From an uncultured Verrucomicrobia subdivision 3 bacterium (lineage in GTDB: Bacteria; Verrucomicrobiota; Verrucomicrobiia; Limisphaerales; UBA11358): DNA of 34,925 nucleotides. The position numbers and the translations under genes are program-made. Shown piece by piece: positions 1 through 34,925 of this stretch. Numbering within the stretch: position 1 is the first letter of the stretch; each line of letters starts with the position of its first letter. Location: NCBI GenBank assembly GCA_903888765.1, contig CAISVF010000029.1, positions 1-34,925 of the forward strand, read 5' to 3'. The notes under the pieces are model-generated. The model saw only the letters and a list, made by a program, of their open reading frames with translations. It was not told the DNA's origin and did no database searches.

Positions 1-462
1 CATCAGTATTTCCTCGGACAAGGGCGACAGTGCGGTGTCCGGAATCGAGCACATCAAGTTGCCACTCATTTCAAGGGCGTAACTGGCAGTGCCGAGCGAT
101 GCCGCTGCGTCAAATTTGGCAACCTGCTGTGTGGGATGCACCCTGCGACTGGCTAAGCAAACACTCATAATAATCAGCATTGCTAGCGTTGTGGCCGGAA
201 TCAGTCGGGGCCAGATATCTTGCCAACGGAAGCTGGTTGCCGGTTCGGCGGACCGGATGGCGCCCAGAATCGCTGTATGCAACGATGGCGCGTCTGTCGG
301 TTGAGGGCGGGCTTGGGTAAAGGCCTGGTCCACGGCGGCGGCATCCGCCGCAAAACGGCGCAGCTCTGCGGATTCAGCCAGCGCGCGCTCCACTGCTGGC
401 GACAGCGCTTTGCGTTCGTCGAGCGCATGGGAGATGCGCCATTTGGTCAGCCACGTTTTCAT
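1..462 (-). CDS. Anti-sigma-like single-pass membrane protein (partial, runs off the window start)
   Basis: Reading the minus strand from the ATG at 462 gives 154 uninterrupted codons to the window edge, so the C-terminus is missing. The protein begins [16 protein letters not shown]. It has a charged, Ala-rich cytoplasmic-looking part of about 85 residues, one hydrophobic segment at about residues 92-107 (PATTLAMLIIMSVCLA), and then a presumed periplasmic part. Its ATG overlaps the stop of the upstream ECF sigma gene as ATGA (459-462), so the two are probably translationally coupled. Position, size and topology fit an anti-sigma factor or sigma-associated membrane regulator. No zinc-binding HxxxCxxC motif is visible in the part present. 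The role is inferred mainly from position; I do not recognise a family. Confidence 0.72.
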   Translation of the reverse strand, partial: MKTWLTKWRISHALDERKALSPAVERALAESAELRRFAADAAAVDQAFTQARPQPTDAPSLHTAILGAIRSAEPATSFRWQDIWPRLIPATTLAMLIIMSVCLASRRVHPTQQVAKFDAAASLGTASYALEMSGNLMCSIPDTALSPLSEEILM

Positions 463-1082
463 GATGTTTTTGCGCTCGATACTTTGTTGTAATCGCCGAG
501 GTTGATTTTCGCCGTTGGCATGGCCTGTGCCAGGGTTGGTGCCGGGTTCAATTGCTGGCCGAGTATTTGCCGGGCGCGAAAGAGCAGCACTTTGACATGC
601 ACCCGGGTTTTGCCGAGCACCTGGGCGATTTGGCGTACCTCCATATCTTCGGCGTAACGCAGCCAGAGCGCCTGGAATTGATTCACGGTCAGGCTTTGGC
701 GCGCCAACTGCCAAAGTTGTTGCCGGTCCTCTTGCTGTGCGAGCAGTTCTGCCGGATTAATTTCTTCCACCGCCTCGGGCATGGCTCCCTCTGCTGTCGG
801 CGGCGCGGAGCGCTGCCGGTCAATCCATTTGCGGCGCGCGATGGTGAATAGCCATGGGGCAAATTCCCGGCGCGCATCAAATTGCGCCATGCTTTGCGAC
901 GCTTTGACGAAGGTCTCCTGGGTGACTTCCCGCGCATCCGTGGCATTCCGGCAAAATTGGGTGACAAAGGCATGGACCCGATGTTCATATCGGTAGATCA
1001 ATTCTTCAAATGCCGCGAAGGAGCCAGCCTGCGCTTGTTGGGCCAGTTCCGCATCCGGGATTGAGGGTGATTCTTGATTCAT
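459..1082 (-). CDS. ECF-family RNA polymerase sigma factor
   Basis: The 207-residue protein starts [18 protein letters not shown]. Region 2 spans about residues 25-90 ([17 protein letters not shown], then [16 protein letters not shown] and [18 protein letters not shown]). Region 4 spans about residues 125-175 and includes the helix-turn-helix [20 protein letters not shown]. This is the normal ECF layout and length. The start is the ATG at 1082, which forms an ATGA overlap with the stop of the prepilin-like gene. A longer frame reaches 1268 but reads through that gene and lacks sigma-like sequence. The gene also overlaps the following anti-sigma-like gene. Group 70-type promoter recognition by core RNA polymerase is known for the family; the target genes here are unknown. 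Confidence 0.9.
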
Positions 1083-1852
1083 GACCGGCTTCGTGGCCAA
1101 TAGTGTGCGGCTGGCGGCTGGCTCGCTGGCACGAGCGTAGCATGTTCCTTCAGCCAAACCAAGTCTGCGAGCGAATAGAACCAGCGGCGTCCTTCGGCAT
1201 GGCCGTCCGCAAACGACAGCCTGCCCCCGTGGTTGTGGTAATCGGCGGGTGTGTCCACGGTGCTGCACTGGGAGCCCACGTCCACTCGAAAAAAACTATC
1301 GTTGATGGTCGGCCAATGCTCATCAATAAATACAAAAAAGTCGGCGGGGCGAATGATGGAACCAGAAGTCGGAAAGACAACTCCAGCCCCGTCGAGACTG
1401 ATTCCGTTCATGAAGCCGTTCATGGAATAACTGCGGATATTACCCGATTTATCTCCCGGGCATTTGTAAATGTCCGGATGGGCGGTGTAACGACCTAATA
1501 GACTGTTCTTGAGCAGCATGAGGTTTGTATTGTCTGGCCCGGGTGGTTGGGTGAGCCAGCCATCACACCAACTGCCGGTGTTACTGCCCCAACCAGCGGG
1601 GTTGGGAACCAGCCGCGAGCCGTGATCATCTGCATATATCTGCCATGCCAGTTGCAATTGTTTCGTATTGTTTAAGCACCGGATGCCTTGTGCCCTGGCT
1701 TTGGCGGAGGTCAAGGCCGGCAGCAACAGTGCTGACAGGATACCGATGATGGCGATGACCACCAGGAGTTCGATCAAGGTGAAACCGGCTGTCGGCCCTA
1801 AGCCGGTGTGTGTCTTATGCCGATCCTTCCTTGCCGGTTTGGCGGCGTTCAT
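1079..1852 (-). CDS. Prepilin-type N-terminal methylation protein with H-X9-DG motif (pseudopilin-like)
   Basis: This 257-residue protein has a type IV prepilin leader. A basic N-terminus is followed by [17 protein letters not shown] at about residues 24-40, with the conserved Glu at position +5 after the presumed cleavage Gly. Near the C-terminus [12 protein letters not shown] matches the H-X9-DG signature of the large secreted pseudopilin-like family common in Planctomycetes and Verrucomicrobia. The protein should be processed by a prepilin peptidase and held in the inner membrane or a pseudopilus; its specific role is unknown. Its ATG at 1852 overlaps the ankyrin gene stop, and its own stop overlaps the sigma factor ATG. 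That places it inside a sigma-factor operon, which is unusual. Confidence 0.88.
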
Positions 1853-2406
1853 TGCAACAGTCTGGCAATCCTGGGTCGCTCGGCCTTGATTTGCGCATAG
1901 TCCAGCTTGAGTCCGGCCGGAGCGAGCACGGTGCCAAAGAAATCGTATATGCCTTGGACGCTTTCAAAGGGCACTTGCACACTTTCCAGAGCCGTGCTGC
2001 CGAATTTGTTTTTCAAGTTTTTATCCGCACCCGCTTGCAAGAGCGCTTGGACGAGGTCCGCGTGTCCGAAAAAGGCAGCGCACATGAGCGCGGTCGAGCC
2101 GTCATTGTTTTGCCGATTGAGGTTCGCTCCGCCAGCGATTAATGCCTTCGCGGCTTGCGTCTGCCCGGCAACGGCGGCGGTTATCAGGGGAGTGCTGCCG
2201 GTCTTGGGATCCTTTGCATTTAAGTCGGAGCCGTTCGCAATATGCTGGTTGATGGCTTCCACGTTCCCATTAAATGCTGCGTCCTGCAGGTTGACTGTTC
2301 CCGCCGCTGCCCATTTTGAAACCGGTTTCTTTGGGTGGGAATCGCCGCAACCGGTAAGAAAGTGGACGGCCAATGCGGGCAGGAGCAGTATTTTTAGGAT
2401 TTTCAC
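1849..2406 (-). CDS. Ankyrin-repeat lipoprotein
   Basis: From a GTG at 2406 the protein is 185 residues and starts [16 protein letters not shown], followed by the lipobox LTGC. It is therefore a predicted exported lipoprotein. Ankyrin repeats follow at about residues 45-145: [22 protein letters not shown], then [19 protein letters not shown] and [19 protein letters not shown]. These mediate protein-protein binding, here outside the cytoplasm. The GTG was chosen because it places a lysine-rich n-region directly before the hydrophobic stretch. A TTG at 2484 in the same frame would add 26 polar residues and is less likely. No clear Shine-Dalgarno precedes either start. The stop overlaps the next gene's ATG. 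Confidence 0.82.
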
Positions 2407-2501
2407 GAGTGTATTGTTTTTTGAATACCAGCCTTGTCCCCTGCTTTCCCTGTATTGGCCGTGTGCTTGTGTCGTACCGTTCAAGCGGCTGCTTGCGAGC
2501 C

Positions 2502-3470
2502 CTATTCTTTTGCTTCCTTCGCCGCCCGTTTGGCGGCCTTTCGTGCGGCGTCCGCCTTCATTATTTGCACCACCTCACCGGTTGACAAGTCGAGTTTGCC
2601 CGTCACGCGACTGCCGGTTTGCGCGATCGTGATCGCATTTGCCAGGCTGACCGTCTCCGGCTTGTCATTCTGCAGCTTTGACAGGGCCAGCAAGCCTTGC
2701 GCGATGGATAAGATGTGCCCTGCCACTTCGCCGCTATCGGCCACGAGTGTAAGGGTGCCATGGAATTTTTTCCCGGATTCGCCCAGCACCAATTGCACGG
2801 ATTGTGACAGTTTCAAAATGGCGGCGTTGGGATCGGAGTCGGCCAGTTTCATTTTTTGAGCTGCCGCTTCCACCATCGGTGTGCTGTCAGGCAAACCAAG
2901 TTCGGGGAACATGTTGCTGCTGGCAAGATTGGGTGTGGTGCCCGCCAGCACATCCAGGACGGCGGCCACGCTTTCTTCTCGCTTGCCGAAAATCACCCGA
3001 TTGCCTTGGATCGCCGCGTACACGCGTGGTTGGACGCCCTCTTTGGCCGGCTTTTTGTTGTCAATCCAATGATGAATGACATTCTGGCCGTGCGGGCTGC
3101 TTTGGTAATCCCGGGCCGCCTGCGCCAACGACACCAGGTGGGCGGGATCAAAATCCGCATAGATCATCAGCACGCCATCTTCCGGCGCTGCACTGGTCCC
3201 GTAAAGCGTCATGCCATGGAGTTGCGTGCGCAGGTCAAGATGGAACTGGCGTTGAAAGGTGGCTAGTTTGGCGGTGGCCCCAGGTTTGTCCATTTCCGCC
3301 AGAATATACTGGCCAATGTCTGTGGGCCGCAGGACGTCGCAGTCCAGATGCAGCAGCCAGGCGGGATGGGCAATGACCTCCGCGCGTTTCAGCGGCGTGG
3401 CGCTGGCCAGCAGGCTGAACGCACATGCAACGCTGGTGACAAGGATAAATTTCAATCCGGGTGATTTCAT
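2502..3470 (-). CDS. Secreted protein of unknown function
   Basis: The ATG at 3470 gives 322 residues and is preceded by a weak GAGAAA Shine-Dalgarno sequence. A Sec signal peptide is clear (MKSPGLKFILVTSVACAFSL, ending near LLASA). The mature part carries no motif I can name. It is rich in Lys/Ala and ends in a basic tail (KADAARKAAKRAAKEAKE). The middle contains LHLDCDVLRPTDIGQYILAE and phrases typical of a compact alpha/beta secreted fold. It is the first gene of the minus-strand sigma-factor operon and sits 95 bp before the ankyrin lipoprotein start. A role in envelope sensing or protection would fit the neighbours, but nothing in the sequence proves it. Confidence 0.8.
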   Translation of the reverse strand: MKSPGLKFILVTSVACAFSLLASATPLKRAEVIAHPAWLLHLDCDVLRPTDIGQYILAEMDKPGATAKLATFQRQFHLDLRTQLHGMTLYGTSAAPEDGVLMIYADFDPAHLVSLAQAARDYQSSPHGQNVIHHWIDNKKPAKEGVQPRVYAAIQGNRVIFGKREESVAAVLDVLAGTTPNLASSNMFPELGLPDSTPMVEAAAQKMKLADSDPNAAILKLSQSVQLVLGESGKKFHGTLTLVADSGEVAGHILSIAQGLLALSKLQNDKPETVSLANAITIAQTGSRVTGKLDLSTGEVVQIMKADAARKAAKRAAKEAKE

Positions 3471-3769
3471 GGTTTCTCGTTTGGTTATATGTTGATGTTC
3501 GGGCGGAAAGATACTTTCCCGCCACACCAAGCATACGTTAAAACTTGGCCACGGGTTACATTTCCTCGGTCGATTTATGCTGAATGCCAGCATGGGTCCC
3601 TCCAACCTTGGTTCAATGCGGCGGCTTTTGCTCGCGATACTTGCTGTGCTGATTGACTTTTTCCAGCGTGGCGTTGCAGACTGTGCCCATCGCATGCCCC
3701 GCCAGACCGTTCGGTGGTTCATGCCAACACGTGTCCCCACTAATTGGGAGCGAACGAAACGAAACTTGC
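3471..3769. promoter_or_regulatory. Divergent intergenic region between the sigma operon and the glutaminase gene
   Basis: About 299 bp separate two outward-facing genes and must hold both promoters. I found no convincing gene, strong hairpin or repeat. A TTGACT hexamer lies at 3653-3658 facing right, but no good -10 follows at 17 bp, so I do not call a promoter. The four-copy TTTGTAACTTT pattern seen elsewhere in the window is absent here. Confidence 0.4.
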
Positions 3770-6325
3770 ATGAATCCAATCGGAAAAATAATTCTCCCGA
3801 CCACGGCCGCGCTCGCCGTATTTGCCTCCATACAATTTGCCGGCGCCGTTGACGAAACACTGCGCCCGCCCGCCGTGCCGCTGGTGGCCTGTGATCCCTA
3901 TTTCAGCGTATGGTCGCCGGCAGATAAATTGACCGATGCCGACACTATCCATTGGACACAGCGGCCGCATCGCCTGGCCAGCCTGGTTCGGATTGATGGC
4001 AAAACTTTTCGGGTGATAGGTGGCGCCCCGGCCACGATACCCGCCCTGCCCCAGACTGGGTTGGAGGTGACGCCGACCCGGACAATTTACACGTTTGCCG
4101 GCGAGGGTATCCAACTCACGCTGACCTTCATGACGCCCGTGTTGCCGGATGATCTGATGATCTATTCCCGTCCGGTAACCTATGTCAGCTATGCGTTTGC
4201 CCGGTCAGATCAGCGGGCGCATCAAATTTCCTTTCAATTCGACGCCAATGGAGAAATCTCCCGCAACGACCCGGCCCAGGAACTGGTGGCTTCCCTCACG
4301 GGCGGGCAGCCGGATTATTGGTTCAACACGGTTCGCATCGGCACGGCTGCCCAGTCGGTGTTATCCCGGAAAGGGGACGACCTGCGCATTGACTGGGGTT
4401 GGCTTTACCTCGCCGGCCCCGCGGATCAGGCCACGGCGAGCTACCCGTCGGTCGCCGCCGCTGATGGCAAAACGGCTTCGATTCTGGCCCGGCTGGATTT
4501 TGCTTCCTTGGAGGTGTCCGCCGTGCCGGTTACCCGTTGGCTCATGTTGGCCTACGACGACGAATTTTCCATTCAATACTTTAAGCAAAATCTCCGGCCT
4601 TACTGGCGGCGCGGCGGCGATGATGCGGCGGCGTTGTTGAAAAAATCGGCGGCCGAATACGCCTCTCTGGTGCGGCGCTGCGTTAAATTCGATGCGGAAT
4701 TCATGGCGGATCTTCGGTTGGTCGGGGGCAAAAAATACGCGCGGCTCGGTGCTTTGGCGTTTCGTCAGGCCATCGCCGGCACCAAGCTGGTGGCGGATGA
4801 CAATGGCCAGCCGCTGCTGTTTCCCAAGGAAAATACCAGCAACGGCTGCATTGGTACGGTGGATGTGATTTATCCGATGTCGCCTTTGTTCCTGTTATTC
4901 GGCCCGTCGTTGTCCAAGGCGATGCTGGTGCCGGTCTTGGATTATGCCAGCTCGTCCCGCTGGAAATTTCCCTTTGCCCCGCATGATCTTGGCACTTATC
5001 CGCTGGCCAATGGCCAGGTTTATGGCGGTGGCGAGCGCACCGAGCAAAATCAAATGCCGGTGGAGGAAACGGCCAATCTCATTATCCTCACCACCGCGCT
5101 CGCCGAACAGGAAGGCAATGCAGATTTCGCCGCGAAATATTGGCCTGTGCTGGCCAAATGGGCGGATTATTTGCAAGCCAAGGGTTTTGATCCGGAACGG
5201 CAGCTCTGCACCGATGATTTTGCCGGTCATCTGGCGCACAACGTCAACTTGTCTGCCAAGGCGATCGTCGCCCTTGGCGCTTATGGCCGCTTGTGTGCTT
5301 TGCACGGACAGGCCGATGTTGGCCAGCAGTACAATGCTCTGGCCAGGCAATTTGCCGCGCGCTGGGTCAAAGAGGCGGACGATAGCGATCATTTCCGCCT
5401 GGCATTTGATCAGCGCGGCACCTGGAGTCAGAAATATAATTTGATCTGGGATCGCGTACTGGGTTTAAAGCTGTTTTCCGATGACCTGCTGACTCGCGAA
5501 ATGGCTTATTATCCCAAGGTTATGGAAAAATTCGGTTTGTCTCTGGATAACCGCAAACCCTACGCCGAATTGCCATGGTCGTTTTGGACCGCTGCGCTTA
5601 CCGGCAAGCGAGCGGATTTTGATAGGTTGCTCGACCCGATTTACGACTACGCCCGGCAGACGCCCAGCCGCGTGCCGTTCCCGGATTTTTATTGGACGCG
5701 CACTGCCAAGGAAGCTGGCATGCATGCCCGCCCGGTCATGGGTGGCATTTTTATTTGTCCGTTATTGGATCAGGCCATGTGGCATAAATGGGCCAGTCGC
5801 GACACCACCCGGTCTGCCCATTGGGCCCCGTTCCCGTCTGTTCCCCAGGTCACGGTGGTAGTGCCGGCGGCCGATACCGCACCCGCCATTTGGCGCTATA
5901 CGAAAATCCAGCCCCCGGACGGTTGGAACCTGCCGGCTTATGACGCCGGCGCATGGTCGGAAGGCAAGTCTGGTTTTGGCGCGGCGGGTACGCCGGGTGC
6001 GTTCATTGGCACGGTTTGGGACAGCGCCGATATCTGGCTGCGCCGTGAAATTGAACTGCCGGCCGCCAACCTGGATCATTTGCAGGCTTGGCTGCATCAC
6101 GATGAGGATGCCGAAGTTTATATCAACGGCATGCTGGCGCTAAAAACCAGTGGATGGATTGATGCCTATGAATCCATGGCCTTGACCGCTGCGGGCCGGA
6201 AGGCGTTGCGCCCGGGCAAAAATCTCATCGCTGTGCACTGCCATCAAACGTCTGGCGGGCAATATATTGATGTCGGTTTTGTCGTGGAACACCCTCCACG
6301 CATCCCGGTTGTCCCGGCACACTGA
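3770..6325 (+). CDS. Secreted glutaminase A-type protein (DUF4964/DUF5127/DUF4965 architecture) with a C-terminal beta-sandwich
   Basis: The 851-residue protein starts MNPIGKIILPTTAALAVFAS and has a Sec signal peptide ending near FAGA. The mature start (LRPPAVPLVACDPYFSVWSP, then IHWTQRPHRLASLVRIDGKTFR) is the DUF4964-like signature of fungal and bacterial GtaA-type glutaminases. It continues with a DUF5127-like beta-rich part and an (alpha/alpha)-barrel-like part (YKFP-like block SRWKFPFAPHDLGTYPLANGQ, then EETANLIILTTALAE). About 130 extra residues at the C-terminus (from PPDGWNLPAYDAGAWSEGKS to QYIDVGFVVEHP) resemble a galactose-binding-like beta-sandwich and may bind carbohydrate. Predicted activity is release of ammonia from glutamine outside the cytoplasm, but substrate is untested in bacterial members. 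The start at 3770 is preferred over 3653 because it opens the signal peptide. Confidence 0.88.
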   Translation: MNPIGKIILPTTAALAVFASIQFAGAVDETLRPPAVPLVACDPYFSVWSPADKLTDADTIHWTQRPHRLASLVRIDGKTFRVIGGAPATIPALPQTGLEVTPTRTIYTFAGEGIQLTLTFMTPVLPDDLMIYSRPVTYVSYAFARSDQRAHQISFQFDANGEISRNDPAQELVASLTGGQPDYWFNTVRIGTAAQSVLSRKGDDLRIDWGWLYLAGPADQATASYPSVAAADGKTASILARLDFASLEVSAVPVTRWLMLAYDDEFSIQYFKQNLRPYWRRGGDDAAALLKKSAAEYASLVRRCVKFDAEFMADLRLVGGKKYARLGALAFRQAIAGTKLVADDNGQPLLFPKENTSNGCIGTVDVIYPMSPLFLLFGPSLSKAMLVPVLDYASSSRWKFPFAPHDLGTYPLANGQVYGGGERTEQNQMPVEETANLIILTTALAEQEGNADFAAKYWPVLAKWADYLQAKGFDPERQLCTDDFAGHLAHNVNLSAKAIVALGAYGRLCALHGQADVGQQYNALARQFAARWVKEADDSDHFRLAFDQRGTWSQKYNLIWDRVLGLKLFSDDLLTREMAYYPKVMEKFGLSLDNRKPYAELPWSFWTAALTGKRADFDRLLDPIYDYARQTPSRVPFPDFYWTRTAKEAGMHARPVMGGIFICPLLDQAMWHKWASRDTTRSAHWAPFPSVPQVTVVVPAADTAPAIWRYTKIQPPDGWNLPAYDAGAWSEGKSGFGAAGTPGAFIGTVWDSADIWLRREIELPAANLDHLQAWLHHDEDAEVYINGMLALKTSGWIDAYESMALTAAGRKALRPGKNLIAVHCHQTSGGQYIDVGFVVEHPPRIPVVPAH

Positions 6326-6427
6326 ACTTTTCCATGCACCCGCACGGCTCGCAGCCAGCCCTCCTCCCTGGTAGCACGGTGTCATTTTCTGCCACCGTTG
6401 CAGCCCAGGTTTGGCCGGCGCTTGGAT

Positions 6428-7372
6428 TCACTTTTCAATGCCATCACGCCAGAGCCAGCGCATCGTCTCGGGAAAAATGGCCGCTCCGTGCTTTGGATTG
6501 TGGGTGCCTTCGCCAAATTTGAAGTTGTAATCCCAGCCCGCAAATTTCAGTGCGGCGGCCATCTCCTGGTTGGCCAGCGGCCAGTTGCCAAACTGGTTGT
6601 CGAGATCATGGCTTCCGTCTTGTAAAAACACCCGGATTTTCCGGCGCGACTCCAGCAGTTTTTTCAGCGCAAGCGTGTTGTAGAGTTCACCGGAGTTCTC
6701 CGGCTTTGTCTTGCGGATCGCCGGCGGATAACCGTAGCCGCCCCGGATGTTGGTGAAACTGCCAATGTGGCTCACCACCTTGCGGAAGGCATCCGGTCGC
6801 TCCCATGCCACGGTGAATGCACAAATGCCGCCGCTGCTGCCGCCGCAGATGGCGCGCTGCTCAGGGTCGTCGGTAAGTTTGTAAGTCTTGCCTACTTCGG
6901 GAAGGATCTCCTCCAGCAAAAAGCGCGCGTAGGTGTCACTCGGTGTGTCATACTCAAAACTGCGGTTGCGACGAGGCTCGGCCTTGGGTTCGACAGCCGG
7001 GAAAATCCCCGGACTGATGAAGATGCCAATCGTCACTGGCATCTGTCGGCTGTGAATCAGATTGTCAAAGACGAATACCGCGTTGTTTGGTCCGGCGAAG
7101 TTTTTGTCCTGCGGCTTGGCCTTGCCGCCGTCTTGAAACACCATGACAGCCGCAGGCTTCGCCGCATCATATTGTGCCGGCACATAGATCCACCAGTCGC
7201 GCACCGTGCCGGCGAAGATTTTCGAGTGCCATGGTTCCATCGCAATCACCTTGCCATGCGGTACCCCTGCCTTTGGCAGCGAATCCGGGCCGAGAACATA
7301 TTGGTCATCCTGCGGGGCGGCTATGGCCGCAGTGGAAAGAAGGAGCGGAAGCAGGGCGCAGAGTATTTTCAT
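6428..7372 (-). CDS. Secreted esterase of the Fes/D-like alpha/beta-hydrolase family
   Basis: The ATG at 7372 gives 314 residues with a signal peptide (MKILCALLPLLLSTAAIAA). The fold is an esterase D/enterochelin-esterase-like alpha/beta hydrolase (PF00756 type). The nucleophile elbow is CGGSSGG at about residue 178, and candidate acid and base residues are in VFLQDGSHDLDNQFGNW and EGTHNPKHGAAIFPE. Family members hydrolyse feruloyl, acetyl or siderophore esters. The secreted location and the polysaccharide-active neighbours favour a carbohydrate esterase, but this is inference. A TTG at 7387 would add five residues ahead of the signal peptide and is less likely. The gene faces the glutaminase gene tail to tail. 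Confidence 0.85.
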   Translation of the reverse strand: MKILCALLPLLLSTAAIAAPQDDQYVLGPDSLPKAGVPHGKVIAMEPWHSKIFAGTVRDWWIYVPAQYDAAKPAAVMVFQDGGKAKPQDKNFAGPNNAVFVFDNLIHSRQMPVTIGIFISPGIFPAVEPKAEPRRNRSFEYDTPSDTYARFLLEEILPEVGKTYKLTDDPEQRAICGGSSGGICAFTVAWERPDAFRKVVSHIGSFTNIRGGYGYPPAIRKTKPENSGELYNTLALKKLLESRRKIRVFLQDGSHDLDNQFGNWPLANQEMAAALKFAGWDYNFKFGEGTHNPKHGAAIFPETMRWLWRDGIEK

Positions 7373-7591
7373 GCAAATGAGTATCAACTCACACGAGGAT
7401 GCCTGTCAATGCAGGCTAAAGCGGTTTTTTTGCCATCGGTCTTTGCTCCGTCTCTATGTGTCCGCATTTGCTTTGCCATGCTCAATCAATGGCGATGGCA
7501 GGCATCCGCGTCTGCGCAAAATCGCGCCGGGTCTCGCCAGTTGCGGCTTGCTCCCGGCGGTTGGCAAAGATACTTCTATTGTCTGACTGAC
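7373..7591. promoter_or_regulatory. Divergent intergenic region between esterase and ECF sigma gene
   Basis: About 219 bp with no gene. GGATGCCTG at 7397-7405 is repeated as its reverse complement CAGGCATCC at 7499-7507, and part of the first arm can also pair locally (GCCTG 7401-7405 with CAGGC 7412-7416) ahead of a T7 run at 7422-7428. This could be an attenuator-like alternative fold in a leader of the sigma gene, but the stems are short and may be chance. The island's TTTGTAACTTT promoter pattern is not present before the sigma gene itself. Confidence 0.3.
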
Positions 7592-8236
7592 ATGTCCACT
7601 CCATTCTCACCCGAACCGCCCGATGCCGAATTGGTGCGTCGAGCCAAAGCCGGGGAGTTGGACGCTTTTGAGGCGTTGACCAACCGCTACGAGCAACGGG
7701 TTTATGGGCTGGCCATGCGGATGTTGCGACAGGCGCAGGATGCGGAGGATGTCACCCAACAAACTTTTCTCAGCGTGCTGGAAAACCTGGAGGGTTTTCG
7801 CGGCGACTCGAGTTTTTCCACCTGGGTGCTGCGCATCGCGAGCCATGCGGCGCTGAAAATCATCCGCAAACGAAAAGGTTTGCCCACCGTTTCGTTGGAA
7901 GAGGCGACGGAGCCTTCCGACAATATCAATTCCATTCCCCATCCGGAGTTCATCGCCGATTGGCGTCAGTCGCCGGCCCATCTGGTGGAACAGCATGAGG
8001 TCCGGCGTTTGTTGGATGATGCGCTGGCCCGGCTGGACGAAAAGTATCGGCTGGTTTTTTTGCTGCGGGATGCCGAGGGCTTGTCCGTCAAAGAAACTGC
8101 GGAAGCTCTGGAATTGAGCGAAGGCAACGTGAAAATACGGTTGCTGCGGGCGCGTTTACAGTTGCGCGAGGACTTAACCCGCGCACTGGGCGATCCGGCC
8201 CGCCAACTGGTTCGCTCGCCCCATCACCACCAATAA
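7592..8236 (+). CDS. ECF-family RNA polymerase sigma factor of the sulfur/redox island
   Basis: This 214-residue protein starts MSTPFSPEPPDAELVRRAKA. Region 2 is at about residues 25-95 (FEALTNRYEQRVYGLAMRML, AQDAEDVTQQTFLSVLENL, FSTWVLRIASHAALKIIRKR). Region 4 is at about 135-190 (LDDALARLDEKYRLVFLLRD, then the helix-turn-helix LSVKETAEALELSEGNVKIR). The true start is the ATG at 7592; a frame open from 6767 crosses the esterase gene in the opposite sense and has no sigma-like sequence before this point. The next gene encodes a zinc-binding anti-sigma factor. Four nearby ECF-like promoters (8256, 8611, 9896, 11826) are the natural candidates for its targets, though the assignment is inferred from proximity. 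Confidence 0.93.
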   Translation: MSTPFSPEPPDAELVRRAKAGELDAFEALTNRYEQRVYGLAMRMLRQAQDAEDVTQQTFLSVLENLEGFRGDSSFSTWVLRIASHAALKIIRKRKGLPTVSLEEATEPSDNINSIPHPEFIADWRQSPAHLVEQHEVRRLLDDALARLDEKYRLVFLLRDAEGLSVKETAEALELSEGNVKIRLLRARLQLREDLTRALGDPARQLVRSPHHHQ

Positions 8237-8255
8237 TATCCCTGTGCAAACAAAC

Positions 8256-8283
8256 TTTGTAACTTTCGACCGGCTGGCGGCTC
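8256..8283 (+). promoter_or_regulatory. ECF-type promoter before the anti-sigma gene (site 1 of 4)
   Basis: TTTGTAACTTT at 8256-8266 and GCGGCTC at 8277-8283 are separated by exactly 10 bp, the same as at three other sites in the island. The first block resembles an ECF -35 (TGTAAC) and the second a -10 with a CGRCT core. Transcription would start near 8290, just before the AAGGAG Shine-Dalgarno at 8291-8296. This would give the anti-sigma gene its own sigma-dependent negative-feedback promoter. Confidence 0.7.
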
Positions 8284-8305
8284 GGTCTTCAAGGAGACAA
8301 AATCC

Positions 8306-8551
8306 ATGAAGTGCGAAGAATTACTGGCGATGTTGAATGAGTACGTGGACGGCACCGTGGATCCGGCCATCTGCGAGGAATTCGAAAGGCACATGGCGGG
8401 CTGCAATCCCTGCCAGGTGGTCGTGGATAATATTCGTCAGACGATCACGCTCTACCGGGATGGTCGGCCGCATGCATTGCCGATGCAGTTTCGCGAAAAA
8501 ATGCACGCCGACTTGCGCAAAAAGTGGAAAGAAAAATTCCCAGCTCAGTGA
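8306..8551 (+). CDS. Zinc-binding anti-sigma factor (zf-HC2/ZAS type)
   Basis: This 81-residue protein starts MKCEELLAMLNEYVDGTVDP and contains FERHMAGCNPC at about residues 27-37. That is the H-x3-C-x2-C zinc motif of ZAS anti-sigma factors such as RsrA and ChrR; Cys3 may complete the site. A good AAGGAG Shine-Dalgarno lies 9 bp before the ATG. There is no membrane segment, so it is cytoplasmic, as expected for a redox- or thiol-sensing anti-sigma factor rather than an envelope sensor. It follows the ECF sigma gene by 69 bp, and a copy of the shared promoter pattern lies in that gap. In related proteins oxidation of the zinc thiols releases sigma; that mechanism is inferred here. Confidence 0.88.
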   Translation: MKCEELLAMLNEYVDGTVDPAICEEFERHMAGCNPCQVVVDNIRQTITLYRDGRPHALPMQFREKMHADLRKKWKEKFPAQ

Positions 8552-8610
8552 TTTAGCCGCCGCTCTATTGCCAGCAAACCGTTCGCACCCCGTCAGATAA
8601 CGCTACAAGT

Positions 8611-8638
8611 TTTGTAACTTTTCCTCAATCTGCGACTC
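8611..8638 (+). promoter_or_regulatory. ECF-type promoter before the first YeeE/YedE gene (site 2 of 4)
   Basis: TTTGTAACTTT at 8611-8621 and GCGACTC at 8632-8638, spacing 10 bp. The transporter ATG is at 8652, only 13 bp after the -10 block, so the predicted transcript starts within a few bases of the start codon. No Shine-Dalgarno is visible, which agrees with a leaderless mRNA. Confidence 0.72.
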
Positions 8639-8651
8639 CAGCATTCTGGAT

Positions 8652-9227
8652 ATGAATAAATCAACCCATTCCTCCCAACCAGGCAGCGTCATCAGCCGGC
8701 CCGAAGCCAAAGCTCGCTGGAATCCTTATTTAGTCGGCATGGGGATTGGCGTCTTGAGCTGGTTCGCGTTTGGCGTCCTCGATGAACCGCTGGGTATTTC
8801 TACGGCCTTGTCGTCAGCCTCGAGCGTTTGTGCCCTTCCGGTGATCGGTGCCGAGGGTGTGGCGCATAACGCCTATTGGGCCAAAAACCCGCTGAAATGG
8901 AACGGCGGCATGTTGCTGCTCACGGGCACATTTCTAGGCAGTCTATTGAGTGTGCTGGTCAGCCATACGTTCAGGCTGGAGAAAGTCCCGATCACCTGGC
9001 AAAAGCAATTCGGTGGTTCCCCGGCGAAGCGTTTCGTGGCGGCTTTCTTCGGCGGCGTCATCATCATGTTTGGAGCCCGCCTGGCTGGCGGTTGCACGAG
9101 CGGACACGGCATCAGCGGTTCGCTCCAGTTGGCGTTAAGTAGTTGGACCTTCTTCCTGACTATGTTTGCCTCTGGTATCGTGACGGCTCTCCTTCTTTTT
9201 CCCAAACGCGTGGATTCCTCAAAATAA
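8652..9227 (+). CDS. YeeE/YedE family sulfur-compound transporter, first half
   Basis: The 191-residue membrane protein has about four hydrophobic segments (around residues 25-42, 80-102, 127-142 and 155-180). The signature GARLAGGCTSGHGISG near residue 143 carries the Cys-containing loop of the YeeE/YedE (TsuA, COG2391) family, which moves thiosulfate or related sulfur species through conserved cysteines. At 191 residues it is a half-length protein, and the partner half follows 24 bp downstream. This matches the split PmpA/PmpB type of transporter that is often linked to ArsR regulators and rhodaneses. The start at 8652 lies just downstream of the ECF-type promoter. The substrate is inferred, not shown. 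Confidence 0.88.
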   Translation: MNKSTHSSQPGSVISRPEAKARWNPYLVGMGIGVLSWFAFGVLDEPLGISTALSSASSVCALPVIGAEGVAHNAYWAKNPLKWNGGMLLLTGTFLGSLLSVLVSHTFRLEKVPITWQKQFGGSPAKRFVAAFFGGVIIMFGARLAGGCTSGHGISGSLQLALSSWTFFLTMFASGIVTALLLFPKRVDSSK

Positions 9228-9251
9228 ACCCGCTCGCTTATTTCTCGAATC

Positions 9252-9845
9252 ATGAATTTTCCTGTGTCGGCTGAAACTGCCCGCTGGCTTGCGCTTCCCT
9301 TGGGTTTGGTTTTTGGCGTCCTGTTGCATCGCGGCGGGGTCGCTAACTACAACGTGATTGTGAACCAGTTCCGGTTCAAGGATTTTACCGTTCTTAAAGT
9401 CATGTTCACGGCCATCATTGTCGGTGGCATCGGCGTGCTGCTGCTGAAAAGCACTGGCCACGCACAATATCATATCAAGCCGGCCAACATGCTCGGTGTG
9501 GTGCTGGGCGCCACGCTTTTCGGCGTGGGTATGGTGCTCTATGGTTATTGTCCCGGTACGGGCGTGGCGGCGATGGCCACAGGCAGCCTTCACGCGATGA
9601 TGGGCTTTGTCGGGATGCTGGTGGTCGGCGTGCTTTACGCGCTCAGCTTTACCTGGGTGGAAGCACATGTCCAGTCGGTCGCAGCGCTGGGTAAAGTGCG
9701 CCTCCCAGACATTACCGGCGTGCCGGATTGGGGTTGGTTCATCCTTCTTTCCGCCATTGCTGCCGTGATGTTCTGGCTGTTGGAAACCAGGTTCAAACCC
9801 GCTGCAGACCCGAAGGTTTTGAATGACAGCTCCCGCCAGATTTGA
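9252..9845 (+). CDS. YeeE/YedE family sulfur-compound transporter, second half (DUF6691 type)
   Basis: This 197-residue membrane protein opens with FPVSAETARWLALPLGLVFG and has about five hydrophobic segments. The YGYCPGTGVAAMATGS block near residue 100 holds the second family cysteine. Together with the preceding protein it rebuilds the two pseudo-symmetric halves found fused in TsuA-type thiosulfate channels. A third conserved phrase, LLHRGGVANYNVI, is typical of this half. The two genes are 24 bp apart and surely co-transcribed. Imported sulfur could feed the rhodanese encoded next, an inference from context. Confidence 0.88.
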   Translation: MNFPVSAETARWLALPLGLVFGVLLHRGGVANYNVIVNQFRFKDFTVLKVMFTAIIVGGIGVLLLKSTGHAQYHIKPANMLGVVLGATLFGVGMVLYGYCPGTGVAAMATGSLHAMMGFVGMLVVGVLYALSFTWVEAHVQSVAALGKVRLPDITGVPDWGWFILLSAIAAVMFWLLETRFKPAADPKVLNDSSRQI

Positions 9846-9895
9846 GGCATATGGCTATTTCATGTCCAAAGCGAACTTCGGATGGTAGATTCTTA

Positions 9896-9923
9896 ATTGT
9901 AACTTTTCTCTGATCTGCGGCTC
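9896..9923 (+). promoter_or_regulatory. ECF-type promoter before the small ORF and rhodanese gene (site 3 of 4)
   Basis: ATTGTAACTTT at 9896-9906 and GCGGCTC at 9917-9923 with 10 bp between. The only difference from the other sites in the first block is A for the first T. An ATG follows at 9933 and the rhodanese GTG at 10125, so either a 45-codon ORF or a leader of about 195 nt precedes the rhodanese. Confidence 0.68.
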
Positions 9924-9932
9924 AAAGCCGGC

Positions 9933-10070
9933 ATGGATTGTTTAATATGGATTCTGGCGGGCACCACTAGTCGGCCGATGTTGGCTGCCACGGATGTTTC
10001 TAGCCCGCGTTTATCTCCTAGTTTTCTGTTTCCCTGGCTTTTGTCCGGTAAAGAACTAATAAAGAAATAA
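9933..10070 (+). CDS. Possible small protein of 45 residues
   Basis: An ATG at 9933 opens 45 codons ending in TAA at 10068-10070. The product begins MDCLIWILAGTTSRPM, has a hydrophobic start with one Cys, a Ser/Pro-rich middle and a lysine-rich end (GKELIKK). It resembles no family I know. The case for it is position: its ATG lies 10 bp after the -10 block of the shared ECF-type promoter, the same geometry as the YeeE and DUF2892 genes (13 and 11 bp). It could be a true leaderless small protein, a leader peptide for the rhodanese gene, or chance. Confidence 0.35.
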   Translation: MDCLIWILAGTTSRPMLAATDVSSPRLSPSFLFPWLLSGKELIKK

Positions 10071-10124
10071 TCGGTCGAAAAAACGGCGAACAATGATACA
10101 GCAATTTGTAGGTGTTGGAATACT

Positions 10125-10499
10125 GTGAACGGAATCACAGTTTTACTGATCGCAACCCTCGTTGTGGTGGTGTTTTTTATCAAAAAGTCAGGCCAGATAT
10201 CGGCCCGGGATGCGCTGGAAAAACTCAAAGGCGGGGCGCCCGTTATTGACGTGCGAAGTGCTGCAGAGTTTCGATCCGGTCACTTGGCCCGGTCCGTCAA
10301 TATCCCGCTCGACGAAATTGAATCCGCGCTGCCACTGCGGGTGCCGGACAAACAGCAGGTGCTGCTGTTGCATTGCGCGAGCGGGATGCGCAGCGGCATG
10401 GCAAAAAGCAAATTGAAGGCCATGGGCTATGGTAATGCGCACAACCTCGGCTCGTATGGGCGGGCCGAAAAAATTGTCGCCCAAGCCACTGGTAATTAA
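10125..10499 (+). CDS. Membrane-anchored rhodanese (thiosulfate/persulfide sulfurtransferase)
   Basis: The protein is 124 residues from a GTG start. An N-terminal membrane anchor (ITVLLIATLVVVVFFI, residues 4-19) is followed by one rhodanese domain: PVIDVRSAAEFRSGHLARSV, and the active loop HCASGMRSGMAKSKL with the catalytic Cys near residue 85. Single-domain rhodaneses move sulfane sulfur from thiosulfate, polysulfide or glutathione persulfide to thiol acceptors. The domain faces the cytoplasm or periplasm depending on anchor orientation; the positive KKSG after the anchor favours cytoplasmic. It sits between the YeeE/YedE pair and a thioredoxin gene 10 bp downstream, a coherent sulfur-relay set. 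Confidence 0.9.
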   Translation: MNGITVLLIATLVVVVFFIKKSGQISARDALEKLKGGAPVIDVRSAAEFRSGHLARSVNIPLDEIESALPLRVPDKQQVLLLHCASGMRSGMAKSKLKAMGYGNAHNLGSYGRAEKIVAQATGN

Positions 10500-10509
10500 T
10501 GGATTCAAT

Positions 10510-11082
10510 ATGACCCCGATACTCTTGATTTACCTCGCCATGGGGGCTGCCGTGGGCGGTGCGCTGGGACATTTTCGTCGCTGCCAATCCGGAGCCTGTC
10601 CGCTGATTGCGAATTGGCGGCGGGGTGCACTTTTTGGTGCGCTCATGGGTGTGTTGGTTTATTTCACGACCGGCGGCGGCGAAAATTCCGCGACGATGAA
10701 CCTATCCACTGCGCACGTTAAACACATCACGGAAGCGGAGTTCGCTGCCGAGGTGACGGAAGCGGAGCTGCCGGTCGTGGTGGATTTTTATGCGACCTGG
10801 TGTGGTCCATGCCGTCAACTTGCGCCCCGGATGGACAGTCTGGCGGATCAGTATGCGGGGAAAATTAAGTTTGTGAAAATCAACGTGGACGAATCACCCA
10901 AGCTGGCCAAACAATTCCAGGTCGAGGGCATTCCCCTGCTGGTGTTTCTCCAGCATGGCAAAACCGTGGGCACATCTGTCGGCTTGGCCGCGAAGGATGA
11001 GTTGATCCTGCGACTGGATGCGTTGCTCCACATGAATCTGCCACCTCCGGCCGATCAGCCTGCTTCGGATCAACCTAAATAA
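10510..11082 (+). CDS. DUF6132-thioredoxin fusion protein
   Basis: The ATG at 10510 gives 190 residues. The N-terminal 60 residues form a small two-helix membrane module with the phrase RRCQSGACPLIANWRRG, as in DUF6132 proteins usually encoded alone beside YeeE and rhodanese genes. A thioredoxin domain follows at about residues 75-175 with FYATWCGPCRQLAPRMDSLA, so the redox pair is Cys-Gly-Pro-Cys near residues 97-100. The cis-proline block GIPLLVFLQHGKTV is present and the tail is Pro-rich. The fusion probably tethers thioredoxin to the membrane to reduce persulfides or a transporter Cys. A longer frame from 10429 overlaps the rhodanese and is unlikely. Confidence 0.88.
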   Translation: MTPILLIYLAMGAAVGGALGHFRRCQSGACPLIANWRRGALFGALMGVLVYFTTGGGENSATMNLSTAHVKHITEAEFAAEVTEAELPVVVDFYATWCGPCRQLAPRMDSLADQYAGKIKFVKINVDESPKLAKQFQVEGIPLLVFLQHGKTVGTSVGLAAKDELILRLDALLHMNLPPPADQPASDQPK

Positions 11083-11244
11083 AACCAATTCCCTGGTCGG
11101 CCAATCAAACCGGCGCACGTAACCGGCTGCTGCAGTAATAATTTAACCGATGCTTATGGCTGGGGCGAACAATCGAGTGCGGATTCATCGCCAGCGCTGG
11201 GAATACCAATTGCTGCGCAAGCATGCCAATATACGCCCGTTGTC

Positions 11245-11709
11245 ATGAGTAATGGCTTTGTTGCGCGCGGCGGGCGGTGGGTGGTAGGACAGTTTTTGCT
11301 CCTATGCGCCATAGCCATTTTAGGCATCACTTGTCAGGCAGCGCCGAAGTCGTTGCCCATGGTTTTTTGCGGTAGCGCTTTTTTTGTGGTGTCCGCCATC
11401 TGTGGTTTGTCCGGGACGCTGGCTTTGGGAAGGAATCTGACACCTTTCCCTAGGCCAACTGCGACCGCGATGCTGGTGCAGCATGGCATTTACGCTCGCC
11501 TCCGGCATCCGCTTTACACTGCGGTATTTTGCGCCGTCCTGGGCTGGTCGCTCGTTTGGCAAAGCTGGCCGGCTTTGGCCTTTTCCCTGGCGCTGGGTGT
11601 GTTTTTTGATGCCAAAGCCCGACGGGAAGAATCCTGGCTGCGAGAGAAGTTTCCGGAGTATCCGGATTATGAGCGACGCGTACGTCGATTCATTCCGTGG
11701 ATTTACTGA
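11245..11709 (+). CDS. Isoprenylcysteine carboxyl methyltransferase-like membrane protein
   Basis: This 154-residue protein has hydrophobic segments near residues 12-30, 38-58 and 85-115. The conserved C-terminal core is GIYARLRHPLYTAVF followed by REESWLREKFPEYPDYERRV, the S-adenosylmethionine-binding signature of the ICMT/phospholipid methyltransferase (PEMT-like) group. Bacterial members are common beside sulfur, thiol and metal-resistance genes, where their substrate is unknown. The ATG at 11245 is preceded by a 162-bp gap after the thioredoxin gene. Confidence 0.8.
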   Translation: MSNGFVARGGRWVVGQFLLLCAIAILGITCQAAPKSLPMVFCGSAFFVVSAICGLSGTLALGRNLTPFPRPTATAMLVQHGIYARLRHPLYTAVFCAVLGWSLVWQSWPALAFSLALGVFFDAKARREESWLREKFPEYPDYERRVRRFIPWIY

Positions 11710-11825
11710 TTGACCGTGCGATTCCCGGTTTGCGCATGGCGACCAGTTTTCGTTGAACATTGGCAGTTGCCTTCAGCCTCCATCCTTGTCCGGCTGATTT
11801 AGCCGTATGTCGGTCGTCTGAATCC

Positions 11826-11853
11826 TTTGTAACTTTTCTGCGACTCGCGGCTC
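11826..11853 (+). promoter_or_regulatory. ECF-type promoter before the DUF2892-RND operon (site 4 of 4)
   Basis: TTTGTAACTTT at 11826-11836 and GCGGCTC at 11847-11853 with 10 bp between. The DUF2892 ATG is at 11865, 11 bp after the -10 block. The efflux genes follow with small gaps or overlaps, so this site may drive 11865-17876 as one transcript. Confidence 0.72.
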
Positions 11854-11864
11854 GGTATGAGCGT

Positions 11865-12098
11865 ATGAAACTGCATCTGATTATCCGCCGGTTTGCCGGC
11901 ACGTTCATTCTCGCGAGCCTGGTGCTCGCGCATTACCACAGCCCGAACTGGCTCTGGTTCACCGCGTTTGTGGGCTTTAATCTGCTACAATCATCGTTCA
12001 CAAATTTCTGCCCGCTGGAAATCGTGTTGAAGAAAATGGGCGTGGGCGGGTCTTGCTGTAGCAACGAGAAAAAGTCTGACAGCTCGTGCTGTTTTTGA
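11865..12098 (+). CDS. DUF2892-type inner-membrane protein with a cysteine-rich tail
   Basis: The 77-residue protein starts MKLHLIIRRFAGTFILASLV. It has two short membrane helices and the DUF2892 (YgaP-like) block FVGFNLLQSSFTNFCPLEIV. In other bacteria this module is fused to rhodanese domains or encoded next to them. The C-terminus GGSCCSNEKKSDSSCCF holds two Cys pairs that could bind a metal or form persulfides. The start was set at 11865; a frame open from 11760 lies across the promoter. The gene is 17 bp ahead of the efflux adaptor gene. Confidence 0.85.
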   Translation: MKLHLIIRRFAGTFILASLVLAHYHSPNWLWFTAFVGFNLLQSSFTNFCPLEIVLKKMGVGGSCCSNEKKSDSSCCF

Positions 12099-12115
12099 CA
12101 GAGTTATGTTACTCC

Positions 12116-13135
12116 ATGAAACGCCTTCTGCTTTCAACACTCGTCGCGGCGATTCCGTTTTTCTCAGGTTGCCACAAGGTAGCGGAACAAACCCAAATGG
12201 AATTGCCGTCCGCCACTGTTCGCGTCCAGACCGTAGAGCGCAAGTCGCGCGCCGCTACCGAGGATGTCGTTGGCACGGTGCGCCCGAAATTGAGTTCGGT
12301 GGTGGAGGCGAAAGTCAGCGGGCGCATCGAGCAATTGCTGGTTGTTCCTGGCCAGTTGGTGAAAGCCGGTGAAAAGCTGGTGCTGGTGGATGCGCATGAA
12401 ATCAAGTCGCGACTGGATCAAGCCGCCGCCGCCCGGCAACAGGCTGAGAGCGAATTGAAACGCGACACGGATTTGATGCAGCAGAAAATCCTTTCTGCGG
12501 CAGAATTCGACACCGCGCAGTCCAAGTTTCGCATCGCCGCTGCCGCTGAAGCGGAAGCGAAATCCATGCTCGACTACACCCTGATTGTCGCGCCGTTTGA
12601 CGGGGTCATCACGCGCAAGATCGCCGATGTGGGCGACCTGGCCGCGCCGGGCAAGCCACTACTGCAAATGGAAAACCCCGACACCCTGCGCCTCGAAGCC
12701 GATGTGCCGGAGGCCCTGATCGGCAATGTGAAGCTCGGCGAAAAACTCGCCGTGCATATTGCCGCCGTCACCAGTGAAACTGTAGGCACAGTTGCTGAGT
12801 TGTCCCCCACGGCTGACTCCAACAGCCGCACCTATCTGGTGAAACTGGATTTGGCGGGCGCACCAGGTTTACGTTCCGGGCAATTCGGACGGGTCTCGGT
12901 TCCGGTTGGTGACGTGAGTGCGATTCACGTTTCCGCTGCCGCTGTCATTCAGCGCGGACAGATGGAATTGGTATTTGTCGTGGCGGGAAATCATGCACAA
13001 ATGCGCCTCGTCAAAACGGGGAGTCGCGTGGGCGATGAGATCGAACTGGTTTCCGGGTTGAACTCCGGGGAACAAGTCGTGGTGGATGGTGCGGCGGCAT
13101 TGGCGGATGGGCAATCGGTGAAAATCCAGCCATGA
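12116..13135 (+). CDS. RND efflux periplasmic adaptor lipoprotein (membrane fusion protein)
   Basis: This 339-residue protein has a lipoprotein signal [19 protein letters not shown] with Cys at about residue 19. The family core follows: a barrel-sandwich half ([31 protein letters not shown]), an alpha-hairpin with Gln/Ala/Glu-rich sequence at about residues 105-155, the second half ([20 protein letters not shown]), and beta-barrel and membrane-proximal parts. It links the inner-membrane pump to an outer-membrane channel. Its stop overlaps the pump ATG as ATGA. No TolC-type outer-membrane factor is encoded in the window. Confidence 0.92.
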
Positions 13136-16100
13136 AAGCCGACCCATCCAATTCAGCCGGTGCGTCAGCTGGGATTGCCGGGCGCATTGCGCAGTCGTTC
13201 ATTGATTCCAAGCTGACGCTACTCATTGTGATCGCGTCCCTGCTGCTCGGCGGGTTTGCCGTGGTAATGCTGCCGCGCGAAGAGGAGCCGCAAATCAAAG
13301 TGCCGATGGTGGATGTGCTGGTGGCCATGCCGGGGTTTCACGCGAAGGAAGTCGAGGAGCGCGCCACCCGCCCGATGGAAAAGCTCCTCTGGGAGATTCC
13401 CGGCGTGGAATATATCTATTCGACTTCCAGCGAGGGCCAGTCCACGGTCATCGTGCGCTTCAAGGTCGGCGAAAACATGGAGAGCAGCCTGGTTAAGTTG
13501 AACCAGAAGTTGCAGCAGAATTTCGACAAGATTCCCCACGGCGTTTCCACGCCGTTAATCAAAGCGCGGACAATTGATGATGTGCCGATTCTGGCGCTGA
13601 CCATTCACAGTTCGCATTACGATCACCTCATGTTGCGGCGGCTGGCCGCGCAAGTGGATGATGCGATTAAGCAAGTGCCGTTGGTGGCCGAGACCACCAT
13701 TATCGGCGGCGCACAACGGCAAGTGCGCGTGCTCCTGGACCCGGTGCGGCTGGCGTCGCGCAATCTTTCGCCCGCCGGCCTGGTGCCGATGCTGCAACAG
13801 GCCAATAAGCAATACTCCGCCGGCAGCCTGACCAGCGATAACCATGAAATCATCGTGGAAACCGGCGCATTTTTGCAAACTGCGGATGACGTGGGCAACG
13901 TGATGGCGGGGGCCTATTCCGGCAGGCCGGTTTATCTTCGCGATGTGGCGGATATCAAAGACGGCGCGGAAGAACCGAGCCAATATGTTTTCTTCGGCTC
14001 CGGTTCGGCGGACAAGATTTCCGCCGATGAGCCGGCGGTAACGATCTCCATCGCCAAGCGGCCCGGCGCGAACGCCATTTCCGTCGCCCGGCAGGTCTTG
14101 AAGAAAGTGGACACGCTGAAGGGCTACCTCATCCCGGCGGATGTCCAGGTCAGCGTTACGCGGAATTACGGGGTGACGGCGGAGGACAAATCCAACGAAC
14201 TGCTCTGGCACATGCTGCTAGCGGTGGTCAGCGTGTCGCTTTTGATTCTGGTCGTGCTGGGCTGGCGTGAATCTCTCATCGTGGGGCTGGCGATTCCGGC
14301 GACCCTAGCGCTGACCTTGCTGGTTTTTTATCTTTACGGCTTCACGTTGAATCGCATCACCCTGTTCGCGCTCATTTTCTCCATCGGCATCCTCGTGGAT
14401 GACGCCATTGTCGTGGTGGAAAACATCGTGCGCCATTTCCATCTGCCGGAAAGCAAGGGCCGCAGCCGGATGGCCGTGGCTATTGAGGCGGTGGGCGAAG
14501 TTGGCAATCCGACCATCCTTGCCACCTTCGCGGTGATTGCCGCCGTGCTGCCGATGGCCTTCGTAGGCGGGCTGATGGGGCCGTATATGCGGCCAATTCC
14601 CATTGGGGCGAGTGCGGCGATGTTTTTCTCGCTGGCGATTTCCTTCATCGTGACGCCTTGGGCGGCCATCCGCATTTTGCAATGGCGGAACAAAATTAAC
14701 GCGACTGCCAGCCACGCGCCCGATCGCGAATCCGCCAGCGAAAATTTCTTTGGCCGGATGTATCGCGGGCTGATGACGCCGCTGATTGCCAGCGCCAAAC
14801 GGCGTTATCAATTTCTGGCCGCGCTCGTAGTGCTGCTGCTCGGCTCTATGACCTTGGTCTATGCCGGCTGGGTGAAGGTGAAAATGCTGCCGTTTGACAA
14901 CAAGAGTGAATTTCAAATCATCCTGAACATGCCGGAAGGCAGTTCGCTCGAACTGACCGCCCAGGCCGCCCGTGAAATCGCCTCGACCGTCCGCACTGAA
15001 CCGGAGGTCACGGATTACGAAATTTATGCCGGGGTTGCATCACCGTTCAATTTCAACGGCCTCGTGCGCCATTATTTCATGCGCCGAGGCGCAAGTGTGG
15101 CTGATTTGCAAATCAACCTCGTGCCGAAGAACGAACGCAAAGCGCAAAGCCACGACATTGCCAAGCGCGTGCGTCCGCGCGTGGCGGAGATCGCGGCGAA
15201 ATTTGGCGCTCGCGTGGCCGTGGCTGAGGTGCCGCCCGGCCCGCCGGTGCTACAAACCTTGGTCGCCGAAATTTACGGGCCAACGGAAGAAAACCGTTTG
15301 AAGCTGGCGCATAAGGTGATGGATATTTTCCACAGCACCCCTGGTGTCGTGGACACGGATTGGTATATCGAAGCGGACCAGCCGAAAGTCGAATTCGTGA
15401 TTGATAAGGAAAAGGCGGCGCTGCATGGCATCAGCGCGGAGACGATATCGCAAACGCTGAAAATCGCCGTGGGCGGCGAGTCGGTGGATTTGCTGCACGT
15501 TCCGCGCGAGAAAGAAGACGTAAACATTGTCCTGCAACTGCCGCTCGCCAGCCGCAGCCACCCGGAAGAACTGCTTGCCCTGCGCGTGCGCTCCGGCGAC
15601 GCCAACGCCCTGCCCGAACCCGTCTTGATTGCCACTGGTGGCCAACCGCAAGGTTCGCCGCTGGTGCCTTTGCGCGAGTTGGTGAAAGTGCGTCAAACCA
15701 TCACTGACAAGAGCATCTATCATAAAAATCTGATGCCAGTCACCTACGTCATCGGCGATGTGGCGGGCGTGGTGGAAAGCCCGGTGTATGCCATTTTGAA
15801 AATGAATGAGGCGCTGGCACAGGTCGGCACGCGCGACTGTGGCGGCGACGGGACCCCGCTGAAAATCTATAATGCGGTCCTGCCCTTCTCGGATCAGCAG
15901 CCGTCGCTGAAATGGGATGGCGAATGGCACATCACCATTGAAGTCTTCCGCGACCTCGGCCTGGCGTTCGCCGTCGTGCTCGTGCTGATTTACGTTTTGA
16001 TGGTCGGCTGGTTCAGGTCGTTCCTCACGCCGCTGATAGTGATGGTGGTGATTCCTTTTTCGCTCATCGGTGTGCTACCGGCGCATGGGGTGCTGCACGC

Positions 16101-16431
16101 CTTTTTCACCGCCACTTCCATGATCGGCTTCATGGCCGGCGCGGGCATCGTGGTGCGCAATGCCATTATCCTGGTGGACTTCATCGAGATAAGGCTGGCC
16201 GAAGGTCAGCCGCTATCCGAAGCGGTGATTGAAGCGGGCTTGATCCGCTTCCGTCCCATCCTGCTTACCGCGCTAGCCGTGGTGGCGGGTGCCTCCGTGA
16301 TTCTGACGGATCCCATTTTTCAAGGACTGGCCATCGCGCTGATGGCGGGGAGTTTGATCTCCATGTTCACCGCCCCGGTCCTGGTGCCACTCCTATATTT
16401 CATGGCAAATAATCACCACAAGAAATCATGA
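13132..16431 (+). CDS. RND-family inner-membrane efflux transporter
   Basis: The 1099-residue protein has the AcrB-like layout: TM1 near residues 25-45, a large periplasmic loop, TM2-TM6 at about residues 360-525, TM7 near 560-580, a second loop, and TM8-TM12 at about 945-1095. [14 protein letters not shown] near residue 420 carries the Asp pair of the proton relay of the HAE1 group. It lacks the obvious CusA-type methionine cluster, so a drug, lipid or organic substrate is as likely as a metal. Starts and ends with ATGA overlaps, coupled to the adaptor upstream and the ferredoxin-like gene downstream. Context (sulfur and thiol stress) suggests export of a toxic or thiol-linked compound. Confidence 0.93.
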
Positions 16432-17876
16432 ATCCGCCGCCCAAGGAAAAGCCGGCATCTCCTGCCCAAAAGGTAAACTGGTCTGATTTCCGCGATCACA
16501 TTGCCACGGCCGATCAGGAAGGCCGTCGCAAATGGATTTATCCGCGCAAAGTCAGCGGCTCATTCTATCGCTGGCGCACCCGGTTTAGCTGGCTGCTTCT
16601 GGCGATCATGTTTGCGGGGCCATTTATCACCATAAACGGAAATCCGCTGCTGCTGATGAATATTGTGGAACGCAAGTTCGTGGTGCTGGGACAGATTTTC
16701 TGGCCGCAAGACATGATTATCTTTGCCCTGGCCATACTGGTGTTTTTCATTGGTGTCATTGTTTTCACCACGGCGTTTGGCCGGCTATGGTGCGGCTGGG
16801 CGTGCCCGCAAACCGTGATGATGGAAATGGTCTTCCGGAAGATTGAGTACCTGATTGAAGGCGATGCGCCCCGGCAGCGCGAACTGAACCAAGCGCCTTG
16901 GAACGCGGCGAAAACCGCCAAAAAAGCTCTTAAACATGCGATTTTCCTCATGCTCTCGTTTCTGGTTGGCAACGTCCTGTTGAGCTACATTATTGGCTGG
17001 CAACCATTGTTCCAGATCATCACCGATCCGCCAGGACGCCACCTTACTGGCCTGGCCTTCATGATCGCCTTTTAGCTGTTGTTTTATGGCATCTTTGCGC
17101 GCTTTCGCGAGCAAGCCTGCACGTTTATTTGTCCCTATGGCCGTTTTCAATCGGTCATGCTCGATGAAAACTCCATTGTCGTTGCCTACGATCACCGGCG
17201 CGGGGAAAATCGTGCGCCGCTGAAGCGTGAACAAAAAGCTGGCGACCGCCGGGCCCTCGGTCTGGGCGATTGCGTGGCCTGCAACCAGTGCGTTTCAGTC
17301 TGTCCCACCGGCATCGACATTCGCAATGGCACCCAGATGGAATGCGTCCATTGCACCGCCTGCATGGACGCCTGCGATAACGTTATGACCAAGATTGGCG
17401 TGGCGCGCGGTCTGATTCGCTATGCCTCGCTCAACGGCATTGAACGAGGCGAGCGCCTGCGCTTCACTCCGCGCCTCTTCAGTTACGGGGTGGTGCTCAC
17501 GCTGCTGGGCAGTTTGCTGGCGGTGATGATTTCCACCCGCAGCGAAGTGGAAGCCACGCTGCTGCGCGCGCCGGGAGCCCTGTTTCAACAAATGCCCGAC
17601 GGCCATTTCAGCAATCTCTATACGCTGCGCATCACCAACAAAACCGGCCGGGAAATGCCGGTGGAACTCCGGCTGGAAAAACCGGCCGGCTCCCTGCAAA
17701 TCCTGGGTGGCAACCTGGTGGTGCCGGCCCAAAAACAGTCGGAAAATTCCGTGCTGGTAGAACTCGCCGCTAACGCGATGCAATCAGGCAACACGCCGGT
17801 GATTCTCGGGGTTTATCAAAACGGCAAGAAATTGCAGACGCTCAAAACTGCCTTCATCGGGCCGCGCCGTTTATGA
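16428..17876 (+). pseudogene. ccoG: CcoG/FixG-type 4Fe-4S membrane protein with in-frame amber stop
   Basis: Two open frames, 16428-17075 and 17076-17876, are in the same frame and are split by one TAG at 17073-17075. Joined, they give about 482 residues, a normal CcoG length. The first part has membrane helices (FSWLLLAIMFAGPFITING, IIFALAILVFFIGVIVFTTA) and the CGWACPQT motif. The TAG lies inside the next helix (HLTGLAFMIAF / LLFYGIFARF). The second part has EQACTFICPYGRF, the ferredoxin block CVACNQCVSVCPTGID plus CVHCTACMDACD, another helix and a C-terminal Ig-like FixG domain. CcoG reduces Cu(II) for cbb3-oxidase assembly. All cysteines are intact, so this is a recent single change, a sequencing error, or a recoded or read-through codon. 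The start overlaps the RND stop. No cbb3 genes are visible. Confidence 0.87.
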
Positions 17877-17904
17877 GCCGGGGTAGACCATGCGCCCACC
17901 GCCA

Positions 17905-18249
17905 TCATATTTCCGGATGGAACACGGCAGCGGCGCATTTAGCGTCTTTAGCTATCTTGCCGCAGACCAGGTTGCACAGTGCATAAACCAGCGGATCCGC
18001 GATCTCGTAACGAATCGAGGTGCCTTCGCGTTCCCGCTTGACGAGGTGGCTGTCGTGCAAAATCGCCAGCTGCTTGGAGACATTGGCCTGTTTCATGCCG
18101 CTGGCTTCCACCAACTCATTGACGGTGAGCGGACCGGCCTGAAGTAATTGCAGTAAAGCAAGGCGACTGGATTCGGACAGTACGGCAAACAAACGGGCCA
18201 CCGCCGTAAGCTGGTCGGCGGATAAGTTCGTGTTTTTTCGTTTCGTCAT
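17905..18249 (-). CDS. ArsR-family winged helix-turn-helix repressor
   Basis: The ATG at 18249 gives 114 residues starting MTKRKNTNLSADQLTAVARL. The DNA-binding core is TVNELVEASGMKQANVSKQL with the wing VKREREGTSIRYEI. The classic ArsR metal box ELCVCDL is absent. Instead cysteines cluster near the C-terminus (ALCNLVCGKIAKDAKC), which could act as a thiol or persulfide switch as in BigR/SqrR, although the residue pattern differs and the proposal is inference. The gene faces the CcoG gene tail to tail and is divergent from the nine-heme cytochrome. A perfect palindrome lies in the shared promoter region. A start at 18279 would add ten poor residues. Confidence 0.9.
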   Translation of the reverse strand: MTKRKNTNLSADQLTAVARLFAVLSESSRLALLQLLQAGPLTVNELVEASGMKQANVSKQLAILHDSHLVKREREGTSIRYEIADPLVYALCNLVCGKIAKDAKCAAAVFHPEI

Positions 18250-18309
18250 GGCTGTGCGAGAATAGCTCACCAGAAACAAACAGGGATTCTATTTGCCCGC
18301 AAGATTAAT

Positions 18310-18351
18310 TTGGCAAATTTTAAAAATGAATATATATTCATATAGTATTCA
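18310..18351. promoter_or_regulatory. Promoter with ArsR operator palindrome
   Basis: ATGAATATATATTCAT at 18326-18341 is a perfect 16-bp inverted repeat, and a third half-site TATTCAT repeats at 18345-18351. Facing right, TTGGCA at 18310-18315 and TATATT at 18333-18338 are 17 bp apart, a sigma70-like promoter whose -10 lies inside the palindrome. AT-rich imperfect palindromes of this kind are typical ArsR operators. A bound repressor would block the cytochrome promoter and could also autoregulate the divergent ArsR gene. Confidence 0.65.
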
Positions 18352-18410
18352 TACAACTTTAATCCGGCAGTGATATGCTGCCGGATAGAACTCGAAAAAA
18401 CAATTTACCT

Positions 18411-20855
18411 ATGAAAATCAGTCTTATTTTTGCGGGTGTGCTGGCGCTGGCGGTGTCCAGCGGGGCGGCAATCAACCAGATTCTCGGCTGGAACAACCTG
18501 GGGATGCACTGCATGGACAGCGATTACTCGGTGTTTAGTATCCTGCCGCCTTACAACACCATTGAAGCGCAACTCATCGTTGGCGGCAAACTTGTCACCA
18601 ACGGCAACGGCTATACGGTCACTTACCAGGCAACGGCTGATCCCAGCGGCTCATTCAATTCCACCGCCATGGGCAAGGGAAACTATTACCGGTACGCGCA
18701 GGCTATTTATGGCGCGGCGCTCGCATCGGACATGGGGTTGGCTGGATGGAACATGCCCGGCACCAACAACACACCGCAAGCCATGCTTTTTGAAGCAGTC
18801 AATCAACCCGCCGCCGGAGTGCTCACTCCGGTCAATTGGTGGCGGGCGGAAGGCATCCCCATCACCCCCTACGATGATGCCCACAATAAAACCCCCTATC
18901 CGATGATGCGCCTCATCGCCAAAAATGGCAACACATCCATCGCCACGAATGATATTGTGCTGCCCGTCTCCGATGAAATGGACTGTCGGGCGTGTCATGC
19001 CTCAGGCTCAATGGCGACCGCTAAGCCCGCCGCCGGCTGGGTATGGAGCGGCATTCAGGAACGCGATTTTCGGCTGAACATTCTGCGTCTGCACGATGAA
19101 CACCAATTTGTGCGGCGCAGCGTTCTATATCAGGCAGCGCTCGCGGCACGTGGATTCAACCCACAGGGACTTTATCGTGGTGTGATCGCAGATAATAAAC
19201 CCGTTCTATGCGCCGCGTGTCATGCCTCGGAAGCGCTGGGGGCCACTAGTTACGGCACGATTCCCCCGTTGACAGCCTCCATCCACAGTTTTCATGCGCA
19301 CGTCAAGGATCCGGTTACCAGCATGACTCTCGACAACTCGGCCAACCGCTCGGCGTGCTACCGCTGCCACCCCGGTTCCACCACGAAATGTCTGCGCGGC
19401 GCCATGGGTGGCGCAATGGCAGCGGATGGCTCAATGGAAATGCAATGCCAGAGTTGTCACGGCAACATGAGCACGGTCGGCTCCACCAGTCGCGTTGGCT
19501 GGTTCATGGAGCCCAATTGCGCGAGCTGTCACACTGGCACGGCAACGAGTAATAACGGACAGATTCGTTACCCGTCGGTTTTCACGGACACGAATTTCAC
19601 CGTGCGGTCGGCGGTGGACCAGACTTTTTCCACGCAGCCGAACACGCCGGCGGGCGGGCTTTCGCTATTCCGTTTTTCCGGCGGTCACGGCGGGCTGCAA
19701 TGCGAAGCCTGCCACGGCTCGACTCATGCAGAGTTCCCCAGCACGCACGCCAACGACAATGTGCGCAATAATAAAATTCAAGGGCACGCCGGCGTCATGG
19801 TGGAATGCAGTTCCTGCCACGTTTCCATGACCATTAGCAGTAGCACGGCCACGAACGGCCCGCACGGGATGCATCCGATTGGCCAAAGCTGGGTTTCCGG
19901 TCATCATGACTACATCGGCGGCAACCTTGCCAAGTGTCATGCGTGTCACGGCTCCGACAGTCGCGGCACGGTGTTATCACGCATCCAGGGCGACCGGACC
20001 TTAACGGCCAGTTTTGACGGCGGCACGGTGACGCTGAATTTATTTCGCGGTGCCTTGATCGGTTGTTACACCTGCCACAACGGGCCGAGCAATGATTCCA
20101 TCAACAATAGCACGCCGCCGAGCGTCAATGTTGTTTCCGGTAGCACGTCCAACAACACGCCATTGAACTTGCCGGTCACCGTCACCCCAGCTACCGCGAC
20201 GCTGCGGATCATATCGCAGCCAGCCAACGGATCGCTGGGCGTCAGCAACAACGTGCTGACCTATTTTCCAAATGAAGGCTATACCGGCAGCGATACCTTC
20301 ACCTATGCTGCCTGGGACAACTCAAAAAACTCCACGCTCGCCACCGGTACCGTCAGCGTGGCGCAGGGACCCTATTCCTTGAGCATCGTCTCGCACGTTC
20401 CGACAAATGCAGTATCGGGATGGCCCGTCGCCTTTGCCGTGGTGCCGACCGTGACGAACCATTCCAGCGCCGTGACCTTCAACTGGAATTTCGGCGACGG
20501 TTCTGCGCCCGGCACCAATCAGTTCGCCCAGCACATTTTTTCTGCGGCTGGAATTTATTCCTGGAAAGTGGTGGCGACCATCGGCGATCTCAAGGCCACC
20601 AATATTGGCAGCCTAAATATTACCACCCCCAGTGCGGTGGCCATGGTTGCGCCACCAAGCACTTCAAGTCCGACCATAAGTCTGGCATGGCCTTCGGCCC
20701 TTCCCGATGTCGTGGTGGAACAATCCACCAATCTTGGCTCCAGCGCGCTATGGACAGTGGTGACTAACTTGCCCACAACCGGGCCGGTTAATTCAAGTCT
20801 CAATTTGCCTATTGCTGGTGGCAACCGGTTCTTTCGCATTCGCCAGCCGTGGTGA
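18411..20855 (+). CDS. Secreted nine-heme c-type cytochrome with Ig-like and PKD domains
   Basis: The 814-residue protein has a signal peptide MKISLIFAGVLALAVSSGAA. Nine CxxCH heme motifs lie near residues 191, 267, 316, 346, 370, 430, 466, 509 and 552 (for example CRACH, CAACH, CYRCH, CEACH, CYTCH). After the heme part come a cadherin-like repeat (about 575-650, NGSLGVSNNVLTYFPNEGYT), a PKD domain (about 660-745, FNWNFGDGSAPGTNQFAQHI) and a C-terminal block ending GNRFFRIRQPW, often seen on secreted Verrucomicrobia proteins. It should carry electrons in the periplasm or at the cell surface. No ccm heme-maturation genes or quinol oxidase are nearby. The start at 18411 opens the signal peptide; an earlier frame from 18375 adds a basic stretch before it. 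Confidence 0.9.
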   Translation: MKISLIFAGVLALAVSSGAAINQILGWNNLGMHCMDSDYSVFSILPPYNTIEAQLIVGGKLVTNGNGYTVTYQATADPSGSFNSTAMGKGNYYRYAQAIYGAALASDMGLAGWNMPGTNNTPQAMLFEAVNQPAAGVLTPVNWWRAEGIPITPYDDAHNKTPYPMMRLIAKNGNTSIATNDIVLPVSDEMDCRACHASGSMATAKPAAGWVWSGIQERDFRLNILRLHDEHQFVRRSVLYQAALAARGFNPQGLYRGVIADNKPVLCAACHASEALGATSYGTIPPLTASIHSFHAHVKDPVTSMTLDNSANRSACYRCHPGSTTKCLRGAMGGAMAADGSMEMQCQSCHGNMSTVGSTSRVGWFMEPNCASCHTGTATSNNGQIRYPSVFTDTNFTVRSAVDQTFSTQPNTPAGGLSLFRFSGGHGGLQCEACHGSTHAEFPSTHANDNVRNNKIQGHAGVMVECSSCHVSMTISSSTATNGPHGMHPIGQSWVSGHHDYIGGNLAKCHACHGSDSRGTVLSRIQGDRTLTASFDGGTVTLNLFRGALIGCYTCHNGPSNDSINNSTPPSVNVVSGSTSNNTPLNLPVTVTPATATLRIISQPANGSLGVSNNVLTYFPNEGYTGSDTFTYAAWDNSKNSTLATGTVSVAQGPYSLSIVSHVPTNAVSGWPVAFAVVPTVTNHSSAVTFNWNFGDGSAPGTNQFAQHIFSAAGIYSWKVVATIGDLKATNIGSLNITTPSAVAMVAPPSTSSPTISLAWPSALPDVVVEQSTNLGSSALWTVVTNLPTTGPVNSSLNLPIAGGNRFFRIRQPW

Positions 20856-21245
20856 AATGTTTCAAAGCCTTTGGTGACGAAAGCCCACTGCCATCGGTTG
20901 CGGAAAATGACTGTTTAGCCCAGATTGAAGAGGGGGTTGGTTTCAAATCCAACAGGCGGCCCGCGCTAAAACTGGTTATTTAACCAGGGAATTATCAGTA
21001 TTTGCGATCATTTTAAGTGCGAATTGACGGGGTAGAGCACTGTTGGGTGGGACCAGATTGTCCGGCCGCCGACATCTTTCTCTTTGCCCTGCCGATACTG
21101 GCATTTTGCTGAGTGCCATGGCTTTCACCACCGGATTTGTCCGGTATAATTCGGTTCCTACTGGTCGTGAGTGTTATCTTTTCTGTCAAAGGTCCAAATA
21201 TCATGTAACAATTTCTGGCGCTTCTTTAAGTAATGGGTAGGAACC
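20856..21245. other. Gene-free stretch between cytochrome and kinase genes
   Basis: About 390 bp without a supported gene. It holds an inverted repeat, CTGGTTA at 20972-20978 and TAACCAG at 20981-20987 around TT, which looks like an operator half-site pair rather than a terminator. A TGTAAC at 21204 near the kinase start resembles the island's -35 block, but the following GCG lies at the wrong distance, so it is not counted as a fifth site. Confidence 0.45.
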
Positions 21246-24200
21246 ATGAACACCCAGAAAACATGTCAGGATTGCGGTGCGCCGCTGGCACCGGATGCTC
21301 CGCAGGGTCTCTGCCCCGCCTGCTTGATGAAAGTGGCGCTGGCCACCGGCACCGAGCCGGGCGGCAAAAGCCCCCGCTTTATACCTCCCACAGTCGCAGA
21401 GTTGGCCTCCCATTTTCCCCAGCTCGAAATCCTTGAATTCATCGGTCAGGGCGGCATGGGTGCTGTCTATAAGGCCCGGCAGAAGGAGCTCGACCGCATC
21501 GTGGCCTTGAAAATCCTGCCGCCGGACATTGGCCATGATGCCGCGTTTGCCGAGCGCTTCACCCGCGAAGCCAAGGCTCTCGCCAGACTGAATCATCCCG
21601 GCATTGTCACCATTTACGATTCCGGCCGCGCCGATGGCCTCTACTTTTTCCTCATGGAATATGTGGATGGCGTCAACCTGCGCCAATTGCTCGCCACCAG
21701 CCGCGTTTCCGCGCGGGAGGCGCTGGCCATCGTGCCGCAGATCTGCGATGCCCTGCAATTTGCGCACGATCAGGGCATCGTGCATCGCGACATTAAACCG
21801 GAAAACCTGCTGCTCGACCGGCGCGGTCGCATCAAGGTAGCGGATTTCGGCCTCGCCAAAATCATCGAAGGCAGGGCGGGCAGCCCTCTGCCCGTCACTG
21901 GTGATTTGCCAACCGACGCCGGCGCGCAGGGAACTGCGTGCCCCGGCCGCGAACTGACCGACGCCAGCAAGATCATGGGCACGCCGCAGTACATGTCGCC
22001 CGAGCAGGTCCGCACGCCGGGCGAAGTGGATCATCGGGCGGATATTTACGCGCTGGGCGTGGTGTTTTACCAGATGCTTACCGGTGAACTGCCCGGCACG
22101 AAACTCGAAGCCCCGTCCAAAAAAGTGCAGATTGACGTGCGGTTGGATGAAGTGGTGCTGCGTGCCTTGGAAAAGAATCCCGACCGGCGCTATCAACAGG
22201 TCAGTGAAGTAAAGACGCTGGTGGAAACCATTGTGGCAACGCCGCGCGACCACAAATGCGTCCGGCCTGCCCCGGAAACATCGGGCGCGCCGGGCAATCC
22301 GGTGGTTTTTCGTTCCAGCCAGAGTTACATTTCCTCGCCGCAACATTTGCGCACCTTTGTGGGTCGGTGGCTCTACATCTATGAAGGCAAAGGCACGCTT
22401 CGGCTCACCGCCAGCCATCTGGAATTTCTCGAGCCGGGCCTGCCCGTGCTTCGTATTCCGTTGCGTTCCATCCAGGATTTGCAGATCGGTCAATATTCGC
22501 GTCTGGCCAAGCCGGGCGGGCTAAACTATATCACCATCGGTTACGAGGAAGCCGGCCAGATTCACACCCGGTATTTCACGCCGGCCACCTCGCCTCTGGC
22601 CCCCTATTGGGCCACCAACCAGTTCGTTACCGATTGGTTTGACGCTATCCGAACCAGCATGGCAAATGCGCGGGAGGCCAGCACGGTGACTTCGCACGCT
22701 GCCGCCAGCAGCGAACCGGATACCGAAATAGAAAGTGGAAAACGAACCACTCCAATGACTGCGGAGGGAACGTCCCGCGTTTCGTTCGCGCATATCCTGG
22801 GAGCAATCTGGGTGTTGATTATCGCAAGTACCGTGGCGCTTTTACTGATAAAAAGTCATTCTGCAGGCGCATCCACCGTATTGTCGCAATCGGAATTTCT
22901 GGACAAATTCCGGGCGCACGAAATTGCGCATGCCACGATTCAGACCGGCGGGCAGAATTCCAATTTGACTCCGGTCACCGGCACTTATTTCAAAACGGAT
23001 AGCCATGGAAAAGTCACGCGAGAGGAAGTTTCCTTTACCGTGCCGAATGCTTTTCTGACTCCCAAAGTGCTGGATGAATTATTGGCCTCCGGCCAGGTGT
23101 CCGCCCGAACGCCAAACCGGAACCTGGCGAATACGTTCTGGGGCTTGGCGCCCTTCATCATATTGGGTGTCGGCTTATTCCTGATCCCGGGAGCAGTCAT
23201 TTATTTCATCTGGCGGGCCATGAAGCAGCGCCGCGCCAGCCAAGGAGAGCGGCGTGGGAGCAGCACTACCCCGGCGACGATGCCGGGACCGCCGCGCTTT
23301 TCGCGCATAGCCATGGCGGGGATTGGTCTGGGCCTGGTCGCGGTCGTGATGTTTGGTTTGGCTGCCATCCTCCGCCAGGTGGCGGTCCGGCTGCCAACGG
23401 GAGAAAACCCACCCAACTCACCAGTCGAACTGTTATCGCTGGTTCTGGTTCTCGCTGGCCTGATGGGGGCTTTGGCTATGACCCTGCTGGGCTGGCTCGC
23501 CGTCTCGCATATCGGCCGCTCGGAGGGGAAACTCTGCGGCATGTGGCTGGCGGTGTTTGATGGATTATTGTTCCCATTGTTGGCCATCAATTCGACTTTT
23601 TACTATTTCCTGTTTCCGTGGTTAAGAATGGTGATCAACGAACTCAACCGGAGAAATCCAACGGCCTCCATAGGTCTGGAAGTGGATCTGGTTCGTGCCT
23701 TTTTCTTCCTGGCCTTTATCGCGGTCTGCCTCTGGTTGGACTGGTTTATTATCCGCCGCGTCTGGCAGAAGGTGAATCCGGACCGCACGACCGGTTCGTC
23801 AGGTGCACTAGCCCGGAAGAATTCAGCAGGCATAAGCCTGGCTTGGGCCTGCGGATTTCTGGGCTTGGCCTTGGGGCTTCCTTTGGTCATTGGGCTGCTG
23901 CTGGCGAGCAAACCCGCCCTAAAATCAAACTATGGTATCTATTTTGGCAATAAAGCCACGCTGCGCGCTCGGGCCGCACAATCAGCGCATCCGCAGCCCA
24001 ACCGCGTCCGGCAACTGGCGGGCTGTCCGTTCCTGGCACAACTGCCCGAAGGCGGGAGCATCGAATTGCTGGCGGTGCGGATTCATCCCTCAACTAACCA
24101 ACCGTGGTGGCAGCCGGATGGTTCGCCCTCGACCTATGACAGTTCCGTGGAAGCCGAAGCCAAGGAACAGATCGGCGGTGGCCTATTGGCACTGGCGCGC

Positions 24201-25904
24201 TTTCATTATCCTTCAAAACCCCGGCAGAATTGGCCTCTCCCGGCCGGAGCAAAGAACCTCGCCGCCATCGACGTGGGAACCGGCCCGCGATTCGCGCTGA
24301 AGGATGGCCGACGCTTAGCCTTGTCCGAGGCCGATCCCTACACCCTGTTTGGCGTGGTGAGTTTCGAACAAGCATTGCCGCGTGCCAATGAAATAACGCT
24401 GGCGTTCAAAGTGGCCACTGCGGATTGGCAGACGCTGACGGTAAAAAAACCTGGCGTGTGGGCCTCGTTATTCGCCAGCGCAGCGCGCCAGGAATGGCAG
24501 TTCGGCGAAACCCCCGAAGGCAATTTAAAAGTTACCGTCACCCACCTCGCAGAAAGCGCGGATATGCAGTACCGGTTGGTTGCCGTGGATGTGACTGGCG
24601 TGGAATATGTTCCATCCACCACCCAGTGCACAAAGCGAGCCAATGAGATCGCCTCCACGTTTACGGCCAGCTTCAGTCCGTCTCCCGGCAGCGGGGAGCG
24701 GTGGCAATTACCCTTGGGCCGCGTGCGCGAAGTCCGCTGGGAATCACGGCCTTATGAACCGGTGGAATTCCGCAACGTCTCGCTACAGCCCGGCTATCGG
24801 ACGAAGGTCACGGTAAAGGATTTTGGCGGGGAACAACCCAGCGCCGCACTGGCAAACACCAACCGCAGCCCCACCCTTCTGCCAGGCGGGGCGAGTCTAT
24901 CCAAGCGGACGTACTCCAGCTTCAGCCAGCCGGCCGATTTCCCAGATGAAAGCGCTATGCCCGCCGGCACTTTCAACTTAAAGGGAGCCCAACTGGAACA
25001 GGTGTTGAGCTTGTATGAAATGCTTTCCGGGCGGTCCGCTATTCGCGGCGCACTGCCCAAGGTGCAAATCAATCTGCGATCCCTCCGCGCTATGAGCCGG
25101 AGCGAGACGTTGCAAATGTTCGACACGGCTCTGGCACAAAACGGCATTGCGATGGTGTTGTCCGGGGATAATGCCGTCAAAGCCGTGCCAGCGGACCAAG
25201 CGGCGGGCGAAAATCCGCCCGAGATTGATCTGCCTTGGGAATTGCTGCCCGATTCCAGCTCTCCGATGAGCCGGATAATCCCATTAAAAAACCTCCGCGC
25301 AGCGGAGGTGGCGCCCAGACTGAAGCCGCTGGCGAAACTGCCCAACAGCATGGTAGTCGTCGCAGATCGCAATCTGCTCATCCTGCGGGACTATGCCTCC
25401 AGCATCCGGCAGGAATTAAAACTGGTGGAGACCTGGGAGGGAGAGCAGATCGCCCCGCCAGGGAAGAGCAGTGGCGGCACCACCACCAACCGGCCGACTG
25501 CAAAAGCCGAACCAACAGACTTGCGCGCTGCGCGCTCGAAGCTGGCCGAACTACGAGTCAATTATGCAGAATCCAATCCAGTCATTCAAAGAGTGCAGGC
25601 GCGCATCCAAGAGCTGGCACGTCTGACCAAGGAGGAGCCCGATATGCCGACTGATTTGCGCGAGGCCAAGGCGCATCTGGCTGAATTGCATGTAGACTAT
25701 TCTCCGCAAAACCCGGCGGTTCAGCGGACTTTGGCTCGCATCCAAGAGTTGGCACGCCTGACCAAGGAGGAGCCCAATATGTCGGCTGATTTGCGCGAGG
25801 CCAAGGCACGCCTGGCAGAATTGCGCGTCGATTATTCAGAGCAAAGTCAGGTGTTTATCGAAGCCCTGGCCAAAGTCAAAGCGTTAGCTCCAAGCAGGCA
25901 ATAG
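21246..25904 (+). CDS. Multidomain membrane Ser/Thr protein kinase (1552 residues) with FtsH-type and secretin-like modules
   Basis: An N-terminal zinc ribbon (CQDCGAPLAPDAPQGLCPAC) is followed by a Hanks-type kinase at about residues 57-330: GQGGMGAVYKA, VALKIL, HRDIKPENLL near 178, DFGLAK near 199 and MSPEQV near 249, all catalytic residues present. A PH/GRAM-like part follows at 355-475. Two helices (515-538, 632-660) flank a soluble segment (SQSEFLDKFRAHEIAHATIQ) that resembles the periplasmic domain of FtsH. Five more helices reach about residue 887. An exported part then contains a secretin-N-like block (about 1240-1390) and three 45-residue C-terminal repeats. It probably senses an envelope signal and phosphorylates cytoplasmic partners. 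The length is far above usual for this family, and partners are unknown. Confidence 0.88.
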   Translation: MNTQKTCQDCGAPLAPDAPQGLCPACLMKVALATGTEPGGKSPRFIPPTVAELASHFPQLEILEFIGQGGMGAVYKARQKELDRIVALKILPPDIGHDAAFAERFTREAKALARLNHPGIVTIYDSGRADGLYFFLMEYVDGVNLRQLLATSRVSAREALAIVPQICDALQFAHDQGIVHRDIKPENLLLDRRGRIKVADFGLAKIIEGRAGSPLPVTGDLPTDAGAQGTACPGRELTDASKIMGTPQYMSPEQVRTPGEVDHRADIYALGVVFYQMLTGELPGTKLEAPSKKVQIDVRLDEVVLRALEKNPDRRYQQVSEVKTLVETIVATPRDHKCVRPAPETSGAPGNPVVFRSSQSYISSPQHLRTFVGRWLYIYEGKGTLRLTASHLEFLEPGLPVLRIPLRSIQDLQIGQYSRLAKPGGLNYITIGYEEAGQIHTRYFTPATSPLAPYWATNQFVTDWFDAIRTSMANAREASTVTSHAAASSEPDTEIESGKRTTPMTAEGTSRVSFAHILGAIWVLIIASTVALLLIKSHSAGASTVLSQSEFLDKFRAHEIAHATIQTGGQNSNLTPVTGTYFKTDSHGKVTREEVSFTVPNAFLTPKVLDELLASGQVSARTPNRNLANTFWGLAPFIILGVGLFLIPGAVIYFIWRAMKQRRASQGERRGSSTTPATMPGPPRFSRIAMAGIGLGLVAVVMFGLAAILRQVAVRLPTGENPPNSPVELLSLVLVLAGLMGALAMTLLGWLAVSHIGRSEGKLCGMWLAVFDGLLFPLLAINSTFYYFLFPWLRMVINELNRRNPTASIGLEVDLVRAFFFLAFIAVCLWLDWFIIRRVWQKVNPDRTTGSSGALARKNSAGISLAWACGFLGLALGLPLVIGLLLASKPALKSNYGIYFGNKATLRARAAQSAHPQPNRVRQLAGCPFLAQLPEGGSIELLAVRIHPSTNQPWWQPDGSPSTYDSSVEAEAKEQIGGGLLALARFHYPSKPRQNWPLPAGAKNLAAIDVGTGPRFALKDGRRLALSEADPYTLFGVVSFEQALPRANEITLAFKVATADWQTLTVKKPGVWASLFASAARQEWQFGETPEGNLKVTVTHLAESADMQYRLVAVDVTGVEYVPSTTQCTKRANEIASTFTASFSPSPGSGERWQLPLGRVREVRWESRPYEPVEFRNVSLQPGYRTKVTVKDFGGEQPSAALANTNRSPTLLPGGASLSKRTYSSFSQPADFPDESAMPAGTFNLKGAQLEQVLSLYEMLSGRSAIRGALPKVQINLRSLRAMSRSETLQMFDTALAQNGIAMVLSGDNAVKAVPADQAAGENPPEIDLPWELLPDSSSPMSRIIPLKNLRAAEVAPRLKPLAKLPNSMVVVADRNLLILRDYASSIRQELKLVETWEGEQIAPPGKSSGGTTTNRPTAKAEPTDLRAARSKLAELRVNYAESNPVIQRVQARIQELARLTKEEPDMPTDLREAKAHLAELHVDYSPQNPAVQRTLARIQELARLTKEEPNMSADLREAKARLAELRVDYSEQSQVFIEALAKVKALAPSRQ
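25518..25904 (+). repeat. Three tandem 135-bp repeats in the kinase gene
   Basis: Units start at 25518, 25653 and 25788, each 135 bp (45 codons), the last one shortened to 117 bp by the stop. Each unit encodes DLR-A-(K/R)-LAEL-V(N/D)Y followed by a NPxxQR or similar phrase and RIQELARLTKEEP. The pattern is helical, probably coiled-coil. The low divergence points to recent duplication. Confidence 0.85.
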
Positions 25905-25919
25905 CCATTCGGACGGGTG

Positions 25920-25944
25920 GCTGAAATGCTGGGTCCATTTCAGC
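25920..25944. terminator. Hairpin between convergent kinase and AraC genes
   Basis: GCTGAAATG at 25920-25928 pairs perfectly with CATTTCAGC at 25936-25944 across a 7-nt loop. It lies just after the kinase stop and overlaps the last codons of the AraC gene. No T-run follows on either strand, so it may terminate poorly or only stabilise mRNA ends. Confidence 0.4.
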
Positions 25945-26809
25945 GCAAGCGACGGAAGGCATCCGGTGAGATGCCGAATATGGATTTGAAGACACGAGAA
26001 AAATGAAACGGATTGGCAAAGCCGAGGTCACTGGCGACATTTTTTACCAGCACCCCGGGGGGCTGCAATTGACTGGCGGCCTCGTTCATTTTCTGGCGCA
26101 TCAAGAATTGGTAGGGCGACTGATGGTCGTAGCGGCGGAACAGGCGGCAGAGATACGCCGTATCCAAATGACATTCCTGAGCCACTTCTTGCAGCGTGCG
26201 CAGCCGGCGAGAATTTTCCTGGATGAGCCGGCGGCACTGTTGATACTTGGTGTAGGCGGCGGATTCAGCATTTTTTAGCGGCAACCGGGCTTCGAGCAAT
26301 TTCACACCAAGACAGTTGAGGAGTTGCAGGCAAACCTCCGGGGCGTGGCGCGTGGCGCGCTGGCCGTTGCGAATCAGCTCATCGAACAGCGGTTGGATTT
26401 CGTTAGGCGGGAAGACGTGCGAGACTTTGCCCGGTGCGAGCCCGTGGCGGCGCATCCAGGACGCAGAGCGGGTGCCGGCGAAATCAACAAAATATTTCAC
26501 CAGAGGCTTCTGGGGGTAAGCGGTGATATGCTGGCGAATGCCCGGCCCATAGGCAAAAATGATACCGGGCTTGAGTTCGTATTGGCGCCGCCCTAGTTTC
26601 AGCAAGCCTTCCCCGCGCGCCACGTATTCGAGGGAAAAATACGGAAAGGTCTCACGCTGAATGGCATAATCGGGTGCGCAATGCTCCACCCCACCGCAGA
26701 CGACGGCCAACCGGGTGCCGGGAGGCGGCTGGAGGTTAAGGTAAAAGCGTTGCGCGGAAGAGACCTGTTCCGAAAAAAAATCGGGCAAATGGGCGGCGGC
26801 TTGTTTCAT
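25940..26809 (-). CDS. AraC-family transcriptional regulator
   Basis: The ATG at 26809 gives 289 residues. The N-terminal cupin-like sensor domain (FSLEYVARGEGLLKLGRRQY, ELKPGIIFAYGPGIRQHITA) is followed by two helix-turn-helix motifs at about residues 185-285: LRTLQEVAQECHLDTAYLCR and VKNVASDLGFANPFHFSRVF. The ending FGISPDAFRRLR is the usual AraC signature. It probably binds a sugar or oligosaccharide and activates carbohydrate genes. The gene is divergent from the epimerase gene across 130 bp, so control of that cluster is plausible but unproven. Confidence 0.92.
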   Translation of the reverse strand: MKQAAAHLPDFFSEQVSSAQRFYLNLQPPPGTRLAVVCGGVEHCAPDYAIQRETFPYFSLEYVARGEGLLKLGRRQYELKPGIIFAYGPGIRQHITAYPQKPLVKYFVDFAGTRSASWMRRHGLAPGKVSHVFPPNEIQPLFDELIRNGQRATRHAPEVCLQLLNCLGVKLLEARLPLKNAESAAYTKYQQCRRLIQENSRRLRTLQEVAQECHLDTAYLCRLFRRYDHQSPYQFLMRQKMNEAASQLQPPGVLVKNVASDLGFANPFHFSRVFKSIFGISPDAFRRLR

Positions 26810-26939
26810 ACAAAGTCAATAATGGATATGCACTGGTCAAAAGTGGGCATTCCCAAATGCGTTTGGCAAGCTAGAATAGCTCCGCACATTTGAACAATGG
26901 TGGCCGCTCAATCCGGCTGCTGCAAAAAACATTAAAATA

Positions 26940-27989
26940 ATGGAACAAACCAAACGACTCGTAGAAAAAGGCCCGGCCACCAAAAAAGATGATTTGATCG
27001 TCATCACTGGCGCGGGCGGATTCATCGGCGGCAATCTTGCGCTGCACTTCAAGAAAAAAGGCTTTACCAATATCCGGGTGGTGGACAAAAAACCGCTGTA
27101 CGAATGGTATTTGCATGTGCCTGGCGTGGAAAACCTTTGTCTGGATGTCAGCAACGAGGCCAATTGCCATCGGGTATGCGAAGGCGCGGTGGAAGTTTAT
27201 AACCTGGCCGCCGACATGGGCGGGATGGGTTTCATTGAACGCTTTCGCATTGAATGCCTGCGCAGCATTTTAATTAACACGCACATGGTCGAGGCGGCGT
27301 ACAAAGCCGGCGCACGCCGCTATTTTTTCTCCTCGTCGGCCTGCGCCTACAACACGCTGTTGCAGAAGGATCCGAAGGTCCGCGCGCTCAAGGAATCCGA
27401 CGCCTATCCCGCCATGGCGGAACGCGGTTATGGCTGGGAGAAGCTGGTCTCGGAAATGTTCTGCGAGGAATACTGGCATGAGCGCGGCATGAAGACGTTC
27501 ATCGCCCGGTTTCACAATGTTTACGGACCGAACGGCACCTGGGACGGCGGCCGCGAAAAAGCGCCCGCCGCGATGTGCCGCAAGGTGATTGAGGCGATTG
27601 ATAAAAAGGATCTGAGCATCAACATCTGGGGCAACGGCGAACAGACCCGCAGTTTCATGTATATAGACGATTGCGTAAAAGGCATCGACATGATCACCCA
27701 TTGCGATGACCTGATTGCAACGCCGATCAACCTCGGGTCCAGCGAATTGGTTTCCATCAACACCCTGGTCAGCAAGGTGGAAAAGATTGCCGGGGTAAAA
27801 TTGAAGCGCTCATACAACCTGAATGCGCCCCAGGGCGTGGCCGGACGCAACTCGGACAACACCTTCATCCAGGAGGTGCTCAAGTGGGAACCGAATACCA
27901 CTTTGGACAAGGGATTGGCGGCAACCTACAAGTGGATTCAGGAACAATATCATGCCCGCAAGGTCGGCAAGCGCATCGGTATTGGCTAA
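26940..27989 (+). CDS. gme: GDP-mannose 3,5-epimerase-like NAD-dependent epimerase (SDR family)
   Basis: The 349-residue protein starts MEQTKRLVEKGPATKKDDLI. An NAD-binding TGAGGFIGGNLAL lies near residue 22. NLAADMGGMGFI, SSSACAYN and KESDAYPA follow, and the catalytic YGWEK tyrosine/lysine pair is near residue 163. The blocks RFHNVYGPNGTWDGGREKAP and AAMCRKVIEAI closely follow plant GDP-mannose 3,5-epimerase, including the Cys in SSSAC and a downstream Lys used as acid/base. Such enzymes make GDP-L-galactose or GDP-L-gulose. The exact substrate here is inferred. No clear Shine-Dalgarno precedes the ATG. It opens a plus-strand sugar-nucleotide cluster. Confidence 0.87.
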   Translation: MEQTKRLVEKGPATKKDDLIVITGAGGFIGGNLALHFKKKGFTNIRVVDKKPLYEWYLHVPGVENLCLDVSNEANCHRVCEGAVEVYNLAADMGGMGFIERFRIECLRSILINTHMVEAAYKAGARRYFFSSSACAYNTLLQKDPKVRALKESDAYPAMAERGYGWEKLVSEMFCEEYWHERGMKTFIARFHNVYGPNGTWDGGREKAPAAMCRKVIEAIDKKDLSINIWGNGEQTRSFMYIDDCVKGIDMITHCDDLIATPINLGSSELVSINTLVSKVEKIAGVKLKRSYNLNAPQGVAGRNSDNTFIQEVLKWEPNTTLDKGLAATYKWIQEQYHARKVGKRIGIG

Positions 27990-28023
27990 GGTTTGCAATA
28001 CAAACAGACTCATTTGATTATGC

Positions 28024-28066
28024 TTACCCATTGCAGCCAGGAATCCTCACCGGCTGCACTGGGTAA
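28024..28066 (+). terminator. Strong stem-loop after the epimerase gene
   Basis: TTACCCATTGCAGCC (28024-28038) pairs with GGCTGCACTGGGTAA (28052-28066), 14 of 15 positions matching, around a 13-nt loop. It lies 34 bp after the epimerase stop. There is no T-run after it, so it may be a weak terminator or an mRNA-stabilising element. Confidence 0.5.
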
Positions 28067-28205
28067 CAAAATGGGCTGAAAGCGGTTGGGCGAGGCGGGG
28101 AATTTATTTTTCTAGCACGCACGCAGGCAACCACAGTTTTTGAACCTTGCAGAAACCTCCGTTACCGTACAAAAGCCCGGACCAAACTGGAAAGGAAAGT
28201 GAATT

Positions 28206-29006
28206 TTGAAAAAGACTAACAAAAATGCGGTTGCCGCTTTGCTTGGTGCCATTCCGAACCGACTGCAACTGGCCGGCGGATGGATAGATCAGCCGTTCGT
28301 CTCACAGCACAATCCCCGGCCATTCGGCTCGATGGTGGTGGTACAAATTGAGCCGGATTTTCGACCGATGGACCGCTCCGGCATTGCCAGCGGCACGCGG
28401 CACATTGCCATGAAACTTTGGAAGGGCAAGTTACCCGCCCGCCCGCCTGAAGAGCTGGCGCGTGAGCTTTACGAAGTGGAAAACCGAGGCAAGGCCGAGC
28501 CAAGCGGTTCGCAAGACATGATCGGGCTGGTGTATCCGGGCGTGAACCGGCTGGACTACAATTTTAAAATTCACGGCGGCGTTTTTCCCTCGCACATCGA
28601 ATCGTGCCGCCGGGCGAAGGTGGCGCGCTGGTTGAGCCGCATTTTGCATCTGATTCCCGTTGAACCCCGGCCGGATGGCTACAGTCCGCTGGGTATAAAA
28701 AATTTAACACCCAAATGGGTCGCGCAACTGGGGCAGTCCGGGCAGGACTGTTTTGCGGCGATAATCAACATGGACGCGAAGGCGCTGGGTCTATCGCTCA
28801 ACCGGAACATGCGTTGTTGGGAAATGCTGCTGCCGCAAGTGGTCAGGCACCCGCTGCTCCGGGTGGATTTGATGCCGCTGCTGAAAGCGTATCAGCGGCA
28901 ATATCTTGGCGCGATGTATTCCGGCTGTGGCGGAGGCTACCTGATAGTTGTGTCGGAAGAGGCCGTGCCGGGCGCATTTCAAGTGACGGTCAGGACGCAA
29001 AAATGA
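28206..29006 (+). CDS. Divergent GHMP-kinase-like sugar kinase
   Basis: A TTG at 28206 with a good AAAGGAAAG Shine-Dalgarno (28191-28199) gives 266 residues. IPNRLQLAGGWIDQPFVSQ near residue 17 matches the sugar-binding start of heptokinase and fucokinase type GHMP kinases (R-x-LAGGW-D-P). SGIASGTRHIAMKLW sits where the phosphate loop would be, but the usual PxGxGLGSSSA is degenerate. ELARELYEVENRGKAEPSGS then QDMIGLVYPGVNRLDY corresponds to the GHMP segment E...GxQDxxxxxxGGxN. YSGCGGGYLIVVSE is the third motif. At 266 residues it is shorter than most. Activity, possibly phosphorylation of L-fucose or a heptose, is inferred; it may also be a non-catalytic member. Confidence 0.7.
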   Translation: MKKTNKNAVAALLGAIPNRLQLAGGWIDQPFVSQHNPRPFGSMVVVQIEPDFRPMDRSGIASGTRHIAMKLWKGKLPARPPEELARELYEVENRGKAEPSGSQDMIGLVYPGVNRLDYNFKIHGGVFPSHIESCRRAKVARWLSRILHLIPVEPRPDGYSPLGIKNLTPKWVAQLGQSGQDCFAAIINMDAKALGLSLNRNMRCWEMLLPQVVRHPLLRVDLMPLLKAYQRQYLGAMYSGCGGGYLIVVSEEAVPGAFQVTVRTQK

Positions 29007-29082
29007 TCGCCCCTCACAAAAACGAAACATCCTTTTGACTGCCGCCCCAAACGCTGCCCGGCAAATTTTTGATTAAGAGATT

Positions 29083-30711
29083 ATGAAACTGAGACAAATT
29101 AAATGGATGATGCTGGCACTAGGTGTCACGGCCACATCGGCGCTTGCGCAAACCACGGCGTTGCAACTCCCGCCCATTGCACCTGGTCCATTCAAAGCAG
29201 ACTGGAGTTCCCTGACAAACTACCAGACCCCGGAATGGTTTCGCGATGCGAAGTTCGGAATCTGGGCGCATTGGGGACCGCAATGCGAGCCCGAGCATGG
29301 GGACTGGTATGCGCGCAGCATGTATATTCCCGGCAACAACGACTACAAAACGCATATCGCCGAGTTTGGTCATCCCTCCACCAACGGTTTCAAGGAGGTG
29401 ATTCACCGGTGGAAAGCCGCGCATTTCAATCCCGACCAACTGCTCCGCTTCTACAAGCAGAACGGCGCGAAATATTTCATGGCGCTGGCCAACCATCACG
29501 ACAACTTTGATTTGTTCGATTCCATTTACCAGCCTTGGAATTCCGTTGCGCTGGGGCCGCAAAAGGATTTGATCGGCGGGTGGGCCCGGGCGGCGCACAA
29601 AAACGGCCTTCGCTTTGCGGTAAGCGTACACGCTTCGCACGCCTGGTCTTGGTATGAACCCGCGCAGGGTGCCGATAAGGACGGACCGTTTGCCGGTGTT
29701 CCTTACGACGGCAAACTCACCAAGGCTGACGGCAAGGGGCAGTGGTGGGACGGGCTGGATCCACAGGATCTTTACGCGCAAAACCACACGCCGGGTACGA
29801 AACTGGAATGGCGGTGGGATGCGAGCCAGGGCAGCAGCACTCCGGACGCCGCCTACATGGAGAAATTTTTCCGGCGCACCAAGCAGCTCTGGGACGATTA
29901 TCATCCCGACCAGATTTATTTCGACGACAGCGTGTTGCCGTTCCACGGCGTTAACGACGAGATCGGCCTGACGCTGGCCGCGCATTTCTATAATTCCAGC
30001 ATTCAGTTGCACGGGCACAATGAGGCGGTAATGAACAATAAAATGCTCAATGACGTGCAGCGGCAGGCGATGGTATATGACATCGAGCGCGGCAAAGCTG
30101 AAGGCATTCTGCCGCAGCCATGGCAGACCGACACCTGCATCGGCTCTTGGCATTACAATCAGGACATCCTCACCAAGCATCAATATAAATCCGCCGCGTC
30201 GGTCGTTCGGATGCTCGCCGATATTGTCAGTAAAAACGGCAACCTCATGCTCAGCGTGCCGTTGCAGCGCGATGGAACGCCGGACGCCGATGAAATTAAA
30301 ATCGTCAGCGAAATCGGAGCTTGGATGAAGGTCAATGGCGAGGCCATTTACGCAACCCGGCCCTGGCGCATTTATGGCGAAGGCCCCTCGACGGTAGCGG
30401 TGGAAAAAGGCCGTTTCGATGGCCAGACTGACGTGCAGAAAAAGCCCTTCACGGCGGAAGACATCCGATTTACCCAGGCTAAAGACGGGAAGACACTTTA
30501 TGCCCTGGTTTTGGAAATCCCGAAGAACGGCCAGATAAATATCAAGTCCTTGGCGGAGCAATCAGCCCATTGGCCGGGCAAAGTTGGATCCGTGCAGCTC
30601 CTGGGAGTTTCCGCCAAATTAAAATTCATCCGGGATGCGGAAGGCTTGCATATTACATTGCCGCAAAAATCGCAGGGAAAGATTGCGCTCGCATTCAAAA
30701 TCCGGTCCTGA
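29083..30711 (+). CDS. Secreted GH29 alpha-L-fucosidase
   Basis: The 542-residue protein has a signal peptide MKLRQIKWMMLALGVTATSA LAQ. The GH29 barrel follows: WFRDAKFGIWAHWGPQCEPE, FNPDQLLRFYKQNGAKYFMA LANHHDNFDLFDS, and DQIYFDDSVLPFHG with the candidate nucleophile Asp near residue 280. A C-terminal beta-sandwich starts around residue 430. The enzyme releases L-fucose from glycans outside the cytoplasm. It lies between the kinase-like gene (76 bp upstream) and the nucleotidyltransferase gene (1 bp gap downstream), so the three may be co-transcribed. Confidence 0.9.
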   Translation: MKLRQIKWMMLALGVTATSALAQTTALQLPPIAPGPFKADWSSLTNYQTPEWFRDAKFGIWAHWGPQCEPEHGDWYARSMYIPGNNDYKTHIAEFGHPSTNGFKEVIHRWKAAHFNPDQLLRFYKQNGAKYFMALANHHDNFDLFDSIYQPWNSVALGPQKDLIGGWARAAHKNGLRFAVSVHASHAWSWYEPAQGADKDGPFAGVPYDGKLTKADGKGQWWDGLDPQDLYAQNHTPGTKLEWRWDASQGSSTPDAAYMEKFFRRTKQLWDDYHPDQIYFDDSVLPFHGVNDEIGLTLAAHFYNSSIQLHGHNEAVMNNKMLNDVQRQAMVYDIERGKAEGILPQPWQTDTCIGSWHYNQDILTKHQYKSAASVVRMLADIVSKNGNLMLSVPLQRDGTPDADEIKIVSEIGAWMKVNGEAIYATRPWRIYGEGPSTVAVEKGRFDGQTDVQKKPFTAEDIRFTQAKDGKTLYALVLEIPKNGQINIKSLAEQSAHWPGKVGSVQLLGVSAKLKFIRDAEGLHITLPQKSQGKIALAFKIRS

Positions 30712-30712
30712 C

Positions 30713-31528
30713 ATGAATCCTTCCCCTCAAGTTGTCATCAGCGGCGGGTTTGACGACATCAAAGCGCGTGACCTGCGGTTTCTGGAAGAAGCGGCCAAAC
30801 TCGGGCCCTTGACCGTGCTCCTCTGGCCGGATTCCGTTTTGGCAAGCCGTTCCGGCAAGGCACCAAAATTCCCGCTGGTAGAGCGGAAATATTTTCTCAA
30901 CGCCGTCCGCTATGTGGAAAAGGTTTTGGAGGCGGAGATGGCGGACTTCGATTCCCTGCCAAAAAATCTGCACGCCAACATCTGGGCGGATGCTGAAGCA
31001 ACCATGAATCGAGCGCGACGGCAATTTGCGGCTGAAAACAAAATCGCCTACCGCGTGTTTTCGGCGGATGAGCTGAAGGGGTTTCCCGAGCCGCTGCCGA
31101 TGCCATCCGCACCGGGCCGGAAAAAGGTCATTGCCACCGGTTGCTACGACTGGTTTCACTCAGGCCATGTTCGCTTCACTGAAGAGGCGTCGGCGTACGG
31201 GGATCTCTATCTATGCCTCGGCAATGATGCGAACGTACGGATGTTGAAGGGCGAGGGACATCCTCTCCTGTCTCAGGAAGAGCGCCGTTATGTCGTGGGT
31301 TCCATCAAATACGTGAAACAGGCGCTGATTTCCACCGGCTCCGGCTGGCTGGATGCCGATCCGGAAATCCGCCGATTGCGGCCGGATATTTATGTGGTCA
31401 ATGAAGATGGCGACAAAGGAGGCAAACGGGAATATTGCCAGGAATTGGGCCTTGAATATCTCGTCCTCAAACGCACGCCGGCACCCGGTTTACCCAAGCG
31501 CAGCAGCACAGACCTGCGCGGTTTTTGA
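30713..31528 (+). CDS. Tandem nucleotidylyltransferase-fold protein, second domain with HxGH
   Basis: The ATG at 30713 follows the fucosidase stop by one base and gives 271 residues. Domain 1 (about 5-125) starts VVISGGFDDIKARDLRFLEE, a cytidylyltransferase-like Rossmann start in which the HxGH is lost. Domain 2 (about 135-271) has KVIATGCYDWFHSGHVRFTE with the intact HSGH, and ends in KRSSTDLRG, matching the ISST-type motif of HldE/GlmU-like enzymes. Tandem layout with one degenerate half recalls ethanolamine-phosphate cytidylyltransferase. It likely activates a sugar-1-phosphate or similar as a nucleotide derivative. Position after the kinase-like and fucosidase genes suggests a role in salvage to a nucleotide sugar, an inference. 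Confidence 0.82.
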   Translation: MNPSPQVVISGGFDDIKARDLRFLEEAAKLGPLTVLLWPDSVLASRSGKAPKFPLVERKYFLNAVRYVEKVLEAEMADFDSLPKNLHANIWADAEATMNRARRQFAAENKIAYRVFSADELKGFPEPLPMPSAPGRKKVIATGCYDWFHSGHVRFTEEASAYGDLYLCLGNDANVRMLKGEGHPLLSQEERRYVVGSIKYVKQALISTGSGWLDADPEIRRLRPDIYVVNEDGDKGGKREYCQELGLEYLVLKRTPAPGLPKRSSTDLRGF

Positions 31529-31548
31529 TTCAGTTCGCAAAACCGCGC
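31516..31548. terminator. Bidirectional stem-loop across convergent stop codons
   Basis: GCGCGGTTTT at 31516-31525 pairs perfectly with AAAACCGCGC at 31539-31548 around a 13-nt loop. The stem covers the last codons of both convergent genes, whose stops are only one base apart. The A/T part of the stem borders the loop, so it lacks a trailing T-run, but one structure can serve transcripts from both sides. Confidence 0.5.
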
Positions 31549-32405
31549 TCCTGCAGCCAGAACAGGCAATCGCCGGCCCACGGATGCGGGTGGGCAAAGG
31601 GCGGCTTGTCTTTCAAGCCCATGCCGTGTCCGCCTTTTTCATAAACATGCAGGGCAAACGGCACGTTATGTTTGCGTAACGCCTCGGCGAAAAGCAGCGT
31701 GTTTTCCATGGGCACGGCTTTGTCTTCGAAAGTCGTCCATAGAAAACATGGCGGGGTGCTGTCTGACACCTGCCGCTCGCTGGACAGGTATTCCACCAAT
31801 TCTGCCGTCTGGTTGGTGCCCAGCAAATTATTGCGGGAACCGTGGTGGGTAAACTCACCGAGCGTGATGACGGCATAGCATAAAATCCCCAGGTCCGGCC
31901 GCGAACTCTGTTGCTCGATTTTGTCCGCGGCATTCGGATCGCCCGCATCGAAATGGGTAAGTATCGAGGATGCCAAGTGGCCGCCGGCGGATGAGCCCAT
32001 GACCCCGATGCGATGGGCGTCAATGGCATATTCGGCTGCATGGGCACGCACCCAGCGCATGGCGCGAGTGACGTCATTGAGCATGGCGGGGTGATGATAC
32101 CCGCTGGAGCCAAGGCGCGATTTCAAGACGAAGCAGGCGATGCCGTGCTGATTGAGCCACAGGGCGTAATCATTGCCTTCGTGCGGCGCAAGGTGTGCGT
32201 AGCCGCCGCCGGGGCAGATTACCATGGCTGCGCCGGTGGCGTTGGTGCCGTCCGGGAGATAGGGCGTGATCGTGGGGATGTCGTTTGAGCTGGTGCCAAG
32301 AGCGCCGGGAGCGCCGGCGGGCCAGAGCGGAAGGGCGGTTTTCATTTCAGCGTGAGCGGCGCACAAGGTCAACAGGGCAGCCGCGAAAGACAAATGTTTT
32401 TTCAT
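31530..32405 (-). CDS. Secreted alpha/beta-hydrolase esterase (BD-FAE/acetyl xylan esterase type)
   Basis: The ATG at 32405 gives 291 residues with signal peptide MKKHLSFAAALLTLCAAHA. The oxyanion block is VICPGGGYAHLAPHEG, the nucleophile elbow GSSAGGHLAS near residue 138, the acid in FEDKAVPMEN and the base in YEKGGHGMGL. This set matches the BD-FAE/acetyl-esterase group that deacylates plant polysaccharides. It lies 8 bp after the GH43-like gene and is co-transcribed with it. A longer frame to 32531 overlaps that gene and has no signal peptide. The activity fits removal of side groups ahead of the glycosidase. Confidence 0.9.
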   Translation of the reverse strand: MKKHLSFAAALLTLCAAHAEMKTALPLWPAGAPGALGTSSNDIPTITPYLPDGTNATGAAMVICPGGGYAHLAPHEGNDYALWLNQHGIACFVLKSRLGSSGYHHPAMLNDVTRAMRWVRAHAAEYAIDAHRIGVMGSSAGGHLASSILTHFDAGDPNAADKIEQQSSRPDLGILCYAVITLGEFTHHGSRNNLLGTNQTAELVEYLSSERQVSDSTPPCFLWTTFEDKAVPMENTLLFAEALRKHNVPFALHVYEKGGHGMGLKDKPPFAHPHPWAGDCLFWLQERGFAN

Positions 32406-32413
32406 CGGAAAAT

Positions 32414-33394
32414 TTATTTTATTATTCTGGATTCGCCGGTGGAAATGTCCAGCGTCCAATCGCGCGGCTCCGGCAGGGTCAGTTTGCCGGCACCGATTTC
32501 GAGCGGCATCCAGAGATAACGGGAATCCCATTGCGTGTTCGGTTTCCAGATATCTCCTAGAAACAGGACGGTGGTAGCCCTGGTGCCGGTGACTTTTACC
32601 AGCATGGAAGATTGCGAGCCGTAGGTGTTTTTTTCCGGGGGAGCGATTTCTTTAAAGTCCGACCAAGGACCAGCCAGCGTTTTCGCGGTGGCGTAGCGGT
32701 TGGGATTGGGATCCCAGCCGGTCAGCGCGGAACCGAGGGCGTAATAAAGTCCGTCATAATGCACAATCGCGCCACCTTCCAGGTGTTCGGGAATGAGGCA
32801 AATCTCCTTATCCACGTTCAGATAATCCGTCGAGAGCCGGGCGATGCGGAATCCGAACGGGCGATCCTCGAAAATTAAATACGCCAGGCCATCATCATCC
32901 ACAAACTGTCCGATATCACGGCTCTCGTGGCCGAGCGGCCGGAAACTGTTCAGATAGTGGTAATCGCCATCCACCGTAGCGCACGTGAATACGGCGACGC
33001 GGGCGTATTTATAAGTGCGATTGTCAATATGCGCATACATGACGAACTGCCGGGAGGGTGCATGGAAAAAAACCTTGGGGCGCTCCAGAATCCAGCCACG
33101 GCCCAGGTTTGCCGGGTCCGCCAGTTGCACAACCTGATGGCGGAACGTCCACTGCGCCAAATTGGTCGAAGCATAGCAACTGACATAGCGCCGGCCACGC
33201 GGATTGGACTGCTTACGATCCTCTCCAAACCAGTAATAGGTATCGCCTACTTGCGTGAGGCCACCGCCGTGCGCCTGGATATGTTCGCCTCGATTGTCCG
33301 GCCAAATGGCTCCGGGCACAATGATTGGAGGGGTGGCAGCCATCATGACGTAACCCGCCATCCATATAACAGCGGAGATCAGATATTTTTCCAT
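32414..33394 (-). CDS. Secreted GH43-like glycoside hydrolase
   Basis: The ATG at 33394 gives 326 residues with a signal sequence (MEKYLISAVIWMAGYVMMAA). A five-bladed beta-propeller is suggested by repeated blocks: IQAHGGGLTQVGDTYYWFGE, ERPKVFFHAPSRQFVMYAHI, RDIGQFVDDDGLAYLIFEDR and LEGGAIVHYDGLYYALGSAL. The HIQAHGGG and EDR/EGG phrases resemble GH43 members acting on beta-1,3-galactan. Catalytic Glu is likely in LEGGAIV, and Asp residues lie in the DIGQFVDDDG block. It probably trims galactan or arabinan side chains. The substrate is inferred from the motif similarity. Confidence 0.87.
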   Translation of the reverse strand: MEKYLISAVIWMAGYVMMAATPPIIVPGAIWPDNRGEHIQAHGGGLTQVGDTYYWFGEDRKQSNPRGRRYVSCYASTNLAQWTFRHQVVQLADPANLGRGWILERPKVFFHAPSRQFVMYAHIDNRTYKYARVAVFTCATVDGDYHYLNSFRPLGHESRDIGQFVDDDGLAYLIFEDRPFGFRIARLSTDYLNVDKEICLIPEHLEGGAIVHYDGLYYALGSALTGWDPNPNRYATAKTLAGPWSDFKEIAPPEKNTYGSQSSMLVKVTGTRATTVLFLGDIWKPNTQWDSRYLWMPLEIGAGKLTLPEPRDWTLDISTGESRIIK

Positions 33395-33507
33395 GGGCAG
33401 GAGGTGCGAGTCGGTATTGTCAGCATGGCATATAGCGAACCGGCAAAAACTTCAAATTTCAAAACCGAAAAACGGAACGCGTTCATGGTTACCTTGCCGG
33501 GACGCCC

Positions 33508-34167
33508 TTAGCTTTGGGGTGAATGCAGCACGGCCAAGGCTTTAAGCAAATCCACCGCTCTCGCCAATACCGGATCGCGGATCAGAAGTTGCGCGGGCGC
33601 ACCGCGCGGCGTCAGGGAGGCATCGCCAGCATCCTCGCCGTCCTTGACCCTTTTCCGGACCAATTCCGCTTCACTCATGTGGTCCACAAACGGCAGCAAA
33701 TCGTTGGTGCGGGAAGCCAGGGTGGATTTCGGGAGGGTGAAATAGGGGTTTTCTAAAAACTTTTTTTCATCGTTGGCATCCAGCGCCACCGTGATATCAG
33801 GGGTTAGATTTTTAGGGCTATCGGCCGAGCCAATAACGACTGCGGGACCACTCGTGCGCAGTTGACTGGCCAAGGCCGCCGCCGTGCCACGGGTTTCGCG
33901 GTTAACCAAAATGATGAGGGGAAATTTCTGCCGGGCAAGATCATCCATTACGGGGAGGCTACTGCCATCGGCGGAGCGCAAATCCAAAATCGTACCGGCA
34001 GTTAAATTCGTGGATTGGGCGGCGCGCACTTGTTCTGCCAAATTATCAGTCACCAGCCGGACGCTGACATGAAGAACGGTTTTGTCTAACAGCGAGATTC
34101 TTATCGGAAGTTCATCGGCCAAGGCATTCAGTGCCATGGCCAGAACCAGAATTACGAATAATTTCAT
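33508..34167 (-). CDS. Secreted S41-peptidase-like protein, probably inactive
   Basis: The ATG at 34167 gives 219 residues with signal peptide MKLFVILVLAMALNALA. The middle resembles the S41 (CtpA/tricorn-like) peptidase core: GTILDLRSADGSSLPVMDDL, then PLIILVNRETRGTAAALASQ. In active enzymes the second block carries a catalytic Ser (typically LVD..T.SASE); here it reads NRETRGTAA, so the nucleophile appears missing. The N-terminal PDZ domain is also absent. It may be a degenerate homolog with a binding role. It lies between the oxidoreductase and glycosidase genes (95 and 113 bp gaps) in the same direction. Confidence 0.7.
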   Translation of the reverse strand: MKLFVILVLAMALNALADELPIRISLLDKTVLHVSVRLVTDNLAEQVRAAQSTNLTAGTILDLRSADGSSLPVMDDLARQKFPLIILVNRETRGTAAALASQLRTSGPAVVIGSADSPKNLTPDITVALDANDEKKFLENPYFTLPKSTLASRTNDLLPFVDHMSEAELVRKRVKDGEDAGDASLTPRGAPAQLLIRDPVLARAVDLLKALAVLHSPQS

Positions 34168-34262
34168 CGGCCGAAAAATGCGCAACCGGCACCGGAAAGT
34201 AAAGCGCCGGCATCGCTCAGGAGCCCATGCCGGAGCGGTGCAGATTAAATTTCGCCGTAAGA

Positions 34263-34925
34263 TCAAAGTTTAACCCATTTACCGGTAGCCGAGGATTTTT
34301 CCACAGCCGTCAGCACCTGCTGATTTTTTAGTCCGTCTTCGAAAGTCGGATGCACCGGCTTGCCTTCGGCACAGGCATTTACAAAATCCGCCACCGCATG
34401 TACAAAAGTATGTTCATAGCCCAGTCCATGGCCGGGCGGCCACCAATTGGCCACATAAGGCTGCACGCCATCACGTTGCGTCACCAGGATATCGCGGAAA
34501 CCCTGCCGGTCCTTCGGATCTTCCCCGTTGTAAAACTGGAGTCGGTTCATGTCTTCAAAATCGAAGGCCAGCGAGCCTTTGCTGCCGTTGATCTCCCAAG
34601 TGATTTGATTGCGCCGGCCCAGCGCGTACCGGGTGGCTTCGAGATTTGCCAGCACCCCACCTTGCATCCAGCCCAGAAACGCCGCGGAATCGGGCGCCGT
34701 AACCTTGCCGAGCAGCCGTTTTCCCTCCGCCAGCAAATCGGCACGGGGGCGTTCGGGTATGAACGTATTCACCAGGCCACAGACTTCCGTAAATTCGCCG
34801 ACGAGATAGCGCGCCAGGTCAATGATGTGTGAATTGATATCACTGTGCACGCCACTGCCGCTGGTGGCCTTTTCCAAACGCCAATCGAGGGGAAATTCCG
34901 GATCGGCCAGACGATCTTGGGCATA
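34263..34925 (-). CDS. Gfo/Idh/MocA-family oxidoreductase, C-terminal part (cut by window end)
   Basis: The minus-strand frame is open from the window edge for 220 codons; the N-terminal NAD-binding Rossmann domain lies outside. The visible start reads YAQDRLADPEFPLDWRLEKA and then SGSGVHSDINSHIIDLARYL, which is the conserved middle segment with the family His/Asp. WEINGSKGSLAFDFEDMNRL and the ending FEDGLKNQQVLTAVEKSSAT are typical of sugar and inositol dehydrogenases. It should oxidise or epimerise a sugar or cyclitol with NAD(P). As the first gene of the minus-strand polysaccharide cluster it may process a released sugar. Confidence 0.92.
   Translation of the reverse strand, partial: YAQDRLADPEFPLDWRLEKATSGSGVHSDINSHIIDLARYLVGEFTEVCGLVNTFIPERPRADLLAEGKRLLGKVTAPDSAAFLGWMQGGVLANLEATRYALGRRNQITWEINGSKGSLAFDFEDMNRLQFYNGEDPKDRQGFRDILVTQRDGVQPYVANWWPPGHGLGYEHTFVHAVADFVNACAEGKPVHPTFEDGLKNQQVLTAVEKSSATGKWVKL

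Follow-up and report, generated by a model that had tools for sequence, protein, structure and literature searches.

How are the transcripts of a putative stress regulon translated when its promoters lie almost upon its start codons? The question is raised by a 34,925-nucleotide stretch of DNA from an uncultured Verrucomicrobia subdivision 3 bacterium (hereafter the window), in which an ECF sigma factor gene and its neighbors are interspersed with four copies of one promoter motif. The original prediction was that effector genes at three of these promoters give rise to leaderless or near-leaderless mRNAs, that the anti-sigma gene alone is translated by way of a Shine-Dalgarno (SD) sequence, and that this contrast could shift the balance between the two under stress.

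The sigma factor gene (7592–8236; all features described here are on the + strand) encodes a protein of 214 aa with regions 2 and 4 (Pfam Sigma70_r2, 1e-17; Sigma70_r4_2, 1.2e-16; TIGR02937, 2.6e-34). It adjoins the gene for an 81-aa zinc-finger (zf-HC2, RsrA-like) anti-sigma factor (8306–8551; Pfam zf-HC2, 2.7e-10), which scores 34.1 bits against the RsrA equivalog TIGR03988, below the curated cut-off of 62.5. The anti-sigma gene and the targets share a two-part promoter, TGTAACTTT-N11-CGRCTC, found exactly four times in the window (8258–8283, 8613–8638, 9898–9923 and 11828–11853), each time with a spacer of 11 nt, and never in 100 shuffles; the whole 5.4 Mb assembly holds these same four matches and none to the reversed pattern. 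The four sites are real, and together with the adjacent gene pair they fit an ECF sigma/zinc-finger anti-sigma regulon. A search of the assembly for further members, with two mismatches allowed, returned six extra sites, whereas the reversed control gave 45, so that the six are no more than chance would yield.

Across 320 genomes of the order the motif occurs at 86 sites in 52 genomes, versus 16 in reversed controls (our own tally of the control columns), and 79 of the 86 have the N11 spacer. The motif is associated with the anti-sigma gene: a homolog is present in 46 of the 52 motif-bearing genomes versus 27 of the 268 others (Fisher, 8e-30), these 27 having the gene without an exact motif match. 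Assignment of genes by homology succeeded for 62 of the 86 sites, the remaining 24 not being assignable.

In ECF/zinc-finger regulons it is usual, though not universal, for the sigma gene to be autoregulated by its own promoter. Here no site of this kind lies upstream of the sigma gene, where the best motif score is 14 of 24; nor does one precede its homolog at any of the 56 loci where this could be tested (top score 18, threshold 19), and for none of the order's 86 sites is a sigma gene listed within 1.5 kb downstream. Activation would thus raise the anti-sigma factor and the effectors and leave the sigma factor as it was, so that feedback would be negative only.

The distances on which the original prediction was built are correct: the -10 block ends 13, 9 and 11 nt before the ATGs at 8652, 9933 and 11865, and 22 nt before that of the anti-sigma gene at 8306. 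Where transcription begins can be estimated from the order as a whole, since pyrimidine-purine steps are most frequent at bases 9/10 past the -10 element (48 of 79 N11 sites; 39 of 69 after clustering), which suggests a +1 at base 10 past CGRCTC. Promoter 2 (8613–8641) would accordingly start at 8648 with a leader of 4 nt, promoter 3 (9898–9926) on the first base of its ATG (9933) with no leader at all, and promoter 4 (11828–11856) at 11863 with a leader of 2 nt. For promoter 1 (8258–8286; TGTAACTTT-N11-CGGCTC-GGT), located between the sigma and anti-sigma genes, the predicted +1 is near 8293 and the leader 13 nt; base 9 is here an A rather than a pyrimidine, making for a weaker initiator, and a start at 8291 is possible.

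Leaderless or near-leaderless transcripts are therefore supported, as a prediction, at the three effector sites. The prediction draws on the geometry of the sites, the pyrimidine-purine peak and four intact small-protein orthologs in relatives whose ATG falls exactly at base 10. All three genes begin with ATG, the start codon expected of leaderless mRNAs, and the -10 elements are so close to it that an SD could not fit in the predicted transcripts; indeed none of the three starts has a match of at least 4 nt at -18 to -4. One relative (L092) has GTG in place of ATG at base 10. The start could lie a few nucleotides further upstream: at the similar GTAAC promoter of Bradyrhizobium EcfF it has been mapped 6 bp beyond the -10 box (PMC3420878), and with such a shift some short SD matches would fall within leaders. 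Leadered read-through transcripts may also coexist with those described, given that all four + strand terminator-like sites are within genes and none lies between regulon genes.

Downstream of promoter 2 are two YeeE/YedE-type sulfur transport half-proteins (8652–9227, 191 aa, Pfam Sulf_transp 3.7e-21; 9252–9845, 197 aa, 3.2e-19). Further on lie a rhodanese with an N-terminal hydrophobic stretch and a GTG start (10125–10499; Pfam Rhodanese, 5.2e-13), a DUF6132-thioredoxin fusion (10510–11082; Pfam Thioredoxin 9.7e-31, DUF6132 1.4e-13) and an ICMT/PEMT-like membrane methyltransferase (11245–11709; Pfam PEMT, 2.6e-11). Promoter 4 is followed by the gene for a 77-aa YgaP-like small membrane protein (11865–12098; Pfam YgaP-like_TM, 6.1e-11) and those for an RND efflux adaptor and permease (12116–16431; HlyD_D23 1.6e-22, RND_mfp 8.6e-66; the permease profile, at 4.4e-131, is below its cut-off). 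With YeeE/YedE, rhodanese, thioredoxin and YgaP-like proteins among the targets, the regulon probably responds to thiol or reactive-sulfur stress.

The 45-codon ORF that begins at promoter 3 (9933–10070) is a different matter. It has no Pfam match, and alignment to intact relatives reveals a 29-nt gap and a remnant in another frame, which identify it as the opening part of a frameshifted gene for a YgaP-like small membrane protein and not an intact effector. Intact versions of 68–72 aa exist in four relatives (one, in L095, matches Pfam YgaP-like_TM at 2.3e-8), and synonymous codon differences among them exceed non-synonymous ones. Thus, while the leaderless prediction extends to all three sites, one of the supposed effectors is a gene remnant. 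That the ORF nonetheless serves as a functional leaderless leader peptide controlling the rhodanese-thioredoxin genes is improbable. Promoter and ATG have been kept despite the broken remainder of the gene, and the rhodanese start is just 54 nt past the ORF's stop codon; however, the tail of the ORF is out-of-frame membrane-protein sequence, and the gene has been lost or broken in differing ways in L043, L077 and L096, as decay predicts.

Is the lack of an SD a hallmark of the effectors? It is instead the norm in this genome, where matches of at least 4 nt precede 23 of 121 gene starts (crudely called, and sampled from stretches of the assembly); a control position likewise gives 23, and shuffled sequence 20–23. 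At eight of the 121 starts the match is at least 5 nt long. The same crude method applied to a stretch of E. coli gives 20 of 36 versus 7 in the control. SD matches are likewise at chance level among 520 genes of related loci. A search of the assembly for the 16S rRNA 3′ end, tolerating as many as two mismatches, found no match. Short leaders do not set the effectors apart either. At the 62 homology-assigned sites the leader is at most 15 nt in 43 and contains an SD match of at least 5 nt in four, and predicted leaders of 19–26 nt occur in 9 of 14 thioredoxin-type effector genes, exceeding those of all 24 anti-sigma genes tabulated with them.

The anti-sigma side of the proposed contrast fares no better. 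In the window this gene alone combines the longer spacing with an AAGGAG (8291–8296, 9 nt before its ATG), but the hexamer straddles the predicted +1, and with initiation at base 10 past CGRCTC only its GGAG would be transcribed. We compared 58 anti-sigma loci fetched by protein and taken as verrucomicrobial, many of them from the genomes of the motif survey. The promoter site is present at 56, a score reached by none of 80 shuffled upstream regions, and at these 56 the predicted leaders are 3–17 nt and include a 5-nt SD match once. No 6-nt match exists at any of the 58; at -18 to -4, matches of at least 4 nt (18/58) and at least 5 nt (6/58) are somewhat more frequent than at ordinary genes. 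The window's AAGGAG is an exception among verrucomicrobial anti-sigma loci. Because the promoter is also close to the start of the anti-sigma gene in related genomes, the contrast is probably a quirk of one genome, and a stress-dependent shift in balance through differential translation finds no support beyond it. Three site-linked relatives (L063, L082 and L092) do have a 4-nt match at -18 to -4, at or upstream of the predicted +1; within the predicted leader, none of 23 other site-linked anti-sigma orthologs has a match of at least 4 nt, so that the SD is not a conserved feature of the gene. Taken with the SD statistics and the long thioredoxin-type leaders, this makes leaderless effectors balanced against an SD-led anti-sigma factor very improbable.

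An alternative of another kind is that start codons are misassigned, or that transcripts begin elsewhere, whether from other promoters, by read-through or with translation from inner codons. There is precedent: in B. japonicum the mapped EcfF start coincides with the ATG given in the annotation, and the start codon was reassigned by the authors to a position further downstream (PMC3420878). The absence of terminator-like sites between the genes on the + strand also fits. Against this, homology of the YgaP-like protein at 11865 begins at residue 1 in relatives, four of which keep the ATG at 11 nt; the small-protein orthologs place theirs exactly at base 10; and the first YeeE gene has no other in-frame start codon until 87 nt further on. 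We regard this explanation as unlikely.

The reading we favor, as probable though by no means certain, is a zinc-finger anti-sigma/ECF regulon for thiol or sulfur stress that feeds back through the anti-sigma factor only and, in an SD-poor lineage, produces mRNAs with short leaders. The sigma factor, held by the zinc-finger protein, would upon release drive four promoters whose -10 elements lie 9–22 nt before start codons; initiation some 10 nt past CGRCTC would yield mRNAs with leaders of 0–13 nt, and all of these, that of the anti-sigma factor included, would be translated without an SD. More tentatively, promoters in SD-poor Verrucomicrobia may have been drawn onto start codons, such that sigma binding itself sets the AUG at or near the 5′ end, at the anti-sigma gene as elsewhere; we consider this possible, with the odds somewhat against it.

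A number of known systems invite comparison. RsrA/SigR resembles the present one in having an ECF gene next to that for a small zf-HC2 anti-sigma factor and in its thioredoxin-type targets, and RsrA is the best NCBIfam match of the window's anti-sigma factor; unlike, however, are the sub-threshold score of that match and the sigma gene without a site. The promoter here, TGTAAC/GGCTC, differs from the SigR consensus. Gammaproteobacterial RpoE has an anti-sigma factor different from this one, and its promoters bear GAACTT and TCTAC-type elements in contrast to TGTAAC and GGCTCRRT. The xAACTT-N16-TC spacing listed for Shewanella RpoE promoters nonetheless equals that here (PMC4336711). Bradyrhizobium EcfF, of the ECF16 group (Caulobacter SigF), shares the GTAAC -35 element and a transcription start on an annotated start codon (PMC3420878), but its -10 is CG(t,a) at longer spacing, its anti-sigma factor OsrA is a DUF1109 membrane protein and its sigma operon is autoregulated. 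Leaderless mRNAs of Actinobacteria, Deinococcus and Sinorhizobium likewise have the start codon at the 5′ end and prefer AUG (PMC3616915; PMC3160421), whereas those described here are predicted, set by an ECF promoter and accompanied by many members with leaders of 3–26 nt. Verrucomicrobia go unmentioned in the main text of one survey of leaderless bacterial genes (PMC3160421), and among the matches listed in our literature search none concerned leaderless mRNAs in this phylum or this ECF motif. Paired YeeE/YedE genes under reactive-sulfur control are known from the yeeE-yedE-pdo2 operon (PMC7315123), where the regulator, BigR, is a repressor rather than an ECF sigma factor; no persulfide dioxygenase was found among ten window proteins scanned with Pfam.

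Beyond the Verrucomicrobia, loci that keep a recognisable site look different, their anti-sigma leaders bearing an SD: in Planctomycetes these leaders are ∼25 nt with GAGGA in 7 of 8, and in Acidobacteria (two near-identical loci) 15 nt with GGAGGT. A comparative, testable account thus supplants the single-genome contrast, and points to a conserved circuit in which the regulon promoter controls the anti-sigma but not the sigma factor. If the more tentative reading is right, this one stress circuit would show, as a natural experiment, how translation initiation changes from one mode to another. SD matches of at least 4 nt precede all 17 Planctomycete anti-sigma genes (about nine are AGGA, and some loci are near-duplicates), while the Planctomycete loci as a whole are at chance (17/64 versus 18). 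Whole-genome SD use alone thus does not explain the difference between phyla at the anti-sigma gene, which counts against a simple lineage-wide account.

A genome-wide leaderless signature was also sought. TANNNT peaks 6 nt before gene starts, where 19 of 641 genes carry it and 3.6 would be expected (clustering leaves 18 of 588, with 3.3 expected), but most of this signal was rejected as an artefact of longest-ORF start calls, the motif supplying an in-frame TAA or TAG in 12 of the 19 rows. TAYNNT alone, tested after the peak had been seen, occurs 15 times at gaps of 5–7 versus 4.4, and lends weak support to the existence of a few leaderless genes of the sigma-70 type.

The pattern TGTAACTTT-N8..14-CGRCTC matches four places in the window, each with an 11-nt spacer, and none in 100 shuffles of it. 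With spacers of 10–12 nt, the complete 5.4 Mb assembly yields only these four matches, which precede the anti-sigma gene (8306), a YeeE/YedE half (8652), an ORF at 9933 and a YgaP-like gene (11865), and none to the reversed pattern; allowing two mismatches adds 6 sites against 45 for the reversed control, which is chance level. Conservation runs on 3′ of CGRCTC as RRT and this, together with the variants TGGCTC and AGGCTC, suggests a promoter core of GGCTCRRT. The spacing, xAACTT-N16-TC, is identical to that of RpoE promoters given in a table of PMC4336711. Overall, the sites probably define a real, well-delimited regulon with predicted near-leaderless transcripts, of an ordinary kind.

Across the order the site occurs in 52 of 320 genomes, with 86 sites (the window's four included) against 16 for reversed-pattern controls, summed by hand from the control columns; the spacer is N11 at 79 of the 86. 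An anti-sigma homolog is present in 46 of the 52 motif genomes versus 27 of the 268 others (Fisher 8e-30), and four of the six motif genomes lacking one carry N10 or N12 spacers only. Among named assemblies, those with the nearest relatives of this anti-sigma gene belong to Verrucomicrobia subdivision 3 / Limisphaerales. When anti-sigma relatives were fetched by protein, independently of the motif (many nonetheless from genomes already in the motif survey), a site lay within 200 nt 5′ of the gene in 56 of 58 loci taken as verrucomicrobial; none of 80 shuffled upstream regions reached the score of these sites. By contrast, no site was found 5′ of the best same-strand sigma homolog in 56 testable loci (81 tried), the highest score being 18 against a threshold of 19. 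Hence the regulon promoter serves the anti-sigma gene and the effectors and apparently leaves out the sigma gene. This promoter sits between the sigma and anti-sigma genes, an arrangement that would give anti-sigma-only feedback (7592–8306; L166–L245).

Counting bases 3′ of CGRCTC, a pyrimidine–purine step is commonest at bases 9/10, in 48 of 79 sites and 39 of 69 clusters, and is followed by T-poor, purine-rich sequence; the second-highest step, at bases 3/4 (36 of 79), falls within the conserved element. At 8 of the 79 sites, base 10 is the A of an ATG; among these are the sites before the YgaP-like small-protein gene in four relatives, before a C_GCAxxG_C_C gene and before a DUF302 gene. 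None of 62 assigned start codons lies less than 8 nt from its site. On these grounds +1 is predicted at base 10, that is, at 8293, 8648, 9933 and 11863, with predicted leaders of 13, 4, 0 and 2 nt, respectively. The similar EcfF promoter has a mapped start 6 bp past its –10 box (PMC3420878); an equivalent start would fall a few nucleotides earlier, which tells against base-10 precision, and the prediction is perhaps good to ∼4–5 nt.

The original prediction measured 13, 9 and 11 nt from the –10 block to the ATG at 8652, 9933 and 11865, and these gaps are correct (22 at 8306). It went on to set three leaderless effectors without a Shine-Dalgarno (SD) against an anti-sigma gene led by AAGGAG, a difference that could shift the balance under stress. 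This contrast is not conserved. Where the first gene behind a site is the anti-sigma gene (24 cases), predicted leaders run from 3 to 15 nt, and only the window's contains an SD match of at least 4 nt (in three further cases a 4-nt match lies at the predicted +1 or 5′ of it). Among the protein-fetched verrucomicrobial loci, 56 predicted leaders span 3–17 nt, with matches of at least 4 nt in 9 and at least 5 nt in 1; at –18 to –4, irrespective of leader, the figures are 18 and 6 of 58, and a 6-nt match such as AAGGAG occurs in none of the 58. The anti-sigma counts for at least 4 nt somewhat exceed those of ordinary genes, which slightly reduces confidence in the overall reading. Effector leaders vary: 0–2 nt at six of nine YgaP-like sites (24, 81 and 88 at the rest), 19–26 nt for 9 of 14 thioredoxins (otherwise 4–16), 4, 9 and 10 nt for YeeE, and –1, 42 and 83 nt for rhodaneses, one of which (L088) has its ATG at the promoter itself, 8 nt away. 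By leader, the 62 assigned sites divide into 16 of at most 5 nt, 27 of 6–15, 14 of 16–30 and 5 longer; this census leaves out 24 sites where no homolog fixes the start, and a few assigned starts are ambiguous (e.g., L048, L098). Leader length also shifts between relatives, the C_GCAxxG_C_C gene having its ATG at base 10 in L086 (site 7151, minus strand) and 29 nt further on in L094 (site 4003, minus strand). Most probably, the regulatory contrast that was put forward is peculiar to a single sequence.

Nor is the absence of an SD at effector starts informative, since matches are at chance level in the genes sampled: matches of at least 4 nt precede 23 of 121 starts from stretches of the window's genome, versus 23 control positions and 20–23 shuffled, and 520 genes of related loci give 107, 116 and 119 (starts, control, shuffled). 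The same crude method on an E. coli stretch gives 20, 7 and 10 of 36 for 4-nt matches and 3, 2 and 3 for 5-nt matches, with no excess of the latter even there. Akkermansia, another verrucomicrobial genus, appears as SD-scarce in a listing in PMC10783764. In other phyla the anti-sigma gene differs. A match of at least 4 nt lies at –18 to –4 in 17 of 17 loci taken as Planctomycetes (L220–L245); a site can be recognised in 8 of the 17, and in 7 of those 8 the leader, of 25–27 nt, contains GAGGA. Three of three Acidobacteria loci have a 6-nt match, and the two that carry a site are near-identical loci. Since SD matches among 64 larger genes from the Planctomycete loci stay at the chance level (17 versus 18 control), the phylum difference in predicted SD use belongs to the anti-sigma gene and not simply to the genome. 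Separately, TAYNNT 5–7 nt before starts is in excess in the order (15 versus 4.4 in 588 clustered gene starts), a hint that a few sigma-70 genes may be leaderless.

Of the three proposed effectors, the one at 9933 is broken. In four relatives (L086, L087, L090, L095) the corresponding site precedes a 68–72 aa YgaP-like membrane protein with its ATG at base 10, and these intact copies differ pairwise over 60 codons by 11–17 synonymous versus 4–11 non-synonymous changes. In the window, promoter, ATG and about ten codons survive; a 29-nt gap in the alignment follows, after which the sequence runs out of frame, with a remnant recognisable in another frame. Read from this alignment, 9933–10070 is a frameshifted remnant of the small YgaP-like membrane-protein gene. 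In L043, L077 and L096 the gene is lost or broken in different ways and the promoter retained.

Products of the regulon region are the sigma factor, a zf-HC2 anti-sigma factor, two YeeE/YedE halves, a rhodanese, a DUF6132-thioredoxin, an ICMT-like methyltransferase, the YgaP-like membrane protein and an RND pump; from these protein families the regulon would respond to thiol or reactive-sulfur stress. Behind sites in relatives lie genes for thioredoxins, a C_GCAxxG_C_C redox protein and a rhodanese-domain pyridine nucleotide-disulfide oxidoreductase, but genes for a universal stress protein and a DUF302 protein as well. In six genomes (L049, L050, L052, L056, L058, L069) an ICMT-like methyltransferase gene ends within 400 nt 5′ of the anti-sigma promoter.
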